In this document: positions 1 to 64,000 of the stretch, piece after piece | Layout of the letters: every line of letters starts with the position of its first letter | How positions within the stretch are numbered: position 1 is the stretch's first letter | Assembly: GCA_013822345.1 (NCBI GenBank) | Contig: PNKH01000013.1 | Span: forward strand, 1-64,000 | Length of the DNA: 64,000 nucleotides | Direction: 5' to 3' | DNA from: Isosphaera sp. | GTDB lineage: Bacteria > Planctomycetota > Planctomycetia > Gemmatales > Gemmataceae | Made by a program: the position numbers and the translations under genes | Notes under the pieces: model-generated | Told to the model about the DNA's origin: nothing | Seen by the model: the letters and a program-made list of their open reading frames with translations, nothing else | Databases searched by the model: none

Positions 1-1
1 C

Positions 2-302
2 AGTGTCCGCGAGCGGTTGGAACTGATCGAGCAGATCTGGGACAGCCTGCCGGAGCAGGTTGAGCCGCACGAGGTGCCGGACTGGCACCTACCTACCCGA
101 ACTCGCCCGCCGGCGCGCGGAGGCCGCCGCCCGTCCGGGCGCCGGCAAGCCGTGGCGGGAAGTCCTTGCCAGGGTCGAGACCGGCGCGGACTTGGTTGCC
201 TACTGGCAGGCCGCGGGTCTCGTCGGCAGCCGGCCGGACATCGCCGACAGCCAGGCCGAAGCCCGTCGGCTCCGCGAGCAGGCCCAGTGCCGCGGGGGGT
301 GA
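2..302 (+). pseudogene. Frameshifted addiction-module antitoxin remnant
   Basis: The first 30 or so codons (frame of base 2) read SVRERLELIEQIWDSL, a good match to the small helical antitoxins called putative addiction module component (Unstab_antitox, TIGR02574 type). After the residues DWHLP the frame changes: the antitoxin continues as PELARRRAEAAARPGAGKPW in the frame of base 60. The break sits on a tandem duplication of the four bases ctac (89-92 and 93-96); removing one copy restores a continuous W-H-L-P-E-L reading. The downstream frame runs on through a motif like LVGSRPDIADSQAEARRLRE to a stop at 300-302, which may be a second short protein fused on. The gene start is outside the window. 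No toxin of the matching ParE type follows; hicBA comes next. The frameshift is read directly from sequence; the family is recognised by eye. Confidence 0.6.
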
Positions 303-362
303 CTGCCGTGCTCGTTGCGGACCGGCGGGCGAACGATTATGTTGGGTGCGGGAGGTGTGGTC

Positions 363-554
363 ATGAGATACACGGTCGCACTGCACCGGAGCGACGAGGG
401 CGTCAGCGTGTGCGTCCCGGCCCTGCCCGGGTGCTGGTCCGAGGGGGCCACCGAGGAGGAGGCGCTGGAGAACATCCGGGACGCCATCCGCGAGTACCTC
501 GCCGCCCTCGACGACCGACTTCAGGGCGCCGAGGTGCGCGAGCTCGAGGTGTAG
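363..554 (+). CDS. hicB: HicB family antitoxin
   Basis: A 63-residue protein beginning MRYTVALHRSDEGVSV and continuing PALPGCWSEGATEEEALENI, the partly degraded RNase H-like fold of HicB antitoxins (the conserved P-x-L-P-G-C-x-x-x-G-x-T-x-x-E-A pattern is intact). It would bind and neutralise the HicA mRNA interferase encoded next. No separate C-terminal DNA-binding domain is visible, so it is a short HicB form. A strong GGAGG Shine-Dalgarno lies just upstream (351-355), which supports the ATG at 363 rather than upstream in-frame starts. hicA begins two bases after the stop, so the pair is translationally coupled in the less common antitoxin-first order. Confidence 0.85.
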   Translation: MRYTVALHRSDEGVSVCVPALPGCWSEGATEEEALENIRDAIREYLAALDDRLQGAEVRELEV

Positions 555-556
555 AC

Positions 557-769
557 GTGCCGAGCATCCCCGGCGTCAACCACCTCGACGCCGTCCGCGC
601 GTTGGAGAAGGCCGGCTTCCAGGTCGTCCGCCAGGGCAAGCACATCGTCATGTCCGACGGCACCCGGCAGGTGACCCTCCCGCGGGGCGACCCGATCAAC
701 GCGTTCACCATGGGCGGGATCGCCCGGGACGCCGGGCTGACCCCGGACGAGTTCCGCAAGCTGCTCTGA
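557..769 (+). CDS. hicA: HicA family toxin (mRNA interferase)
   Basis: A 70-residue protein starting at GTG 557: residues include HLDAVRALEKAGFQVVRQG followed by KHIVMSDG, matching the double-stranded RNA-binding-like fold of HicA. The active-site histidine of the family (here in G-K-H-I) is present, as is the C-terminal L-x-P-x-E-F segment, so the toxin looks intact. HicA toxins cleave mRNA at the ribosome and are held by HicB. The gene is two bases downstream of hicB and ends 13 bases before the convergent RND permease stop, with no terminator visible in the gap. Confidence 0.85.
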   Translation: MPSIPGVNHLDAVRALEKAGFQVVRQGKHIVMSDGTRQVTLPRGDPINAFTMGGIARDAGLTPDEFRKLL

Positions 770-782
770 GCACGGACCGGGG

Positions 783-3700
783 TCACGCCCGCCGCGACCA
801 CCACTCGGTCACCCGCCGCACCGCCACGAAGAACACCGGCGTCAGGAAGATGCCGAACAGCGTCACCCCGAGCATCCCGGCGAACACCGCCGTCCCCAGC
901 GCCCGCCGCATCTCCGCCCCCGCCCCCTCCGCCAGCACCAGCGGCACCACCCCGATCACGAACGCCAGGCTCGTCATCACGATCGGCCGCAGCCGCAGCT
1001 TCGCCGCCTCCAGCGCCGCCGACCGCCGGTCCGCCCCCGCGTCCGCCCGCCGCTTCGCGAACTCGACGATCAGGATCGCGTTCTTGCACGCCAGCCCGAC
1101 CAGCACCACGAACCCGACCTGCGTGAACACGTTCACGTCCAGCCCCGCCCACCGCACCCCCGCCGCCGCCGACAACAGACACATCGGCACCACCAGGATC
1201 ACCGCCAGCGGCAAGCCCCAACTCTCGTACTGCGCCGCCAGCACCAGGAACACCAGCACCACGCTCAGCACGAACGCCCGCACCGCCGTGTCCCCGGTCT
1301 GCAGCTGCAACAGCGCCAGCTCCGTCCACTCCGCCTTCATCGTCGGCGGGAGGCCGGCCGCCGCCCGCTCCACCGCCGCGATCGCCTCCCCCGAACTCAC
1401 CCCCGGGGCCGGCGTCGCGTTCACCGCCAGCGCCGGGTACAGGTTGTACCGCTGCACCATCACCGGCCCGGTCGTGTCCCGCACCGACAGGAACCCCGCC
1501 ACCGGCACCATCACCTCCCGCGGCACCGGCGCCGGCAGCCCGGACGCCCGCGCCCGCTCCGCCGCCAGTCGGTTCTGCTCCTCCGCCCGGGCGCTCCGCA
1601 CCCGCAGCCGCTTCAGGTCCGCCGCCCGCCGCCGGAACGGCTCGTCCGCCTGCACGTTCACCTGCCACGTCCGGCCGAACAGGTTGAAGTCGTTCACGTA
1701 CAAGGAGCCGAAGTACACCTGCAGCGCCGACACCACGTCCGACACCTCCACCCCCATCGTCCGGGCCGCGTCCCGGTCGATGTTCAGGTACAGCCACGGG
1801 GCGTCCGCCCGGAACCCGGTGAACACGTCCCGCAGCTGCGCCTCCTCCCCCGCCGCCGCCACCAGGCCCCGGCCCGCCTCCTCCAGCGCCGCCGCCCCGG
1901 TCGCGTTCGGGTCCTCCACCATCAGCTTGAACCCGCCGGCCGTCCCCAGCCCGTCCACCGGCGGCGCCCCGAGCACCGTCACCGCCGCCCCCGGCACCTC
2001 CGCCGTCAGGTCGTCCCGCAAGCGGGCCGCGATCGCGTCCGCCGACAGCTCCGGGGCGTGCCGGTCCGGGAAGTCGGCGAGCATCACGTACAGGGTGCCG
2101 AAGTTCGCCGCGTTCACCCCGAGCAGCACCGACTGCCCGGACACGCTCAGGGTGTGCTTCACCCCGGGCACCCGCCGCGCCGCCGCCTCCAGCCGCCGCA
2201 TCTGGCCCTCCGTCCGGACCAGCGACGCCGCGTCCGGCAGCGTCACGTTCACCAGCAGATAACCCTTGTCCTGCGGCGGGACGAACCCCGCCGGCGTGGT
2301 CGTCACGACGTGGTACGTCAGGTACAGCAGCCCGCCGTACCCGACGAGCACGAGCAGCCCGACCCGCAGTACCCCGCCGAGCGCGACCAGGTAGCCCTTC
2401 GTGGCCACCTCGAACGCGGCGTTGAACCCGGCGAACAGCAGCCCGAGCAGGCGGTTCAGCACGACCCGCACCGTCCACCCGGCGACCGCCCCGGGGACGG
2501 CGGCGAGCGCCGGGAACGCCCACGGCGGCAGGCCGGCGAGCTGCGGCACGGCCCGCAGGTGCGGCGCGAGGTAGAGGTACGCGAGGGCGGCGCCGGCGAG
2601 CGGGAACGCGACCCGCGGCAGCGGCTCCTTCTCGTCGCCCGCCCCCTTCGGCTTCAGGAGCAGCGCGCACAGCGCCGGGCTGAGCGTCAGCGAGTTGAAC
2701 GCCGAGATCAGGGTGCTGACCGCGATCGTCACCGCGAACTGGCGGTAGAACTCGCCGACGATGCCGGAGATGAACACGCACGGGACGAACACCGCGGTCA
2801 GCACCAGCCCGACCGCCACCACCGGCCCGGCGACCGCGTCCATCGCCTTCGCCGTCGCCTCCCGCGGCTCGAGCCCCTCCTCGATGTAGTGCTGCACGGC
2901 CTCGACCACGACGATCGCGTCGTCCACCACGATCCCGACCGCCAGCACCAGGCCGAACAGCGTCAGGTTGTTCACCGAGTACCCGAGCACCGACATCGCC
3001 GCGAACGTCCCGATGATCGCCACCGGCACCGCCAGCAGCGGGATCACCGCCGCCCGCCAGCTCCGCAAGAACACCAGCATCACCGCCGCCACGAGGATCA
3101 CCGCGTGCCCGAGGGTGACGTAAACCTCCGACACCGACTCCCGGATGAACGGCGTGGTGTCGTAGGCGATGGCGTAGTCGATGTCCTCGGGGAGCCGGCC
3201 CTTCAGCTCCTCCATCTTCGCCCGCACCCGGTCGGCGGTGTCGATCGCGTTCGTCCCGGGCAGTTGGTACACCGCCAGCGCGACCGACGGCTTCCCGTCC
3301 AGGGTGCAACTCTGGTCGTAGCTCAGCGCCCCGACCTCCACCCGGGCCACGTCCCGCAGCCGGACCACCGCCTCCCCGCCCTCGTCCGACTTCAGGATGA
3401 TGTCCCGGAACTGCTCCGGGTCGGTGAGCCGGCCGAGGGTGTTGATCGGGTACTGGAACGCCTGCCCGGTCGGGGCCGGCGGCTGGCCCACCTGCCCGGC
3501 CGCCACCTGGGCGTTCTGCCGCTCGATGGCCAGCGTCACGTCGGCGGCGGCCAGCCCGCGCCCGGCCATCTTCTCCGGGTCGAGCCACACCCGCATCGAG
3601 TAGTCGCGCTGGCCGAGGTAGGTGATGTCGCCGACCCCGCCGAGCCGGGCCAACTCGTCCCGCAGCTGGATCGTCGCGTAGTTGCTCAGCCGCAACAGCG

Positions 3701-4175
3701 CCTCGGACTGCCGGGCCGGGTCGTCGGCCGCCGGGCCGGTGGCGTACAGGTTCACGATCATGAGCTGGCTGGGCGACTTCTTCTTCACCGTCACCCCGCG
3801 CCGCTTCACCAGCTCGGGCAGCACCGGCTCGGCCAGGTTCACCCGGTTCTGCACCAGCACCTGCGCGATGTTCAGGTCCACCCCCGGCTTGAAGGTGACC
3901 GTCAGCGCGTAGGTGCCGTCGTTCGAGCACGTCGAGGACATGTACATCATGTCCTCGACCCCGTTCACCTGCTGCTCGACCGGGGCCGCGACCGTGTCCG
4001 CGACGGTCTTCGCGTTCGCCCCCGGGTACACCGCCGACACCTCCACCGTCGGCGGGGTGATGTCCGGGTACTGGGCGACCGGCAGGGCGTCGAGCGCGAC
4101 GCCCCCGGCCAGCGTCACCATGACGCTCAGCACCGTGGCGAAGATCGGCCGGCCGATGAAGAAGCGGGTGAACAT
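783..4175 (-). CDS. RND efflux permease, HAE1 family (first copy)
   Basis: A 1130-residue inner-membrane proton-driven efflux pump of the AcrB/MexB type. It begins MFTRFFIGRPIFATVLSV, the usual cytoplasmic start plus TM1 of HAE1 permeases; upstream codons to 4214 are repeat-derived and were excluded. The proton relay is present: V-D-D-A-I-V in TM4 (about residue 413) and the lysine of C-K-N-A-I-L-I-V-E-F in TM10 (about 1030). Between TM6 and TM7 (about residues 512-575) there are two extra hydrophobic stretches that AcrB lacks. It is the last gene of the adaptor-RND-RND set and is separated from the second RND gene by an inverted repeat. Substrate unknown. No TolC-type outer membrane gene is adjacent. 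Confidence 0.93.
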   Translation of the reverse strand: MFTRFFIGRPIFATVLSVMVTLAGGVALDALPVAQYPDITPPTVEVSAVYPGANAKTVADTVAAPVEQQVNGVEDMMYMSSTCSNDGTYALTVTFKPGVDLNIAQVLVQNRVNLAEPVLPELVKRRGVTVKKKSPSQLMIVNLYATGPAADDPARQSEALLRLSNYATIQLRDELARLGGVGDITYLGQRDYSMRVWLDPEKMAGRGLAAADVTLAIERQNAQVAAGQVGQPPAPTGQAFQYPINTLGRLTDPEQFRDIILKSDEGGEAVVRLRDVARVEVGALSYDQSCTLDGKPSVALAVYQLPGTNAIDTADRVRAKMEELKGRLPEDIDYAIAYDTTPFIRESVSEVYVTLGHAVILVAAVMLVFLRSWRAAVIPLLAVPVAIIGTFAAMSVLGYSVNNLTLFGLVLAVGIVVDDAIVVVEAVQHYIEEGLEPREATAKAMDAVAGPVVAVGLVLTAVFVPCVFISGIVGEFYRQFAVTIAVSTLISAFNSLTLSPALCALLLKPKGAGDEKEPLPRVAFPLAGAALAYLYLAPHLRAVPQLAGLPPWAFPALAAVPGAVAGWTVRVVLNRLLGLLFAGFNAAFEVATKGYLVALGGVLRVGLLVLVGYGGLLYLTYHVVTTTPAGFVPPQDKGYLLVNVTLPDAASLVRTEGQMRRLEAAARRVPGVKHTLSVSGQSVLLGVNAANFGTLYVMLADFPDRHAPELSADAIAARLRDDLTAEVPGAAVTVLGAPPVDGLGTAGGFKLMVEDPNATGAAALEEAGRGLVAAAGEEAQLRDVFTGFRADAPWLYLNIDRDAARTMGVEVSDVVSALQVYFGSLYVNDFNLFGRTWQVNVQADEPFRRRAADLKRLRVRSARAEEQNRLAAERARASGLPAPVPREVMVPVAGFLSVRDTTGPVMVQRYNLYPALAVNATPAPGVSSGEAIAAVERAAAGLPPTMKAEWTELALLQLQTGDTAVRAFVLSVVLVFLVLAAQYESWGLPLAVILVVPMCLLSAAAGVRWAGLDVNVFTQVGFVVLVGLACKNAILIVEFAKRRADAGADRRSAALEAAKLRLRPIVMTSLAFVIGVVPLVLAEGAGAEMRRALGTAVFAGMLGVTLFGIFLTPVFFVAVRRVTEWWSRRA

Positions 4176-4217
4176 GGGGAACGCGGAGTTCGGAATGCGG
4201 AACGAAGACAACAACCG

Positions 4218-4266
4218 GTGGGGCAGACATTCTTGTCTGCCGGGCAGGCAGGAATGCCGGCCCCAC
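4218..4266. repeat. Imperfect palindrome, family A (copy 1)
   Basis: Inverted repeat gtggggcag...gccccac lying between the two RND permease genes. The core matches the palindromes at 9296-9355 and 56669-56759 (shared core ggcaggca and ggaatgcc or the variant with gacat). The right arm ends on the stop codon of the upstream permease gene. Transcribed as part of the operon, it would form a stable hairpin. Confidence 0.8.
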
Positions 4267-4268
4267 TG

Positions 4269-7200
4269 TCATCTCGGAGCCGGCGGGCGGAGGCGCTTCA
4301 CGAGCGCACCGCCGGCGTCCCGGGCGGCCCGCGCCAGCGGGCGGAGGAACTTCAGCCGCAAGACGTACATCGTTCCGCCGTGCGCCGCCGCGACCCACGG
4401 GTGCGACGCCACCCGCCCGCGGGTCAGCCGGTCCACCACCGCGAAGAACACCGGGGTCAGGACGATCCCGAACAGCGTCACCCCCAGCATCCCGCCGAGC
4501 ACCGCCACCCCGATCGCCTGCCGCATCTCCGCCCCGGCCCCCCGCGCCACCGCCAGCGGCAGCACCCCGAGCATGAACGCCACCGATGTCATCATGATCG
4601 GCCGGTACCGCAGCTTGCAGGCGTCCAGCACCGCCGTCCGCAGATCGACGCCCTTGTCGCGGGCCACCTTCGCGAACTCGACGATCAGGATCGCGTTCTT
4701 GCACGCCAGCCCGATGAGCACGACGAACCCCACCTGCGTGAACACGTTCACGTCCTGCTTGCCGATCCCCTGGTCGGAGAGCCATCCGCTGACGCCCCGC
4801 CAGCCGGAGTATCCCTGCGGCGGGCTGAGCGGGCCGGCGAAGGCGTAGTCGATCCAGTACCCGACGCGGAACCAGAAGGGACCCTCCAGCCCCTTCCCAT
4901 CCGTACCCCACCCCTGGGTGAGGTTAGGCAGCCATTCCTGTGGTGGGCGCTGCCCGCCGGGCAACCCCGGTATGAGTCCCCATCCGGCGAACGTCTGGAT
5001 CGCTGATAGCGGGTCGGTCAGCCACACGGCGGCGAGCGAGCACGCCACGCACACCGGCACCACCAGGATCACCGCCAGCGGGAACGCCAGGCTCTCGTAC
5101 AGGGCGGCGAGCACGAGGAACACGAACACCACCGCCAGCGCGAACACCTTGAACCCCGTGTCCCGGGACTGCTTCTCCAGGAACGTCAGCTCCGTCCACT
5201 CGTACGCCATCCGGGCCGGCAGTTCCCGCTCCGCCAGCTTCTCCAGCACCGCGATCCCGTCGCCGGTGCTCGTCCCCGGGGCGACGTTCCCGTTCACCGC
5301 CGCCGCCGGGTACATGTTGTACCGGGTGATCACCAGCGGCGCCGCCGCCTTCGCCGGGTCTCGCGACACCGCCAGCACCGCCCCGAGCGGCACCATCTCG
5401 CCCGACCGGTTCCGCACGTACAGCCGCCGCACGTCCTCGACCGCGTCCCGGTGCGGGCTGTCCGACTGGACGTTCACCTGCCACGTCCGGCCGAACCGGT
5501 TGAAGTCGTTCGCGTACCGGCTCCCCATCGTCGCCTGGAGCGTCGCGTACACGTCGGCCAGGTCCAGCCCGCGGGCGACGCACGCCTCCCGGTCCACCTC
5601 CAGGTACACCTGCGGGGAGTTCGTCTTGAACACCGTGAACAGGCCGACCAGCTGCGGCTGCCGGTTCGCCAGCTCGATCAGGTTCTGGGTCTGCTCCTGG
5701 AGGACGGCCGGGCCGACGTCCCCGCGGTCCTCGATCATGATCCGGAACCCGCCGGCCCGCCCGAGCCGCGGCACCGCCGGCGCCCCGAACACGTTGATCT
5801 GCGCCTCCGGGCACCCGGCCTCGAACGCCGCCCGCAGCTTCGCCGCCACCGCGTCCGCCGACAACTGCGGCGCCCGCCGGTTCCCGAACCCGTCCAGGAT
5901 CACGAACATCGACCCGAAGTTCGACCCGTACGCGCTCAGGACGAACGAGTTCCCGGCGATCGCGTTCACGTGCCGGACCGGCTTCACCTTGTTCCCGTCG
6001 TCGTCCGGGATCTCCAGGTCGAGGGCGATCCGGCTGGCCTTCGAGATCACCTCCCGGGTCCGCTCCGCGGCGGCCGCGTCCGGCAGCTGGATGCTGCACA
6101 CCAGGTACCCCTTGTCCTGCTGCGGGATGAACCCGGTCGGCATCGTCCGGAACCCGAGCACCCCGGCCCCGACCACCGCCGCGTACCCGGCGAACACCAG
6201 CAGCGGCACCCGCAGCCCGAGGCTCACCACCTTCACGTACGCCCGCCCGCTCAGGTTGAAGGCGCGGTCGAACGCCCGGCCGACCAGCGTGAGCGGCAGC
6301 AGCAGGAACGCGGCGGCGCGGCCGAGGCGGGTGGGTGGCGCGGCCCGCCGCGGCCGCAGCAGCAGGGCGCACAGGGCAGGGCTGAGGGTGAGCGAGTTGA
6401 ACGTCGAGATCAGGGTGCTGGCCGCGATGGTCAGGGCGAACTGGCGGAAGAACGACCCGACCACCCCGGAGATGAACAGGCACGGGAGGAACACGAACGA
6501 CAAGACCACCCCGACGGCGACGATCGGCCCGGTCACCTCGTCCATCGCCCGGACCGTGGCCTCGCGCGGGCCGAACCCCTTGTCCATCTGGTGCTGCACC
6601 GCCTCGACCACCACGATCGCGTCGTCCACCACGATCCCGACCGCCAGCACCAGGCCGAAGAGTGTCAGCAGGTTGACACTGAACCCGACCGCGGCCATCG
6701 CGGCGAACGTCCCGACGATCGCCACCGGCACCGCGGCCAGCGGGATCAGCGCCGCCCGCCACGACTGGAGGAACAACAGCACCACGATCGAGACGAGGAT
6801 GATGGCGTCCCGGAGCGAGTAGAACACCTCGGCGATCGACTCGCGGATGAACGGGGTGGTGTCGTACCCGACCTCGTGCATCATCCCGGGCGGGAAGTCC
6901 CGGCTCAGCCGGTCCACGGCGGCGACCACCGCGTCGCGCGTCTCCAGGGCGTTCGCGTCCGGCAGCACGAAGATCGCCAGCCCGACCGTGCTCTTGTCGT
7001 CGAACCGGTTCGCCACGTCCTGCACCCGCGCCCCGAGCTCCACCCGGGCCACGTCCCGCACCCGGACGAGCTGCCCGTCCGGTCCGGTCTTCACCACGAT
7101 CCGCCCGAACTCCTCCGGCTCGACCAGCCGGCCGACCCCGGTGAGGGTGAACTGGTGCGGCAGCCCCGACCCGTTCGGCGGCTGCCCGACCTGGCCGGCG

Positions 7201-7868
7201 GCGAGCGGCAGGTTCTGCTGCCGGACGGCGTTCACCACGTCCGCGGCGGTCAGCCCGAGGGCGGCGAGCCTGGCGGGGTCGACCCACACCCGGACGGCGT
7301 AGTCGCGCTGCCCGAAGATCGTCACGTCGCTGATCCCGGGGAGCCGCTGCAGCTCCTCGCGGAGCTTGAGCACCGCGTAGTTGCTCAGGTACAGCTGGTC
7401 GTACCGGCCGTTCGGGAAGCCGGGTTCCGGCGGGGAGGTGAGGCCGACGGTGAGCAGCAGTTCGGGGGACCGCTTGCGGGTGGTGACGCCGGTCGCCCGG
7501 ACCACCTCCGGGAGCTGCGGGAGGGCCAGGTTGACCCGGTTCTGGGTTCGCACCTGGGCCATGTTCAGGTTCGTGCCCGGCTTGAACGTGACGGTGCAGG
7601 TGTAGCTCCCGTCGCTGGTCGACTGCGATGTCATGTACAGCATGTCCTCGACGCCGTTCACCTGCTGCTCGATCGGGGCGGCGACGGCCTGGGACACGAC
7701 CGAGGCGCTGGCCCCGGGGTAGTTGCAGTCGATCTGGATGGTCGGCGGGGCGACGTCCGGGTACGGGGCCACGGACAGCGAGGTGAGCGACGCGGCCCCG
7801 GCCAGGGTGACGAGCACCGACAGGACGGCGGCGAAGATCGGGCGGTCGATGAAGAACCGGGGAATCAT
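4269..7868 (-). CDS. RND efflux permease, HAE1 family, with large periplasmic insertion
   Basis: A 1199-residue AcrB-type proton antiporter starting MIPRFFIDRPIFAAVLSV. TM4 carries V-D-D-A-I-V and TM10 carries C-K-N-A-I-L-I-V-E-F, so the proton relay is intact. It is about 150 residues longer than AcrB, largely because of an 87-residue insertion (about residues 952-1038, bases 4755-5015) between the end of TM9 and the segment DVNVFTQVGF that leads into TM10. The paralogue in this operon has only a few residues there. The insert is rich in Trp, Gly and Pro (for example GWGLIPGLPG and FRVGYWIDYAFAGPLS). It sits between the adaptor gene and the second permease, suggesting either two alternative pumps sharing one adaptor or a heteromeric pump of the MdtBC kind. 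Confidence 0.93.
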   Translation of the reverse strand: MIPRFFIDRPIFAAVLSVLVTLAGAASLTSLSVAPYPDVAPPTIQIDCNYPGASASVVSQAVAAPIEQQVNGVEDMLYMTSQSTSDGSYTCTVTFKPGTNLNMAQVRTQNRVNLALPQLPEVVRATGVTTRKRSPELLLTVGLTSPPEPGFPNGRYDQLYLSNYAVLKLREELQRLPGISDVTIFGQRDYAVRVWVDPARLAALGLTAADVVNAVRQQNLPLAAGQVGQPPNGSGLPHQFTLTGVGRLVEPEEFGRIVVKTGPDGQLVRVRDVARVELGARVQDVANRFDDKSTVGLAIFVLPDANALETRDAVVAAVDRLSRDFPPGMMHEVGYDTTPFIRESIAEVFYSLRDAIILVSIVVLLFLQSWRAALIPLAAVPVAIVGTFAAMAAVGFSVNLLTLFGLVLAVGIVVDDAIVVVEAVQHQMDKGFGPREATVRAMDEVTGPIVAVGVVLSFVFLPCLFISGVVGSFFRQFALTIAASTLISTFNSLTLSPALCALLLRPRRAAPPTRLGRAAAFLLLPLTLVGRAFDRAFNLSGRAYVKVVSLGLRVPLLVFAGYAAVVGAGVLGFRTMPTGFIPQQDKGYLVCSIQLPDAAAAERTREVISKASRIALDLEIPDDDGNKVKPVRHVNAIAGNSFVLSAYGSNFGSMFVILDGFGNRRAPQLSADAVAAKLRAAFEAGCPEAQINVFGAPAVPRLGRAGGFRIMIEDRGDVGPAVLQEQTQNLIELANRQPQLVGLFTVFKTNSPQVYLEVDREACVARGLDLADVYATLQATMGSRYANDFNRFGRTWQVNVQSDSPHRDAVEDVRRLYVRNRSGEMVPLGAVLAVSRDPAKAAAPLVITRYNMYPAAAVNGNVAPGTSTGDGIAVLEKLAERELPARMAYEWTELTFLEKQSRDTGFKVFALAVVFVFLVLAALYESLAFPLAVILVVPVCVACSLAAVWLTDPLSAIQTFAGWGLIPGLPGGQRPPQEWLPNLTQGWGTDGKGLEGPFWFRVGYWIDYAFAGPLSPPQGYSGWRGVSGWLSDQGIGKQDVNVFTQVGFVVLIGLACKNAILIVEFAKVARDKGVDLRTAVLDACKLRYRPIMMTSVAFMLGVLPLAVARGAGAEMRQAIGVAVLGGMLGVTLFGIVLTPVFFAVVDRLTRGRVASHPWVAAAHGGTMYVLRLKFLRPLARAARDAGGALVKRLRPPAPR

Positions 7869-7896
7869 CCGATACCGCGAGAGGCGGGGGTGGCAG

Positions 7897-7965
7897 CCGG
7901 GCGAACCGCGACCGTCAGGGAGCGGGTGTCGGCGCCCCGCACCCTGACGGTCGCGGTTCGCCCGG
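7897..7965. repeat. Perfect palindrome, family B (copy 1)
   Basis: Inverted repeat with 24-base perfect arms (ccgggcgaaccgcgaccgtc...) around a GC-rich loop, between the adaptor gene and the RND permease. The same arm occurs at 22676-22742. Confidence 0.9.
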
Positions 7966-7973
7966 CCCGGGGC

Positions 7974-9218
7974 TCACGGGGTCCGCGGGCGCGGGGCCGG
8001 GGAGGTCTCCGGCCGGAGGGTCAGGGCGGTCTCGGGCGGGAGGCGGGACGGGCCGGCCTCCTTCACCACCACCGCCGCCCCGGGCCGGACCCGCAACAGC
8101 CCGTCCACCACGACGCGGTCGGTCGGGGCGATCCGGTTCTCCGGCCCGACCTTGGCGTTCTCCACCACCCGGTACTCGCCGTACTGCGGGCCGACTTCGA
8201 CGTACCGCCGCTCCACCTTGTCCTCGGCGTTCACCACGAACACGTACCGCCGGCCCTGGTCGCTCCCGAGCGCCCGCTCCGGGACCAGCGTCGCCTCCCG
8301 CGGGTTGCCGATCGGCAGCCGGACCCGGACGAACTGGCCGGGCGACAGGAGGTACTTCGGCTCCCGCCCGAGCCACGGGTTGTGGAGCAGGGCGCGGACC
8401 CGCAGGGTGCCGGTCCCGGCCGCGATCTGGTTGTCCCGGAACACGATCTGGCCGGTGTGCGGGAACTCGTCCTCGGCGTCCCCGGCCAGGCCGATCCCGA
8501 CCGTCCGGGCCGTCTCCCGGGACGACGTGATCTCGCCCTTGCGGATCAGGCCGCGGAGGCGGAGGACGGTCCGCTCGTCGATGTCGAACGCGGCGTAGAT
8601 CGGGTCGAGGGTGACGACGGTGGTGAGGAGCGTCTCGTCCGCCTTGACCAGGTTCCCGGGGTCGACCATCCGCCGGCCGACCCGCCCGTCGAACGGGGCG
8701 GCGATGCGGGTGAACTCGAGGTTGGTGGCCGCGATCTGCTGGGCCGCGACCGCCGCCCCGACATCGGCCTTGGCCTCGTTCACCTCCCCCGCCGCGATGT
8801 CCAGCGCCTCCCGCCCGGTCACCCCCTTGTTGTAGCTGACCAGCGCCCGGTCGTAGTTCAGCCGGGCCGTCTCGACGTGGGCCCGGGCCTTCTCCAGGGC
8901 GGCGGCCGCCCGGTCGTACTCGGCCGCGTACGGCCGGCGGTCGATCTCGAACAGCGGCTCCCCCTTGACCACGTCCTCCCCGTCCTTGAAGTGGACGGCG
9001 GTCAGGTGCCCGGTCACCCGGGACCGCAGCTCGACCAGCCGGTACGGCTCGGTCCGGCCCATGAAGTCCTCGTAGTCGAGGACCGGGCGGACGACCGGGT
9101 ACGCGAAGGTCACGGTCTGGGCCTTCGACGGGGGCGGCTCGGGCGTCTTCCGGGCGCACCCGGCGATGGCCGCGGCGGCGAGGAGCAGCGCGGCGGCGGC
9201 CAGGCGGGGTGGAGTCAT
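7974..9218 (-). CDS. RND efflux periplasmic adaptor lipoprotein (MFP)
   Basis: A 414-residue membrane fusion protein that would link the RND pump to an outer-membrane channel. The start MTPPRLAAAALLLAAAAI is followed by an AGC lipobox (Cys about residue 21), so it should be a lipoprotein. The family order is visible: a lipoyl half with RVTGHLTAVHFKDGEDV, an alpha-helical hairpin, the second lipoyl half (TNLEFTRIAAPFDGRVG), a beta-barrel, and a C-terminal membrane-proximal domain with GLLRVRPGAAVVV. The length fits AcrA/MexA. It is first in the minus-strand efflux set. The C-terminal dozen residues are Pro/Arg/Thr rich and end close to a palindrome. Confidence 0.92.
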   Translation of the reverse strand: MTPPRLAAAALLLAAAAIAGCARKTPEPPPSKAQTVTFAYPVVRPVLDYEDFMGRTEPYRLVELRSRVTGHLTAVHFKDGEDVVKGEPLFEIDRRPYAAEYDRAAAALEKARAHVETARLNYDRALVSYNKGVTGREALDIAAGEVNEAKADVGAAVAAQQIAATNLEFTRIAAPFDGRVGRRMVDPGNLVKADETLLTTVVTLDPIYAAFDIDERTVLRLRGLIRKGEITSSRETARTVGIGLAGDAEDEFPHTGQIVFRDNQIAAGTGTLRVRALLHNPWLGREPKYLLSPGQFVRVRLPIGNPREATLVPERALGSDQGRRYVFVVNAEDKVERRYVEVGPQYGEYRVVENAKVGPENRIAPTDRVVVDGLLRVRPGAAVVVKEAGPSRLPPETALTLRPETSPAPRPRTP

Positions 9219-9295
9219 GGGGTCGGTCGCGGCGGGGGACCGGCGGTACCGGGAGGATACCGCCCGGGGGCCGGGGCCTTACAGCCGCCAGCTTG

Positions 9296-9355
9296 GGTGG
9301 GGCAGGCATTCCTGCCTGCCGCTCGGTCCCGGCAGGCAGGAATGCCTGCCCCACC
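9296..9355. repeat. Near-perfect palindrome, family A (copy 2)
   Basis: Arms ggtggggcaggcattcctgc and its reverse complement around a 10-base loop, in the gap between the DUF1501 stop and the adaptor start. Same family as 4218-4266 and 56669-56759. Confidence 0.9.
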
Positions 9356-9366
9356 GAGCCGGAAGC

Positions 9367-10782
9367 TCATACCAGGATGTCCTTGACGACGTGGCCGTGG
9401 ACGTCGGTCAGGCGGTAGTCCCGGCCCTGGAACTTGACCGTCAGCCGGTGGTGGTCGACGCCGAGCAGGTGGAGCATCGTCGCGTGCAGGTCGTGGACCG
9501 GGCAGACCTTCTCCGCCGCGTGGTAGCCGAAGTCGTCGGTCGCCCCGTGGGTGACCCCGCCCTTGACGCCGCCGCCGGCCAGCACCGCCGAGAACCCCTT
9601 CATGTGGTGGTCCCGGCCGCTCCCGCCCTGCGACATCGGCGTCCGCCCGAACTCCCCGGTCATCACCACCAGCGTGTCGTCGAGCATCCCGAGCCGCTTC
9701 AGGTCCTTGATCAGGGCGGAGACCGGGCGGTCGATCTCCTCGATCTTCCCCTTGATCCCGTCCTTCACGCCGCCGTGGTGGTCCCAGTCGCGGTTGTACA
9801 ACTGGATGAAGCGGACGCCCTTCTGGGCCAGGCGGCGGGCGAGCAGGCAGTTCGCGGCGAACGACCCGTCCGCCCCGGCGGTGCCGTAGTCGTCGAGCAC
9901 CTTCTTCGGCTCGCCCTTCAGGTCCATCAGCGCCGGGACGCTCGCCTGCATCTTGAACGCCAGCTCGTACTGGGCCACCCGGGTCGCCACCTCCGGGTCG
10001 TCGATCGCCTTGTTGTGCAGGCCGTTCAGTTGCGCGACGGCGTCGATCACGTCCTTCTGCTGGCCGGCGTCGACGCCCGGCGGGTTGGCGAGGTACAGGA
10101 CCGGGTCGCCCTTGCCGCGGAGGTGGACGCCCTGGAACTTCCCGGGCAGGAACCCGGCCGACCACTGGCGGGCGGCGATCGGCTGCATCTGCCCGCCCTT
10201 GCTCGACGTCAGCACCACGAACCCCGGCAGGTCGTCGGCGTCGCTCCCGAGGCCGTACGTCACCCAACTGCCCATGCTCGGCCGGCCGCTGACCGTCGAG
10301 CCGGTGTTCATGAACGTGTGGGCCGGGTCGTGGTTGATCGCCTCGGTGTGGAGCGACCGGACGACGCACAGGTCGTCGGCGACCGCCGGCAGGTGGGTGA
10401 ACAGCTCGTTCATCTCGATCCCGGCCTTGCCGTGCTTCTTGAACCCCCACTGCGGGCCGAAGCAGGTCAGCACCTTCGCGCCCTGGAGTTGGGCGATCGG
10501 CTGCCCCTTGGTGACGCTCTCCGGCATCGGCTGGCCGTGCCGCTTCGCCAACTCGGGCTTGTGGTCGAACAGTTCGAGGTGGCTCGCCCCGCCGGCGAGG
10601 ACGATGAAGATGACCCGCTTCGCCTTCGGCGGGACGTGCGGCTTGGTGACGACGCCGCGGACCGGCTCGCCGGCCCGGGCGGCGACGGAGGCGAGGGCGA
10701 CGGCCCCGACCCCGCGGCAGGCGTGCCCGAGGAACGTGCGGCGCTGGTGCAGGCGGACGGCGGCGAGGGTGTTCGGGTTCAT
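9367..10782 (-). CDS. DUF1501 domain-containing protein (sulfatase-like fold)
   Basis: A 471-residue protein typical of planctomycetes. The start chosen is MNPNTLAAVRLHQRRTFLG, giving an R-R-T-F-L-G twin-arginine-like leader with a short hydrophobic stretch, so export is likely. The body has the DUF1501 hallmarks: RVIFIVLAGGASHLELFDHK near the N-terminus, HTEAINHDPAHTFMNTGS in the middle, and VVMTGEFGRTPMSQ toward the end, which recalls the metal-binding site of alkaline-phosphatase-superfamily enzymes. Members sit beside DUF1549/DUF1553 (PSD1) genes, as here. The biochemical role is not known. Its ATG overlaps the upstream stop codon as ATGA, so it is translationally coupled to the small membrane protein. 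Confidence 0.9.
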   Translation of the reverse strand: MNPNTLAAVRLHQRRTFLGHACRGVGAVALASVAARAGEPVRGVVTKPHVPPKAKRVIFIVLAGGASHLELFDHKPELAKRHGQPMPESVTKGQPIAQLQGAKVLTCFGPQWGFKKHGKAGIEMNELFTHLPAVADDLCVVRSLHTEAINHDPAHTFMNTGSTVSGRPSMGSWVTYGLGSDADDLPGFVVLTSSKGGQMQPIAARQWSAGFLPGKFQGVHLRGKGDPVLYLANPPGVDAGQQKDVIDAVAQLNGLHNKAIDDPEVATRVAQYELAFKMQASVPALMDLKGEPKKVLDDYGTAGADGSFAANCLLARRLAQKGVRFIQLYNRDWDHHGGVKDGIKGKIEEIDRPVSALIKDLKRLGMLDDTLVVMTGEFGRTPMSQGGSGRDHHMKGFSAVLAGGGVKGGVTHGATDDFGYHAAEKVCPVHDLHATMLHLLGVDHHRLTVKFQGRDYRLTDVHGHVVKDILV

Positions 10783-11234
10783 CGTGGGTGCCAGGGTGAA
10801 TCGGGGGGGAGGGGCGGAACCAGGGGGAGACCCCGATCCCTGATGAAGTCCAGGGGCTCCTCGATCGCACTCCGCGTCCTCACGGCGGTCACGATCAAGA
10901 CGATGAAGACGGCCGTGATCCAGACGATCGGCGGGACCAGGCGGCCACCCCGACCAAGCCGGCGGATCAGCATGATGTTCGCGACACCCAGCGGGACGAG
11001 GCACGGAACCGTCCACCACCAGTTGTCGGCGAGCCACATCGACTGCCAGACAACGCTTTTGGTCCGCTCCGACAACGTCATGCCGTACACGTCGGCCGTC
11101 TTCCTCATGGCCGGCACGTCACGGAGGTGCAGCACTAACAGCCACCCGACCAGCAGGGCGGGCAAGACCGTCCCGACAACTGCGAGTAGGGGGCGGCGGT
11201 CGCGGCCCGGGCTCGCGGTCGCCGGCGTGCTCAT
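10779..11234 (-). CDS. Small integral membrane protein
   Basis: A 151-residue protein with three likely membrane spans: LLAVVGTVLPALLVGWLLVL, WTVPCLVPLGVANIMLI, and VPPIVWITAVFIVLIVTAV. I do not recognise a family. It starts 13 bases after the PSD1 stop and its own stop overlaps the DUF1501 start by four bases, so it is part of the same transcript. Position suggests a membrane partner for the exported PSD1/DUF1501 pair, but nothing in the sequence proves it. Base composition is slightly less GC-rich than the neighbours. Confidence 0.65.
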   Translation of the reverse strand: MSTPATASPGRDRRPLLAVVGTVLPALLVGWLLVLHLRDVPAMRKTADVYGMTLSERTKSVVWQSMWLADNWWWTVPCLVPLGVANIMLIRRLGRGGRLVPPIVWITAVFIVLIVTAVRTRSAIEEPLDFIRDRGLPLVPPLPPDSPWHPR

Positions 11235-11247
11235 GTCCGCTCTCCGC

Positions 11248-13758
11248 TCACTGCCGAGTAATCGTCTCGTGTAGGTTTAGCACCACACGGCAGACGTTCG
11301 TCCACGCCGCGAGTTCCTCGGGCTTCATCCCGGCCGGGGCCGGGGCGTCGCCGACTGCGAGCAGCTTCTTCGCCTCCTCCGGGCTCTTCGCGAAGTCGGC
11401 TCGGTGCTTCGCGAGCACGCCGGCCAGGATCTTCGCCTCGTCCGCCTTCGGCAGCCGACCGGTCGCCTGCTCGAACGCCCACCCGACCCGGGCCTCGTCG
11501 GTCGCCCCGCCCTTCGCCAGGGTCCGGGCGGCGAACGCCCGGGCGGCCTCCACGAACTCCGGGTCGTTCAGCAGCACCAGCGCCTGCTGCGGGATGTTCG
11601 ACCGCGGCCGGTCGCACGTACACTCCTCCCGACTCGGGGCGTCGAACGCGACCATCGCCGGGTGCGGGAACGACCGCTGCCAGTGGGTGTACATCCCCCG
11701 CCGGTACACCTTCGACCCGGTGTCCTTCTGCCACTCCCGGGTGGGGAAGTTCAGCGCCGCCCAGTACCCGGCCGGCTGGTACGGCTTCACGCTCGCCCCG
11801 CCGACCTCCGGGTTCAGCAGCCCGCCCAGTGACAGGGCGGTGTCACGGATGAACTCGGCGTCGAGCCGGCCGCGGGCCTGGCGGGCGAGCAGCCGGTTCG
11901 CCACGTCCCGCTCGCGGACCGCCGGCGTCTCGGCCGACGACTGCCGGTACGTGTCCGACGTGACCATCAGTCGGACCAGCGCCTTCACGTCCCACTTCGC
12001 CGCGAACTCGGTCGCCAGGTAGTCGAGCAGTTCGGGGTGTGTCGGCAGGTCGCCCTGCGACCCGGACTCCTCCAGCGACCGGGCGATCCCGGCCCCGTGG
12101 AACAGCCGCCACAGCCGGTTCACGGCGACCCGGGCGGTCAGCGGGTTGTCCGCCGACACGGTCCACTTCGCCAGGTCGAGGCGGGTCGGCCGGGCCTTCG
12201 GGTCGGCGGCCTTCGGCAGCGGCGGGAGGAAGCCCGGGGTGTTCGGGCCGACGACCGGGCCGGTGGTGTCGAGCCAGTTCCCGCGGGCGAGAACGCGGAC
12301 CGTCCGCGGCGGGCCGCTCTTGGTCATCAGCACCCGCGGCATCGAGTTCTCGAAGTCGGTCAGGGCCTTGGTCGCGGCGGCGACCGCGTCGCGCTCCGGC
12401 TTCAGGGCCGGGGCGTTGTCCCGGGCGAACGCAGCCAACTTGTCCGCGTCGGCCGGGGTGCGGTCGGCGGCCTTCTTCCCGAGAATCGCCTTCACGTCGG
12501 CCGGCACGGTTACGGTCGCCGGCCCCTTCTTCGCCGGGACCGGGCTCGGCCACTTCTCGGCGCCGTCGAAGGCGTCGGCCTTCTCGACGTAGGCCTTCGC
12601 GGCGGCGTCGAGCCTGGCCTTGGCGGCGGCCTCGGCGTCGGCCCCGGCCTTCAGCCCGGCGACGTGGGCGGGGGTGGACGGGATCGGCGTCCCCGGCTCG
12701 CGGCGGCCGATCGCGGCCTCCTGCACGTCGGCGAAGAACGCGGCGACGGCGTAGAAGTCCTTCTGGGTGTACGGGTCGAACTTGTGGTCGTGGCACTCGG
12801 CGCACATCAGCGTCCCGCCGAGCCACACCTGCCCGTAGTTCCGCACCCGGTCGGCCGAGTTCTTCGCCTCGTACTCCTTCGGCTGGGCCCCGCCCTCCTC
12901 GGTCGTCTGGAGGAGCCGGTTGTAGGCGGTCGCGACCCGCTGCTCGAGCGTCGGGTTCGGCAGGAGGTCGCCGGCGAGTTGCTCGACCGTGAAGGTGTCG
13001 AACCGCTTGTTGGTGTTGAACGCCGCGATGACGTAGTCGCGGAACGGGGAGACGTTCATCGGGTTGTCGCTGTGGTACCCGATGGTGTCGGCGTACCGGA
13101 CGAGGTCGAGCCACCAGATCGCCATCCGCTCGCCGTAGTGCGGCGACGCGAGCAACTTCTCGACCAGTTTCTCGTAGGCGTCGGGGGCCTTATCGGCGAC
13201 GAACGCCCGGACGTCCTCGGCGGACGGCGGGAGGCCGGTGAGGTCGAAGGAGAGGCGGCGGATCAGGGTGACGCGGTCCGCCTCCGCGGCCGGCGTCACG
13301 CCCTCCTGCTTCAGGCGGTGGCGGACGAAGGCGTCGATCGGGTTCTTCGCCCCGGGCACGTCGGGCACGGCCGGGCGGGCGAGCTTGGTGAACGACCAGT
13401 GGTCCGAGTACTTCGCGCCCTCGGCGACCCACCGCTTCAGCAGCGCGACCTGGTCGGCGGTGATGGCCGGCTTCTTGGCCCTGGCGGGCGGCATCTTCAG
13501 GTCGGCGTCGTCGGCGCAGATCCGCGTCAGGGCTTCGCTCTGGTCGGGCTTCCCGGGGACGATCGCCCGGGCGGCCACCGCTTCGTCCCTGATGTCGAGT
13601 CGGAGCTTCGCCTTCCGCGACTTCTCGTCCGGTCCGTGGCACTGGTAGCACTGGACCGACAGGATGGGCCGGACGTCGCGGTTGAAGTCGACCGGCGGGG
13701 CGGCGGCGGACCGGCCGGCGAGGACGACGGCGCACGCGGCGGCGAGGAGGGTTCGCAT
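11248..13758 (-). CDS. PSD1 / DUF1549-DUF1553 planctomycete cytochrome-type protein
   Basis: An 836-residue exported protein beginning MRTLLAAACAVVLAGRSAAA (signal peptide). The planctomycete cytochrome C domain follows, with the heme motif C-Y-Q-C-H and the phrase RKAKLRLDIRDEA. DUF1549 then starts near NPIDAFVRHRLKQEGV and DRVTLIRRLSFDLTGLPP, and includes a second C-A-E-C-H. DUF1553 occupies the C-terminal third (RLDLAKWTVSADNPLTARVA; LMVTSDTYRQSS). The domain order and the adjacent DUF1501 gene are standard for this lineage. A heme-linked periplasmic role in polymer or sugar oxidation is often proposed but not shown. A TATAAT hexamer lies 43 bases upstream. Confidence 0.92.
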   Translation of the reverse strand: MRTLLAAACAVVLAGRSAAAPPVDFNRDVRPILSVQCYQCHGPDEKSRKAKLRLDIRDEAVAARAIVPGKPDQSEALTRICADDADLKMPPARAKKPAITADQVALLKRWVAEGAKYSDHWSFTKLARPAVPDVPGAKNPIDAFVRHRLKQEGVTPAAEADRVTLIRRLSFDLTGLPPSAEDVRAFVADKAPDAYEKLVEKLLASPHYGERMAIWWLDLVRYADTIGYHSDNPMNVSPFRDYVIAAFNTNKRFDTFTVEQLAGDLLPNPTLEQRVATAYNRLLQTTEEGGAQPKEYEAKNSADRVRNYGQVWLGGTLMCAECHDHKFDPYTQKDFYAVAAFFADVQEAAIGRREPGTPIPSTPAHVAGLKAGADAEAAAKARLDAAAKAYVEKADAFDGAEKWPSPVPAKKGPATVTVPADVKAILGKKAADRTPADADKLAAFARDNAPALKPERDAVAAATKALTDFENSMPRVLMTKSGPPRTVRVLARGNWLDTTGPVVGPNTPGFLPPLPKAADPKARPTRLDLAKWTVSADNPLTARVAVNRLWRLFHGAGIARSLEESGSQGDLPTHPELLDYLATEFAAKWDVKALVRLMVTSDTYRQSSAETPAVRERDVANRLLARQARGRLDAEFIRDTALSLGGLLNPEVGGASVKPYQPAGYWAALNFPTREWQKDTGSKVYRRGMYTHWQRSFPHPAMVAFDAPSREECTCDRPRSNIPQQALVLLNDPEFVEAARAFAARTLAKGGATDEARVGWAFEQATGRLPKADEAKILAGVLAKHRADFAKSPEEAKKLLAVGDAPAPAGMKPEELAAWTNVCRVVLNLHETITRQ

Positions 13759-13793
13759 GGCGGGGTCGTGCGGGTGGCGGGCGGGAGTCGGTG

Positions 13794-13813
13794 GGCTGGC
13801 ATTATACCAGCCC
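13794..13813 (-). promoter_or_regulatory. Candidate -10 box inside an inverted repeat (PSD1 promoter/operator)
   Basis: On the minus strand the perfect hexamer TATAAT (13801-13806) lies 43 bases upstream of the PSD1 start. It is framed by a 7-base inverted repeat, gggctgg-cattata-ccagccc on the plus strand. No good -35 is seen at 17 bases. The arrangement suggests a repressor or activator site over the -10; this is inference. Confidence 0.4.
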
Positions 13814-13834
13814 GGGGCGGGGTGGGAGGAACAA

Positions 13835-13898
13835 TTCACATAGCCCCCGGCTTGCCGGGGGTCTTGGAAGACCCCCGGCAAGCCGGGGGCTATGTGAA
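13835..13898. repeat. Perfect palindrome carrying the gluQ stop codon
   Basis: Arms ttcacatagcccccggcttg and reverse complement with a short loop. The TAG stop of gluQ (13890-13892, minus) is inside one arm, so the last residues of GluQ are element-encoded. No second copy in this window. Confidence 0.9.
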
Positions 13899-14831
13899 CC
13901 CGATCCCCCGCAGTAACTCCGCCGTCAGCACGAACGGCCGGGGCGGGATCGCCTCCAACCGGAACGCCGGCAGCAGTTCCCGCGCGGCGACCGGCTCCGG
14001 CGTCGGCCGCCACCCGCACGACCACGCCAGCAGCCCGACCAGTGCCTCCGGCCGCACCCCCGCCGCGCGCAGCGCCGCCAGCCGCGTGTCGCCGTGCCGC
14101 TTCGCCAGCCGCCGGCCGTCCTCCCCGACCACCAGCGGGACGTGGGCGAACGCCGGCGGGGTCAGCCCGAGTGCCCGGTAGAGGAGCAGTTGCCGCGGCG
14201 TGGACGGGACCAGGTCGTCCCCGCGGACCACCTCCGTCACGCCCATCGCCGCGTCGTCGACCACCACCGCGAGCTGGTACGCCGGCGTCCCGGCACTCTT
14301 CCACACCACGAAGTCGCCGCCGAGTTCCCGCTGGTCGAGCCGCTGTTCGCCGGCGAACCGGTCGGTGAACGGCGGCGAGTCGGTCACCCGGAACCGCCAC
14401 GCGAACGGACGGCCCTCCGCGGCGAGGCGGTCGGCGTCGGCGGACGTGCGGCCGGCGCAGGTGCCGGGGTAGGTCGGTCCTTCGTGGTCGGCGTGCGGGG
14501 CGCTGGCGGCGGCCGCGACATCGGCCCGGGTGCAGGTGCAGGGGTAGACCAACTCGCGCCGCTTCAGTTCGTCCAAGGCGGACGCATACAGCGGCAGTCG
14601 TTCCGTCTGAACGACCGGGTCGCCGTCCCAATCCAACCCGAGCCAGCGGAGGTCGTCGGCGGCCTGCTCGGCGGCCCCGGCCTTCACCCGCGGCGAGTCG
14701 ATGTCCTCGATGCGAAGCCGGACCGTCCCGCCCCGCGGACGCGCTGACAGCCACGCGACCAGGTACGTCCGGGCGTTCCCGACGTGCTGCGCCCCGGTCG
14801 GGGACGGGGCCAGGCGGCCGGTGGTGTGCAT
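13890..14831 (-). CDS. gluQ: Glutamyl-queuosine tRNA(Asp) synthetase
   Basis: A 313-residue truncated GluRS paralogue that charges glutamate onto queuosine at position 34 of tRNA(Asp). It starts MHTTGRLAPSPTGAQHVGN, the HIGH-type signature, with V-G-N-A-R-T-Y-L after it. A Cys-rich zinc site typical of GluQ is visible: Y-P-C-T-C, then Y-P-G-T-C. The KMSKS equivalent is RLAKRHGD near residue 240. The anticodon-binding domain of full GluRS is missing, as expected, so length and motifs separate it from gltX. It is divergent from the M20 peptidase with only 45 bases between starts. The C-terminus ends in the palindrome at 13835-13898. Confidence 0.92.
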   Translation of the reverse strand: MHTTGRLAPSPTGAQHVGNARTYLVAWLSARPRGGTVRLRIEDIDSPRVKAGAAEQAADDLRWLGLDWDGDPVVQTERLPLYASALDELKRRELVYPCTCTRADVAAAASAPHADHEGPTYPGTCAGRTSADADRLAAEGRPFAWRFRVTDSPPFTDRFAGEQRLDQRELGGDFVVWKSAGTPAYQLAVVVDDAAMGVTEVVRGDDLVPSTPRQLLLYRALGLTPPAFAHVPLVVGEDGRRLAKRHGDTRLAALRAAGVRPEALVGLLAWSCGWRPTPEPVAARELLPAFRLEAIPPRPFVLTAELLRGIGFT

Positions 14832-14876
14832 GCCGGCAGTGTAGCCCGGCGGGCGGGTTTCTGGTTCAATGTCGGC

Positions 14877-16028
14877 ATGCTGCCGCTCCCGCACCTGCTC
14901 GCCGAACTGGTCCGCCGCCCGTCCGTCAACCCGATGGGCCGGACCGACCTGCCGGCCGACATCCTGTACGAGCACCGCGTCACCGCGTTCCTCGAAGACC
15001 AGTTGCGCGGTCTCGGGTGCGACGTCCGCCGCCAGCCGGTCGCCCCGAACCGCGACAACCTCGTCGCCACCTACACCCCGCCCGGCCCGGCCCCGCTCGC
15101 CGTGATGTTCGAATGCCACCAGGACACCGTCCCGGTCGACGCGATGGTGGTCGAGCCGTTCGGGGCGAAGGTGGAGGGCGGGAAGCTGTACGGCCGCGGG
15201 GCGTGCGACGTGAAGGCCGGGGCCGCGGTCATGCTCACCGCGTTCGCCCGCTTGGTCCGCGAGAAGCCGGCCGGCGGGGCGGCCGTCACCCTGGCGTACA
15301 CCGTCGACGAGGAGCACTCGTTCCTCGGCGTTCAGGAGCTGATGCGGTCGGGGGTGCGGACGGACTACGCGGTCGTCGCCGAGCCGACGCTTTTGAACAT
15401 CGTGAACGCCCACAAGGGGGTCGTCCGGTGGGTGCTCGAGACCCCCGGCCGGGCGTGCCACAGTTCGCGCCCCGAGGACGGGGTGAACGCCATCTACCGC
15501 ATGGCCCGCGTCATCGGCGAACTCGAAGCCTACGCCGGGCAGCTGCGGGCGCTGCCGCCGGACCCGGTGCTCGGCCCGCGGACGCTGTCGGTCGGGCGGG
15601 TCACCGGCGGGGTGTCGCCGAACACCGTCCCGGACGTCTGCCGCATCGACATCGACCGCCGGCTCCTACCCGGCGAGACGGCGGATGCGGGGTTGGCCGA
15701 CCTGAAGGCGTTCCTCGCGGGTCGGCCCGGCCTCGACTTCCCGTTCACCCTGAGCCAGGCCCACCCGGCGTGCCCGCCGCTGCCGTCCGACCGGTCCGGG
15801 GAACTCGTCGCCCGGCTCGGGGCGGCCATCGACTCGGTGGTCGGCAGGCACACCGTCCACCCGGTGCCGTTCGGGACGGACGCCTCGACGGTCGCGGAGG
15901 CGGGGGTGCCGGCGGTGGTGTTCGGGCCGGGCGACATCGCCCAGGCGCACACCAAGGACGAGTGGGTCGACCTGTCGCAGCTGGACCCGGCGGCCGAGAT
16001 CCTGTTCCGTTTCGCGGCCGGGAAGTGA
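14877..16028 (+). CDS. M20 family metallopeptidase (ArgE/DapE-like deacylase)
   Basis: A 383-residue zinc amidohydrolase. Metal-site motifs are in order: MFECHQDTVPVD (His ligand), YGRGACDVKAG (bridging Asp), TVDEEHSFLG (catalytic and ligand Glu), EP near VVAEPTLL, and a C-terminal His in DIAQAHTKDEWVD. The lid dimerisation domain lies between. The family hydrolyses N-acyl amino acids, for example acetylornithine or succinyl-diaminopimelate; sequence alone does not fix which, and no lysine or arginine gene is adjacent. The ATG at 14877 follows a ttcaat hexamer by only six bases, so the message could be leaderless. Confidence 0.88.
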   Translation: MLPLPHLLAELVRRPSVNPMGRTDLPADILYEHRVTAFLEDQLRGLGCDVRRQPVAPNRDNLVATYTPPGPAPLAVMFECHQDTVPVDAMVVEPFGAKVEGGKLYGRGACDVKAGAAVMLTAFARLVREKPAGGAAVTLAYTVDEEHSFLGVQELMRSGVRTDYAVVAEPTLLNIVNAHKGVVRWVLETPGRACHSSRPEDGVNAIYRMARVIGELEAYAGQLRALPPDPVLGPRTLSVGRVTGGVSPNTVPDVCRIDIDRRLLPGETADAGLADLKAFLAGRPGLDFPFTLSQAHPACPPLPSDRSGELVARLGAAIDSVVGRHTVHPVPFGTDASTVAEAGVPAVVFGPGDIAQAHTKDEWVDLSQLDPAAEILFRFAAGK

Positions 16029-16092
16029 CAACCGCCGGGCGGCGGGTTACAGTACCGGTGGGTCCGATTCCACTTACCGCGCGGAGGCTGTC

Positions 16093-16251
16093 GTGAGCAT
16101 CGTTCGGGTCGGCATGGCCGAGGACGACAAGTTCGGGAAGGGGTACGACGCGATCTTCGGCAAGAAGCCGGCGAAGGGCGAGGCGGCGGCCAGGAAGCCG
16201 GCGGCGAAGGCCCCGGCGGCGAAGAAGAAGCCGGCCCCGAAGAAGAAGTGA
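16093..16251 (+). CDS. Small basic protein with Lys/Ala/Pro tail
   Basis: A 52-residue ORF from GTG 16093. The first half (SIVRVGMAEDDKFGKGYDAI) is neutral; the second half (KPAAKAPAAKKK and PAPKKK to the stop) is a lysine, alanine and proline tail like that of histone H1-type bacterial proteins. It lies in a 265-base gap between the peptidase and the ABC ATPase on the same strand, and a tacagt hexamer stands about 40 bases upstream. I do not recognise a named family. The coding case rests on the low-complexity tail ending exactly at a stop and on similar small basic proteins elsewhere in the window. Confidence 0.6.
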   Translation: MSIVRVGMAEDDKFGKGYDAIFGKKPAKGEAAARKPAAKAPAAKKKPAPKKK

Positions 16252-16280
16252 CGCCGAGCGGTCCGGCCCGGGGGCGTGCG

Positions 16281-16286
16281 TAAAAT
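16281..16286 (+). promoter_or_regulatory. Candidate -10 box for the ABC ATPase (leaderless start)
   Basis: TAAAAT ends eight bases before the ATG at 16294. If used as a -10 element, transcription would begin at or one base from that ATG. No Shine-Dalgarno precedes it. No clear -35 is seen. Confidence 0.35.
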
Positions 16287-16293
16287 GCCCCCG

Positions 16294-17325
16294 ATGGACG
16301 ACCCCACCCCCGCCGCGATCCGCACCGAAGCCCTCTCCCGCACCTACGCCAGGCCGCGCCGCCGGCGGTGGTGGGGCCGGAAGCCGGCCGGCGACGAGCC
16401 GGCCGAGTTCGTCGCCCTCGACGGCGTGTCGCTTTCGGTCCGGCCCGGCGAGCTGTTCGGGCTGCTCGGCCCGAACGGGGCCGGCAAGACCACCCTCATC
16501 AAGATCCTCACCACCCTCCTCGCCCCGTCCGCCGGGTCGGCGTTCGTCGACGGCCTCGACGTGGTGACCGAGGCGGACGCGATCCGCCCGCGGATCAACA
16601 TGGTGAGCGGCGGCGAGTCGTCCGGGTACGGAATCCTGAACGTCCGCGAGAACCTGTGGCTGTTCGCCCGCATCTACGGGGTGCCGACCGCCGTCGCCCA
16701 CGAGCGGATCGACAAGATGCTGGAGGTGGTCGGGTTGACCGACAAGGCGAAGAGCCGGGTGACGCACCTGTCGACCGGGCAGCGGCAGAAGATGAACTTC
16801 TGCCGCGGGTTCATCACCGACCCGAAGATCCTGTTCCTCGACGAGCCGACGCTCGGGCTGGACGTGACGAGTGCCCGGGCGATCCGGGCGTTCGTCCGGC
16901 AGTGGATGAAGGAGCGGCCGGACCGGACGCTGTTGCTGACGACGCACTACATGGCCGAGGCGGACGAGCTGTGCGACCGGGTGGCGATCATCGACAAGGG
17001 GCGGGTGCTGGCGTGCGACACGCCGGCGAACCTGAAGCGGCGGGTGCAGCAGTACCCGCTGTACGAGCTGACGCTGGCCCCCGGGGCGAACGGGTGGGCG
17101 GACCTGGAGGCGCTACCGGGCGTGCACCAGGCGACGGCGACCACGACCCCGACGACGGTGGAGCTGAAGGTGTCGCTGTCGGAGGAGCCGGCGATCGGGG
17201 CGGTGGTGCAGGCGCTGGCGACCGGCGGCGGCCGGATCCTGAGCCTGAAGAAGTCCGAGCCGACGCTCGAGGACGTGTTCATCGAGCTGGTCGGCCACGG
17301 GTTGGGCTCGGAAGAGAAGGGGTGA
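16294..17325 (+). CDS. ABC transporter ATP-binding protein (ABC-2 exporter)
   Basis: A 343-residue ATPase. Walker A is GLLGPNGAGKTTLIK (about residue 65), the signature is LSTGQRQKMNF, and Walker B is KILFLDEPTLGLD, followed by the switch His in LLTTHYMAE. The C-terminal extension (PSLEDVF-like, here S-E-P-T-L-E-D-V-F-I) is typical of DrrA/NatA-type exporters. The ATG at 16294 is preferred because the in-frame ATG at 16285 overlaps a candidate -10 box; the GTG at 16276 is also possible. The stop codon lies inside the left arm of the inverted repeat 17311-17460, and the permease follows. Substrate unknown. Confidence 0.9.
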   Translation: MDDPTPAAIRTEALSRTYARPRRRRWWGRKPAGDEPAEFVALDGVSLSVRPGELFGLLGPNGAGKTTLIKILTTLLAPSAGSAFVDGLDVVTEADAIRPRINMVSGGESSGYGILNVRENLWLFARIYGVPTAVAHERIDKMLEVVGLTDKAKSRVTHLSTGQRQKMNFCRGFITDPKILFLDEPTLGLDVTSARAIRAFVRQWMKERPDRTLLLTTHYMAEADELCDRVAIIDKGRVLACDTPANLKRRVQQYPLYELTLAPGANGWADLEALPGVHQATATTTPTTVELKVSLSEEPAIGAVVQALATGGGRILSLKKSEPTLEDVFIELVGHGLGSEEKG

Positions 17326-17460
17326 AAGGGTGAGGGGGTGAAGGGGTGACAAAGACAACACCGGTCTTGTCACCCCTTCACGTCCCGGCCCGAGAACCTC
17401 GCCTCTGGGGGCCGGCTCTTCTCACCCCTTCACCCCCTCACCCTTTCACCCCTTCTCTTC
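17311..17460. repeat. Long inverted repeat between ABC ATPase and permease
   Basis: Perfect arms of 39 bases built from gaaggggtgaaagggtga-like units, spaced by about 70 bases that include a smaller hairpin around 17350-17370. The stop of the ATPase gene is in the left arm, and the permease GTG is 12 bases after the right arm. The arms are purine/pyrimidine skewed. Confidence 0.9.
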
Positions 17461-17471
17461 CGGGCGACCAG

Positions 17472-18287
17472 GTGCCTGAACCTTCCTCCCTGAAGCTGTT
17501 CCTCACGGCCGCCGCCGCCCGCACCTACCCGCGGGTGGCGTGGCTGTTCCGCAGCCGCACCTGGATGATCCAGGAGACGATCCTGCCGGTCCTGGCGGTG
17601 TCGGCGTTCGCCTACGCCTACACGGCGATGGGCGCCCCGCACGAGTACACCGGGTTCGTCGTCCTCGGGGCGGCGATGACCACGTTCTGGATGAACGTCC
17701 TGTGGGGCCTCGGGGCCCAACTCTACTGGGAGCGCGACTCCGGCAACCTCGAGCTGTACGTCATGTCGCCGGCCCCGATGATGGGCGTCCTCACCGGCAT
17801 GGCCCTCGGCGGGATGACCACCACCCTCGTCCGGGCCGCCGCCATCACCGTCTCCGGGGTGCTCCTGTTCGACGTGCCGATCGACCCGACGAGCTGGGGG
17901 CTGCTCGCGCTGGTGTTCGTGCTCACCCTGGCGGCCCTGTACGGGCTGGGGATGATGTTCGCCTCGCTGTTCCTGCTGTGGGGGCGCGAGGCGTGGCACG
18001 TCGTCAACCTGCTGCAGGAGCCGATCTACCTCCTGAGCGGGACGAACTTCCCCGTGGCGGTGCTGCCGCGGGCCGTCGCCGTGGTCGCCACCGCCATCCC
18101 GCTGACCGCCGGGATGGACGCGATGCGGCAGGTGCTGTTCCGCGCCCCCGGGCTGTTCGACGTGTGGGCCGAGGTCGGGCTGCTGGCCGGCCTGGCGGCG
18201 GTGTTCCTGGTCGCCGCCCAGCGGTCGCTGCGGTATCTGGAGCGCCGCGCGAAGGACCAGGGGAAGCTGACCGTGCGGTGGCAGTAG
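17472..18287 (+). CDS. ABC-2 type transporter permease
   Basis: A 271-residue permease with about six membrane spans, e.g. ETILPVLAVSAFAYAYTAMG, MTTTLVRAAAITVSGVLLF, SWGLLALVFVLTLAALYGLG and GLLAGLAAVFLVAAQRSL. The ABC-2 coupling region precedes SGTNFPVAVLPRAVAVVATA and the P-L-T-A-G-M-D-A-M-R motif near the end. GTG 17472 (PEPSSLKLFLTAAAARTYPR) is chosen because upstream codons are repeat-derived. It pairs with the ATPase upstream as a two-gene exporter; the inverted repeat between them could alter the relative expression of the two. Ends convergent to the hybrid kinase. Confidence 0.87.
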   Translation: MPEPSSLKLFLTAAAARTYPRVAWLFRSRTWMIQETILPVLAVSAFAYAYTAMGAPHEYTGFVVLGAAMTTFWMNVLWGLGAQLYWERDSGNLELYVMSPAPMMGVLTGMALGGMTTTLVRAAAITVSGVLLFDVPIDPTSWGLLALVFVLTLAALYGLGMMFASLFLLWGREAWHVVNLLQEPIYLLSGTNFPVAVLPRAVAVVATAIPLTAGMDAMRQVLFRAPGLFDVWAEVGLLAGLAAVFLVAAQRSLRYLERRAKDQGKLTVRWQ

Positions 18288-18335
18288 GCGGCCGCACCCC
18301 CGACGACGCGAGCCGGCCGAACCCGGGCCGTGTTC

Positions 18336-18440
18336 GTGGGACCCAGGCCGGTGGCCTGGGCTGAGGGAGGGCGGGCCTTCGGCCCTCGGAAGCCCCGAAG
18401 GGGCGGCCTCCCTCAGCCCAGGCCACCGGCCTGGGTTCGG
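18336..18440. repeat. Branched palindromic element, family C (copy 1)
   Basis: Outer stem acccaggccggtggcctggg... with its reverse complement. The middle contains two small hairpins: gggcc-ttc-ggccc and gcccc-gaa-ggggc. The folded strand would be a three-way junction. The copy at 45156-45274 has the same stem and the two inner hairpins in inverted order. Lies between convergent genes (permease and hybrid kinase). Confidence 0.9.
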
Positions 18441-18471
18441 GGGCCGGGACGACGGCCGGGGGTTCTCCGGG

Positions 18472-20985
18472 TCAACCCCGGCCCAGCACCCGCAGCACCC
18501 GGGCGGTCAGCTGCTCGGGGGTGAACGGCTTCTGGAGGAACTCGACCCCGCCGTCCGGCGGCCCGGCGAGCACCTCCTCGGCCGGGTGCCCGGACACGAA
18601 CACCACCCGCACCCCGGGCCGGGCCGCCCGCACCCGGGCCGCCAACTCCGGCCCGCCCATCCCCGGCAACACCACGTCGGTCACCAGCACGTCGACGGCC
18701 GACGGGCGGGCGGCCAGGTCCTCCAGGGCCTGGTCCGGGCGCGGGACGGACAGGACCGCCGCCCCGTCCCCGGCCAGCCCCGCGGCCAGCAGGTCCCGTA
18801 CCTCCTCGTCGTCCTCCACCACCAGCACCGTCACCCCGGCCAGCCGCGGCCGCAGGGCGAGGCGGCCCGCCGGCAGCGGGGTCCGGACGGTCGGGTCGGC
18901 GGCCGGGGCCGGGCCGCCGGCCGGCCGGAGGTCGATCTCGAACCGCGTCCCCCGCCCGACCGCCGACTCCACCCGCACCGTCCCGCCCAGCGACGCCACC
19001 ACCCCGGACACCGCCGCCAGCCCCAGCCCGGTCCCCTTCCCCGGCCCCTTGGTGGTGAAGAACGGCTCGAACACCCGGGCCTTGACCGCGTCCGACATCC
19101 CCTCCCCGGTGTCCGCCACCGCCAGCCGGACGGCCCGGGCCGGGTCCCCGACCCGGGCGGTGGTGAAGGTCAGGGTGCCGCCGCCGGGCATCGCGTCCCG
19201 GGCGTTCACCGCCAGGTTCATCAGCAGCTGGTGGAGCAGCCCGAACTCGCCCCGCACCGGCGGGAGGTCCGGGGCCAGGTCGGTGTCGATCCGGACGTGC
19301 GCCCCGAGCACCCGGTCCAGCAGCCGGACGGTCTCGGTGACGACGTGGTTCAGGTCGACCGCGGTCACCGCCGCGTCCCGCCGCCGGCTGTAGGTGAGGA
19401 GCCGGGTGGTCAGGTCGGCCGCCCGGTCGGCGGCCCGGCGGATGTTGTCCACCAGGTCGGCCACCCGCCCGGCCCCGGCCCCGGCCGCCAGCTCGGCGCA
19501 GCCGATGATGACGGTCAACTGGTTGTTGAAGTCGTGGGCCACCCCGGCCGCCAGCCGGCCGACGGTCTCCAGCCGCTGGGCCTCCCGCAGCCGCTCCTCC
19601 AGCCCGGCCATCTCCCCGTCCCGCCGGCGGACCCGGGCCCCCAGCACCCACACCCACGCCCCGCCGGCGGCCCCCGCCAGCACCCCCCCGGCCAGGAACG
19701 CGGCCGGGCGGGTCTCCCACCACCCCGGCAGGACCGGCCCGGCCGTCACCGCGACCGCCCCGGGGTCCGGGAGGTACACCCCGTCCGGGTCCGTCCCGTT
19801 CAGCCGCACCGGCACCCCGACGACCTCGACCCGGGACCCCGACCGCACCCCGCCCAGTCCGTTCTCCCCCGGCCGGCCCGGGGCGAACGCCTCGAACCGG
19901 TCCGGCCCGTCGGACAGGGTCAGGGCCGTCCACCCGTCCTCATCCCGCACCGCCTCCACCGTCCCGGCGGTCCGGACCACCAGCCCCGCACGGGCCGCCA
20001 GGTCGGCCGCGGCGGTCGCGACCGGCCCGGGGTACGCGGCCGGCCCGAGCCGGGTGACGGTCGCCCGGGCCAGGCCGGGCCGCCCGCCGTCGTCCCGCAG
20101 CAACCCCTCCGCCTCCACCCGCGTCCCGACCGGGATGGCGTCCCCCGGGGAGCGGACCGAGACGGTCATCCCGCCGGTCGGGTCCTGGACGACGAGCACC
20201 CCCGGGACCGGGGCCGCGGTCACCACCCCGGCGACCTTCGCCCGCAGCCGGTCGAGCGGGTCGCGGACGGGCCGGAGGAGCCGGTCGGCCAGGGCGGCGA
20301 CCGCCTCCGGGGCGGGCGGGCCGGACGGCAGGGAGCCCGGGAGGGCGGCAGCATACACCCGCGGCCGGCCGGACAGCCGCCCGCCGCGGGACCCCGGCTC
20401 GCACACCCCGCGGACTTCCACCACCGCCCCCCGCAGCCCCGCCGCCCGGGCCGCGTGCTCCTCCCCCGGGACCAGCACCGCCCCGACCCCGTCGACCGAG
20501 TCCACCTCCAGCCGGGTGAACCCGCTACCGGTGGACGCCCCGTGGACCCGCACCGTCGCCCGGACCCACCGCCCGGCCGACTCCCGGGCCGCGGCCGGTG
20601 TCAGGTCGAACGGGAGCGGCTCGGGCAGGGCCCCGGGCCCGAGCCGCTTCACCTTCTCCGCCCGGACGGCCGGGGCGAACGCCGCCGGGTCGGACTCCCC
20701 CTCGACCTCGACCCGGTCGCCCGGCCGCAGCCCGGCGACGGGGGCCCCGCGGACCGCCGCCCCCCCGGTGGCGTCCTGGACCCAGAACTCGTTCCGGTGG
20801 GCGTCGACGTGCGTCACCACCCCGGTGAGCGCGACCGGCCGCGGGGCGCGGTCGGCGGCCAGTTCCCGGACGGTGCGGGCGGGCGGCGGCGGGGCCTGGG
20901 TCCCGGCCGCGGCAGGGGGGCAGAGGGCGAGGAGCAGGAGCCCGAGGGGACGGGGGGACACGGGAACCCGGGGTGGAGGGCGCAC
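18472..20985 (-). CDS. Hybrid sensor histidine kinase with periplasmic OB-like repeats and receiver domain
   Basis: An 837-residue protein. A GTG start gives a signal peptide (PRPLGLLLLALCPPAAAG). Residues about 40-430 hold several repeats of an OB-like pattern, e.g. VALTGVVTHVDAHRNEFWVQ then GDRVEVEGESDP, and AGVVTAAPVPGVLVVQDPTG then GTRVEAEG. A membrane span lies near 440 (AFLAGGVLAGAAGGAWVWVL), then a coiled coil, the H-box LAAGVAHDFNNQLTVI (about 480), the ATPase core with FFTTKGPGKGTGLGL, and a C-terminal receiver with VLVVEDDEEV and phospho-acceptor Asp in LVTDVVLPGMGG (about 771). The receiver is on the same chain, so an output partner must be encoded elsewhere. The ligand is unknown. 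Confidence 0.88.
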   Translation of the reverse strand: MRPPPRVPVSPRPLGLLLLALCPPAAAGTQAPPPPARTVRELAADRAPRPVALTGVVTHVDAHRNEFWVQDATGGAAVRGAPVAGLRPGDRVEVEGESDPAAFAPAVRAEKVKRLGPGALPEPLPFDLTPAAARESAGRWVRATVRVHGASTGSGFTRLEVDSVDGVGAVLVPGEEHAARAAGLRGAVVEVRGVCEPGSRGGRLSGRPRVYAAALPGSLPSGPPAPEAVAALADRLLRPVRDPLDRLRAKVAGVVTAAPVPGVLVVQDPTGGMTVSVRSPGDAIPVGTRVEAEGLLRDDGGRPGLARATVTRLGPAAYPGPVATAAADLAARAGLVVRTAGTVEAVRDEDGWTALTLSDGPDRFEAFAPGRPGENGLGGVRSGSRVEVVGVPVRLNGTDPDGVYLPDPGAVAVTAGPVLPGWWETRPAAFLAGGVLAGAAGGAWVWVLGARVRRRDGEMAGLEERLREAQRLETVGRLAAGVAHDFNNQLTVIIGCAELAAGAGAGRVADLVDNIRRAADRAADLTTRLLTYSRRRDAAVTAVDLNHVVTETVRLLDRVLGAHVRIDTDLAPDLPPVRGEFGLLHQLLMNLAVNARDAMPGGGTLTFTTARVGDPARAVRLAVADTGEGMSDAVKARVFEPFFTTKGPGKGTGLGLAAVSGVVASLGGTVRVESAVGRGTRFEIDLRPAGGPAPAADPTVRTPLPAGRLALRPRLAGVTVLVVEDDEEVRDLLAAGLAGDGAAVLSVPRPDQALEDLAARPSAVDVLVTDVVLPGMGGPELAARVRAARPGVRVVFVSGHPAEEVLAGPPDGGVEFLQKPFTPEQLTARVLRVLGRG

Positions 20986-21149
20986 GCCTCCTGCCGTGCG
21001 GCGGCCCCACCCGGGCGGGCCGGGCGGACGCGCCTCCGTGCGCCGCCGAGTCGAGGCAAGTTGCCCCAATGGTACTTCTGATCCCGGCGGGCGAAAGCCC
21101 CGACCCGGCCGAAACCGGAAAAATCCCCGCCGGGCGTGCGGCCGGGCCG

Positions 21150-22529
21150 TCACGGCGCGGGGGCCAGGGCGGCCCGCTTCCACGCCGCCTCCAGAGCGGC
21201 CGGGCCGTCCAGGTTGTACTGCCGCTTCAGCGCCGCCGCCGTCCCGTACCGCTGGCAGTCGCGGAGGAACCCGGTGAACTGCCGCCCGCCGCCGGCCCGC
21301 ACCAGGTGGTCGGTCAGCGACACGCTCTGGCAGTAGAACCCGGTGATCTTCTCGGCCGGGAAGTCCTTCAGCTCCAGCAGCTGCGCGACGGCGAACCACT
21401 CCCCGTCGCGGGCGCACCGCGGCAGGGTGCGGGCGAACCGGGTTATCTCCTCCGGCGATCCGGCGAGTACGGCCATCCCCTCCTCGGCCCACTTCGGCGG
21501 CGGCCGGTCCGGGAACAGGTCGGCGAGGACGACGTGGGTCAACTCCCGCGGCAGGGCGTTGGCGACCAGGCCCGGGTCGTCGGTCCGCAGGTCGACCCGC
21601 CGCTCGGTCGCCCGCCCGCCGGTCAGCCGGACCGTCGCCGCCCCGGTCGACTCGGCCGGCCGCCCGGTCGCCTTGGCGTAGGCGGCCGCGGTCGGGTGGA
21701 GGACGACCTCGCACTTCGGCCCCCACGCCCCGGCCGGCGGCCCGCTCCACCGCTCGAAGATCTCCGTCCGGGCCGCCTCCGCCGCCTTCCCGACCGCGTC
21801 CGCCAGCTCCCGGTCGCCGGAATACCGAACGCGGAAGCTGGCCGTCTCGACGACCGAATCCCCGGACTCGACCGCCGGCTTGACCGCGGCGGCGGCCGCT
21901 CTACCCTTGCGGTCGGCGGCGGCGATGACCGCCTCGCCGACCTTGCGGAGTTCGGCGCGGTCAGGGGCCAGCGCGAGGGCGGCGGTCACGTCCCGGGCGG
22001 CGGCGGCGGCGGCGGCCGGGTCGCACCCCGGGGCGTTGACCGCGTCGGCCGCGACCCGCACCCGGCAGTACGCCCACACCGCCTTCTGGTTCGGGGTCAG
22101 CTCCCCGGCGGCGGCGAACAGCCGGGCGGCGGCGGCGTAGTCCCCGGCCTTGAACGCGGCCGCCGCGTCGGCGGACGGGTTCGCCGACGGTGCGGCCGCC
22201 GGCGGCGCCTTCGGGGCGGGTGCGGCCCCGCCGAGCAGGACGAGCTTCCGCCGCACCGCCGCGGCCCGCGGGTCGTCCGACCCGAGCCGCGACAGTTCGG
22301 CCAGGTACGCCTCGCGGAGCATCCCGAGGAACGCCTTGTTCCCGTCGGCCGCCGCCAGCACCGCCTCCAGGGCCTCGCCGGCCTCGGCCGGCATCTGGGC
22401 GTCGAGGTACTGGCGGGCGGTGGCCATCGCCTTCTGGAGGGCGAGTTGGTTCTCGACCGGGGTCGGGTCTGCGGCGGACAGGGGCGTGACGAGCGCAGGG
22501 AGAAGCAGAACCGCGAGCGGGCGGGGCAT
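21150..22529 (-). CDS. DUF1570-type secreted peptidase-MA-like protein
   Basis: A 459-residue protein with a signal peptide (MPRPLAVLLLPALVTPLSAA). The N-terminal half is Ala-rich and TPR-like, e.g. ADAAAAFKAGDYAAAARLF. The C-terminal half has the DUF1570/peptidase MA pattern: VETASFRVRYSGDRELADA, LTHVVLADLF where a gluzincin HExxH would be expected but reads E-L-T-H-V, and PPPKWAEEGMAVLAGSPEE. The first Glu of the zinc motif is displaced (RELTH rather than HELTH), so catalysis is doubtful. It is divergent from serA, and its upstream region is packed with palindromes. Acts outside the cytoplasm if the signal peptide is real. Confidence 0.8.
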   Translation of the reverse strand: MPRPLAVLLLPALVTPLSAADPTPVENQLALQKAMATARQYLDAQMPAEAGEALEAVLAAADGNKAFLGMLREAYLAELSRLGSDDPRAAAVRRKLVLLGGAAPAPKAPPAAAPSANPSADAAAAFKAGDYAAAARLFAAAGELTPNQKAVWAYCRVRVAADAVNAPGCDPAAAAAAARDVTAALALAPDRAELRKVGEAVIAAADRKGRAAAAAVKPAVESGDSVVETASFRVRYSGDRELADAVGKAAEAARTEIFERWSGPPAGAWGPKCEVVLHPTAAAYAKATGRPAESTGAATVRLTGGRATERRVDLRTDDPGLVANALPRELTHVVLADLFPDRPPPKWAEEGMAVLAGSPEEITRFARTLPRCARDGEWFAVAQLLELKDFPAEKITGFYCQSVSLTDHLVRAGGGRQFTGFLRDCQRYGTAAALKRQYNLDGPAALEAAWKRAALAPAP

Positions 22530-22633
22530 GGGGTCGGCGTCCTTGCCGGGCGGGCGCGGGTCCGGGGGAAGGCCGCGGACCGCGGAGGTCGCAGGGTATA
22601 CGCCGCCGCGGGGAGCCGGACAAGGCGAACCGG

Positions 22634-22794
22634 CGGCCGTCCCAGGGCCGTTCGGTGTTCGGGTCTGGGTGGGTTCACCCGCTCCCTGACGGTCGCGGTT
22701 CGCCGGATGTTCGGGCGAACCGCGACCGTCAGGGAGCGGGTGGGAAACACCCCAGACCACCCCACCCCACACACCGAACGGCCCTGGCGGCCGT
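22634..22794. repeat. Nested inverted repeats including palindrome family B (copy 2)
   Basis: Inner palindrome 22676-22742 has 29-base arms (cacccgctccctgacggtcg...) and shares its core with 7897-7965. It is enclosed by an outer pair, ccagggccgttcggtgt and its reverse complement. Confidence 0.88.
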
Positions 22795-22856
22795 CCGAGC
22801 CGGAAGCGTGAGCGACGGTCTTCATCAACCCGTCGCTCACGCTTCCGGCTCGGACG
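22792..22856. repeat. Palindrome, family D (copy 1)
   Basis: Arms cgtccgagccggaagcgtga and reverse complement around ttcatcaa-type loop. Near-identical arms occur at 43016-43098. Confidence 0.9.
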
Positions 22857-22928
22857 AGCCGCCGCGAGGGTGAACGCCCCGAACCGGCGGCCGTAAAACG
22901 ACTCCGCCACCCACCACCAGGGACCGCC

Positions 22929-24548
22929 ATGCCGCGCGTGCTGATCGCCGACAAGCTCGAACCCGCCGGGGTCGAACTCCTCAAGGCCGCCGGCCTCGAG
23001 GTCGAGACCCGCCTCGGTCTCAAAGGGGCCGACCTGGCCGCCGCCCTCCGCCAATTCGACGCCTGCATCGTCCGGTCGCAGCCGCGGGTGACGGCCGAGT
23101 GCCTCGAAGACCCGGGCAAGCTCCGGGCCATCGCCCGCGCCGGGGTCGGGGTCGACAACATCGATGTCCCGGCCGCCACCCGCCGCGGCGTCGTGGTCAT
23201 GAACACCCCGAGCGGCAACTCCGTCTCGGCGGCCGAGCACACCGTCGCCCTGATGCTCGCCCTGGCCCGCCGCGTCCCGGCCGCCGACGCCACCATGAAG
23301 GCCGGCGGGTGGGACCGGAACAAGTACGTCGGGGTGCAGCTCGCCGGCAAGACGCTCGGCGTCGTCGGCCTCGGGCGGATCGGCCGGGAGGTCGCCCGCC
23401 GGGCCCGCGGGATGGACATGAAGGTCGTCGCCCTCGACCAGTTCGTCACCCCGGCGAAGATGGCCGAGCTCGGGTGCGAGCCGGCCGGGTCGCTCGACGA
23501 CCTCCTCCCGAAGGTCGACTTCCTCACCCTCCACGTCCCGGCGACCGCCGAGACCGCCGGCCTGGTCGGGGCGCGCGAGCTCGGCCTGATGCGGAAGTCG
23601 GCCTACGTCCTGAACGTCGCCCGCGGCGGGATCGTCGACGAGAAGGCGCTGGCCGACGCCCTCGCCGCCGGCACCATCGCCGGGGCCGGGGTGGACGTGT
23701 TCACGGTGGAGCCGGCGGCGCCCGACAACCCGCTGCTGAAGGCCCCGAACGTCGTGCTGACGCCGCACCTCGGGGCGAGCACGGTCGAGGCCCAGGAGAA
23801 CGTCGCGGTCGAGGCGGCCCAGCTGATCGCCGACTTCCTGCTGAAGGGGCAGGTGGCGAACGCGGTGAACATGGCGTCGGTCGACCCGAAGGAGCTGGCC
23901 GAGGTCCGGCCGTTCGTCGACCTCGCCCGCCGGCTCGGGCTGCTCCACGCCCAGCTCGCCCACGGCCCGGTCCGCAAGGCGACGCTCACCTACCGCGGCG
24001 ACCTCGCCGCCAAGAAGACGCGGCTCCTGACCGCCGCGTTCACCGCCGGGCTGCTGGAGTTCCGGCTGAGCGAGGGGGTGAACTTGGTGAACGCCGAGGT
24101 GCTGGCCCGGGAGCGCGGCATCGAGATCGCCGAGTCGTCGAACCCGAAGCGCGGCGACTTCGCGTCGCTGATGCACGCCGAGGTGGAGACCGAGGCGGGG
24201 ACGACCGTCGCGGCCGGGACGCTGTTCGGGGACCAGTACGTCCGGCTGGTGCAGCTCGGGCCGTACCGGATGGAGGGCTACCTGGATGGCACCCTGATGG
24301 TGTTCACGCACCGGGACGCGCCGGGGCTCATCGGGTTCGTCGGGACGCTGTTCGGCGACCACGGGGTGAACATCGCCCAGATGACGGTCGGCCGGCAGGC
24401 TCCGGGCGGGGAGGCGATCGGCATCCTGAACCTCGACAGCCCGCCGCCGGAGGTGGCGCTGGCGGCGGTGAAGGGCCACCCGCACATCCGCAGCGTGACG
24501 GTGGTGAAGCTGCCGCCGGCCGGCGAGCTGCCGGCGTGGCTGGGGTGA
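22929..24548 (+). CDS. serA: D-3-phosphoglycerate dehydrogenase
   Basis: A 539-residue NAD-dependent enzyme of the long SerA type that oxidises 3-phosphoglycerate in the first step of serine synthesis. The N-terminal catalytic half includes ARAGVGVDNIDVPAATRRG. The NAD motif is G-V-V-G-L-G-R-I-G (about residue 146), with catalytic Arg in NVARGGIVDEKAL, Glu further on, and His in LTPHLGAST. The intervening ASB domain (about 320-450) and C-terminal ACT domain (LMVFTHRDAPGLIGFVG; VNIAQMTVGR) are both present, so serine feedback is possible. It stands alone, with no serB or serC nearby. It is followed by a large inverted repeat. Confidence 0.96.
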   Translation: MPRVLIADKLEPAGVELLKAAGLEVETRLGLKGADLAAALRQFDACIVRSQPRVTAECLEDPGKLRAIARAGVGVDNIDVPAATRRGVVVMNTPSGNSVSAAEHTVALMLALARRVPAADATMKAGGWDRNKYVGVQLAGKTLGVVGLGRIGREVARRARGMDMKVVALDQFVTPAKMAELGCEPAGSLDDLLPKVDFLTLHVPATAETAGLVGARELGLMRKSAYVLNVARGGIVDEKALADALAAGTIAGAGVDVFTVEPAAPDNPLLKAPNVVLTPHLGASTVEAQENVAVEAAQLIADFLLKGQVANAVNMASVDPKELAEVRPFVDLARRLGLLHAQLAHGPVRKATLTYRGDLAAKKTRLLTAAFTAGLLEFRLSEGVNLVNAEVLARERGIEIAESSNPKRGDFASLMHAEVETEAGTTVAAGTLFGDQYVRLVQLGPYRMEGYLDGTLMVFTHRDAPGLIGFVGTLFGDHGVNIAQMTVGRQAPGGEAIGILNLDSPPPEVALAAVKGHPHIRSVTVVKLPPAGELPAWLG

Positions 24549-24575
24549 GCGGCGGTCCGCCGGGGTTGCGCGTCC

Positions 24576-24726
24576 ACGCCCGCCAGGGGTTGCGCTGCGC
24601 TCCACCCCCGGCTACACTCGGCCGCCGCTCCGCGGCTACGGTCTTGAAGTCCCGGAGGGACGGCCGACTGTAGCCGGGGGTGGAGCGACGGCCCGACAGG
24701 GCCGGAGCGCAACCCCTGGCGGGCGT
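24576..24726. repeat. Large inverted repeat with side hairpin
   Basis: Outer arms acgcccgccaggggttgcgc (perfect 21 bases) and inner arms tccacccccggctaca with its complement. A small hairpin cggccc-gaca-gggccg interrupts only the right side. It separates convergent serA and the heme-binding protein gene and probably acts as a terminator in both directions. Confidence 0.88.
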
Positions 24727-24764
24727 AAACGGCATACCGGGAACGCAACCCCCGTCGGGCCGCG

Positions 24765-27700
24765 CTACTTCCCCGCCCCGACGGGCTTCACTTCCTCCGC
24801 CGACGTGAGGCTGAAGTAGAACCCGTGCGGGTTGCTCCCGTTCGCCACCTTCAGCAGCACGGTGTTCTTCCCCTTCGCCAGCCGCACCTTGACCGCGTCC
24901 TGCGCCGGGGCCGCGGCGCGGGTCTGCTCCGTCTTGAACACCTCCTTGCCGTTCACCCACAGCCGCGCCCCGTCGTCGGTGCCGAGCAGGACCTCGGCGT
25001 CCTGCTCCGCCGGCGATTCCACCTCCGCGGCCAGGTACGACGCCGAGTTCACGGCCGACGTCCCGTGCAGCCCGGCGAGGTCGAAGTACCCCTTCCCGTC
25101 CGGGCGGACCGACTTCCACGCCACCTCCGCCCCGCCCTTCTCCGGCGGGTACGGCGCCTTCAGCGCCTCCGCCATGTTCGCGCCCTTGAACGGCCCGGCC
25201 ACCCGGAACGCGTCGGGGGTGTACGCCGCCGTCTTCAGCGTCTCCAGGTACGCGGCCAGGTCGACCAGCTCGTCCTCGGTCATGGCCGCGACGATGTCCT
25301 CCGGCATGATCGACACCTTCAGCTTCCGCACCTCGCCGGCGACCTCCTTCTTCGGCACGGTGGTGTCCTTGCCGTTCGCGTCGCGCAATGTGATCGCGTC
25401 CGGCGTCTCGCCGACCAGCAGCCCGCTGATCGTCACCTCGGCGGTCGTCGTCACCGCGTGCTGGACGTACTGGTCGGCGATCGCCTTCGACGGCTGGAGG
25501 ATCGACTCCAGGATGTTCTCCCGGCCGCCCTTCTTGCCGATCATCGACAGGTCCGGCCCGACCTGCCCGCCGACCCCGCGGACCATGTGGCACTTGGCAC
25601 ACTGGGCTGCCCCGGCGAGGCTGGCGTCCCACACCGCCTTGCCGCGGGCCGCGTCCCCGCTGCGCTTCGCGATCTCGGCGACCGGCGGCAGCGCCTTCGG
25701 GTTCAGCTTGCCCGGCGCCGGGAACGCGATCAGCGCCTCGTTCCGCAGCCCCTGGAACGGCGAGTTCCGCAGCAGTCGGCCGGTCTCGACGACCAGGTCC
25801 GACGGCAGCTCGCCCTTCTTGTGGGCGTCGAGCAGCCACCGCGTCCCGGCCTGGTTCCCGGCCAGCGCCGACAGGCACGCCGACTTCAGGTCCTTGCTCC
25901 CGCGGTCGCCGGCGGTCACCCCGCGGACGAGGGCGTCGAGCGCCTGGGCGGTGTACGCCGGCGGCTTCTGGCCCTTCGGCAGCAACTCGCCGAGCGCCAT
26001 GACGCACGCGACCGACAGCGGGTTCTCCGGGCTGCCGGCCTTCACCAGCGCCGCGACCGCCTTCTCGCCCGGCAGCTTCCCGAGCGTCCGCACCGCCTCC
26101 TTCCGGAGGTCGAGCGGGAGCTTGTCGTCACCCGCGAGCCTGGCGACGGCGTCGATCCGGTCGGCGGCCCCGACGGCGGCGATCAGCTGCAGCCCGGTCC
26201 CGGCCGACTTCGCGTCGGCGAGGAGGGCGTCGACCGCGGCGGCGAGGTCCTTGCCGCCGGCGAGCGGCTTCCACTTCGTCGGCAGGAACAGCTTGAGGTT
26301 GTCGATCGCCCGGACCTTCACCTCCGGGGCGGCGTCGGACTTCAGCACGTCGAGCATGGTCCGGCCGGCGGCCGGGTCGTCGTTCACCGCGAGGATGTCG
26401 ACGACGCGGGCCTTCTGGGCGGCGGTCAGCTTGGGGTCGGCGAGGTGCTTGCCGAGCCGCGGCAGGACGGACTTCGGCCGCAGCTCCCAGACGAGGTCGG
26501 CGACGGTGTCGTTCCACTCCGGGAAGTGCTTGTCGAAGTCGGCGAGGATGGCGTCGCGCCGGGCCGGGTCGGTCCCGCAGGCGATGTTCAGGGCGGCTCG
26601 GTAGAAGATGTCCTGCCCGTCGTACAACTTGGCGTAGGCGTAGAACACGTCCTTGACGAAGCCCGGGTCGGTGTTCCGCAGGGCGAGCAGCAGTTCGCGC
26701 CGCAGCCGCACGTTCTTGATCTCCGGCGCCCCCTTCTGGAAGCGCTCGACGCGGTGCTTGGGGAACTGTGCGAAGTCCGGATACTTCTGGGCCAGCGCCC
26801 GCATCCCCACCATCTGGATCCAATCCTGGAAGCTCTCCTGCCAGAGCACGACTTCCATCAAGCCTTGGAAGTCGTCCTGGTGCCACCAGACGCGGGCGGT
26901 GGTACGCTCGTTGTCATCCCCCTTCACCGAACTCAGATCGGCCCAGCCCTTCAGGTCGAGCCCCTTGAGCCGCTGGGTGCCCAGGTAGCGGGTCGCCTGG
27001 CAGGGCGACCCCACCGCCGCCCGCACGCCCGCCGGCGTGTCGAGCTTCACCTCCGGCACCTGGTAACCCTTGTGGCCGCTCGGGGTGATGCGGTAGATCC
27101 GGCCGTCCTGCGGGTTGTCCATCCCGTGCCCGCCGACCCCCTTGTCGTACCAGTCGGCGACGAACACGCTCCCGTCCGGGGCGACGCACACGTCGCTCAC
27201 CCGGTGCCAGTTGTCGGTGCTCGTCAGCAGGATCTCCTTCTCCAGTTCGTACCCGGCCCCCTTCGGCTTGATGTGGAACCACCTCACCTCGCGCGGGCCA
27301 GCGTCGCAGTGGAGCAGCGACCCGCGGTACTTCTCGGGGAACAGCTTCCCCTCGTAAAAGGTGATACCGGTCGGGCTGCCGAACCCGGTCCGCAGCGTCT
27401 TGTGGACGATGCCCGGCTGCTCCTCGTGCCAGTGCGTCTGGCCGGCCCCGCGCGGCCCGTACCCGTAGTTCCCGCCCGGCATCACGAAGCAGATCCGCGT
27501 CTGCTGGTTCCCGTCGTCGTCGTTGTCCGAGAGCCACACCTCGCCGAAGCTGTTGACGCAACACTCGTAGTTGTTCCGGAAGTTGTGGGCGATCAGCTCC
27601 AGGTTCGTGCCGTCCGCATCAACGCGCCACACCGTCCCCTTCTGCACGTCGGTGGTGTTCGACACCCACTTCCGGCCCTTCCCGTCGCTCGACTGCAGCC

Positions 27701-28292
27701 CGGTCACCCCGCTGTCGCCGATGGTGAAGTACAGCTTGCCGTCCGGGCCGATGTTCAGCCCGTGGACGCCGTGGTCGTGGTCGAACCCGCCGATCCCGGT
27801 GAGGAACTTCTTCGGCGGGCCGTCCGCCTTCAGGTCGCCGTCCTTGTCCTCGAACACCAGAATGTCGGGCGACTGGCAGACGAACACCCGCTGGCCCTTG
27901 CCGTCGGCGTACGGGGCAACGCAGACGCCGAGCGGGCCGTAGATCTCCGGGGCCTGGTAGAAGACCTTGCTCTCGTCCGCCTTGCCGTCGCCGTTCGCGT
28001 CGACGAGCACGACGATCCGGTCGCCCTCCTTGCGGATGAGCGGCCGGCCGAAGTTCGTCCGCCGGTAGTTGACCGCCTCGGCGACCCAGACGCGGCCCTT
28101 GTGGTCGACGTCGATGGAGGTCGGGTTGATGAGCATCGGCTCGGCGGCGAACAACTCGACCTGGAAGCCGTCGGCGACCTTCAGGGCGGCGAGCGCCTGG
28201 TCCGGCGGGAGCGGCCCCTTCTGGGCGGCGGCGACGGCGGCGGACGCGAGGACGACGGCGAGGGGCGTCAGCCCCCGGACGAGAGACCGCAT
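24765..28292 (-). CDS. PVC-type heme-binding CxxCH membrane dehydrogenase protein
   Basis: An 1175-residue exported protein (signal MRSLVRGLTPLAVVLASAAV). The N-terminal 430 residues form a propeller-like membrane-bound dehydrogenase domain (TIGR02604 type), with PTSIDVDHKGRVWVAEAVNY, GFDHDHGVHGLNIGPDGKLY and WHRVSDVCVAPDGSVFVADW. HEAT-like repeats follow to about 850. A single heme site C-A-K-C-H lies near residue 894 in QCAKCHMVRGVGGQVGPDLS, then the standard tail ILESILQPSKAIADQY and MPEDIVAAMTEDELVDLAAY. The last 150 residues look like a carbohydrate-binding or PA14-like beta domain. Proteins of this type are exclusive to PVC bacteria and presumed to oxidise sugars or alcohols in the periplasm. 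Confidence 0.93.
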   Translation of the reverse strand: MRSLVRGLTPLAVVLASAAVAAAQKGPLPPDQALAALKVADGFQVELFAAEPMLINPTSIDVDHKGRVWVAEAVNYRRTNFGRPLIRKEGDRIVVLVDANGDGKADESKVFYQAPEIYGPLGVCVAPYADGKGQRVFVCQSPDILVFEDKDGDLKADGPPKKFLTGIGGFDHDHGVHGLNIGPDGKLYFTIGDSGVTGLQSSDGKGRKWVSNTTDVQKGTVWRVDADGTNLELIAHNFRNNYECCVNSFGEVWLSDNDDDGNQQTRICFVMPGGNYGYGPRGAGQTHWHEEQPGIVHKTLRTGFGSPTGITFYEGKLFPEKYRGSLLHCDAGPREVRWFHIKPKGAGYELEKEILLTSTDNWHRVSDVCVAPDGSVFVADWYDKGVGGHGMDNPQDGRIYRITPSGHKGYQVPEVKLDTPAGVRAAVGSPCQATRYLGTQRLKGLDLKGWADLSSVKGDDNERTTARVWWHQDDFQGLMEVVLWQESFQDWIQMVGMRALAQKYPDFAQFPKHRVERFQKGAPEIKNVRLRRELLLALRNTDPGFVKDVFYAYAKLYDGQDIFYRAALNIACGTDPARRDAILADFDKHFPEWNDTVADLVWELRPKSVLPRLGKHLADPKLTAAQKARVVDILAVNDDPAAGRTMLDVLKSDAAPEVKVRAIDNLKLFLPTKWKPLAGGKDLAAAVDALLADAKSAGTGLQLIAAVGAADRIDAVARLAGDDKLPLDLRKEAVRTLGKLPGEKAVAALVKAGSPENPLSVACVMALGELLPKGQKPPAYTAQALDALVRGVTAGDRGSKDLKSACLSALAGNQAGTRWLLDAHKKGELPSDLVVETGRLLRNSPFQGLRNEALIAFPAPGKLNPKALPPVAEIAKRSGDAARGKAVWDASLAGAAQCAKCHMVRGVGGQVGPDLSMIGKKGGRENILESILQPSKAIADQYVQHAVTTTAEVTISGLLVGETPDAITLRDANGKDTTVPKKEVAGEVRKLKVSIMPEDIVAAMTEDELVDLAAYLETLKTAAYTPDAFRVAGPFKGANMAEALKAPYPPEKGGAEVAWKSVRPDGKGYFDLAGLHGTSAVNSASYLAAEVESPAEQDAEVLLGTDDGARLWVNGKEVFKTEQTRAAAPAQDAVKVRLAKGKNTVLLKVANGSNPHGFYFSLTSAEEVKPVGAGK

Positions 28293-28562
28293 CGGCGGCT
28301 CCGGGTGGGTGGGAGGGTGGGCCGGTGCGGACCAGTTTACCGCAGGGCGAAGGTGGTGGGTAGCGGACGAAGACGAAGCGATCGGAACGCGGATGAAGAG
28401 GATGAAAAACCGGATGCAGAGGATCAGAACAACTCAATTTTGTCTGATCCTTTTGATCCGGTTTTTCATCCTCTTCATCCGCGTTCCGATCGCTTCGTGC
28501 GGGCTGCCCCGGCGGGGGCGTCGTCGTAGGATAAGGAGCCTTCACCCGACCCGGAGGACGAC
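28293..28562. other. Intergenic region with AT-richer palindrome
   Basis: 270 bases between the heme protein gene (minus) and a 33-residue basic protein (plus). Apart from the palindrome 28373-28498 and a taggat hexamer at 28527-28532, which may be the -10 of the small gene, nothing coding is seen. Confidence 0.6.
28373..28498. repeat. Long AT-richer palindrome, family E
   Basis: Perfect 43-base arms (acgaagcgatcggaacgcgg...) plus an inner 9-base perfect pair aggatcaga/tctgatcct. It is clearly less GC-rich than its surroundings (runs of gaaaaa and tttttc, and an aattttg loop). Confidence 0.93.
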
Positions 28563-28664
28563 ATGGGCATCCAGCACGCCCCGAAGAGCCAGCGGAACGC
28601 GTCGAAGAAGCGGCGGAAGGCCCGGAAGCACAAGCTCCGGAGCACCAAGAAGTACAAGACGTGA
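28563..28664 (+). CDS. Very small highly basic protein
   Basis: A 33-residue ORF, MGIQHAPKSQRNASKKRRKA then RKHKLRSTKKYKT, with about 14 Lys/Arg. A ggagg Shine-Dalgarno (28552-28556) stands seven bases upstream. It is the size and charge of a ribosome-associated or nucleic-acid-binding peptide but I do not recognise a named family. The stop is two bases from the stop of the convergent DUF3299 gene, so the two genes share their termination zone. Confidence 0.65.
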   Translation: MGIQHAPKSQRNASKKRRKARKHKLRSTKKYKT

Positions 28665-28666
28665 GG

Positions 28667-29920
28667 TCAGTCCGCCTCGCCGACCCGGGCGTCCGCCAGC
28701 GCGAACAGGTACGTCTCCGGGTCGGTCCGGTTCAGCACCAGCGTCCCGGTCACCTTCACCAGGCTCTTCCGGAACTCGGCGGTCTTCCCCGCCTTCAGCT
28801 CGACGCTCACCAGCCCGGTCGCGTCCGGCGTCTCGCAGAACCAGCACCCGACCGGGTACTCCAGCAGCAGGAACCCGGTCACCGCCAGCTCGTCGCGCAC
28901 CGGCTGCATGAACCCGGTCAGCGTCACCGTCTTGCCGTCGAGCTTGTCGAGGTACTTGAGGAACACCGGCCGGCCCTTCGGGTCGGTGGTGGTCGCGGAC
29001 AGCACCGGCCACGGCAACGGGTTCGCAGCGTCGGCCCGGATCGCGGGTAGGGATGCCTCGTCGAACGCCTTCACCAGCGGCCGGGCGGACTTCGCCTTGA
29101 GGGTGGTCTTGTGCCGCTCGTGGTCGGGCTTCTTCGCGTCGGCGTCGGCCTCGGCTCGGTACAGGACGCGGCGCTTGCGGAGGTCGGCGGCCCCGAGCGC
29201 GAACTCGGTCACGCACCCGTCGAGGATGGCGGCGGCGGTGCGGACGTCGCCGTGGGCGCGGGCCAGTTCGCCGAGCTGCCACAGCAGCCGGCCGTCGGCC
29301 GGGAGCCACAGGGCGAGTTGCTGCACGACCGCGACCGCGTCCGCCGGCGGCGCCGCCCCGAACAGGTCGTCCGGGGCGGCCGGGGCGTTCGCCGCACGGC
29401 CTTCCTTCAGCCGCAAACGGACGAGCTTCAGGTGCCAGCGCTCGGCCTCGCGCAACTTCTCCGGGGCGAGCCGGACCGCCTCGTCGAGGTGGTCGGCGGC
29501 GCGGTCGAGGTCGCCGGCGAGTTGGAACGCGGTGCCGAGGTTGGCGGCCAGGCGGAAGTGGTCCGGGTGCTTGCGGGCGGCGGGGGTCAGCACCGCGACG
29601 GCCTTGTCCGGCGTGCCGAGGCGGACGAGCAGCGCCCCGAGGTCGGCGGCCTCGTCGGCGGTCAGCGGGCGGGTCTTGGCGAGCTTTTCCAGGCGGTCGG
29701 CAGCGGTCCGGTAGTCGTCGCGGAGCGGAGACGGCAAGTTGGCGGGCCGCTCGACGCCGGCCGCCCGGAGCGAGCGGTGGTCGACGAGGAACCCGGACAG
29801 CCGGCTCGGCAGCTCGGCGAACTGCTCGCCGCTGTAGTGCAGGCCGGCGCGGGCCGGCGCGGGGGAGAGGCCGAGTACGAGGGCGACGACCCGGAGTGCT
29901 CCGTAGGCCCACCCCCTCAC
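28667..29920 (-). CDS. TPR-repeat DUF3299 domain exported protein
   Basis: A 417-residue protein from GTG 29920, which gives a clean signal peptide (GALRVVALVLGLSPAPARAG). Residues 60-270 are TPR-like (ADLGALLVRLGTPDKAVAVL; AANLGTAFQLAGDLDRAADH). The C-terminal quarter is DUF3299, with VTLTGFMQPVRDELAVTGFL and C-W-F-C-E-T-P, a likely metal or heme contact. An alternative start at GTG 30109 overlaps the upstream stop as GTGA and would add 63 mostly Pro/Gly/Arg residues encoded by the inverted repeat 29913-30083. The chosen GTG is itself inside an arm of that repeat. Third gene of a minus operon. Confidence 0.8.
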   Translation of the reverse strand: MRGWAYGALRVVALVLGLSPAPARAGLHYSGEQFAELPSRLSGFLVDHRSLRAAGVERPANLPSPLRDDYRTAADRLEKLAKTRPLTADEAADLGALLVRLGTPDKAVAVLTPAARKHPDHFRLAANLGTAFQLAGDLDRAADHLDEAVRLAPEKLREAERWHLKLVRLRLKEGRAANAPAAPDDLFGAAPPADAVAVVQQLALWLPADGRLLWQLGELARAHGDVRTAAAILDGCVTEFALGAADLRKRRVLYRAEADADAKKPDHERHKTTLKAKSARPLVKAFDEASLPAIRADAANPLPWPVLSATTTDPKGRPVFLKYLDKLDGKTVTLTGFMQPVRDELAVTGFLLLEYPVGCWFCETPDATGLVSVELKAGKTAEFRKSLVKVTGTLVLNRTDPETYLFALADARVGEAD

Positions 29921-30083
29921 CCGCCGGCGAAGCGCCGGCGACCTCTCCCCAGCGGGGAGAGGTGGGGGCGGCTGGCCGCCTCGATCGCCTTCCGGGTCGG
30001 GTGGCCGGGGAGGGGCCGCTGTACCCCCACCTCTCCCCGCTGGGGAGAGGTCGGCCCGGCGCCTCGCCGGGCCGGGTGAGGGG
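29913..30083. repeat. Large branched inverted repeat at a gene start
   Basis: Outer arms cccctcacccg; middle arms gacctctccccagcggggag, which are also self-complementary; each arm carries a side hairpin (ccggcg-aag-cgccgg on the left, gcccggcgcctcgccgggc on the right). It lies between the DUF4261-like gene and the DUF3299 gene and contains the latter's predicted GTG start. Confidence 0.9.
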
Positions 30084-30105
30084 AAACCACCTCCGACGGT
30101 CGCGC

Positions 30106-31008
30106 TCACGGCTTCTCCCCCTCGGGGATTGGCTCCAGTACCACCAGCCGACCCGGGCTGTCGAGGTACCACTCGTCCTCCGCCGCAGACCTGGTGCGGA
30201 AGTACATCCCGTCGCCGACGGCCAGGGTGTCGCCCGGGTCGAGCCGCCGACCCGACTCCCGCAGGTCGGCGAGCACCCCGCGGAACAGACCGAACACGGC
30301 CCCGGTCTGCGCGTGCCCGGCGGCCCGGACGGCGAGGTCCGGCAGCCCGAACATCTCGCACCCGCGGGTCCGCATCCACACCCCCGGCTCGTCCTCGACC
30401 GTCATCTGGACGAACCCGGCGTACAGGTACGGGAGCGGGAACCGCCGCAGCGCCCCCATCGTGTCGCCGGCGTCCTCGTCGTGCGGTAGCAGCCCGGTCG
30501 CCGGGACCGACGTGTGGGCCGTCTCGTTCAGCACCGCCACCGCCCCGGCCTTCGCCAGAGCCGCGGCCGCCGCCGCCAGCGCCACGTGCTGTTCCAACAC
30601 GTCGGCGTCGTACCCGGCGTAGAAGAGCGACGCGTGCGCCCCGTGCCGGTACGCCGCCTCCTTCTCGTCCGGCTCGACGAACAGCGCCGGCCGGACGCAC
30701 GTCTCCACCTCGGCGGCCGGCATCGGGTAGCCGTACCCGGCGAGCTTCACGACGTGCCGGCCCCACGCGATCAGCCCCAGCACCGACGGCCCGCCAGGGG
30801 ACGGCGGCAGCGCCTGCACCTCGGCCGTCGCGTCGGCCAGTTCCGCCGCGTACCCGCGGAGGGCGGCCGTCAGGGCGGCCGCGTCGAGGTCGGGCGGCGC
30901 CGGGAACAGGACGCGGAACGCCGGCGGGTGCGGCAGCCGCGGGTTCGCGACCGGCGGCCCGCCCGGCTGCCGACCGACCCGCCCGAAGTACCGGTCCGTG
31001 AACTCCAT
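30106..31008 (-). CDS. DUF4261-like protein of unknown function
   Basis: A 300-residue soluble protein starting MEFTDRYFGRVGRQPGGPPV. No signal peptide or membrane span. The C-terminal part (VWMRTRGCEMFGLPDLAVRA, then LDPGDTLAVGDGMYF) resembles DUF4261 proteins, which end in a conserved G-M-x-x-F-G segment; the match is by eye and weak. It is 11 bases downstream of the membrane-anchored protein gene, and its stop overlaps a GTG of the DUF3299 frame, so it belongs to a three-gene minus operon. The function is not known. Confidence 0.65.
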   Translation of the reverse strand: MEFTDRYFGRVGRQPGGPPVANPRLPHPPAFRVLFPAPPDLDAAALTAALRGYAAELADATAEVQALPPSPGGPSVLGLIAWGRHVVKLAGYGYPMPAAEVETCVRPALFVEPDEKEAAYRHGAHASLFYAGYDADVLEQHVALAAAAAALAKAGAVAVLNETAHTSVPATGLLPHDEDAGDTMGALRRFPLPYLYAGFVQMTVEDEPGVWMRTRGCEMFGLPDLAVRAAGHAQTGAVFGLFRGVLADLRESGRRLDPGDTLAVGDGMYFRTRSAAEDEWYLDSPGRLVVLEPIPEGEKP

Positions 31009-31019
31009 GCCCGCTCCGG

Positions 31020-31601
31020 TCAAGTCTCCGCCGGCGCCCGCCGACCCCGACAGGCCAACCGCAGCCCGCCCCACACGACCAACCCGGCCACCCCGACGCC
31101 CACCGCCCACCAGGCGACGGACATCAGCCGGTCGGTGGTGCTCACGCCGAGCCAGACCAACTCGACCCGCTCGCCCGGGACGAACTCCAGCCGGTAGTGG
31201 TCGGTGATCCGCCCCCGGGGGTCGAGGACCGGGACCGCGGCCGAAAAGTCGAGCGGCCCGGACTGCAGCACGCCGGGCGGCACCTTCCCGGCCAGGACCG
31301 CGTCCCACGCCACCGACCCCGGTTGCCCGGCCGCCCCGACCGGCACGGCGAGGACGAAGGCTTGGCGGTGGCTCCCGTCCCGGCCCCGGCCGTCGACCCG
31401 GGCCGGCCGCCCGGGGGCGAGGTCCAGCGGCTCGGGGCCCCGCGGCGAGACGAGCCAGAACCGGTACCCGGCCGTGTCCCCCGCGACCTCGATCACCTTG
31501 TCGTTGGCGACGCGCGCGAGGCCCGGGAACCCGACATCCGCCCGGCCCGGCGCCGGGGCCAGCAGGAGTCCGGCGATCACGGCCCCGGTTCGCACTCGCA
31601 T
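31020..31601 (-). CDS. Exported protein with C-terminal membrane anchor
   Basis: A 193-residue protein with a signal peptide (MRVRTGAVIAGLLLAPAPGR) and one C-terminal membrane span (WWAVGVGVAGLVVWGGLRLA) followed by a basic tail RGRRAPAET. The domain between is beta-rich, e.g. YRFWLVSPRGPEPLDLAPGR and HYRLEFVPGERVELVWLG. I do not recognise a family. It is the first gene of the three-gene minus operon and is divergent from the Gfo/Idh/MocA gene, with a 119-base gap holding a tatgat hexamer (plus strand). Confidence 0.7.
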   Translation of the reverse strand: MRVRTGAVIAGLLLAPAPGRADVGFPGLARVANDKVIEVAGDTAGYRFWLVSPRGPEPLDLAPGRPARVDGRGRDGSHRQAFVLAVPVGAAGQPGSVAWDAVLAGKVPPGVLQSGPLDFSAAVPVLDPRGRITDHYRLEFVPGERVELVWLGVSTTDRLMSVAWWAVGVGVAGLVVWGGLRLACRGRRAPAET

Positions 31602-31720
31602 CGGAGGTACCCGCGGCCGGAGCCGCCGTTTTCTCTTTTCCCGTTCCCCGTCACACCGCTTATGATACACCCCGCCCCACCACTATTCCCCACGCACCGA
31701 CCCGCGAAAGGGTTCGACCC

Positions 31721-33154
31721 ATGCTCGACCGTGGCAACCTCTCCCGCCGGGGCTTCATGACCCGGTCCGTCGCCGCCCTGACCGCCGCCGGCCTCCCGGC
31801 CTGGTACGCCGAAGACCTGTTCGGCACCGCCGCCCGGGCCGCCCAGGACAACAAGCCGACCGCCGCCAACGACAAGCTGAACGTCGGGGTCGTCGGGGTC
31901 GGCCCGGGCCCGCGGCGGTCGAACGCCCTGTACGGGGCGGCCAAGAAGTTCAAGCACGTCAACTTCACCCACGTCTGCGACGTGGACGCCCGGCACGTCG
32001 ACCACGCGGTCAAGCAGTACAAGGGCGACGGGTACGCCGTGAAGGGGTGCAAGGACTTCCGCGAGCTGGTCACCGCCAAGGACGTGGACGCGGTCATCGT
32101 CGCTACGCCGGACCACTGGCACGCGATCATGGCGATCGCCGCCCTCAAGGCCGGCAAGGACGTGTACTGCGAGAAGCCGCTGACCCTGACCGTCGAGGAG
32201 GCGCTCGCCCTGAAGAAAGCCGTCGCCGACACGAAGCGGGTGCTCCAGACCGGCAGCCAGCAGCGGACCGAGATGGGCGCCAAGTTCCGCCTGGCCACCG
32301 AACTCGTCCGGTCCGGCCGGGTCGGCAAGGTGCAGAAGATCGAGTGCCGGGTCGGCGGCAACCCGACGAGCGGGCCGATCAAGGAGATGGACCCGCCGAA
32401 GGAGCTCGACTGGGACATGTGGCTCGGGCCGACCGCCAAGGTCCCGTACCGGTTCGAGAACGACCAGCGGACGAACTGCCACTACCAGTTCCGCTGGTTC
32501 TACGAGTACAGCGGCGGGAAGATGACCGACTGGGGCGCCCACCACATCGACATCGCCCAGTGGATGCTCGGGGCCGACGGGAGCGGGCCGGTGGCGGTCG
32601 AGCACGTCGAGTCGGCCAAGCCGCACCCGGGGGTCGACGGGTTCAACTGCCACCCGACGTTCAAGATCCTGATGACCTACGGGGGCGGGGAAAAGGTCGA
32701 GGTCAGCCACGGGGCCGGGAGCGCCGCCAAGGGCCTGGTGGACGCCCAAGGCAACCCGCGGACCGACCCCAAGTCGAAGAAGACGTTCGACGGGGTCGAC
32801 GGCGGCGAGAACGGGGTGCTCGTCGTCGGCGACAAGGGGACGCTGTTCGTCAGCCGGGGGCTGCTGCTGGCCTCGGACAAGGCGGTCTTCGAGCCGCTGA
32901 AGGACGACCCGAAGCTCTACCCGACGCGGCCGAGCGACCACATGGGGAACTTCCTCGACTGCGTGAAGTCGCGGGAGACGCCGATCTGCGGGGTGGAGGT
33001 CGGGGCGGGGTCGGTGATCGTCTGCCACATCGGGACGATCGCCCTGCGGACCGGGAAGAAGCTGAAGTGGGACCCGAAGGCGTACCAGTTCGACGACGCC
33101 GAGGCGAACAAGATGCTCGCCCGGGAGCGGCGCGGCGGGTGGAAGCTGGCCTGA
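31721..33154 (+). CDS. Tat-exported Gfo/Idh/MocA family oxidoreductase
   Basis: A 477-residue protein. The N-terminus MLDRGNLSRRGFMTRSVAAL is a twin-arginine leader (S-R-R-G-F-M), so a folded cofactor-loaded enzyme is exported. The Rossmann motif is V-G-V-V-G-V-G-P-G near residue 49, and the family E-K-P motif is in VYCEKPLTLTVEEALALKKA. The C-terminal half has the planctomycete-type segments MTDWGAHHIDIAQWMLGADG and SDHMGNFLDCVKSRETPICG. Such proteins are NAD(P)-dependent sugar or inositol dehydrogenases; substrate unknown. No transporter or sugar-kinase neighbours. It ends convergent to the response regulator with a palindrome between. Confidence 0.93.
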   Translation: MLDRGNLSRRGFMTRSVAALTAAGLPAWYAEDLFGTAARAAQDNKPTAANDKLNVGVVGVGPGPRRSNALYGAAKKFKHVNFTHVCDVDARHVDHAVKQYKGDGYAVKGCKDFRELVTAKDVDAVIVATPDHWHAIMAIAALKAGKDVYCEKPLTLTVEEALALKKAVADTKRVLQTGSQQRTEMGAKFRLATELVRSGRVGKVQKIECRVGGNPTSGPIKEMDPPKELDWDMWLGPTAKVPYRFENDQRTNCHYQFRWFYEYSGGKMTDWGAHHIDIAQWMLGADGSGPVAVEHVESAKPHPGVDGFNCHPTFKILMTYGGGEKVEVSHGAGSAAKGLVDAQGNPRTDPKSKKTFDGVDGGENGVLVVGDKGTLFVSRGLLLASDKAVFEPLKDDPKLYPTRPSDHMGNFLDCVKSRETPICGVEVGAGSVIVCHIGTIALRTGKKLKWDPKAYQFDDAEANKMLARERRGGWKLA

Positions 33155-33167
33155 CCCCGGGTCGTGT

Positions 33168-33231
33168 CTCCGTTTCGCCGCTCGCGGCGTCGCGCCATCC
33201 CGAGCGCGACGCCGCGAGCGGCGAAACGGAG
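33168..33231. repeat. Palindrome between convergent genes (bidirectional terminator)
   Basis: Arms ctccgtttcgccgctcgcgg with reverse complement. It fills the gap between the stops of the oxidoreductase (33154) and the response regulator (33234). Confidence 0.9.
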
Positions 33232-33233
33232 TC

Positions 33234-34319
33234 CTACGTCATCCCCGGCCCCGGGGTCTTCCCGGCGGCCAGCTCCGATTGTTCGCCGGGCGGCGGCGGG
33301 GTGAACCCCCGGACCACCGCCCGGTTCCGCCCGCCCGCCTTCGCCTCCCGCAGGGCGTCCTCGGCGCACCGCAGCAGGAGCCGGTACGGGACCGGCCCGG
33401 GCTCCTCCACCACCGCCAGGCCGAGGCTGATCGTCACCGCGATCGGCCGGCCGTCGTACACCGTCGGCTCGGCCTCGACCGCCGACCGGAGCCGCTCGGC
33501 CAGGACCGCGGCCCCGGCCGCGTCCGTCCCCGGGGCGACCACCAGGAACTCCTCCCCGCCCCACCGCCCGACCGCGTCGGACGACCGGACCGACCCCTGC
33601 AGCACCCCGGCCAGCCACCGCAGGACGTGGTCCCCGCCGGACCACCCGTGGTCCGTGTTCGTCTGCTTGAAGTGGTCGGCGTCGACCAGGGCCAGGGTGA
33701 GCGGGCCGGGGAACCGGCCGCGGCGGGCCAGCTCGGTGTACGCCGTCTGCTTCACCGACCGGCGGTTCGGCAGCCCGGTCAGGTCGTCGGTCAGGGCCTG
33801 CGACCGGACCACCTCCAGGGCCTTCTTCAGCTCCCGGGTCCGCTCCTCGACCCGCCGCTCCAGCTCGTCGTTCGACCGCCGCAGCTCGTCGTTGGCCCGG
33901 CGGAAGTCCTCCAGCAGCTGCTCGTGGCTCCGCTCCATGAACAGGGCGCTGGCGGCCGACCGGAGGGTCTGGAGCAGGTCCTCGGCCCGCCACGGCTTGA
34001 GCACCAGCCGGTGCACCTGGGTGCGGTTGATGGCGGCGGCCGCGTCCTCCAGCCGGGCCGTCCCGGTGATCAGGACGCGGGAGGTGCGCGGGGACGCCCG
34101 GCGGACCCAGTCGAGCAGGGCCAGCCCGGACTCGTCCGGCAGCCGGAGGTCGGACAGGATCATGTCGACGGTCCGCCGGGCGAGCACCCCGCGGGCCTGC
34201 TCGGCGGTGCAGGCGGTGACCACCTCGAAGTCGGACCCGAGCTGGGCGACCAGGACGGACAGGACCCCGGGGTCGTCGTCGACGACCAGGACGGAGCACT
34301 TGTAGCGGGTGACGTTCAT
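33234..34319 (-). CDS. Response regulator with GGDEF diguanylate cyclase output
   Basis: A 361-residue cytoplasmic protein. The N-terminal receiver has VLVVDDDPG and the phospho-acceptor Asp in MILSDLRLPDESG (about residue 57), with T in LITGTAR and K in LVLKPW. A coiled-coil linker (about 125-170) leads to a GGDEF domain with LTDDLTGLPNRRSVKQ, the active-site motif GGEEF (about 256), and an inhibitory site R-S-S-D five residues before it. It should therefore make cyclic di-GMP under phosphorylation control and be product-inhibited. It is a lone gene; the cognate kinase is not adjacent. A tacact hexamer on the minus strand (34393-34398) may be its -10. Confidence 0.93.
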   Translation of the reverse strand: MNVTRYKCSVLVVDDDPGVLSVLVAQLGSDFEVVTACTAEQARGVLARRTVDMILSDLRLPDESGLALLDWVRRASPRTSRVLITGTARLEDAAAAINRTQVHRLVLKPWRAEDLLQTLRSAASALFMERSHEQLLEDFRRANDELRRSNDELERRVEERTRELKKALEVVRSQALTDDLTGLPNRRSVKQTAYTELARRGRFPGPLTLALVDADHFKQTNTDHGWSGGDHVLRWLAGVLQGSVRSSDAVGRWGGEEFLVVAPGTDAAGAAVLAERLRSAVEAEPTVYDGRPIAVTISLGLAVVEEPGPVPYRLLLRCAEDALREAKAGGRNRAVVRGFTPPPPGEQSELAAGKTPGPGMT

Positions 34320-34536
34320 GTCCGCGCGGGCGCCCCGGGGCCATACCCGTGCCGGCCGACTGGGCGGGACGAGCCCCGCGGCGGGATGGTTCAGTGTACA
34401 CCGCCGCGGGCGGAATGCGAGGACCCGGCCGGCGGTACGGGACGGCCGGTCGGGGGGCCTGGTCGGAACGGGGCGCTCGACCGGACGCCCGCCGGCCGGT
34501 GTCCGAAAAACCTGCGGGATTTATCGGTCTTGCCGC

Positions 34537-34565
34537 TTGAACCCCGGTTCCGGGCCGCGTAGAAT
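34537..34565 (+). promoter_or_regulatory. Sigma70-type promoter of the sigma-factor gene
   Basis: TTGAAC (34537-34542) and TAGAAT (34560-34565) with a 17-base spacer. Predicted start is about 34572, giving a leader of about 380 bases before the sigma factor ATG. It is the best -35/-10 match I found in the window. Confidence 0.65.
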
Positions 34566-34764
34566 CGGGCTGCTACGGGGAGACACCCCGGGTTCTCAGA
34601 GCGACCCGAGCCGCCCGCCGGCTCGACCGCGTCTGCCTCGTCCGACGGATGACGGACCGCCCGAACGGTCCCGGCCACCTTCCGGACTCCGCCCCGCTCC
34701 CGAGCCGGGCGTCCGAGTTTCCGACACCGGCCGGTGTACGACGTTCCGGCGCCTCCCGCGGGCG

Positions 34765-34796
34765 GCCTGACGACGGTTGAGTCGGGGCTTTTTTTT
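34765..34796 (+). terminator. Terminator-like hairpin in the sigma-factor leader
   Basis: GCCTGAC pairs with GTCGGGGC (one bulge) and is followed directly by eight T residues (34789-34796). No plus-strand gene ends here; the only transcript it can act on starts at the promoter 34537-34565. It may be an attenuator, or the end of a roughly 220-base small RNA. Confidence 0.5.
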
Positions 34797-34952
34797 CCGC
34801 GCCGCGCCCCGTGTGGGCCGCACGCCTCCGGGTCCCTCTGTCTCGCGCACCCGCGGTCCGAACCGGCTCCCGGCCCGCGGCGTAAGAACCCGCGGCCGCG
34901 TCGGTACTCCCCACGACCCCGAACCCCGCCGCGACCTCCGAGAAAGGCCGCC

Positions 34953-35960
34953 ATGAAGACCGCCAGGCGTAAGCGCTCCGGACAGTCGGCCCAGGTGGCC
35001 GAGTCCTCGCTGACGACCTTCTCGTCCGACCTGCTCACGCCGGAAGAGGAGCGGGAACTCCTCACCAGCTTCTGGGACTGCAAGAGCGAACTCGTCCGGG
35101 TCCTGGTCCGCACGTTCCACCGGGAGTTGCAGGCCAGCCGGCCGCCGCTCGAGCCGTGGCCGATGGCCCAGTTCATCCGCGAGCACTGCACCGACGAGCG
35201 GTGCGAGGCGATGGCCGTCCGCCGGCTGCGCGACCGGTACGTCCACTACAAGCACCGGTTGGCCTCGGCCAACATCCGGCTCGCCGCCCACGTCGCCAAG
35301 CGGTTCCGCCACCACAGCCTCGCCTACTCCGACCTGCTCCAGGAAGCCGTCTGCGGGCTGATGCAGGCGATCGACCGGTTCGACGTGTCCCACGGCACCC
35401 GCCTCGCGACCTACGCCACCTGGTGGATCCGGCAGACGCTCCAGATCGCCGTCGCCCGCCAGAGCCACCTCGTCAGCCTGTCGCCCCACCACCTGCAAGA
35501 ACTGGGCCTTCTGCAGCAGGAATCCGAGGCGCTGGCCCACGGCGGCAAGCACCTCCCCAGTCCGCAAGAACTCGCCAGCCGGACCGGCAGTTCGCTCGAG
35601 CACCTGACCCACCTCCAGACCGCCACCCGCACCCCGGTCAGCCTGAACGCCGTCCTCGACGACGACAGCGACTTCAAGCTGACCGAGGCGATGCCGGACA
35701 CCGGCACCCTGGTGATGCAGGAGAACAACGAGCGGCAGGAGGCCTTGAGCTTCCTGATGGAGAACCTGCGGCCGCGGGAGCGGAAGGTGCTGGACCTGCG
35801 GTTCGGGCTGACCGGGCACGGGACGCACAGCCTGCGGCAGATCGGGCACCTGCTGCGGATCTCGAAGGAGCGGGTGCGGCAGATCCAGAACCGCGCGCTG
35901 GAGAAGCTGAAGGCGAACGCCGAGCGCGTCGGCTGGGAGCCGACCCTGCTGCTGGAGTGA
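34953..35960 (+). CDS. RNA polymerase sigma-70 family factor
   Basis: A 335-residue sigma factor. Region 2 is clear: RLASANIRLAAHVAKRFRHH, LAYSDLLQEAVCGLMQAIDR, then TRLATYATWWIRQTLQIAVA, which contains the -10 recognition helix. A short region 3 follows (LPSPQELASRTGSSLEHLTH). Region 4 ends the protein: LRPRERKVLDLRFGL and the helix-turn-helix LRQIGHLLRISKERVRQIQN. Regions 1.1 and 1.2 are not obvious, so it is a group 2/3-like factor rather than the housekeeping one. Shine-Dalgarno gagaaagg precedes the ATG. The long leader with a promoter and terminator-like hairpin implies regulated expression. No anti-sigma gene is adjacent. A terminator hairpin follows the gene. Confidence 0.92.
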   Translation: MKTARRKRSGQSAQVAESSLTTFSSDLLTPEEERELLTSFWDCKSELVRVLVRTFHRELQASRPPLEPWPMAQFIREHCTDERCEAMAVRRLRDRYVHYKHRLASANIRLAAHVAKRFRHHSLAYSDLLQEAVCGLMQAIDRFDVSHGTRLATYATWWIRQTLQIAVARQSHLVSLSPHHLQELGLLQQESEALAHGGKHLPSPQELASRTGSSLEHLTHLQTATRTPVSLNAVLDDDSDFKLTEAMPDTGTLVMQENNERQEALSFLMENLRPRERKVLDLRFGLTGHGTHSLRQIGHLLRISKERVRQIQNRALEKLKANAERVGWEPTLLLE

Positions 35961-35984
35961 GCCCGCCGCCGGCGCCGACCCACA

Positions 35985-36015
35985 GAGGCCCGCGGGACCG
36001 CGTCCCGTGGGCCTC
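35985..36015 (+). terminator. Rho-independent-like terminator of the sigma factor gene
   Basis: Hairpin gaggcccgcgggac / gtcccgtgggcctc with one mismatch, followed by ggcgttt. It lies 25 bases after the stop codon. Confidence 0.6.
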
Positions 36016-36065
36016 GGCGTTTCCCGGCGAGCGGCCCGGCGGCCGCGTCTTCATCAGTTCTTCTT

Positions 36066-36093
36066 TTGACCGCCCCCCGCCGACCCCTAACAT
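36066..36093 (+). promoter_or_regulatory. Candidate promoter of the PhnD-like gene
   Basis: TTGACC (36066-36071), 16-base spacer, TAACAT (36088-36093). The predicted start is near 36100, 12 bases before GTG 36112 and 36 before GTG 36136. Confidence 0.5.
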
Positions 36094-36111
36094 GCCTGTA
36101 GGATTCAGGCC

Positions 36112-37218
36112 GTGGCAGACACCCGGGGGTCCGTCGTGAACGACCCGCAACCACCCGCCCCGGCCGCGACCCCGCCCGCCCGCCGCCGCGCCTCCGGCCT
36201 CGCCCTCGGGCTGGTCGCCGTCCTCCTCGCCGCCGGCGGCGGCTTCTACGCGTACACCGTCTACACCCAGGCCGACGCCCCGCCGCCGGACGAGTTGGTC
36301 GGGCTGAAGTCGTACATCACCCACCTCGGCAAGGCCCAGAAGCTGAAGGACGGGTACGTCGACGCGAACAACGACCTCCTCGCCGACCCCCCGACCGACC
36401 CGGCGAAGTTCCTGAAGGTCGACGAGATCGCGTTCTCCGCCGTGGCCACCGACGACCCCGACGACCTGGCGAAGACACAGGAGCGGTGGAAGGGGCTGCT
36501 CGCGGCGCTGGAGAAGGCGACCGGGAAGAAGGTCCGGTACGCGGCCGAGGTCGGGTCCGTCGAGGAGCAGGTGCGGGCGGTCGCCGAGGGCCGGTTGCAC
36601 GTCACCGCGTTCAACACCGGGCAGGTGCCGGCGGCGGTGAACGCGGCCGGGTTCGTCCCGCTGTTCTGCCCGGCCGACAAGGACGGGAAGTACGCCTACG
36701 AGATGGTGATGCTGGTCCGGGCCGACAGCCCGGTGCAGAAGCCGGAGGACCTGAAGGGGAAGACGGTCGGGCTGGTGTCGCTGTCGTCGAACTCGGGCGG
36801 GAAGGCCCCGCTGGTGTTGCTGAAGGACAAGTACAACCTGCTCCCCGGGCGGGACTACAAGTACGCGATCACCGGCGGGCACGCCCGGTCGGTGAAGGAC
36901 CTGGCCGGCGGCAAGGGGGGTCCGGACGCGGTGTGCGTGGCCAGCGACCTGTACGCGGACGAGGTGAAGGCCGGGACGGTCCGGGCGGACCAGTTCCGGC
37001 AGGTCGGCAAGGAGGGGCCGTTCCCGCCGCTGTGCTTCGGGGTGCCGCACCACCTGCCGCCGGACCTGCGGAAGCAGGTGGAGAAGGTGTTCGACGGGTT
37101 CCGGATCGCCGAGTCGGGCGGGGTCGAGGGGAAGTTCGCCCGGGTGGACTACGCCCTGAACTGGAAGACGGTCCGGGATATCGATTCCTCCCTGTCCCGG
37201 TTGCTCGACGGCAAGTAG
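36112..37218 (+). CDS. PhnD-like periplasmic substrate-binding protein
   Basis: A 368-residue protein from GTG 36112 (an in-frame GTG at 36136 is equally possible). A single membrane anchor or uncleaved signal lies at about residues 28-48 (SGLALGLVAVLLAAGGGFYA). The rest matches the phosphate/phosphite/phosphonate binding-protein family: AALEKATGKKVRYAAEVGSV, HVTAFNTGQVPAAVNAAG, PVQKPEDLKGKTVGLVSLSS and FGVPHHLPPDLRKQVEKVF. No ABC permease or ATPase is adjacent, so it either serves a distant transporter or acts as a sensor or ligand carrier. The N-terminal Pro-rich cytoplasmic stretch is unusual for a plain binding protein. Confidence 0.85.
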   Translation: MADTRGSVVNDPQPPAPAATPPARRRASGLALGLVAVLLAAGGGFYAYTVYTQADAPPPDELVGLKSYITHLGKAQKLKDGYVDANNDLLADPPTDPAKFLKVDEIAFSAVATDDPDDLAKTQERWKGLLAALEKATGKKVRYAAEVGSVEEQVRAVAEGRLHVTAFNTGQVPAAVNAAGFVPLFCPADKDGKYAYEMVMLVRADSPVQKPEDLKGKTVGLVSLSSNSGGKAPLVLLKDKYNLLPGRDYKYAITGGHARSVKDLAGGKGGPDAVCVASDLYADEVKAGTVRADQFRQVGKEGPFPPLCFGVPHHLPPDLRKQVEKVFDGFRIAESGGVEGKFARVDYALNWKTVRDIDSSLSRLLDGK

Positions 37219-37344
37219 GGTCGGCCGTAGTTGTGCCGTCGGCGGGGCGAGTCCGCGCCGGCCCCCGACGGGGAAACGTCCGGACCGCCGCCTCGCAACG
37301 GAGCGGGGTGCTCCAGCATACGTTTTCATCCCGAGGGTCTCGTC

Positions 37345-38379
37345 ATGCCCCGATGTCGCCGCGCGTTCACGCTGATCGAGCTGTTGGTTGTCATCGCCAT
37401 CATCGCGGTGCTGGTCGGGCTCCTGCTCCCGGCCGTCCAGAAGGTCCGGGAGGCGGCCGCCCGGACGAAGTGCGTTAACAACCTGAAGCAGATCGGCCTG
37501 GCGACGCACAACTACGAGGGGACGTTCAGCGTCCTTCCGCCGGCGATCGTGAACAACCCCGGGTCGAACGACTGGCCCGGGCTGATCGACTATCAGAAGA
37601 ACCCGGCGGCGACCCCGATGAACGGGAACGACTTCGCCCGGCATGGGTATCTGTCGATCCTTCTGCCGTACCTGGAGCAGGCGAACGTGCTGGCCCAGGC
37701 GGCCGGCGGGTACAACCTGCGGCTCGACTGGAACGACCCGGCGAACCAGCCGGCCTCCAGCACCCGGATCCCGGTGTACGAGTGCCCGTCGGTCCCGACC
37801 GACCACCTCCTGAACCCGCCCCCGAGCGGGTGGACGAGGCCGCCGGCCCTCGGGGACTACTGGCCGGTCACCCGGGCGAACACCAACGCCACGGTCTGGA
37901 CCGCTGTCGGGCTGACGTACCCCGGGGACGACGCCGCCCGCGGGGTGCTGACGCAGAACCGCCGGACCAAGATGCTGGCGATCCGGGACGGGCTGTCGAA
38001 CACCCTGATGCTCGGCGAGTCCGGGGCCCGGAACCAGGGGTGGGCGTTCCGCGCGAAGTACGCCGACACCCTCTCCGGCATCCGCGGGGCGTGGGCCGCG
38101 GAGAGCAACAACATCACCGCCTCCGGGACCCGGCCCGTGCCCCCCGGGACGGACCCGAGCAGCTTGATGCCCAGCGGGAAGCCGACGAACGCTGCCACCA
38201 CCCCGGGGGCCGTCGCGATCAACGGCTGGAACCAGGGCGAGTTGTACGGGTTCCACACCGGGGTCTGCAACGTGGGGCTCGGCGACGGGTCGGTCCGGAG
38301 CCTCCGCGACTCGATCACCCTGGCGTCCCTCTTCAAGCTGGCCAGCCGCGACGACGGCAACCCGAACGACCCGGAATGA
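37345..38379 (+). CDS. DUF1559 pseudopilin-like protein (copy 1)
   Basis: A 344-residue planctomycete protein. It starts [20 protein letters not shown], a type IV pilin/pseudopilin leader with cleavage before F-T-L-I-E and a hydrophobic helix. The DUF1559 body follows with [20 protein letters not shown] and an ending [18 protein letters not shown] (the family H-x-G-G/D-G-S-V-R motif). These proteins are processed by prepilin peptidase and are presumed to be surface or type II secretion-related; genomes of this group encode dozens. Two paralogues are in this window (50492-51490 and 53645-54697). Shine-Dalgarno gagggt precedes the ATG. Confidence 0.93.
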
Positions 38380-38403
38380 CCCGGGCGGTCCGGCCGACAC
38401 CCG

Positions 38404-38430
38404 CGGCCCGCGCCTCCCCGGCGCGGGCCG
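38404..38430 (+). terminator. Terminator-like hairpin after DUF1559 copy 1
   Basis: Hairpin cggcccgcgcc-tcccc-ggcgcgggccg (11-base stem) followed by ctcccgttt, 24 bases after the stop codon. Confidence 0.55.
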
Positions 38431-38443
38431 CTCCCGTTTCGGG

Positions 38444-38449
38444 TACAAT
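38444..38449 (+). promoter_or_regulatory. Candidate -10 box of the Ser/Thr kinase gene
   Basis: TACAAT, about 57 bases upstream of the GTG start. No matching -35 hexamer is visible. Confidence 0.3.
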
Positions 38450-38505
38450 CTCCGCCGGCGGCGGGCGAATCACCGGTCACCCACGTCCCGTTCCCGGAGG
38501 GCGCC

Positions 38506-41118
38506 GTGCTCGTGCTCATGCGGTGCGTCGCCGAGGCGGTGATGCACAAGGGCGTCCGCGGGCTGACCGACCTCGTCCCCGGGGCGTCGTACCTGTACGA
38601 GGTGGCCGGCGACGCGGTCAAGCGGATGCGCGACCGGAAGCGGGCCGCCGACCTCCGCAAAGAGGTCGAGGAGGCGGCCGCCGCCACCCTCGACGAGGTC
38701 CGACAGGCCGCCGCCGAGGTCGCCCGGGAGGTGGCCGGGGCCGGCCCGGCCGAGGACCGGATCGCCCTGGAGATGTACCTGACGCAGGTCCCCGGGGCGA
38801 TCCGCCAGTCGCTCCGCCGGGCCGACGACCCGTCCGGCAGGACCGTCCCGCCCGACCTGGCCGTCGACGACGCGGCCGACCTCGCCCGCCGCCTCCCGAC
38901 CCGCGTCGCAAGGTTCCGGCCCGGCGACGAGCTGCCCGGCCGGGCCGGGTGGCGGCTGGCCGAGTTCCTCGGGTCCGGCGGGTTCGGCGAGGTGTGGCTC
39001 GCCCACAACCCGGCGATGTCGGCGCTGCGCGGGGCGGTGAAGTTCGGCCTCGACCCGGCCGCCCGCGAGCGGCTGCTGCGGCACGAGGGGAGCCTGGTCA
39101 ACCGGGTGATGACCCACGGCAGGCACCCGAACGTGGTGCAGCTGCTCGACGCCCACCTGGACGGCGACGCCCCGTGGCTGATGTACGAGTACGTCCCCGG
39201 CGGCGACCTCGGCGGGCTGATCCTCGCCTGGCAGCAGCTCCCCGCGGCCGAGCGGGTGAGCCGCACCGTCGACGCCCTCCGCGTCCTGGCGACCGCGGTC
39301 GCCACCTTCCACCGGCTGGCCCCGCCGATCGTCCACCGGGACCTGAAGCCGGCGAACGTGCTGCTGGCGGGCGGGGACGGGGCGCTGAAGGTCTCCGACT
39401 TCGGGATCGGCGGGGTGGGGGCGGCCGCGACACTGGCCCGGGAGGCGACGCGGCGCGGGTCGACCGGGCTCTTGGTGTCGCAGCTGCACGGGTCGTTCAC
39501 CCCGCTGTACGCCGGGCCGCAGCAGCAGCGGGGCGAGCCGCCGGACCCGCGGGACGACGTCCACGCCCTGGGTGTGATCGGGTTCCAGATGCTGACCGGC
39601 CGGCTCGACGCCGCCCCCGGGGCCGACTACGCCAAGACGCTCCGCCGGCTCGGGGTGCCGACCGACCTGGTCGAGTTGCTCGGGGACTGTGCCGCGTCCG
39701 ACGCGGACAACCGCCCGCACGACGCCGGATTCCTGGCGGCGCGACTGGACCAGGTGGGTCGCTTCGCGCCCCCGCCGGCGGCGGTGTCGGTGGCGGTCCC
39801 GCCCCGCCCCGCGGCGCCCCCGCCGAAGCCGGTGCGGGTCGGGCCGGCGGAACCGCGACCGGCGCCGAGGCCGGAGCCGGACCCGCCGCCGGCCGAGGAG
39901 CCGTCCGCGGCGGACCGGGCCGGCACGTTCGGGGCGGTGGTGGTGTGCGGCCTGGTCGTCGTCGCGCTGATGGCGCTACTGATCTACGCGGTCTCGGCGC
40001 TCACGTCGGTCGAGTCCGACGTGCCGCGCCCCACCCCGACCAAGGTGGCGGACTCACACGACCACGACGACCCGAAGGAGGAGGGGCCGCGGAAGCCGAT
40101 CGAGTTCGTCCGCAGGATCGATACCCCGGGCTGGGTCGCCCAGTCCATCCGCCTCGCGCCGGACGGGACGATGCTGGCCGCGAGTCTGACCGACGGGAAG
40201 GCACCCGCGTACCGGCTCGGCCTGTACCGCACGTCCGACGGGGAGGCCGTCACCGTGGTGGCGGACGGCCGACCCGGCGGGTTCAGCAAGGACGGTCAGC
40301 GGCTGGCGGTCACCAACCTCCGCCGGCCCGGGGGCCAGGTGCTCGCCGCCGGGTCCGGGACGAGGTTGTTCGACCTCGCCGGCCCGGGGCCCCTGGCGGC
40401 CGACGAGGTCGGGTTCGCCCCGGACCGGCGGACCGTGTTCGCCGTCGCCGACAAGGTGTGGCTGTGGGACATCGACACCCCGGCGGCGAACCCGCGGGCG
40501 GTCGCCGGGCTCGACGGCAAGGACCCGCTGCCTGTGTCCGGCGGGCCGGTCGTGTTCGACCCGCTCGGCGCCCGGTTCGCCGTCCCCCGGGCGCTCGGCC
40601 GGACGGTCGTCGGCCGGGTCGACGGGTGGAAGGCCGAACGGCAGGTCGGGACGAAGGGTGACCGCTACGCCGCGTTCACGAGCACCGGCGGGCGGGTGGT
40701 GACGTGGGACGGGAAGGAGGTCGCCGTGTGGGACGCCGACACCGGCGAGCGGAAGGCCGGGCAGCCGACCGAGTGCGGCGACCCGCGGCAACTGCTCGTC
40801 GCCCCGGACGACAGCCGGATGGTCGCCGTCGGGAGCGAGCGGGCGATGGTGTTCGACCTGGTGGGGTGGGGCGCGGGGGTGCCGCTCGGCGGGCACCCGA
40901 CCCGGATCGTCCGGGCCGCGTTCCACCCGGCCGGCCGGTACCTGGTGACGGCGGACGCCCACGGGACGATCCGGGCCCGGAACACCCGGACGCTGGACGA
41001 CCCCGGGGTCGAGGCGGGCGGGAGCACGGGGGAGGTCCGCGACATGCAGTTCAGCGCCGACGGCCGGACGCTCGTCGCCGCCGGGACCGACGGCATCTTC
41101 GTGTGGTCGGTCAGGTAG
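38506..41118 (+). CDS. Membrane Ser/Thr protein kinase with WD40-like sensor
   Basis: An 870-residue protein. Residues 1-145 are a helical N-terminal region (CVAEAVMHKGVRGLTDLVPG; ADLRKEVEEAAAATLDEVRQ). The kinase domain starts near 150: Gly loop GSGGFGEVWLA, catalytic Lys in GAVKFG, IVHRDLKPANVLL, and VSDFGIGGVG. A Pro-rich linker is followed by one membrane span (AVVVCGLVVVALMALLIYAV, about 485). The C-terminal half is a beta-propeller of WD40-like repeats, e.g. KDGQRLAVTNLRRPGG and MQFSADGRTLVAAGTDGIFV, outside the membrane. It should phosphorylate cytoplasmic targets in response to a periplasmic signal. The 3' end overlaps the convergent gene by eight bases. Confidence 0.92.
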   Translation: MLVLMRCVAEAVMHKGVRGLTDLVPGASYLYEVAGDAVKRMRDRKRAADLRKEVEEAAAATLDEVRQAAAEVAREVAGAGPAEDRIALEMYLTQVPGAIRQSLRRADDPSGRTVPPDLAVDDAADLARRLPTRVARFRPGDELPGRAGWRLAEFLGSGGFGEVWLAHNPAMSALRGAVKFGLDPAARERLLRHEGSLVNRVMTHGRHPNVVQLLDAHLDGDAPWLMYEYVPGGDLGGLILAWQQLPAAERVSRTVDALRVLATAVATFHRLAPPIVHRDLKPANVLLAGGDGALKVSDFGIGGVGAAATLAREATRRGSTGLLVSQLHGSFTPLYAGPQQQRGEPPDPRDDVHALGVIGFQMLTGRLDAAPGADYAKTLRRLGVPTDLVELLGDCAASDADNRPHDAGFLAARLDQVGRFAPPPAAVSVAVPPRPAAPPPKPVRVGPAEPRPAPRPEPDPPPAEEPSAADRAGTFGAVVVCGLVVVALMALLIYAVSALTSVESDVPRPTPTKVADSHDHDDPKEEGPRKPIEFVRRIDTPGWVAQSIRLAPDGTMLAASLTDGKAPAYRLGLYRTSDGEAVTVVADGRPGGFSKDGQRLAVTNLRRPGGQVLAAGSGTRLFDLAGPGPLAADEVGFAPDRRTVFAVADKVWLWDIDTPAANPRAVAGLDGKDPLPVSGGPVVFDPLGARFAVPRALGRTVVGRVDGWKAERQVGTKGDRYAAFTSTGGRVVTWDGKEVAVWDADTGERKAGQPTECGDPRQLLVAPDDSRMVAVGSERAMVFDLVGWGAGVPLGGHPTRIVRAAFHPAGRYLVTADAHGTIRARNTRTLDDPGVEAGGSTGEVRDMQFSADGRTLVAAGTDGIFVWSVR

Positions 41119-41638
41119 AGTCCGGGTCCGCCGGGTCGTCGTCGTCCGGCTTCCGCAGCCCCTTCGCCCGGTTGTCCAGCTTCTGCCGGCGGTACACCGC
41201 CAGGTCCCGCTGCAGCTTCGCGTCGTGGTCCGCCTGGATCTCCCGGTACAGCGCCATCCCGTACACCCGGGTCGCCCAGAAGTCGAGGATCGCGACCAGC
41301 ACCACCAGCACCACCAGCAGGATCACCGCGATCCAGTACACCCCGACGCGGCGGTAGAAGTCCTTGTCGTCGTCCGTCACGTTCTCCCGGCCCTTCGCCC
41401 CGATCGCGTCCATCCGGGCGTCCATCCCGGACAGGTAGTAGTACCCGATCATCGCCCCGACCGCCGCCAACAGCCCTGCCGCGAACAGCCGCCGCCGGCC
41501 CTGCCCGCGGAGGTATCGCCGGTCCACATCCGGCAGGTGCGGCTCCGCCCCGACGCGCCGCAGGGCGCGGACCTGCCGCGCCCCGGCCCACCCGCCGAGC
41601 ACCACCAGCAGCACCGCGAACGTCAGCCCGACGGCCAC
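41111..41638 (-). CDS. Membrane protein of unknown function
   Basis: A 175-residue protein from GTG 41638 with three likely spans: MAVGLTFAVLLVVLGGWAGA, RLFAAGLLAAVGAMIGYYYL and GVYWIAVILLVVLVVLVAIL. The C-terminus is hydrophilic and acidic (LRKPDDDDPADPDST). I do not recognise a family. The last codons overlap the end of the Ser/Thr kinase gene on the other strand. It is last in the minus-strand run that begins at 51490 and is separated from the PQQ-propeller gene by a palindrome. Confidence 0.65.
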   Translation of the reverse strand: MAVGLTFAVLLVVLGGWAGARQVRALRRVGAEPHLPDVDRRYLRGQGRRRLFAAGLLAAVGAMIGYYYLSGMDARMDAIGAKGRENVTDDDKDFYRRVGVYWIAVILLVVLVVLVAILDFWATRVYGMALYREIQADHDAKLQRDLAVYRRQKLDNRAKGLRKPDDDDPADPDST

Positions 41639-41686
41639 GGGGTTCCTCCCGCGCTCCCCTCCGGGGCGCGGCTACGCGGGACGGGT

Positions 41687-41746
41687 GGGAGGGCGAGGCT
41701 CCTGCCGAGCCGAAGCCCGTCGGCTCGGCAGGAGCCTCGCCCTCCC
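41687..41746. repeat. Perfect palindrome (41.7 kb)
   Basis: Arms gggagggcgaggctcctgcc and reverse complement around gaagccc-type loop, between the PQQ-propeller stop and the next start. A second smaller hairpin, tcccgcg...cgcggga, lies beside it at about 41647-41680. Confidence 0.9.
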
Positions 41747-41756
41747 GAACCGCCGC

Positions 41757-42995
41757 TCACTTCAGCGGCACGCACACCAGGTCCTTGTTGTCCCGCAGGT
41801 AGACGTGCCCGTCCGCGACCGCCGGGTGCGCCCACGTCTCCCCGCACACCTTCGCCCGGGCCAGCTCCACGTACTCCTTCGGGTTCGGCTCGAACAGCGT
41901 CAGCGACCCGGCGTCGTCGAGCATCAGCAGCGTCTCCTTCCCGGCCGGCCCGCACCGGACGATCGCCGCGTGGTACTTGCCCACGTTCTTCCGCTCCCAC
42001 GCCACCTTCCCGGTCTTCAGCCCGACGCACCGGAGGGTGATCGTCGGCTTCAGCCCGAGCGTGCCGTTGATCATGTACAGGTGGTCGCCGACCACCACCG
42101 GGGTCGAGAAGTAGCACGTCAGCGCCTTCTCGAACCACTCCTGCTTCGCCTCGTACTTCCCGTCCTTCTCGGTCACCCGCAGCCCGACCGCCCCGCCGGT
42201 CACGGTGCTCCCGACGACCAGGTCGCCGACCACCAGCGGGGTCGCGGACGACTCGATCAGCTGCTTCGGCCCGACCTTCCCCTCGAGCGGCACCGCCCAC
42301 AGCTTCTCGCCGGCCGGGCTCAGCCCGAGCAGGTTCGCCCCGGTCAGGGTGACGATCTGGTTGCCGGCGATCACCGGGGACGAGTAGCTGGCCGGCTCGT
42401 CGGTCGCCATCCACGCCGTCTTCCCGGTCTTCGCGTCGACCGCCACCAGCCCGGCCCCCTTCCCGCCGACCATCACCACCACCTTGTCGCCCCCGAGCAC
42501 CACCGGCGAGGTGGAGACCCCGAAGAACAGGTTCTTCGCCCCGTACTCCTTCAGGGTGTCGACCTTCCAGGCGATGTCGCCGGTCTTCGCGCCCCAGCAC
42601 GCCAGGACGCCGGTCCCGCCGAGGGTGTACACCGAGTCGCCGCTCACCACCGGGGTCGACCGCGGGCCGTTCCCGAACAGCGGCTTGAACTCCTCCCGGT
42701 CGTAGCTCTTCTCCCACCTCCGCTCGCCGGTCCGGGCGTCGAACGCGGCCAGGGCGTCGGCGTTCCTCCCCGCCGGCTCGTAGAACGCGTACACCACCCC
42801 GCCGGCGACGACCGGCGAGCTGTGCGCCTCCCCGACCGGCTGCTTCCACAGCGGCTTCAGCTCCCCCTTCCACGGGGCGACGGCCTCGGGCGAGACCCCG
42901 TCGCGCGTCGGCCCGAGGAACTGCGGCCAGTCGGCCGCGGAGAGTGTGAGGGTGGGTGTGAGTGTGAGGAGAGACCCGAGCAGGTAGCGGGACAT
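41757..42995 (-). CDS. Exported PQQ-like beta-propeller protein
   Basis: A 412-residue protein with signal MSRYLLGSLLTLTPTLTLSA. It opens with the planctomycete phrase ADWPQFLGPTRDGVSPE, then propeller blades of the PQQ/BamB type: SSPVVAGGVVYAFYEPAGRN, AFDARTGERRWEKSY, STPVVSGDSVYTLGGTGVLA, and GLKTGKVAWERKNVGKY. The catalytic residues of quinoprotein dehydrogenases are not evident, so it is probably a structural or binding propeller. The start is set after repeat-encoded codons upstream. A family D palindrome lies immediately 5' of the gene. Confidence 0.9.
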   Translation of the reverse strand: MSRYLLGSLLTLTPTLTLSAADWPQFLGPTRDGVSPEAVAPWKGELKPLWKQPVGEAHSSPVVAGGVVYAFYEPAGRNADALAAFDARTGERRWEKSYDREEFKPLFGNGPRSTPVVSGDSVYTLGGTGVLACWGAKTGDIAWKVDTLKEYGAKNLFFGVSTSPVVLGGDKVVVMVGGKGAGLVAVDAKTGKTAWMATDEPASYSSPVIAGNQIVTLTGANLLGLSPAGEKLWAVPLEGKVGPKQLIESSATPLVVGDLVVGSTVTGGAVGLRVTEKDGKYEAKQEWFEKALTCYFSTPVVVGDHLYMINGTLGLKPTITLRCVGLKTGKVAWERKNVGKYHAAIVRCGPAGKETLLMLDDAGSLTLFEPNPKEYVELARAKVCGETWAHPAVADGHVYLRDNKDLVCVPLK

Positions 42996-43015
42996 GCGGA
43001 CCTCCGGCGGGGACA

Positions 43016-43098
43016 CGTGGTGCCGTCCGAGCCGGAAGCGTGAGCGACGGACCAAGGCGAGACCCGTCGCTCACGCTTCCGGCTCGGACGGCACCACG
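43016..43098. repeat. Palindrome, family D (copy 2)
   Basis: Arms cgtggtgccgtccgagccgg... and reverse complement; the core cgagccggaagcgtgagcga is shared with 22792-22856. The right arm encodes the last residues (P-S-E-P-E-A) and stop of the YkgJ-type gene. Confidence 0.9.
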
Positions 43099-43547
43099 GG
43101 CAGCGGGTGCCGGGTCATGCTATCCGGCGGCGGATCGTCCGGCCGCGCGGCGTTCAGGAAGTGGTGCAGCGGGGCGTAGTGCCAGCCGGTGCCGTGGGCG
43201 TCGGCGACCGCCTTCAGCCTCGCGACGGCGTCTTCCGTGATCTCGGCCATCCGGGCTTCGTAGGACGGGTCGCAGAAGTAGACGCGGCAGCCGAGGGGGC
43301 GCGACTCGCGGGCGGTGCAGAGCCGGTCGACCTGGAACGGGCAGCCGTCGCGGGACGCCGGCCGGGCGAACGGCGGGGCGGCTTCGAGCAGCAGTTCCGC
43401 CTCGAAGTGGGAGATGAACAGGGTGTGGCCGTACTCGGTGAACCGGCAGCAGCGGCCGGACGCGTCGCAGCGCGGCCCGGCGGCCGCGACCGCCGCGTCG
43501 GCGGCCGCGTACACGGCCAAGACTTCCGCCCGCACCTCGGGAGTCAT
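43071..43547 (-). CDS. YkgJ family cysteine-cluster (metal-binding) protein
   Basis: A 158-residue protein with the Cys pattern of the zinc/iron-chelating family: PRCDASGRCCRFTEYGHTLF, then GCPFQVDRLCTARESRPLGC and VYFC. Homologues bind an iron-sulfur cluster or zinc; function is not settled. The last six residues and the stop codon are encoded by the palindrome 43016-43098, so the original C-terminus may have been replaced. The gene is 20 bases downstream of thyX on the same strand, which suggests cotranscription. Confidence 0.82.
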   Translation of the reverse strand: MTPEVRAEVLAVYAAADAAVAAAGPRCDASGRCCRFTEYGHTLFISHFEAELLLEAAPPFARPASRDGCPFQVDRLCTARESRPLGCRVYFCDPSYEARMAEITEDAVARLKAVADAHGTGWHYAPLHHFLNAARPDDPPPDSMTRHPLPVVPSEPEA

Positions 43548-43567
43548 CGCCTCAGGATAGCAGCCGG

Positions 43568-44407
43568 TCACACCTTCTTGTAGGGCGTGGTCAACTCGAA
43601 GGTGCCGTCCGGGAGGGGGACGCGGGTGTAGTCGCCGAACAGGTTCGGGCTGTCCTTCTGAAGGAGGTCGAGGAGCTTGCCGGCGAGCTTGCGGATCTCC
43701 GGCTCGGCGTGGCGGCTGCCCCGCTGCTCGAGGAAGTGCCGGAGGGCGCGGGCGTTGGCGGTGACGAAGATCTTCGTCTCGGTGGCGTTCGGCAGGACGC
43801 TCCGGGCGGCTTGGCGGGCGGCCTTCCGGCGGGCGGTGCGGTCGGACCCGTCGGCGAGCATCGCGGCGGCCGCGGCCTGAGGGTCGGCAAGCTTGGCGTT
43901 CAGCATCTCGGCGAGTCGGACGTACGCGGCATGGGCATTGGTCACCGCTTCGAGCCAGACGGCGTGCAGTTCCGGGTCGGCCGCGATCACGTCGGGCTCG
44001 ACGTACTCCGCGGCGGACTCGTCCACGTACCGCTGAGAAAGCTGGCTGTACGCCCACCCGGACCGATGACGCACCCACTCATGCGTCAAGCTACGCGAGA
44101 TGCCGGTGACGACGAAGTTCCAGACCGCGTGCTCCAGCACCGACCCGTGCCCGACTTCCTTGATGTGATTCAGGTAAGCGCTGTTCCCGCCCGGCCTCGG
44201 CCGGGCGTAGCTGAGGTAGCACAACCGGCCGGCCGACTCGGCGAGCACCTCGGCCGCGACCTCGCTGTCGCTCTCCCAACTCACCCCGTGGTTATTCAGG
44301 AAGCGATCGAGTTCCGCGTCGTCGGTCGTCTGGCGGCCGACAACGTAGACGGTAGGCTCGGTGATGATGCGAACGTCGGCGTCCAACTTGGAGGCAACCG
44401 AGACCAT
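43568..44407 (-). CDS. thyX: Flavin-dependent thymidylate synthase
   Basis: A 279-residue FAD enzyme making dTMP from dUMP using methylene-tetrahydrofolate and NADPH. The ThyX core reads VGHGSVLEHAVWNFVVTGIS, then R-H-R-S-G-W-A-Y-S-Q-L-S-Q-R-Y, which departs from the usual RHRxxSxNExSxRY by replacing the N-E pair with S-Q. Flavin-site Arg/His and the C-terminal R-A-L-R-H-F-L-E-Q-R-G are present. Start at ATG 44407 (MVSVASKLDADVRI); ATG 44443 is a longer alternative. ThyX does not produce dihydrofolate, which fits organisms with reduced need for classical dihydrofolate reductase. Confidence 0.93.
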   Translation of the reverse strand: MVSVASKLDADVRIITEPTVYVVGRQTTDDAELDRFLNNHGVSWESDSEVAAEVLAESAGRLCYLSYARPRPGGNSAYLNHIKEVGHGSVLEHAVWNFVVTGISRSLTHEWVRHRSGWAYSQLSQRYVDESAAEYVEPDVIAADPELHAVWLEAVTNAHAAYVRLAEMLNAKLADPQAAAAAMLADGSDRTARRKAARQAARSVLPNATETKIFVTANARALRHFLEQRGSRHAEPEIRKLAGKLLDLLQKDSPNLFGDYTRVPLPDGTFELTTPYKKV

Positions 44408-44512
44408 GGCGGGCCCATCCTTGGCATACGGGACACCGCACAAGTCGTCCTCCCGCCGAGCCCCATGGCACTCATTCTCCCGACAAGGTTGGGGACGCCC
44501 TATTGACGGCCC

Positions 44513-46015
44513 CTACGACAGGTCCGGCCGCACCAACCGCTCGGGCCGGCCGGCGCGGGCCAGGACCGCCTCGGCGGCCAGGTACCCGCTGCGGACCGCC
44601 CCCTCCATCGTCGCCGGCCAGCCGGTCGCGGTCCAGTCGCCGGCGAGGACCAGGTTCGGCACCGGCGACGCCTGCGCCGGCCGCCACCGGTCCACGCCGG
44701 GGACCGCACTGAACGTCGCGGCGTGCTCCGTCACCACCTTCGACCGCAGCACCGCCGCCCGCCCCGCCGCCGGGAACACCCGCCCGAGTTCGTCCGCGAC
44801 CCGCCGCCGGACCTCGTCCCGGCCCAGCTCGCGCAGCCCCCGCGACGCGCTCACCACCACCTGCACATAATGTTCCCCCGGCGCCACCTCGCCGCGGCCG
44901 AACACCCACTGCCCGACGCAGTCGACGAGCACCGCGTGCGGCACCGGCAGCACCGGCCGGTCGTACCACAGGTGGACGCTGGTGATCGGCGACGCGGCCA
45001 GGTTGCCGACCTTGGCGAAGTACGGGTCTCGCGCCAGCTCGTCCGGCAGCAGGTCGGCGACCCGGTCGAACGACACCGCCAGGACGTACCAGTCGGACTC
45101 GACGGCCGAGCCGTCGCGGAGGCGGAGGCGGGAGACGGGTGGCGAACCCGGGCGGGCGGACGTGGGACCCAGGCCGTTGGCCTGGGCTGAGGGAGCCCGC
45201 CCCTTCGGGGCTTCTTGAGGGCCGAAGGCCCGCCCTCCCTCAGCCCAGGCCAACGGCCTGGGTCCCACGTCCGCGTCACTCCCCGTCGCTGACGCCCCGG
45301 GTTCGCCCATCTCCACCGCCCGCACCCCCGCGTTCTCCCGCAGCTCGACGCCGCGGCGGGCCAGCCACCCGCGCAACTCGTCGCCGTACAGCCGGCCGAG
45401 CGGGACCGACGGGACGTGGACGACGAACCCGTCCCGGTGGCGGAGGAAGCCGTCGACGAACACCTTCCGGGCGTACTTCAGGCCGAGCCGGTCGACGGTC
45501 TCGTTCAGGGCGCTGACGAGGACGACGCCCCAGAACCGGGCGACCGTCCGCGGGGTCTGGCGGTGGGCGAGGAGCCACGGCAACAGCGGCGGATCGGCGT
45601 CCGGCGCCTCGCGGACGAGGGCGAGCATCCCCCAGGCGACCCGGAGCTTCTCGGCCGGGGTGAGGTAGTGCGCCCCGAGCAGCGCCCGGCCGAGGTGGAA
45701 CGGGGCCGGCCACGGGTCGGCCTGGAACACGCTGCGGCGGCGGTCCGGGGTGACGAAGTGGAGCCGCGGCTGCGGGGTCAGGAGGTGCTCGACGCCGAGG
45801 GTGCGGAAGAAGTGGGCGAGGTTGGTGCAGCAGCCCATGCTGACGTGCTGGCAGGCGTCGACGAGGTGACCGGTCTCGGGGTCGGTGAACGACCCGGCCC
45901 GCCCGCCGAGCCGCTGCCGGGACTCGAGTACCGTCACCCGGAACCCGCGCGGGGCCAGCGCCGCCGCACACGCCAGCCCGGCCAGCCCGCCGCCGACCAC
46001 CGCCACCCGGTTCAC
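44513..46015 (-). CDS. hpnE: Hydroxysqualene dehydroxylase-type FAD oxidoreductase with repeat-encoded insertion
   Basis: A 500-residue flavoenzyme of the phytoene-desaturase/HpnE family (squalene-associated desaturase). The dinucleotide motif is RVAVVGGGLAGLACAAALAP at the start, followed by LESRQRLGGRAGSF; the C-terminal FAD motif is LVLAGDWTATGWPATMEGAV. HpnE acts with HpnC and HpnD in hopanoid or squalene synthesis, but neither is adjacent. Residues about 248-286 (e.g. DVGPRPLAWAEGGRAFG and SAQANGLGPTSA) are translated from the branched palindrome 45156-45274, in frame with no stop. The insertion falls between a strand near EMGEPG and VSRLRLRDGS, where a surface loop is likely. Shine-Dalgarno aggagg comes from another palindrome. 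Confidence 0.88.
   Translation of the reverse strand: MNRVAVVGGGLAGLACAAALAPRGFRVTVLESRQRLGGRAGSFTDPETGHLVDACQHVSMGCCTNLAHFFRTLGVEHLLTPQPRLHFVTPDRRRSVFQADPWPAPFHLGRALLGAHYLTPAEKLRVAWGMLALVREAPDADPPLLPWLLAHRQTPRTVARFWGVVLVSALNETVDRLGLKYARKVFVDGFLRHRDGFVVHVPSVPLGRLYGDELRGWLARRGVELRENAGVRAVEMGEPGASATGSDADVGPRPLAWAEGGRAFGPQEAPKGRAPSAQANGLGPTSARPGSPPVSRLRLRDGSAVESDWYVLAVSFDRVADLLPDELARDPYFAKVGNLAASPITSVHLWYDRPVLPVPHAVLVDCVGQWVFGRGEVAPGEHYVQVVVSASRGLRELGRDEVRRRVADELGRVFPAAGRAAVLRSKVVTEHAATFSAVPGVDRWRPAQASPVPNLVLAGDWTATGWPATMEGAVRSGYLAAEAVLARAGRPERLVRPDLS
45156..45274. repeat. Branched palindromic element, family C (copy 2), inside hpnE
   Basis: Outer perfect stem of about 38 bases (gcggacgtgggacccaggcc...). 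Two internal hairpins: gcccc-ttc-ggggc and gggcc-gaa-ggccc, the reverse-complement order of the copy at 18336-18440, so the two copies lie in opposite orientation. It is entirely within the hpnE reading frame. Confidence 0.93.
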
Positions 46016-46019
46016 GCCC

Positions 46020-46142
46020 GCCTCCTGGAGCGCGGCCGTCCCGGCCGCTGCCACCGACCCCCGCCCGGCCGCGACACGGACGGCCGTCGACGCCCCCGAA
46101 CCGGAGACGCGGTGCGGCCGGGACGGCCGCGCTCCAGGAGGC
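46020..46142. repeat. Palindrome, family F (copy 1), supplying the hpnE Shine-Dalgarno
   Basis: Perfect 27-base arms gcctcctggagcgcggccgt... with about 70 bases between. On the minus strand it ends ...ccaggaggc, placing AGGAGG seven bases before the hpnE GTG. Shares its arm with 61485-61546. Confidence 0.92.
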
Positions 46143-46150
46143 CGGTTCCC

Positions 46151-46654
46151 TCACTCGACATCCTTCGGCCGGCCGGGGAGCGGGTACTCCTCCATCACGA
46201 GGTGGCCGGTCTCGGCCATCCCGAGCGACCGGTACGTCTCCTGCGCCCGGGCGTTGTCCCGCTCGACGTACAGCCGGATGCCGATCACGGTCGGGTCGGC
46301 GGCGGCCTGCCGGGCGACCTCCCGGTACAGGGCCCGGAACACCCCCCCGCGGCGGGCCCCGTCCCGGACGTACACGCTCTGCACCCACCAGAACCAGCCG
46401 TTCCGCCAGTCGCTCCACTCGAACGTCACCATCACCTGGCCGACCACCTCGCCGCCCGACTCGGCGACGGTGTAGAACCCGCGGGCCGGGTCGGCGAACA
46501 CCCCGCGGACCCCGGCCGACACCACCTCCGGGCGGAGCCGCTTGTGCTCCGTCTCCCACGCCAGGGCGGCGTTGAACGCGACCAGCACGTCGGCGTCGGC
46601 CGGCGTCGCCCGCCGGACCGTCAGCCCGGCCGGGCCTTCCCCCTGACCGGTCAT
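46151..46654 (-). CDS. GNAT family N-acetyltransferase
   Basis: A 167-residue acyl-CoA-dependent acetyltransferase. The GNAT fold is visible: LTVRRATPADADVLVAFNAA at the start, GGEVVGQVMVTFEWSDWR (beta 4), WWVQSVYVRDGARRGGVFRA (the Q/R-x-x-G-x-G/A acetyl-CoA loop, here R-R-G-G), and ERDNARAQETYRSLGMAETG near the end. Substrate unknown. Its ATG overlaps the stop of the upstream zinc-ribbon protein gene (ATGA), so the two are translationally coupled. A family F palindrome follows. Confidence 0.9.
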   Translation of the reverse strand: MTGQGEGPAGLTVRRATPADADVLVAFNAALAWETEHKRLRPEVVSAGVRGVFADPARGFYTVAESGGEVVGQVMVTFEWSDWRNGWFWWVQSVYVRDGARRGGVFRALYREVARQAAADPTVIGIRLYVERDNARAQETYRSLGMAETGHLVMEEYPLPGRPKDVE

Positions 46655-47664
46655 TCGACCCTCCGGAACGTGGCGGTCGGGGCGACGAACCCGGCGGTCA
46701 CGTCCGGCTTCCCCTTCCCCTCGGTCACCCGGTACTCGACGGTCGCGGTCCCGCGGACGGCGGCCACCTTGAGCGACCCGGTCGGCTGCAGGTGGACCGT
46801 CACCTTGGTGTCCACCCCGTTCACGTCCCCCTTCAGGTCGACGGTCCGGGCGGTGATGGTGACCTGGGCCCCGCCGTCGATCCGCGACCCGGGCTTGGCC
46901 TCGGTCGTGGCGTAGTGGGTCCGCACCTCCCCGCCGGGGGCGTGGAGGTCGAGGACCGCCTTCTCGCCGACCTGGGCGTGGACCATGACCGCCCCGCCCG
47001 GGGCGTTCACCTTGAGCACCGACCCGCCGGCCACCCGCCCCGCGACCGAGACGGTCGCGGCCTGGAGCCCGGACGCGTCGACCACGTCCCCGGCGTCCAT
47101 CCCGTAGACGGTGAGCGACTTGAGCCGGCCCTTGAGGACGTACTTCACCCCCTTCTTCGTCGCCGTCGGGACGGTGTACGTCTGCTCCGGATCGTCGAAG
47201 ATCATGGTGACCAGGCCGGGGGTGTGGATCACCTGGACGGCCCGCGGGTCGGGGGCGACGGCGGGCCCCGGCTCGCGCGGCGGGGGGGCGACCTCGACCT
47301 GCGGCGGGCGGGCCGGCAGGTCCGGGACGGGCGGGGGCGGGGCGGGCGGCTCGGCACGAACAACCCGCGGCGCGGGCGGGAACGCGGCCCGCCACCCGGC
47401 CACCCCGCCGACCCCGGCGGCCGCCCCGACCAGGAAGACGGCGGCCCACACCCGGCCCCGCGGGGCGCCGGGCCGGGCGTCCCGGTGGCGGTCGAACTCG
47501 CCCGCGTCGGCCGGCAGCCCGGCGGTCGGGTCCGGCCGGTCCGGGGCGGGCGGGAGCGCGACCGCGGCCGGGGCGGTGTTCGACGCGCACACCGGGCACG
47601 GGGCGGTCCCGACCAGGGCTTCCTCCCGGGGCAGCCCGCACCCGGGGCACGGGGTCATCGACAT
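46651..47664 (-). CDS. Membrane-anchored zinc-ribbon protein with beta-rich exterior
   Basis: A 337-residue protein. The N-terminal zinc ribbon is CPGCGLPREEALVGTAPCPV followed by C. One membrane span follows (VWAAVFLVGAAAGVGGVAGW, about residue 90), then a Pro-rich stretch (PPAPPPPVPDLPARPP). The C-terminal 200 residues are short repeating beta strands (GLQAATVSVAGRVAGGSVLK; VDLKGDVNGVDTKVTVHL), suggesting a beta-helix or adhesin-head fold. I do not recognise a named family. Start MSMTPCPGCG is preferred because it places the zinc ribbon at the N-terminus. Confidence 0.7.
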   Translation of the reverse strand: MSMTPCPGCGLPREEALVGTAPCPVCASNTAPAAVALPPAPDRPDPTAGLPADAGEFDRHRDARPGAPRGRVWAAVFLVGAAAGVGGVAGWRAAFPPAPRVVRAEPPAPPPPVPDLPARPPQVEVAPPPREPGPAVAPDPRAVQVIHTPGLVTMIFDDPEQTYTVPTATKKGVKYVLKGRLKSLTVYGMDAGDVVDASGLQAATVSVAGRVAGGSVLKVNAPGGAVMVHAQVGEKAVLDLHAPGGEVRTHYATTEAKPGSRIDGGAQVTITARTVDLKGDVNGVDTKVTVHLQPTGSLKVAAVRGTATVEYRVTEGKGKPDVTAGFVAPTATFRRVE

Positions 47665-47750
47665 CGGGCGCGTCTCGTGGGGCGGGCTCGCGCCGGCGGG
47701 GCCGGTCGGGGCCATTGTATCGGCCGCGCCCCGCGGCCGCGACCCGGCCG

Positions 47751-48443
47751 TTACGCCCGCCCGGCGACCGCGGCGGCGGTGTCCGCGACGACCGCCTCGA
47801 CCCGGTCGGTCACGTCCCGGAAGTACGGGTCCGGGAGTTCCAGGATGTCGCCGGGGGCGTACCGGGATTTAACCCCGGCCTTGGCCGCGTAGACCGCGTT
47901 CACCACCCCCTTGTTGTGGACGAGCACGTCCCGGCCGGCCTTCGCTTCCGCCAGCTCCGCCGCCGCGTCGGCCGACGGCCCCGGCACCCCGACCAGCTTC
48001 CGCAGGTAGTCGAACCAGTCGGCCACCCGCCGGTACTTCACGTCGTTCAACTCCTTTTCGATCACGCCGCGGAGCACGGCGTCCTTGTCTGGGGCGTCGA
48101 GTACCGTCCCGAGTTCGACCTGCTTGCGGAGGAGGATGCCGGGGTGCGCGGTGAGCCAGCGGGCGAGGAGGTCGAAGACGAACGCCTCGAAGGTCGTGAG
48201 CACCTGCTGGAACGTCGCCGGCTTGAGGTAGTTGTCGAGGTAGCCCTCGATCCGCGGCACGATCTCGGCCTGGTCCGCGACCGTCCCCTTGGCTGGGTTC
48301 CGCGACGTGAACCGCCGCCCGGTGCCGACATCGTCCTCGATCAACTTCCAGACGGTGCGGCTCTGGTAGTAGTAGTCCAGCACCGCGACCAGGGCGGCGC
48401 GGGTGTCGGCCCCGAGCTTGTGGATGTCGTCGGCGAGGGCCAC
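47751..48443 (-). CDS. HEPN-like protein of unknown function
   Basis: A 230-residue, mostly helical soluble protein from GTG 48443. The C-terminal half contains R-D-V-L-V-H-N-K-G, an R-x4-H motif as in HEPN RNases, preceded by a long helix (ADWFDYLRKLVGVPG). The N-terminal helix YYYQSRTVWKLIEDDVGTGR and the phrase TTFEAFVFDLLARWL also recall RiboL-PSP/MAE_28990-type HEPN proteins, but no nucleotidyltransferase partner is adjacent. It is 12 bases downstream of an 80-residue gene, and the two could form a pair. The family call is by eye. Confidence 0.6.
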   Translation of the reverse strand: MALADDIHKLGADTRAALVAVLDYYYQSRTVWKLIEDDVGTGRRFTSRNPAKGTVADQAEIVPRIEGYLDNYLKPATFQQVLTTFEAFVFDLLARWLTAHPGILLRKQVELGTVLDAPDKDAVLRGVIEKELNDVKYRRVADWFDYLRKLVGVPGPSADAAAELAEAKAGRDVLVHNKGVVNAVYAAKAGVKSRYAPGDILELPDPYFRDVTDRVEAVVADTAAAVAGRA

Positions 48444-48455
48444 GCCGCGCCTCCG

Positions 48456-48698
48456 TCAGGGCAGGGTGTCGAGCAACCGCTGGACAAGGTCCAGATCCGC
48501 CTTGACGCTCAGCACGAGCCGGGAGATGTACGGTCCCCCGTCCGACGAGATCTCGATGTCGTCCATCCAGTACGGTACGCCGTGCTGGTCCAGCACCGCA
48601 CGGGCCTCGGGCACCCGGTCGCTGAGGAGGGAGAACGACCCCCCCCCGCCCTCCCGACGGCGGACCTCGACGCGCTTCTGGTTCCTCGGGTCGGTCAT
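48456..48698 (-). CDS. Small protein of unknown function, paired with the HEPN-like gene
   Basis: An 80-residue protein: MTDPRNQKRVEVRRREGGGG at the start, then LLSDRVPEARAVLDQHGVPY and ISRLVLSVKADLDLVQRLLD. The alternating pattern suggests a small alpha/beta fold. I do not recognise a family. The stop is 12 bases before the GTG of the HEPN-like gene. A small gene just upstream of a HEPN gene would be the place for an antitoxin; that is inference only. larA lies 41 bases upstream. Confidence 0.55.
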   Translation of the reverse strand: MTDPRNQKRVEVRRREGGGGSFSLLSDRVPEARAVLDQHGVPYWMDDIEISSDGGPYISRLVLSVKADLDLVQRLLDTLP

Positions 48699-48739
48699 CG
48701 GCGGTCCTCCTCCGGGCCCCCGGATTGTACCACGCCCGG

Positions 48740-50017
48740 TCACGCCCCGGCGACGACCGGCAGGACGTACGGCCCCTTCGGGATGACCGCCACCGTCGCC
48801 CCGGGGCCGTACCCCGCCAGCGCCTCCGCCACCGCCGCCTCCACCGACTCCGCCGGCTCCACCCGGCACCGCCGCAGCACCTCCGCCGGCAGCCCGCCCG
48901 ACACCACCCTCACCCGGCAGTGCGCCAGCACCTTGTTCAGCATCACCAGCTGCCACTCGTCCATCTCGCAGGTATCGCCGGCGGCCGGCTTCGCGTACCG
49001 CCCGCCCTCCTCGTACTCCCGCAGCCGCTCCCGGAACTCCGGGCTCCCCAGCCCCTCCGTCAGGCTCGCCGCCAGCACGATCGTGCCGCCCTTCTTCACC
49101 ACCGGCATCGCCCCGGTCAGCCCCTTCACCGCCTGGTACCACGTCGTGTCCAGCGGGTACCCGGCGCAGCTCGTCACCACCACGTCGGCCGGGGCCGGCA
49201 CCGTCGCCTTGACCACCTCCCGGCAGAACCGCACCCCTTCCTCCCACGCCTTCACCATGTCCCCCGCCCCGAGCCACGTCACCTTCCGCTTCCCGTCGAT
49301 GCACACGTTTACGATGAAGTCGCACCCGGCCATCTTCGCGATGAGCGTGTTCTCCTCGTGCACCGGGTTCCCGTCCACGCTCCCGCAGTCCGCCTTCGGG
49401 TGCTGGAGGAACCGCGGGCCGTGCCACACCTTGACCGTCTCCAGCGCCGCGATCCCCGGGCAGACCAGCTTCCGCCCGCCGCTGTACCCGGCCATCAGGT
49501 GCGGCTCGATCAGCCCGGTCGTGATCTTCAGCTCCGCCCGGGTGTACCGCTTGTCGATCCACGCCGGCACCCCGTTCGGCGTCGTCCCGAGGTACTCGTG
49601 CTCGTCGCGTTCCTTCCCGTGGTGATTCTCGCACCGATAGTTCGCGGCCACCTCCGGGCCGACCAACTCGACCAACTCGTCGCCCTCGTTCGGCCGGTGC
49701 AACCCTGTCGCGACGAGGATGGTGATGCCCGACCGCGGGACGCCGGCGGCTTCGATCGTGCGGAGGATCGGCGGCAGGAGGAAGGCGTTCGGGACCGGGC
49801 GGGTGATGTCGCAGACGACGACGCAGGCGGTCTTCTTCCCGCGGGCCAGGTCGGAGAGCGGCGGGGTGCCGGTCGGGTGGGCGAGGGCGTCGTCGAGGGC
49901 GGCCGCCGGGTTCGGCAGCGGGTCGGCCGGGCGGATGGCCAGCGGCGGGGCGACCAGCCGGTCGTCCGGGAGGGTGACGTCGAGGCCGGTCTTGCCGTAG
50001 TCGAGGGTGACGCGCAT
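48740..50017 (-). CDS. larA: Lactate racemase LarA-type nickel-pincer enzyme (DUF2088)
   Basis: A 425-residue protein. Motifs of LarA are present: [10 protein letters not shown], the His in [30 protein letters not shown] (the Lys that tethers the pincer cofactor plus a ligand His), and [13 protein letters not shown] (another ligand His). The C-terminal domain has [15 protein letters not shown]. Family members racemise lactate or other 2-hydroxyacids. The larB, larC and larE genes needed to make the pincer are not in this window, so maturation must rely on genes elsewhere. It is in a same-strand run with no clear pathway neighbour. Confidence 0.88.
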
Positions 50018-50085
50018 GTGCGGGCCGGGGTCGGTGGGAAGGTGGGTCGGTGTGAACCCATCTTACCCCGGCCCCGGCCCGGCGG

Positions 50086-50508
50086 TCACTTCAGGTCGAT
50101 CTCCAGCGGCTGGCCGGCCTTCACCTCGGCGGTCACCCCGGACGTGTTGAAGTCGGCGAACCTCTCCGGGAGCGGGAACCACGCCCCGGGCGGGAGCTTC
50201 GGCGGCGGCGGGCCGCGGCGGTCGCCGGCGTCCGCCCCGCGCTTGGCCTCCGGGTTGCCGCTCACCACCCCGACCCGGACCGTCCCGGCCCGGACATCCG
50301 GGATGCTGAACCCCCCGTCCGGGGAGATCAGCCCCTGCCGGACGGTCCCGTCCGGGCCCGCCAGGGTGACCGTCCCCCACGCCACCGCCTTCCCCTGGAA
50401 CGTCACCTTCCCGGCCGCGACCGTGGTCGCCGGCCCGCACCCGGCGGCCGCCAGCAGGGCGGCGGCCAGCCCGAGCGCGGCGGCCCGGCGCTCAGAACCC
50501 GGCGCCAT
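50086..50508 (-). CDS. Small lipoprotein with carboxypeptidase-regulatory-like domain
   Basis: A 140-residue lipoprotein: [20 protein letters not shown] then AAGC lipobox. The mature part has the planctomycete transthyretin/CarboxypepD-like pattern: [40 protein letters not shown], ending [16 protein letters not shown]. Genes of this type commonly follow DUF1559 genes in planctomycetes, as here, where the 5' end overlaps the DUF1559 3' end by 17 bases. Function unknown; probably exposed on the outer membrane or periplasmic face. Confidence 0.83.
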
Positions 50509-51490
50509 CGACCACCTCCCCGGCGTTCATGCTGGCCATCCGGACCAGGGTCGGGTTGGCGGCCGCGTACGACAGGAACCGGACCGACCCGTCGGCCAGC
50601 AGCCAGTTCCCGCCGCCGGTGTGGGTGCTCCAGAAGTGGGTGAACGAGCACGGCGACCCGACCTGGTCCGGGGCGAAGAACGCCGGCCGCGGGCACCCGG
50701 CCCCGTAGTAGTCGTCGTTGCTCGGGTGGGCCAGAAGGGTGTCGAAGTCGGTCGCGTACCACCACCCCCACCCCTCCTCCAGGTGGACCGGCCGCTCCCC
50801 GACCGCCACCGTGTTGCTCGTCCCGTCGGTCACCGACCCGACCTTCACCGGCCTCCGGACGGTGGTCTGGTTGTAGGTGTGGACCGCGAACACCCCGTTC
50901 CGGGCGTTGCTCCCGATCCCCCCGGCCTCGGTCCACTCGTCGTTCCCGGTCACCCCGACGTAGTTCGCCAGGAACACCGTGTTCCCGCCGGACACCCCGC
51001 CCGTGTACGGGGTGTTCGCCCGCGGGTCGGACGGGCACTGGAGGACCGTCACCGGCTGCTGCCGCATCTGCCCGACCCCGGTGGTCAGCGGGCCGGCCGC
51101 GGTGTGCCCCTTGATCAGCCCCTGCCGGGCCTCCTGCTCCAGGTACGGGAGCAGCCGCACCGTCCACCCGCCGACGCTCCGCTCGGTCGACGGGAACGCG
51201 GCCGGGGTGGCCGACTGCCAGAACGTGTTGGTCGCCGACCGGACGGCGTTGTCCGACTGGTGCCGGACCGGCCGCGGGGCCGGGAACTCGCCCACCGCGT
51301 CGTGGTGGTTGTGCAGGGCGACCCCGATCTGCTTCAGGTTGTTCTGGCACTTGGCCCGGGCGGCCGCCTCCCGCACCTTCTGCACGGCCGGGAGCAAGAG
51401 CCCGATGAGGACGGCGATGATCGCGACCACGACCAGCAGCTCGATCAGGGTGAACCCGGGGCGGTGCGGGTTCGGCCGACGGACGGGCAT
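50492..51490 (-). CDS. DUF1559 pseudopilin-like protein (copy 2)
   Basis: A 332-residue protein starting [20 protein letters not shown], with pilin-type cleavage at P-G-F-T-L-I-E and helix [20 protein letters not shown]. The DUF1559 core follows: [48 protein letters not shown], and the terminal [20 protein letters not shown]. It is probably a substrate of prepilin peptidase. Its end overlaps the small lipoprotein gene, forming a two-gene unit. Divergent from the small basic protein gene. Confidence 0.93.
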
Positions 51491-51715
51491 GAGGACCTCG
51501 GGGACGGGTGGCCGGCGGCCGCGGCCGCCCGACGGGGCGGCCCGGGACACGCCGGGAGGGTCGCGGGGCGGGAACGGACGGCCCCGGGATGGGATCGGTC
51601 GTCCCCGAAAGCGAACGCCGTGCCGGCGGGGTTGTCGGCCCCCGCCGGCGGCACTACAGTTACCGTCCCGGCCGGGCGTCCCCCGGCCCCCGGACACGAA
51701 CCCGACGAACCCCCC

Positions 51716-51982
51716 ATGTCCATCGACAAGAGCCTGCGGCGCAAGGGCGGGATGACCCGGACCCGGTGTGTCCTGACCCGGGCCGAGCGGATCGCCAAGA
51801 TGATGGAGAACGGCCAGTGGGCCGACGGCAAGAGCCCGTACGGGCTGCCGAAGACCCGGGTCCAGAAGATCGTCCTGAAGAAGAAGGCGAAGAAGGAGGC
51901 GGCCGAGGGCGACGCCGCGGCCGCCCCCGCCGCCGGTGCCGCCCCCGCCGCCAAGCCGGCCGCCGGCGCGGCGAAGAAGTAA
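51716..51982 (+). CDS. PVC small basic protein (TIGR04137-like) with Lys/Ala tail
   Basis: An 88-residue protein: [40 protein letters not shown], and [16 protein letters not shown]. This matches the small basic protein family shared by Verrucomicrobia, Chlamydiae and planctomycetes (the L-T-R-A-E-R-I and P-x-G-L-P-K-T-R-V motifs are diagnostic). The remaining 25 or so residues are an Ala/Lys/Pro low-complexity tail, longer than usual. The role is unknown; a ribosome link has been suggested for the family. It stands alone between divergent DUF1559 and the folK fusion on the same strand, 69 bases upstream of the latter. Confidence 0.85.
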
Positions 51983-52051
51983 CCGGGCCGCGCCGACCGG
52001 CCGTCGGCCGGTCGTCACTTCGTCAGGCCGGCGGCCGAGGGTTGACGCGCG

Positions 52052-53272
52052 ATGACCCTCGCCCACGTCACACTCGGGTCGAACCTCGGCGACCGGTGGG
52101 ACGCCCTGTCGGCCGCCGTCCGCCGGCTGCGGGCCGAGCCCGGGCTGCGGGTGGCCGCCGCCTCCGGGTTCTACGAGACCGCCCCGCTGGACTGCCCGCC
52201 CGGGTCCGGGGCGTTCCTCAACGCGGTCGTCGCCGTCGAGACCGACCGCGCCCCCGACGACCTCCTGCAGCTGCTCCTCCGCGTCGAGCGCGAGTTCGGC
52301 CGGGTCCGCGCCGAGCCGAACGCCCCCCGCACCCTCGACCTCGACCTCGTCCTCTACGGCGACCGGGTGGTCGACACCCCCGGCCTGGTCGTCCCGCACC
52401 CGCGGCTGCACGAGCGGGCGTTCGTCCTCGTCCCGCTCGCCGAGATCGCCCCGGACGCCGTCCACCCGGTCCTCGGGAAGACGGTGCGCGACCTGGCCGC
52501 CGCGGTCCCGCGCGGCGGCGTCCGACCGGCGCCGCGCCCCGGCAACGCCGGCCGGTCGCTCACCGGCCTCCGGGCGCTGGTCACCGGCTCGACCAGCGGG
52601 ATCGGGGCGGCCGTCGCGGCCGCGTTCGAGGACCACGGGGCCGAGGTGGTGCGGCACGGCCGGCGGGCGAAGCCCGACCCGGGCGAGCGGTTCGTGTCCG
52701 CCGACCTCGCCGACCCGGCGCAGGTCGACCGGCTCGCGGCCGAGGCGTGGGACCTCCTCGGCGGGCTCGACGTGCTCGTCCTCAACGCCGGGGCCGACAC
52801 CCTCACCGGGGCCGCCGCGAGGTGGTCGTTCGACCAGAAGCTCGACGCCCTCCTCGCCGTCGACCTGAAGTCCACCGTGCGGCTGGCGCGGGCGGTCGGG
52901 GGGCGGATGAAGGGGCGCGGCCGGGGGGTGGTGCTGACGGTCGGGTGGGACCAGGCGGAGACCGGGATGGGGGGCGACAGCGGGGAGTTGTTCGCGGCGG
53001 TGAAGGGGGCGGTGACGTGCTTCACCCGCAGCCTGGCGGTGAGCCTCGCCCCGGAGGTGCGGGTGAACTGTCTCGCCCCGGGGTGGGTGCGGACGGCGTG
53101 GGGGGAGACGGCGTCCGCCGCGTGGCAGGAGCGGGTCCGCGACGAGACTCCGCTCGGGGTGTGGGGGCTGGCGGAGGACGTGGCGGCGGCGGCGGTGTGG
53201 CTGGCGGGCCCGGCCGCCCGGTTCGTCACCGGGCAGACGGTGCGGGTGAACGGCGGGGCGGTCCGGGCCTGA
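52052..53272 (+). CDS. folK: Fusion: HPPK (folK) and short-chain dehydrogenase/reductase
   Basis: A 406-residue bifunctional-looking protein. Residues 1-155 are 6-hydroxymethyl-7,8-dihydropterin pyrophosphokinase: GSNLGDR, FYETAPL, and the signature [14 protein letters not shown]. Residues about 172-406 are an SDR Rossmann domain: [33 protein letters not shown], and [20 protein letters not shown]. The SDR active site is altered: catalytic Tyr of YxxxK is Phe (L-F-A-A-V-K), the Asn helix reads A-V-D-L-K-S, and no Ser sits in the usual strand (VVLTVGWDQ). The Lys remains. A pterin reductase role like FolM/PTR1 is attractive given the fusion, but the residues argue for caution. A terminator palindrome follows. 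Confidence 0.88.
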
Positions 53273-53279
53273 CCGGCAG

Positions 53280-53327
53280 CCGTTCCGCCACCTGGGCCCG
53301 CAAGTCGGGGGCCAGGTGGCGGAACGG
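53280..53327. repeat. Palindrome between convergent genes (terminator)
   Basis: Perfect arms ccgttccgccacctgg and reverse complement with a 16-base loop, between the folK-SDR stop and the small lipoprotein stop. Confidence 0.88.
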
Positions 53328-53334
53328 CCGCCGG

Positions 53335-53535
53335 TCACGGCTTGATCTCGATCACCGGCAACTTGCCTGGATTCCCACCCGGGTCCCCCAACTTGATCCC
53401 TTTGCCCTTCCCGGCGTCGACCGGCTGGGGAGGCCCAACCGGGCCCGGGTCGACCGGTTCGGCCTTCTTCGACCCGCACCCGGCCGACCCGAGGAGGAGC
53501 GGGGCCAGCAACAGCAGTGTCCGCAGGGGGCGCAT
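53335..53535 (-). CDS. Small lipoprotein, Pro/Gly-rich
   Basis: A 66-residue peptide: [20 protein letters not shown] gives a signal with lipobox G-S-A-G-C. The mature part is short and low-complexity ([20 protein letters not shown], ending LPVIEIKP). It lies downstream of DUF1559 copy 3 on the same strand with a palindrome between, as small lipoproteins often accompany DUF1559 genes in this group. No family recognised. Confidence 0.6.
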
Positions 53536-53572
53536 GTCCGTGTCACCCGTGTGAGTACATGTCCTGGTGGTG

Positions 53573-53621
53573 GTCGGCACACGCCGCGTGCCGTCGGCAG
53601 CAGCACGCGGCGTGTGCCGAC
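53573..53621. repeat. Perfect palindrome (53.6 kb)
   Basis: Arms gtcggcacacgccgcgtgc and near-perfect complement, with ccgtcggcag-type loop, in the 109-base gap between DUF1559 copy 3 and the small lipoprotein gene. Confidence 0.85.
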
Positions 53622-53644
53622 TACCGTGTCGGGCCGGCGGCCGG

Positions 53645-54697
53645 TCAGTTCCCGATCTCGGCGAGGTTCACGTTCTCACCCTTGCGGATCGTGCTGGCGG
53701 CGCGGAACGTGTCGAACGCCGATCCGGCGTTCGACGGGATCGGGGTGCGGACCACCCGGACCGACCCGTCGCAGAACGCGAAGTTGATCACCCCGGGGTG
53801 GTTCGCGGAGAAGTCGCCGAAGTTTCGGGTGGCGTAGTCCTGCAACCCGAGGTACGTCGGCCGGGCACCGGCCGAGATCCACGCCCACGCGTACTTGAAC
53901 GCCGTCCCCGACCCCGCCAACCCGTTCCCGACCGACTCCCCGAACATCAGCGTGTTGCTCGACCCGTCGGTGATCGTCCCGTTGTTCACCTTCCCCGGCC
54001 GCTCGAACTGGGCGGTGCTGGTCGCCCCGAACGGCAGCACCAGGGCCGGGGCGAACACCCCGCGCCAGGAGTCGACCGCGACGCCTCCGGTGGTCAGGTT
54101 CGACCCCACCACGGACAGCCACCCGGACACCCCGACGTAGTTGGTTACCCCCAGGTTCCGGTCGGCCGGGAGGAGCGAGATGCCGAAGAAGACGCCGGTG
54201 CCGTTGAACGCGACCCGGTGGGTGGCGATGTACCCGTCCGACGTCTCGGTCACCGCCGTCGGGCAAAGGAACCCCTTCACCCTCGTCTGGGCCGGGACGG
54301 TGTTCGCCGCGTTGCTGTACCAGCCGCTGCCCGTCGCCAGGGTGTACGGGTCCCAGTTCACCTGCAACTGGTTGTACACGTTCTCCTGCTCGACGTACGG
54401 CAGCAGGTACGCCAGGCACCCGACCTCCGAGTTGAACCCCTGGGCGGCGGAGAAGGTCGATGGCGTGATGTTGAGGGTCGTCCCGAACGGGAACGACATC
54501 TGCGAAGACTCGTAGTTCTGGGCCGCCAGGGCGAGCTGCTTGAGGTTGTTCGTGCAGGTCGTCTTGGACGCGGCCTCCCGGGTCTTCTGGACGGCGGGCA
54601 GGAGGAGCCCGACCAGGACCGCGATGATGGCGATGACGACCAACAGCTCGATCAGCGTGAACGCCAGTCGGGTCCCCGGTCGGGGCGGGCGGGTCAT
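53645..54697 (-). CDS. DUF1559 pseudopilin-like protein (copy 3)
   Basis: A 350-residue protein starting [20 protein letters not shown]; pilin cleavage at L-A-F-T-L-I-E and helix [20 protein letters not shown]. Body: [54 protein letters not shown], and the end motif [20 protein letters not shown]. It is richer in Asn, Ser and Thr and a little less GC-rich than the other two copies. The start ATG follows a purine-rich stretch. Its upstream region 54698-54983 has an inverted repeat and AT-rich hexamers that may include its promoter. Confidence 0.93.
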
Positions 54698-54983
54698 GTG
54701 AGGTCCTCGTTCGTGCGGGTCGGAAGCAACCGGGGGAGACCCGCGGCACCGGTCCCGGCGGGATGGAGGCACCGGCCAACGCCGGCTGAACGAATCCGAG
54801 CCCACCCCCGCTCTTCCGGCGGGGCGGGCCGAATCGGCGGGGATGTGGCCTGGTCGAGTGTAGACCGACCGAGAGAAGCGCCACACTCCCGTCCCAGCTT
54901 AGTCGATAGTATATGGAGGGTGTCAACGAAATTTCACGGATTTTCCCCGAACTTCTGACACCCGCCCGAACCCCCCGCCGGCG
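54698..54983. other. Intergenic region upstream of DUF1559 copy 3
   Basis: 286 bases with no supported ORF. The segment 54905-54963 is AT-richer and has an inverted repeat gggtgtca/tgacaccc (54918-54963). Minus-strand hexamers TTGACA (54921-54926) and TATACT (54908-54913) occur but are only seven bases apart, so they do not form one promoter. Confidence 0.5.
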
Positions 54984-55496
54984 TCACCCGTCGGCCGACA
55001 CCGCGGTCAGGTGCCGCAGCACGTCCCGGACCGACACCACCCCCACCGGCCGCGCGCCGGCCACCACCGGCAGGTGCCGGTACCCGCCGGCGTCCATCTT
55101 CCCCAGAACGGTCGCCAACTTGTCGTCCGGCCCGACCGTCTCCGGGGCCGGGGTCATGAAGTCGGCCACGGGGAGTCGGTCGTACCCCGGCACCCCGGCC
55201 ACCCGGGTCAGGAAGTCGCGCTCGGTCAGGATCCCGACCAGCTCCCCGCCCGGCCCGGTCACCAGCACCGCCCCGACCCGCCGCCCGATCATCTCGCGGA
55301 CCGCGTCCCCGAGCGCCGCCCCGGCCGGCACGGTCACCGGCGGCCGGGGGTCGAGTACCGCCACCGGCTGGGTCAGCAGGCTCGTCTCGACCGGCCCGGC
55401 CGGGGCCGGGGCGTCGAGCCCGGTGAGCGGGGTGCGGCAGTTCCCGCACTCGTCCGCCCCCGGCGGGTTCGCGGCCTCGCAGGCGGGACATCTCAT
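54984..55496 (-). CDS. Zinc-ribbon CBS-domain-pair protein
   Basis: A 170-residue protein. The N-terminal zinc ribbon is MRCPACEAANPPGADECGNC. Two CBS motifs follow: VTVPAGAALGDAVREMIGRR with LVGILTERDFLTRVA, then ETVGPDDKLATVLGKMDAGG with RPVGVVSVRDVLRHL. CBS pairs sense adenine nucleotides. It is directly downstream of korB on the same strand, so it may adjust 2-oxoacid oxidation to energy state. A paralogue without zinc ribbon is at 60958-61434, with the same G-G-Y-R-H-L-P-V-V segment. Confidence 0.88.
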   Translation of the reverse strand: MRCPACEAANPPGADECGNCRTPLTGLDAPAPAGPVETSLLTQPVAVLDPRPPVTVPAGAALGDAVREMIGRRVGAVLVTGPGGELVGILTERDFLTRVAGVPGYDRLPVADFMTPAPETVGPDDKLATVLGKMDAGGYRHLPVVAGARPVGVVSVRDVLRHLTAVSADG

Positions 55497-55499
55497 CGG

Positions 55500-55575
55500 A
55501 GTTCCAGGTTGCAGGTTCCAAGTTCCAGGTTCAGAACCAAGTTCGTCTTCAACTTGGAACCTGGAACCTGGAACT
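55500..55575. repeat. Inverted repeat of gttccaggtt-type units
   Basis: Arms agttccaggttgcaggttcc and agttccaggt direct/inverted units with aacttggaacctggaac on the other side. It fills the gap between korB and the CBS gene and reaches the korB stop codon. Less GC-rich than average. Confidence 0.85.
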
Positions 55576-56617
55576 ACTGCACCGTCCACACGTCCTCGGC
55601 GGCGAACAGCTCCTCGACCTTGCCGCGGCCCTTCCTGGCGACGGCGGCGTCGATCCGGGCGTCGAGCAACTCCTCGTAAGTCGGCCGGCGGACCGCTCGG
55701 TACACCCCGACCGGCTCCGGGTACGGGTCGACCGCGTCCTTCGCGGTGTCGTGGGCGAACCGGCTCAGCAGGTACGCCAGCGTCGGCTCGTCCGCCGCCT
55801 CGTCGTGCGTCAACAGGTCGTCCACCTGGCAGTCCCGGCCGACCGTCACCACCTCCGGCTTCAGGCCGTTCAGGCGAATCCCCTTGGACCGGTCCTTGCC
55901 GAACACCATCGGCTTGCCGTGCTCCAGGTACAGGACGTTGTCCGCCTTCACGCTCTTGTCGGTCGCGTACTCGAACACCCCGTCGTTGAAGATCTTGCAG
56001 TTCTGGTAGATCTCGACGAACGCCGACCCCTTGTGGGCGGCCGCCCGCTGGAGGACGCCGACCATGTGCTGCACGTCGAGGTCGATGGTCCGGGCGACGA
56101 ACGTGGCCTCCGCGGCGAGGGCGACGGACAGCGGCCGGACCGGGGTCTCGAACGACCCGCCGGGGCTGGTCTTGCTCGGGGTGCCGGGCCGGCTCGCCGG
56201 CGAGTACTGCCCCTTCGTCAGCCCGTAGATCTCGTTGTTGAAGAGGAGCACCTTGATGTCGATGTTCCGCCGCAGGGCGTGGACCAGGTGGTTCCCGCCG
56301 ATCGACAGCCCGTCCCCGTCGCCGGTCACCACCCAGACCTGCAGCTCCGGGTTGGCGAGCCGCAGGCCGGTGGCGAACGTCGGGGCCCGGCCGTGGATGG
56401 TGTGGAACCCGTAGGTGTTCATGTAGTAGGGGAAACGGCTGGAGCAGCCGATGCCGGACACGAACGCGATCTTTTCCCGCGGGGTGCCGAGGGCGGCGAG
56501 GGCCTTCTTCATCTGGGCGAGGATCGAGTAGTCCCCGCACCCGGGGCACCACCGGACCTCCTGGTCGGTCTTGAAGTCGTCCGGCTTGAGCGTCGGCAGG
56601 GTGGTCGTGGCGGCCAT
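55574..56617 (-). CDS. korB: 2-oxoacid:ferredoxin oxidoreductase subunit beta
   Basis: A 347-residue thiamine diphosphate subunit. CxxC site: RWCPGCGDYSILAQMKKA. Binding of TPP-Mg: VVTGDGDGLSIGGNHLVHAL, then VLLFNNEIYGLTKGQYSP. FVSGIGCSSRFPYYMNTYGF is characteristic of the KorB/VorB class. With the alpha/gamma-fused partner upstream it should oxidise a 2-oxoacid, most likely 2-oxoglutarate, to acyl-CoA with ferredoxin as acceptor. The exact substrate is inference from this alpha-beta class. The two subunit genes are 206 bases apart with two palindromes in the gap, unusual for tightly coupled subunits. Confidence 0.9.
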   Translation of the reverse strand: MAATTTLPTLKPDDFKTDQEVRWCPGCGDYSILAQMKKALAALGTPREKIAFVSGIGCSSRFPYYMNTYGFHTIHGRAPTFATGLRLANPELQVWVVTGDGDGLSIGGNHLVHALRRNIDIKVLLFNNEIYGLTKGQYSPASRPGTPSKTSPGGSFETPVRPLSVALAAEATFVARTIDLDVQHMVGVLQRAAAHKGSAFVEIYQNCKIFNDGVFEYATDKSVKADNVLYLEHGKPMVFGKDRSKGIRLNGLKPEVVTVGRDCQVDDLLTHDEAADEPTLAYLLSRFAHDTAKDAVDPYPEPVGVYRAVRRPTYEELLDARIDAAVARKGRGKVEELFAAEDVWTVQ

Positions 56618-56668
56618 GGGTATCGGTGGGTTGGGAGTGGGTGGTGGTACGTTGTGGTCGTCACGTTT

Positions 56669-56759
56669 AGAAGTGGTTTCAGAACTTGGGTGGGGCAGGC
56701 ATTCTTGCCTGCCGGGGCAGACAGAAATGTCTGCCCCACCCAGTATTGAAACCACTTCT
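56669..56759. repeat. Extended palindrome, family A (copy 3)
   Basis: Outer arms agaagtggtttc...gaaaccacttct enclose the family A core (ggtggggcaggcattcttgc). It lies between korA and korB. Confidence 0.9.
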
Positions 56760-56814
56760 TAGCCGCGACCCGAAGGGGAGCGAGTGCGTCGCGCTCCCCT
56801 TCGGGTCGCGGCTA
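56760..56814. repeat. Perfect palindrome beside family A copy 3
   Basis: Arms tagccgcgacccgaagggga and reverse complement, abutting the previous palindrome and ending 10 bases before the korA stop. Confidence 0.9.
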
Positions 56815-56823
56815 AACGGTGGG

Positions 56824-58797
56824 TCACGCCAGCGCCTTCTCGATCGCGGCCTCGATCTCGGACACCAGGAACGGCTTCCCCTGCACCTTGCACAGCCCCT
56901 CGGCCGGGACCAGGTACTTCGCCCGCAGCAGCCACGCCAGCTGCCCGGTGTTCAGCTCCGGCACCAGCACCTTCCGGAACCGCTTCAGCACCGCCTCGGT
57001 GTTCTTCGGCATCGGGTTCAGGTACCGGAAGTGCGCCTGCGCCACCTTCAGCCCCCTCCGCTGCGCCCGCTCGACCGCCGTGGTGATGCTCCCGTACGTG
57101 CCGCCCCACCCGACCACCAGCAACTCGGCGTCGGCCGGGCCGGTCACCGCCAGGTCCGGGATCGTCCCGGCGATGTTCTCGACCTTCCGCCACCGGGTGT
57201 CGGTCATGTGCTGGTGGTTCGCCGGCTCGTAGTTGATGTTCCCGGTCACGTCCTGCTTCTCGATCCCGCCGATCCGGTGCTCCAGCCCCGGCGTCCCGGG
57301 CACCGCCCACGGCCGGGACAGCACGTCGTCCCGGCGGTACGGCAGGAACTTCCCGCCGGCCGCCGGCTCGCCCTTGGCCGTCTCCCCGCCGCCCTCGTGC
57401 CCCGGCCCGGCCCACCCGGCGTCGTTCGGCTCGGTCGGGTGGTCGATCTTGATCCGCGGCAGCCGGTCCACCTGCGGCAGCTTCCACGGCTCGGACCCGT
57501 TGGCGATGTACCCGTCGGACAGGTAGAAGACCGGGCACATGAACCGGGTCGCGATCCGGACCGCCTCGAACGCCATGTCGAAGCAGTCGACCGGGGACTG
57601 CGGGGCGACGATCGCCACCGGGCTGTCGCCGTTCCGGCCGAACATCGCCTGGAGCAGGTCGGACTGCTCGGTCTTGGTCGGCAGCCCGGTGCTCGGCCCG
57701 CCCCGCTGCACGTCGACGATCACGACCGGCAGCTCGGTCATCACCGCGAGGTTGATCGCCTCACTCTTCAGACACACCCCCGGGCCGCTGGTCCCGGTGA
57801 TCCCGATCGCCCCGCCGTAGCTCGCCCCGAGGGCGACCCCGATGGCGGCGATCTCGTCCTCCGCCTGGAACGTCTTCACCCCGTACCGCCGCATCTCGGC
57901 CAGGCCCTCCAGGATCGGGCTGGCCGGGGTGATCGGGTAGCTGCCGTAGACGAGCGTCTTGTTCGCGAGCTGGGCGGCGGCGACGAACCCGAGGACGGCG
58001 GCCTCGTTCCCGGTGATCTTCCGGTACGTCCCCGGCTCGATCCGGGCCTTCGCCACCTGGTACTGGACCGGGAGCAGCTCGACCGTCTCGCCGTAGTTGT
58101 ACCCGGCCTTCAGGGCGGCGGTGTTCGCGTTCACGTACTGCGGGTTCTTGGCGAACTTGTCCCGGATGTACTTCAGGGTCACGTCGAGCGGCCGCTCGTA
58201 CAGCCAGTACACCAGCCCGAGGGCGAAGAAGTTCTTGCAGCGGTCGGCCTCCTTCGGGCTGAGCTTGAACTCGGCCACCGCCTCGCGGGTGAGCTTGGCG
58301 ACCGGGGTGCGGACGACCCGGTAGCCGGCGAGGCTGCCGTCCTCCAGCGGGCTGACCTTGTACCGGGCCTTGTCCAGGTCGGAGACGCCGAAGTTGTCGG
58401 TGTTGACGATCAGGATGCCGCCGGGGCGGAGGTCCTTGAGGTTGGTCTTGAGGGCGGCCGGGTTCATCACCACCAGGGCGTCGAGGGCGTCGCCGGGGGT
58501 GTGGATGTCGGACGCGCTGAAGTGGACCTGGAACCCGGAGACGCCGGCCAGGGTGCCGGCGGGGGCGCGGATCTCCGCGGGGAAGTCGGGGAAGGTGGCG
58601 ATGTCGTTGCCGGCGAGGGCGGACGTGTTGGTGAACTGGGTGCCGGCGAGCTGCATGCCGTCGCCGGAGTCGCCGGCGAACCGGATGGTGACCGCGTCGA
58701 CCGTCTCGCGCTGTCGGGCGGGCTTGCCGTTGGAAGTAGTACCGTTCAGGCCGGCGGCCGGGGCGGCCGCGGCGGGAGAGCCGTTCGGGGAACTCAT
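56824..58797 (-). CDS. korA: 2-oxoacid:ferredoxin oxidoreductase subunit alpha (gamma-alpha fusion)
   Basis: A 657-residue subunit. A Pro/Ala-rich N-terminal stretch (about 1-35) is followed by a gamma-type domain: [40 protein letters not shown], and [13 protein letters not shown]. The alpha (pyrimidine-binding) domain begins near residue 230: [38 protein letters not shown], and [20 protein letters not shown]. The end has [20 protein letters not shown] and [20 protein letters not shown]. It pairs with korB downstream. Acts in an anaerobic-type or low-oxygen oxidative route at the TCA cycle. Divergent from a lipoprotein gene. Confidence 0.92.
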
Positions 58798-58967
58798 GAG
58801 GCCGATCCTCGGTGAACGTGCCCGCCGGCCGGGGAGGGGCCGTGCGGTCGGGGCTGGCGGTCCCTGGGGTAAGGATCATCTTACACCACGGCGGCCGGGC
58901 GGGAACGGATTCCGGCCGGCCGGCCCGGTACACTTTCCCCAGCCCCCCAACCGACCCGGAGGCCGCC

Positions 58968-59669
58968 GTGCCCGACCCGACGTTCCGCCGCGCCCGCCCG
59001 CTGGCCCTCGCCCTGCTCGCCGCCGCCGGGTTGCTCGGCTGCAAGGGGAAGAAACCCGACCCGACCGACCCGGGCGGGCCGGGCACCCCCCGGAAGGCCG
59101 ACCCGCCGGTCGGGTGGTCGCACCAGGAGGTGGACCTGGCCCGCCGGGGCGTCGTCCGGGGCGGCCCGAACGACCCGCCGGCCCGGATGTACGTCGGCGG
59201 GAAGCCGACGTACCTGGAGCACGGCACGAGCGGGGAGGAGTACCGGCGGCTCGCCGACCGGGTGCTGCGGAAGGGGAACACGGTGGTGAACTTCTGGGCG
59301 TGGGAGGACGGCGGGCGGGTGTACTCGGCGCACCGCGACACGGCCGGGACCACGATGTCGCCGCCGCCGAAAGGCCTGGCCCTGGCCAAGTTCCAGACCG
59401 ACGGGTTCGTATCGACCGCGGAGGGGAGAGGCTTCACCGTGGTGTCGCGGAAGGAGGTGACGCACCGGGGTTGGCCCGGGATCGAGGTGGTGCTGGACGG
59501 GCAGGGGCTGCGGGTCGCCGTCCGGGTGGTGGTGATCCCGGAGGCCGAGCGGATGTACCTGTTCCAGGTGGCGGCGGTGAAGCAGTCCGACCCGCTCGAC
59601 GCCGACGACCCGAAGGTGCGGGCGTTCCTCGACAACTCCGAGCCGGTCGCCGGCGGCGAGAAGAAGTGA
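58968..59669 (+). CDS. Lipoprotein of unknown function
   Basis: A 233-residue protein from GTG 58968, preceded by a ggagg Shine-Dalgarno (58958-58962) and a tacact hexamer (58929-58934). The signal is PLALALLAAAGLLGC with lipobox L-L-G-C. The mature part (VGWSHQEVDLARRGVVRGGP; KFQTDGFVSTAEGRGFTVVS; PEAERMYLFQVAAVKQSDPL) looks like a small alpha/beta domain, reminiscent of lipoproteins that end in a DUF1795-like fold, but I cannot name it. It ends convergent to the PDZ protein gene. Confidence 0.72.
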   Translation: MPDPTFRRARPLALALLAAAGLLGCKGKKPDPTDPGGPGTPRKADPPVGWSHQEVDLARRGVVRGGPNDPPARMYVGGKPTYLEHGTSGEEYRRLADRVLRKGNTVVNFWAWEDGGRVYSAHRDTAGTTMSPPPKGLALAKFQTDGFVSTAEGRGFTVVSRKEVTHRGWPGIEVVLDGQGLRVAVRVVVIPEAERMYLFQVAAVKQSDPLDADDPKVRAFLDNSEPVAGGEKK

Positions 59670-59697
59670 CGGCGGGGCGCCGGGGCGCCCCGCGGGC

Positions 59698-60945
59698 TCA
59701 CTTGGGCAGGGGGAAGTAGAGCGCCAGGTCGAGAGTCTCGGCCCCGCGGGCAACGGTCAGGAGGCAGTCGCCCTGGCGCACCATCGCCCGGCGGACCTGC
59801 CGGCGGAACTCGGCCGAGTGCCCGGCCGGCCGGTCGTCGATGGCCTGGATGACATCGCCCTTCTTGAGGCCGCAGTTGCCGAACGGCGTGCCCGGCTTCA
59901 CGTCCGCGACGACCAACCCCTCCTCGTCGTCGGCCGCCGACAGCCCCACGTCGGGCAGGTCGAAGAACGTGTACGGAGCGGTGGCGTTCTTGGTGTGCGG
60001 CTGGATCGTGCTATTCACGACCTTGGCGTTCTTCGGCAGGCGGATCTCGCCGGTCGCCCGGATCAGGCTGCCGCGGACCTCGCACCGTCCGTCGTCGCCG
60101 AACAACTCGACATCGCCGTCCACGAGGATCATCGAGGCGCCAACGCTGCCTCCGCGGTAGGGGCCGCGACACGCGACGAACGATCTGTGAACGCCACCCC
60201 ACGCTTGGGAATCCGACTCGTAACTCCGACCGCCGTCGTATTCACCATCGCACACAATGAACCCGATCGTCTCCGAGTGGCGCAGATGAACGGACCCCAG
60301 CACGAAGAAGTAACCCCCACCCCCGAAATTCAGCCAGGCGGATTCGGCGACGGAAGCGAACGCGAGGTTGTCGAATCGGCGCCCGTTCCACCACAGGTCG
60401 GTCCTGATGCTCCAGCTACTACTGGAAGTCGACTCCTTCGGCATTTGCGCCAGTGGCCCGTCGTAGGAGCGGGGTTTGAATCGTGCGATTCTGGCTGGTT
60501 CACGCTCGAAGATCTTCGCCACCTCCGGCGGAGCCCACTTGACGAACTGGCCCAGACCTGCCTGAATCATTCGCGGACCCACCGGCCACAGGTCGTCCTT
60601 CGCTTCTGGCTGCCAGTAGTGGTGCCACTCCATGAACAGGTCGGCCCGGCCGTCGCGGATGCAGGCGTCGATGGCTCGCGCCACCACAGCTTGGCGGTTC
60701 CGCTCTTGCGGCGTGAGCAGGGTGCTCGCCCGGCGGGCGGTGTCCGCGTCCGCGGAGCGGGCCGCCCGCCGCAGCCACGGGAGCGCGTCGGTCCGGCCTT
60801 TCAGTGCCTCGGCAGCCCCGTCCCGTACCTTAGCCGACGGATCGTTCAGCCCGGCGACCAGCGCGACGGGCGACTGCGGCACCGGGGCGGCGAGTCCGCC
60901 GCCCGCGACCACTGCGGCAAGCGCGAAAGGCACGAACCGCGACAT
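59698..60945 (-). CDS. Exported PDZ-domain protein with HEAT-like N-terminus
   Basis: A 415-residue protein with a signal peptide (MSRFVPFALAAVVAGGGLAA). Residues 25-85 resemble a HEAT repeat pair (LVAGLNDPSAKVRDGAAEAL; ALPWLRRAARSADADTARRA). The central 200 residues form an unrecognised domain rich in Tyr, Trp and Ser and lower in GC (e.g. SSSSWSIRTDLWWNGRRFDN) with beta-helix-like repeats such as GSLIRATGEIRLPKNAKVVN. The C-terminus is a PDZ domain: EEGLVVADVKPGTPFGNCGL and GDVIQAIDDRPAGHSAEFRR. No protease triad is present. It is 12 bases downstream of a CBS protein gene. Confidence 0.8.
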   Translation of the reverse strand: MSRFVPFALAAVVAGGGLAAPVPQSPVALVAGLNDPSAKVRDGAAEALKGRTDALPWLRRAARSADADTARRASTLLTPQERNRQAVVARAIDACIRDGRADLFMEWHHYWQPEAKDDLWPVGPRMIQAGLGQFVKWAPPEVAKIFEREPARIARFKPRSYDGPLAQMPKESTSSSSWSIRTDLWWNGRRFDNLAFASVAESAWLNFGGGGYFFVLGSVHLRHSETIGFIVCDGEYDGGRSYESDSQAWGGVHRSFVACRGPYRGGSVGASMILVDGDVELFGDDGRCEVRGSLIRATGEIRLPKNAKVVNSTIQPHTKNATAPYTFFDLPDVGLSAADDEEGLVVADVKPGTPFGNCGLKKGDVIQAIDDRPAGHSAEFRRQVRRAMVRQGDCLLTVARGAETLDLALYFPLPK

Positions 60946-60957
60946 GATCCCCTCCGC

Positions 60958-61434
60958 TCAAGCCCCTTCGGGGCGGTCCGGGTACGGGTCGCCGGGCGGC
61001 GGCTGGTTGTACACCAGCGCCGGGAAGTGCTCGACGATGTACCGGACCACCCGCCGGGCCGACAGGATGCCGACCGGCCGGCCGGCCTCGTCCACCACCG
61101 GCAGGTGCCGGTACCCGCCCTTCTGCATCCGCCGGACCGCGGTCCGGACGGAGTCGGCCGGGCCGACGGTGACCGGGTCGGGGGTCATGACCGCCCGCAC
61201 CCGGGTGTCGAGCGGGCGGCCGGGGGCCAGCACCCGGGTGAGCAGGTCGCGCTCGGTGAACACCCCGACCAGCCGGCCGCGGGCGGTCACCAGCAGGCAC
61301 CCGGTGCCGTGCCGCCGCAGCACCCCGACCGCGTCGGCGACCGGGTCGTCGGCGTCGATCCCGCGCGGCGGGTCCGGCCCCAGCCGGGCCACGGTGTCCG
61401 TCTTCAGGTTGCGCGACAATTCCATCCGGGTCAT
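60958..61434 (-). CDS. CBS-domain-pair protein
   Basis: A 158-residue cytoplasmic protein with two CBS motifs: IDADDPVADAVGVLRRHGTG with LVGVFTERDLLTRV, and VTVGPADSVRTAVRRMQKGG with RPVGILSARRVVRYIVEH. It is clearly related to the CBS half of 54984-55496 (same G-G-Y-R-H-L-P-V-V) but lacks the zinc ribbon. CBS pairs bind AMP/ATP or other adenosyl ligands. An alternative start nine bases downstream (MELSRN) is possible. It is first in a two-gene unit with the PDZ protein. Confidence 0.88.
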   Translation of the reverse strand: MTRMELSRNLKTDTVARLGPDPPRGIDADDPVADAVGVLRRHGTGCLLVTARGRLVGVFTERDLLTRVLAPGRPLDTRVRAVMTPDPVTVGPADSVRTAVRRMQKGGYRHLPVVDEAGRPVGILSARRVVRYIVEHFPALVYNQPPPGDPYPDRPEGA

Positions 61435-61484
61435 TGTCCGAACCGGGCCGGGGGCCGGACACCGGGGCCGGGCCGGGTATGCTG

Positions 61485-61546
61485 TCCTGGAGCGCGGCCG
61501 TCCCGGCTGCTCTTCCGGCAGCGGCCGGGACGGCCGCGCTCCAGGA
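61485..61546. repeat. Palindrome, family F (copy 2), supplying a Shine-Dalgarno
   Basis: Arms tcctggagcgcggccgtccc and reverse complement with a tcttcc-type loop; arm shared with 46020-46142. The plus-strand end ...ccaggag places AGGAG nine bases before the GTG of the metallophosphatase gene. Confidence 0.92.
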
Positions 61547-61555
61547 GTTGCCGCG

Positions 61556-62404
61556 GTGCCCGCCCCGGACCGGATGCTGACCCACCTCCGCCAGGCCGTC
61601 GCCCTGGTCCGGGCGACCCCGGGGCGGCGCGGCCACCTGCTGGAGCTGCGGGACTGCGCCGAGGTGCTGGTGGCCGGCGACCTGCACGGCCACGTCCCGC
61701 ACTTCCAGGCGGTACTGAAGGCCGCCGACCTGGCGAACCACCCGGCCCGGCACCTCGTGCTGCAGGAGCTGATCCACGGCAAGTTCCGCCACCCGAAGGG
61801 CGGGGACAAGTCGCACCAGCTGGTGGACCTGTTCGCCGCCCTGAAGGGCCAGTTCCCGAAGCAGGTCCACTACATCCCGGGGAACCACGAGCTGGCCCAG
61901 TGGACCGGCCGGCCGGTGCTGAAGGCGGACGAGAACCTGAACGACCTGTTCGAGCGGGGCGTGACGGAGGCGTACGGGGCGGAGTTCGGGCCGAAGGTGT
62001 ACGCCGCGTACCTGGAGCTGTTCCAGGCCCTGCCGGTGGCGGTCCGCGCCCCGAACCGGGTACTGGCGTGCCACACCCTGCCGAACGCCCGGTCGCTGTC
62101 GACGTTCGACCCGGCCCGGCTGGAGACCGACACCTACGACCCGGCCGACCTGCAGCCCGGGGGGTCGGTCCACGCGATCCTGTGGGGCCGGGACACCACC
62201 CGTGAGAACGCCATCGCGTTCCTGGAGAAGATGGGCGGCGACCTGCTGGTGAGCGGGCACGTGGCGTCCGACGACGGGTACGCGGTGCCGAACGACCGGC
62301 AGGTGATCGTGGACTGCGCCGAGAGCCCGGCCGGGTTCGTGTTGTTCCCGGCCGACCGCCCGCTGACCCACGCCGACCTGGTCGGGTGCGTCCGGATCAT
62401 GTGA
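61556..62404 (+). CDS. Metallophosphatase family protein
   Basis: A 282-residue calcineurin-like phosphoesterase. Metal-site motifs: VLVAGDLHGHVPHF (D-x-H), HYIPGNHELAQWTG (G-N-H-E), HAILWGRDTTRE, and LLVSGHVASDDGYAVPN (G-H). These give the binuclear metal site of Ser/Thr phosphatase-like enzymes. With a large Ser/Thr kinase elsewhere in the window a phosphoprotein phosphatase role is possible but not shown. GTG 61556 is used because AGGAG from the palindrome stands upstream; ATG 61574 is an alternative. The methyltransferase gene begins four bases after its stop. Confidence 0.85.
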   Translation: MPAPDRMLTHLRQAVALVRATPGRRGHLLELRDCAEVLVAGDLHGHVPHFQAVLKAADLANHPARHLVLQELIHGKFRHPKGGDKSHQLVDLFAALKGQFPKQVHYIPGNHELAQWTGRPVLKADENLNDLFERGVTEAYGAEFGPKVYAAYLELFQALPVAVRAPNRVLACHTLPNARSLSTFDPARLETDTYDPADLQPGGSVHAILWGRDTTRENAIAFLEKMGGDLLVSGHVASDDGYAVPNDRQVIVDCAESPAGFVLFPADRPLTHADLVGCVRIM

Positions 62405-62407
62405 CCC

Positions 62408-63100
62408 ATGCCCCCTCGCTTCCACGCCACCCCGCCCGAGGCCGTCGGCGAGACCGCCCGGGAGGCGGTCCACGTCGACGCCCACACGTTCCGGATCGAG
62501 CGGCCAGCCGACCCGGACAAGCTGTTCGACCACCCGTGGGTGCGGTCGGCCTACGCGGCCGACGGGTACACCCCGTACTGGACGACGCTCTGGCCGAGCG
62601 CCCGGATGCTGGCGAAGGCGGTGGTGCGCGAGCCGTGGGAGACGTACCCGCGGCCGGTGCGGGTGCTGGAGGTCGGGTGCGGGCTGGGCCTGGCGGGGGT
62701 GGCGTGCCTGTCCCGCAGGCTGGACGTCACCTTCTCCGACGTGGACGAGACGGCCCTCACCTTCGCGGCGCGGAACGCCCGGTTGAACGGCTTCACCGCC
62801 GGGTTCCGCACGACGCCGCTCGACATCCGCTGCCCGCCGGACGGCGAGAAGTACCCGGTGGTGATCGGGTCGGACCTGATGTACGAGGAGCGGATGGTCG
62901 GGCCGCTGGTCGGACTGTTGGGGGCGGTGTTGGCGCCGGGCGGGGTGTGCCTGGTCGCCGACCCGGACCGGCCGGCGGCGCGGGTGTTCCGGTGGAAGCT
63001 GGAGGAGGCGGGGTACGCGGTGACGCCGGAGTTCGCCCGGGCGGGAGAGCCGGGCGGCGAGCGGACGAAGGGGACGCTGTACCGGATCCGGGCGATCTGA
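62408..63100 (+). CDS. Class I SAM-dependent methyltransferase (METTL-type)
   Basis: A 230-residue enzyme. The SAM-binding motif I is VRVLEVGCGLGLAGVACLSR; motif II includes VTFSDVDETALTFAARN; a post-I region VVIGSDLMYEERMVGPL follows. The layout resembles the METTL/protein-lysine methyltransferase group (Methyltransf_16): VDAHTFRIERPADPDKLFDH before the core and YTPYWTTLWPSARMLAK. Substrate unknown. The start is four bases after the metallophosphatase stop, so the two genes form an operon. Confidence 0.87.
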   Translation: MPPRFHATPPEAVGETAREAVHVDAHTFRIERPADPDKLFDHPWVRSAYAADGYTPYWTTLWPSARMLAKAVVREPWETYPRPVRVLEVGCGLGLAGVACLSRRLDVTFSDVDETALTFAARNARLNGFTAGFRTTPLDIRCPPDGEKYPVVIGSDLMYEERMVGPLVGLLGAVLAPGGVCLVADPDRPAARVFRWKLEEAGYAVTPEFARAGEPGGERTKGTLYRIRAI

Positions 63101-63143
63101 GGCCGGTCACAGGTCGGGGTCGCGGGGCGTCTCTTCGGCGCGG

Positions 63144-63149
63144 TACAAT
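63144..63149 (+). promoter_or_regulatory. Candidate -10 box of the terminal nuclease pair
   Basis: TACAAT about 60 bases upstream of the ATG at 63209. No good -35 at the right distance. Confidence 0.3.
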
Positions 63150-63208
63150 CACCTCCCGGGGCTGGTCGGTGTCAGGCATGTAGCCCCACCCGCGACGGGT
63201 CCGCTGAC

Positions 63209-63664
63209 ATGAGACGCATGCGCGACATCGAGGTCATCTCCCCGACCGGACGGACGCAAGTCGTCGTCGAGGTGAAACGGCTTCCACGCAAAGACAAGGA
63301 CTGGGCCTTCGCTTTCTACCAGCTCCAAATTTACGCCGACCCCGACGGCTTGGAGGTCCCGTACTTCTTACTGGTGCTGTCCGACCGGATGTTCCTCTGG
63401 AAGGCGGGGACCCGCTCCGCCCCCCGGCCTCCGGACCTGGAACTGGACACCGCCGAGGTGCTCGAGAGATACCTGCCCCACCGAGCCGCGGGCGAGCCCC
63501 CGTTCGGAGGGGAGGCGCTGACGCTGGCGGTCGGGGCGTGGCTGGACGACTTGGCCTTTGGAGACTCGGCCCTACTCGGGTCCGAGTGGGCCGGGTCACT
63601 CGCCGGAATCGGCCTGCTCGACGCGGTCCGTGGCGGGCGGGTCCGTTACGGGGCCCTCGCGTGA
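63209..63664 (+). CDS. PD-(D/E)XK-like nuclease-fold protein paired with a PIN toxin
   Basis: A 151-residue protein: MRRMRDIEVISPTGRTQVVV then E-V-K, followed by AFAFYQLQIYADPDGLEVPY and FLLVLSDRMFLWKAG. An acidic residue in R-D-I-E and the E-x-K pair fit a PD-(D/E)XK restriction-endonuclease-like core; the pattern is by eye. Its TGA overlaps the PIN gene's GTG (GTGA at 63661-63664), so the two are translationally coupled like a toxin-antitoxin unit. It is not a recognised antitoxin family; no HTH or ribbon-helix-helix is seen. A second in-frame ATG at 63218 is possible. Confidence 0.65.
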   Translation: MRRMRDIEVISPTGRTQVVVEVKRLPRKDKDWAFAFYQLQIYADPDGLEVPYFLLVLSDRMFLWKAGTRSAPRPPDLELDTAEVLERYLPHRAAGEPPFGGEALTLAVGAWLDDLAFGDSALLGSEWAGSLAGIGLLDAVRGGRVRYGALA

Positions 63665-64000
63665 CCGTCTACGTCGAGACGAACTTTCTGCTCGAGCTGG
63701 CGTTCGAGCAGGGTCAGTCCGGTGAATGCGTGAACCTCCTCGGTCTGGCCGAGGTAGGGCGGATCACCCTGTTTTTCCCGGCGTACTGCATCAGCGAGTG
63801 CATCGACAAACTCAGCCGTCGGAAGTCTCTGCGGCTCGAACTCAAGAAGAACCTTCGTGGGGTGATCGACGAGTTGGGTAAGTCGACCACAACAGCCCCG
63901 TTATCTGATCAACTGGGCCTGTTGACCACGTCCTTGATCAATGTGGCAGAGGAGGACGAGCGGAGGTACAATACGTGTCTGCCGCGTCTCCTCGCTTGTG
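63661..64000 (+). CDS. PIN-domain protein (truncated by window end)
   Basis: The reading frame from GTG 63661 is open to the window edge (113 codons). It begins VYVETNFLLELAFEQGQSGE, the PIN nuclease core with Glu in place of the first Asp (V-E-T-N), as in one PIN subgroup. A second acidic site lies near SECIDKLSRRKS. PIN toxins are Mg-dependent ribonucleases. The C-terminal half with the last acidic residue is outside the window. Coupled to the nuclease-like gene upstream. Confidence 0.72.
   Translation, partial: MTVYVETNFLLELAFEQGQSGECVNLLGLAEVGRITLFFPAYCISECIDKLSRRKSLRLELKKNLRGVIDELGKSTTTAPLSDQLGLLTTSLINVAEEDERRYNTCLPRLLAC

Follow-up and report, generated by a model that had tools for sequence, protein, structure and literature searches.

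The window (the whole stretch of 64,000 nucleotides that was analysed) contains at 52052..53272 of the forward strand a single ATG-started open reading frame of 406 amino acids plus the stop codon, in which a pterin pyrophosphokinase (HPPK) is joined to a Rossmann-fold short-chain dehydrogenase (SDR), as the original prediction had proposed. The first half (residues 6–134, 52067..52453, forward strand) matches the Pfam HPPK family PF01288 over the whole profile length (E 3.3e-36, 124.7 bits with a cut-off of 25.7) and the NCBIfam FolK model TIGR01498 (133.3 bits, cut-off 54.1). Residues 181–402 match adh_short_C2 (E 1.6e-40), and the SDR domain, recognized by PF13561/PF00106, the AlphaFold2 model and PDB fold matches, comprises residues 169–406 (52556..53269, forward strand). 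Among the NCBIfam matches listed all SDR models stayed below their own cut-offs, and up to an E-value of 0.01 the Pfam matches of the protein were restricted to HPPK and SDR/Rossmann families, DHFR_1 being absent. The AlphaFold2 model of the whole fusion has a mean pLDDT of 93.3 and that of the SDR domain alone of 91.8. In the HPPK domain, Glu79, Arg93, Asp96, Asp98 and His116 are invariant in all 42 fused rows of the alignment, and the catalytic residues are presumably found among these acidic, arginine and histidine positions. Judged by these residues the HPPK half of the fusion is normal and intact, and it is the sole HPPK found in the genome.

Just upstream of the fusion gene, an open reading frame ending at 51982 on the forward strand encodes a small basic protein (TIGR04137), a relative of which occupies this place in 11 fused loci. 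At 48743–50017 the reverse strand encodes a lactate racemase-like protein, which has LarA domains and scores under the equivalog cut-off of NCBIfam; its relatives lie upstream in 14 fused loci.

The SDR domain presents the Rossmann fold and the TGxxxGxG motif of classical SDRs (TGSTSGIG in this protein; seen in the model and the fold matches), and the positions of the Asn-Ser-Tyr-Lys tetrad are occupied by Asp-Trp-Phe-Lys. Asp271 (52862..52864), within the helix motif A-V-D-L-K-S, takes the place of the asparagine, Trp299 that of the catalytic serine, and Phe314 (52991..52993) that of the tyrosine; only the lysine, Lys318 (53003..53005), is kept. The state of these four positions, all encoded on the forward strand, had been read correctly from the sequence beforehand. 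The residue following Trp299, Asp300 (52946..52951 for the pair, forward strand), is an additional invariant position that had not been listed.

Pooling of the sequences gave 161 distinct orthologs, 158 of them with the active-site columns, which were compared with 36 paralogous SDRs. The Asn column holds Asp in 156 orthologs and Glu in 2, and the Ser column Trp, the next position Asp and the Lys column Lys in all 158. The Tyr column, whose conservation had been named in advance as a check, holds Phe in 154 and Tyr in 4 (L132 and L137, both Singulisphaera, L160 and L174). The paralogs have Asn in 34 cases, Tyr in 35 and Lys in 36, and their Ser column contains Ser (23), a gap (10), Thr (2) or Asp (1). 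Two family-specific polar residues, Asp249 and Lys263, are fixed in the orthologs with one exception each. An intact Ser-Tyr-Lys-Asn set was seen in none of the 158 orthologs, and a recent mutation of a single strain is ruled out by a pattern that is fixed or nearly so in all of them. The change of the tetrad is ancient and conserved, in a pattern far beyond chance.

An ortholog was present in 54 of the 59 relatives searched, with scores of at least 195 bits; the best full-length paralog reached 94.5 bits, and two short fragments of the ortholog class 111 (G013) and 108 bits (G018). In 40 of these 54 relatives, all within the order of the window, HPPK and the SDR share one gene; that of G018 is truncated at the end of a contig and lies in two frames. 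The remaining 14 relatives belong to other families of the class and have the SDR unfused. Where sampled, only the window's order has the fusion, and the SDR stands alone elsewhere; a separation of folK and SDR in all relatives, which would have refuted the original prediction, was not found. When each species was represented by one genome, 510 pattern matches were obtained, 478 of them encoding stretches; the best 80 of the 478 were kept, and 56 of these are fused. In a quick tree, with 60 of its 134 inner branches open, the orthologs form one clade with respect to 12 paralogs (SH-aLRT 99). The tree requires two changes of the fused state and four of the Phe/Tyr state, for which the simplest reading would be one early change from Tyr to Phe followed by three returns to Tyr.

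As proof of function the fusion is weakened by the observation that HPPK also joins a deoxynucleoside kinase in other planctomycetes. In planctomycetes without the HPPK-SDR fusion, four of the six long HPPK frames examined contain a deoxynucleoside kinase domain (PF01712; L235:1860-3263, L236:2264-3361, L237:2301-3542 and L238:1715-3034). A more divergent SDR was found at L193–L212 (family f6; f102 for L210), with E-values against the profile reaching 8e-72, in part because matches were truncated. Trp-Asp and Phe are kept there where the columns are present, and DHFR is common in family f6.

Classical SDRs of the FabG/glucose dehydrogenase type have the Asn-Ser-Tyr-Lys tetrad. They are the nearest PDB entries by sequence (3emk_A, E 2.6e-33) and the top PDB rows in a fold comparison of the SDR model (3emk_A, Z 31.4, rmsd 2.1 over 226 residues), and the window SDR differs from them in its Asp-Trp-Phe-Lys set and in the invariant Asp after the Trp. 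These fold matches are generic FabG-type ones that do not separate functions, and the absence of PTR1 among the matches listed excludes nothing. PTR1 and FolM, which reduce dihydropterins (PTR1 also folates), resemble the window SDR in the SDR fold, in the Asp of the PTR1 triad and in the retained Lys. However, they carry a TGX3RXG motif (accessible text of PMC1971073) where the window SDR reads TGSTSGIG, and the Arg position of that motif is Gly in all 158 orthologs having the column. As regards the Asp-Tyr-Lys triad of PTR1/FolM (available portion of PMC8996148), the Lys is kept, the Tyr is Phe, and the Asp comes one residue late, the Asp column of FolM being Trp in this family. Against the family profile E. 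coli FolM reached 68 bits, and 19 of the 20 paralogs scored from the window's own genome rank above it. The SDR may work like PTR1/FolM, but by motif it falls outside that family.

The surroundings of the unfused copies point to a different pterin pathway from that of folate, the synthesis of the one-carbon cofactor tetrahydromethanopterin (H4MPT). A first clustering of the neighbourhoods was dominated by antisense frames of high-GC DNA; these were filtered out by codon composition, and the loci were then compared with 13 identified reference proteins of the H4MPT/methanofuran pathways. Neighbourhoods were counted over distinct orthologs in loci of at least 6 kb (60 shorter loci left out, the window's own included). 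At least one reference protein lies nearby in 27 of the 36 unfused loci, two of the 27 having supplied references. Neighbours in the 36 loci are DHPS-like proteins (25), DUF447 (17), beta-RFAP synthase (12), FhcB (12), FhcA (11) and MCH (8). In Singulisphaera acidiphila (L132), curated models identify fhcC, D, A and B (formylmethanofuran dehydrogenase C, A and B and the formyltransferase FhcD) divergent from the genes for the SDR, a DHPS-like protein, DUF447 and a beta-RFAP synthase family protein. The DHPS-like protein belongs to DUF6513, with TIGR00284 below its cut-off, and the beta-RFAP synthase family protein is above the cut-off of TIGR00144 and below that of NF040726. Outside the class, four genomes from three families (G120, G171, G201 and G186) share one order on one strand: mch, MptN-like, CitG, PTPS, SDR, DHPS-like and PabB/TrpE-like. 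MptN-like here denotes an ATP-grasp ligase; the MptN and PTPS/QueD equivalog models are below cut-off and the names are given by similarity. At L254:8511-9935, inside the H4MPT operon, CitG and a PTPS domain share one open frame.

The distribution of the SDR follows that of mch. In a phylum sample of 246 genomes (mch by PF02289; SDR orthologs at 338 bits or more, the next score being 182), mch was found in 22 and the SDR in 21; all 21 have both, one has MCH only and 224 have neither. Six of the 21 lie outside the class and are spread over four families. The genome with mch and no SDR (G237) has an H4MPT cluster with mch, fhc and a DHPS-like gene. A pterin-4a-carbinolamine dehydratase is encoded in this cluster (L257, G237:C49:17000-34000) between the FhcD-like and DHPS-like genes. 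In the class sample (347 genomes at least 90% complete), 315 genomes have both SDR and MCH, 11 the SDR only, 10 MCH only and 11 neither (odds ratio 31.5, p 1e-9, a value that ignores kinship among the genomes). Six of the ten MCH-only genomes (G030, G033, G373, G308, G462, G503, G529, G549, G574 and G577) are assemblies of at least 340 contigs, and DHFR is present in G030, G033, G308 and G462. Taken with the operon context, this distribution makes it very probable that the SDR belongs to the H4MPT system.

The H4MPT pathway of planctomycetes has a reported gap at its final reduction. Afp, for which DmrA is a non-homologous substitute in Methylobacterium, is described as unrecognized in planctomycete genomes in the accessible text of Chistoserdova 2016 (PMC5020050). 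In the tree of Burton 2018, planctomycete DHFR homologs group with DfrA and not with DmrA, an NADPH-dependent protein that resembles DHFR_1 (available portion of PMC6193120). In 80 genomes AfpA (TIGR02699) was found above cut-off in none, compared with two of 14 control genomes; the profile gave 16 partial hits of at most 31 bits, and a bacterial DmrB might fall below the cut-off of the model. The SDR is a candidate for filling this gap. Dihydromethanopterin reduction is its most likely reaction, and a probability of about one half is given to the reading in which the SDR uses NADPH to reduce a dihydropterin within the H4MPT pathway, its substrate most likely being dihydromethanopterin at the last step of the synthesis. 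The choice of this step among the reductions of the pathway depends on the reductase gap reported there. Known enzymes of this reaction, DmrA (DHFR-like) and DmrB/AfpA/DmrX (flavoproteins), are not SDRs. Several observations stand against an H4MPT reductase: the fused gene lies outside any H4MPT cluster, with none of the 13 reference proteins matched within the 64 kb window and the mch of its own genome on a different contig; only 6 of 65 fused loci of at least 6 kb have any reference protein near, of the MfnB/MfnF type; 9 of the 36 unfused loci have none; and the 11 and 10 discordant class genomes and the SDR-less cluster of G237 break the co-occurrence.

Other reductive steps of H4MPT synthesis can also be considered, for example a reduction that opens the ribofuranosyl ring in the arylamine intermediate, or one of the side chain of a PTPS-made pterin (as by sepiapterin reductase), and SDRs usually reduce carbonyls. 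A role in one of these steps would fit the position of the SDR between PTPS and the DHPS-like gene in the four loci outside the class and the beta-RFAP synthase of 12 unfused loci. It is nevertheless considered unlikely, for the loss of Ser and Tyr and the change of Asn to Asp argue against ordinary carbonyl reduction and the reported gap sits at dihydropterin reduction. A Rossmann oxidoreductase in an H4MPT cluster could also serve as methylene-H4MPT dehydrogenase (the Mtd role), but planctomycetes have MtdC, of the Mtd family (accessible text of PMC3505017), and this assignment is very improbable.

For dihydromethanopterin reduction, the following course can be proposed. HPPK makes the activated pterin, which feeds folate and, presumably, H4MPT, and in the window's order it is fused to the SDR. 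Lys318 and the Rossmann fold would hold NADPH, hydride would be delivered to C6 of a 7,8-dihydropterin, and the N5 proton would come from water or from an acid such as Asp300 and not from a tyrosine. The enzyme would be expected to reduce dihydropterins and not fully oxidized pterins. In PTR1 the nicotinamide is held in position by Lys198, and a proton acquired by Asp181 reaches the substrate through Tyr194; in the second reduction the proton comes from water (available portion of PMC8996148). The restriction to dihydropterins is suggested because the Tyr of PTR1 acts in the first reduction, from the oxidized to the dihydro form, and not in the second; an enzyme that meets only dihydropterins could therefore dispense with it. 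FolM is reported to be inactive on oxidized biopterin (accessible text of PMC1971073) and yet carries the Tyr in our alignment, so that the loss of Tyr is not required for that specificity, and since four orthologs have Tyr, Phe would not be strictly required either. Asp300 is placed by the alignment one position after the Asp column of FolM, and its equivalence to Asp181 of PTR1 is at most putative.

With three of the four classical tetrad residues replaced, the SDR could instead be non-catalytic, that is, a pterin or NADPH sensor, a scaffold, or a partner of HPPK and of the DHPS-like enzyme. However, the lysine and the glycine motif are kept, Asp300 is found in 158 of 158 orthologs and Asp249 and Lys263 are nearly fixed, the three presumed returns from Phe to Tyr make more sense if the active site works, and the unfused protein is widespread without an attached HPPK. 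Such a role is improbable, and the regulator or scaffold of the original prediction has become less likely given the glycine motif, the lysine and the biosynthetic operon context.

The relation to folate was followed through DHFR. A search of the window's own genome (95.2% complete) for folA, made as had been suggested, did not find DHFR (PF00186, DHFR_1). Two SDR-negative family members in an 80-genome set (G030 and G033) have DHFR, and for this reason a replacement of FolA by the SDR was suspected; weak partial matches in G008 (22.8 bits) and G013 (26.7 bits) were disregarded. In the class sample (DHFR threshold E 1e-10) the SDR was found in 326 and DHFR in 108 of the 347 genomes, DHFR being present in 10 of 21 SDR-negative and 98 of 326 SDR-positive ones, and the association between them was not significant (Fisher p 0.14). 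Simple FolA replacement was rejected on this count and on account of G030, G033 and G373, which have neither SDR nor, at E 1e-8, HPPK. These three genomes have MCH and may be folate auxotrophs salvaging folate. The earlier proposal of a pterin or dihydrofolate reductase as in FolM/PTR1 thus survives as regards a dihydropterin-type reductase; its pointer to the pathway does not, the SDR tracking H4MPT genes and not DHFR, and the TGX3RXG motif is missing. ThyX, which had also been noticed, is present in the window at 43646–44254 on the reverse strand. It was not relied on as a general planctomycete trait, being found in 60 of the 80 genomes examined here and in just one of the six planctomycetes tabulated in the accessible part of PMC5954106.

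A dual role, with reduction of both dihydromethanopterin and dihydrofolate by an SDR standing in for FolA in planctomycetes that have no DHFR, is a tentative extension that is doubtful at present. The SDR occurs in 228 of 239 DHFR-negative class genomes, its partner serves folate as the sole HPPK found in the genome, and PTR1 acts on pterins and folates (available text of PMC1618733). Among the 22 MCH-negative class genomes the SDR is found in 10 of 15 without DHFR versus 1 of 7 with DHFR, but this effect is weak (p 0.06), with 4 of the 7 from one genus and few independent lineages. The SDR is also kept in 98 DHFR-positive genomes, and five genomes of one family that have no SDR, DHFR or MCH keep HPPK (with ThyX in the one tested, G052); if these make folate, another dihydrofolate reductase must exist there.

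Planctomycetes bear on the debate over the spread of the methanogen-type C1 pathway, and this SDR family offers a concrete and widely conserved candidate for the reductase finishing their H4MPT. No title or abstract opening surfaced by the literature search names the family or the fusion, and older papers on planctomycete C1 genes may mention the gene. A dihydromethanopterin reductase of this type, if true, would bring a new class of enzyme to this step and an SDR able to reduce a C=N bond although the classical Tyr is missing, and it may also explain tetrahydrofolate synthesis in planctomycetes that have no DHFR. One could go further and speculate, with little confidence as yet, on a dihydromethanopterin reductase of a third class, not homologous to the known ones: an SDR with a Trp-Asp active-site motif and no Tyr that also reduces dihydrofolate, completes both C1 cofactors in FolA-less planctomycetes and is fused to HPPK in the Gemmata order. 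A comparable arrangement exists in H. pylori, where DHPS is fused to a flavin dihydropteroate reductase: as in the window, a folate-pathway enzyme carries a reductase domain and the bacterium has no FolA, but the partner is DHPS and the cofactor flavin. The Dhfr2 of H. pylori is marked '+#' in the table within the accessible text of PMC1971073.
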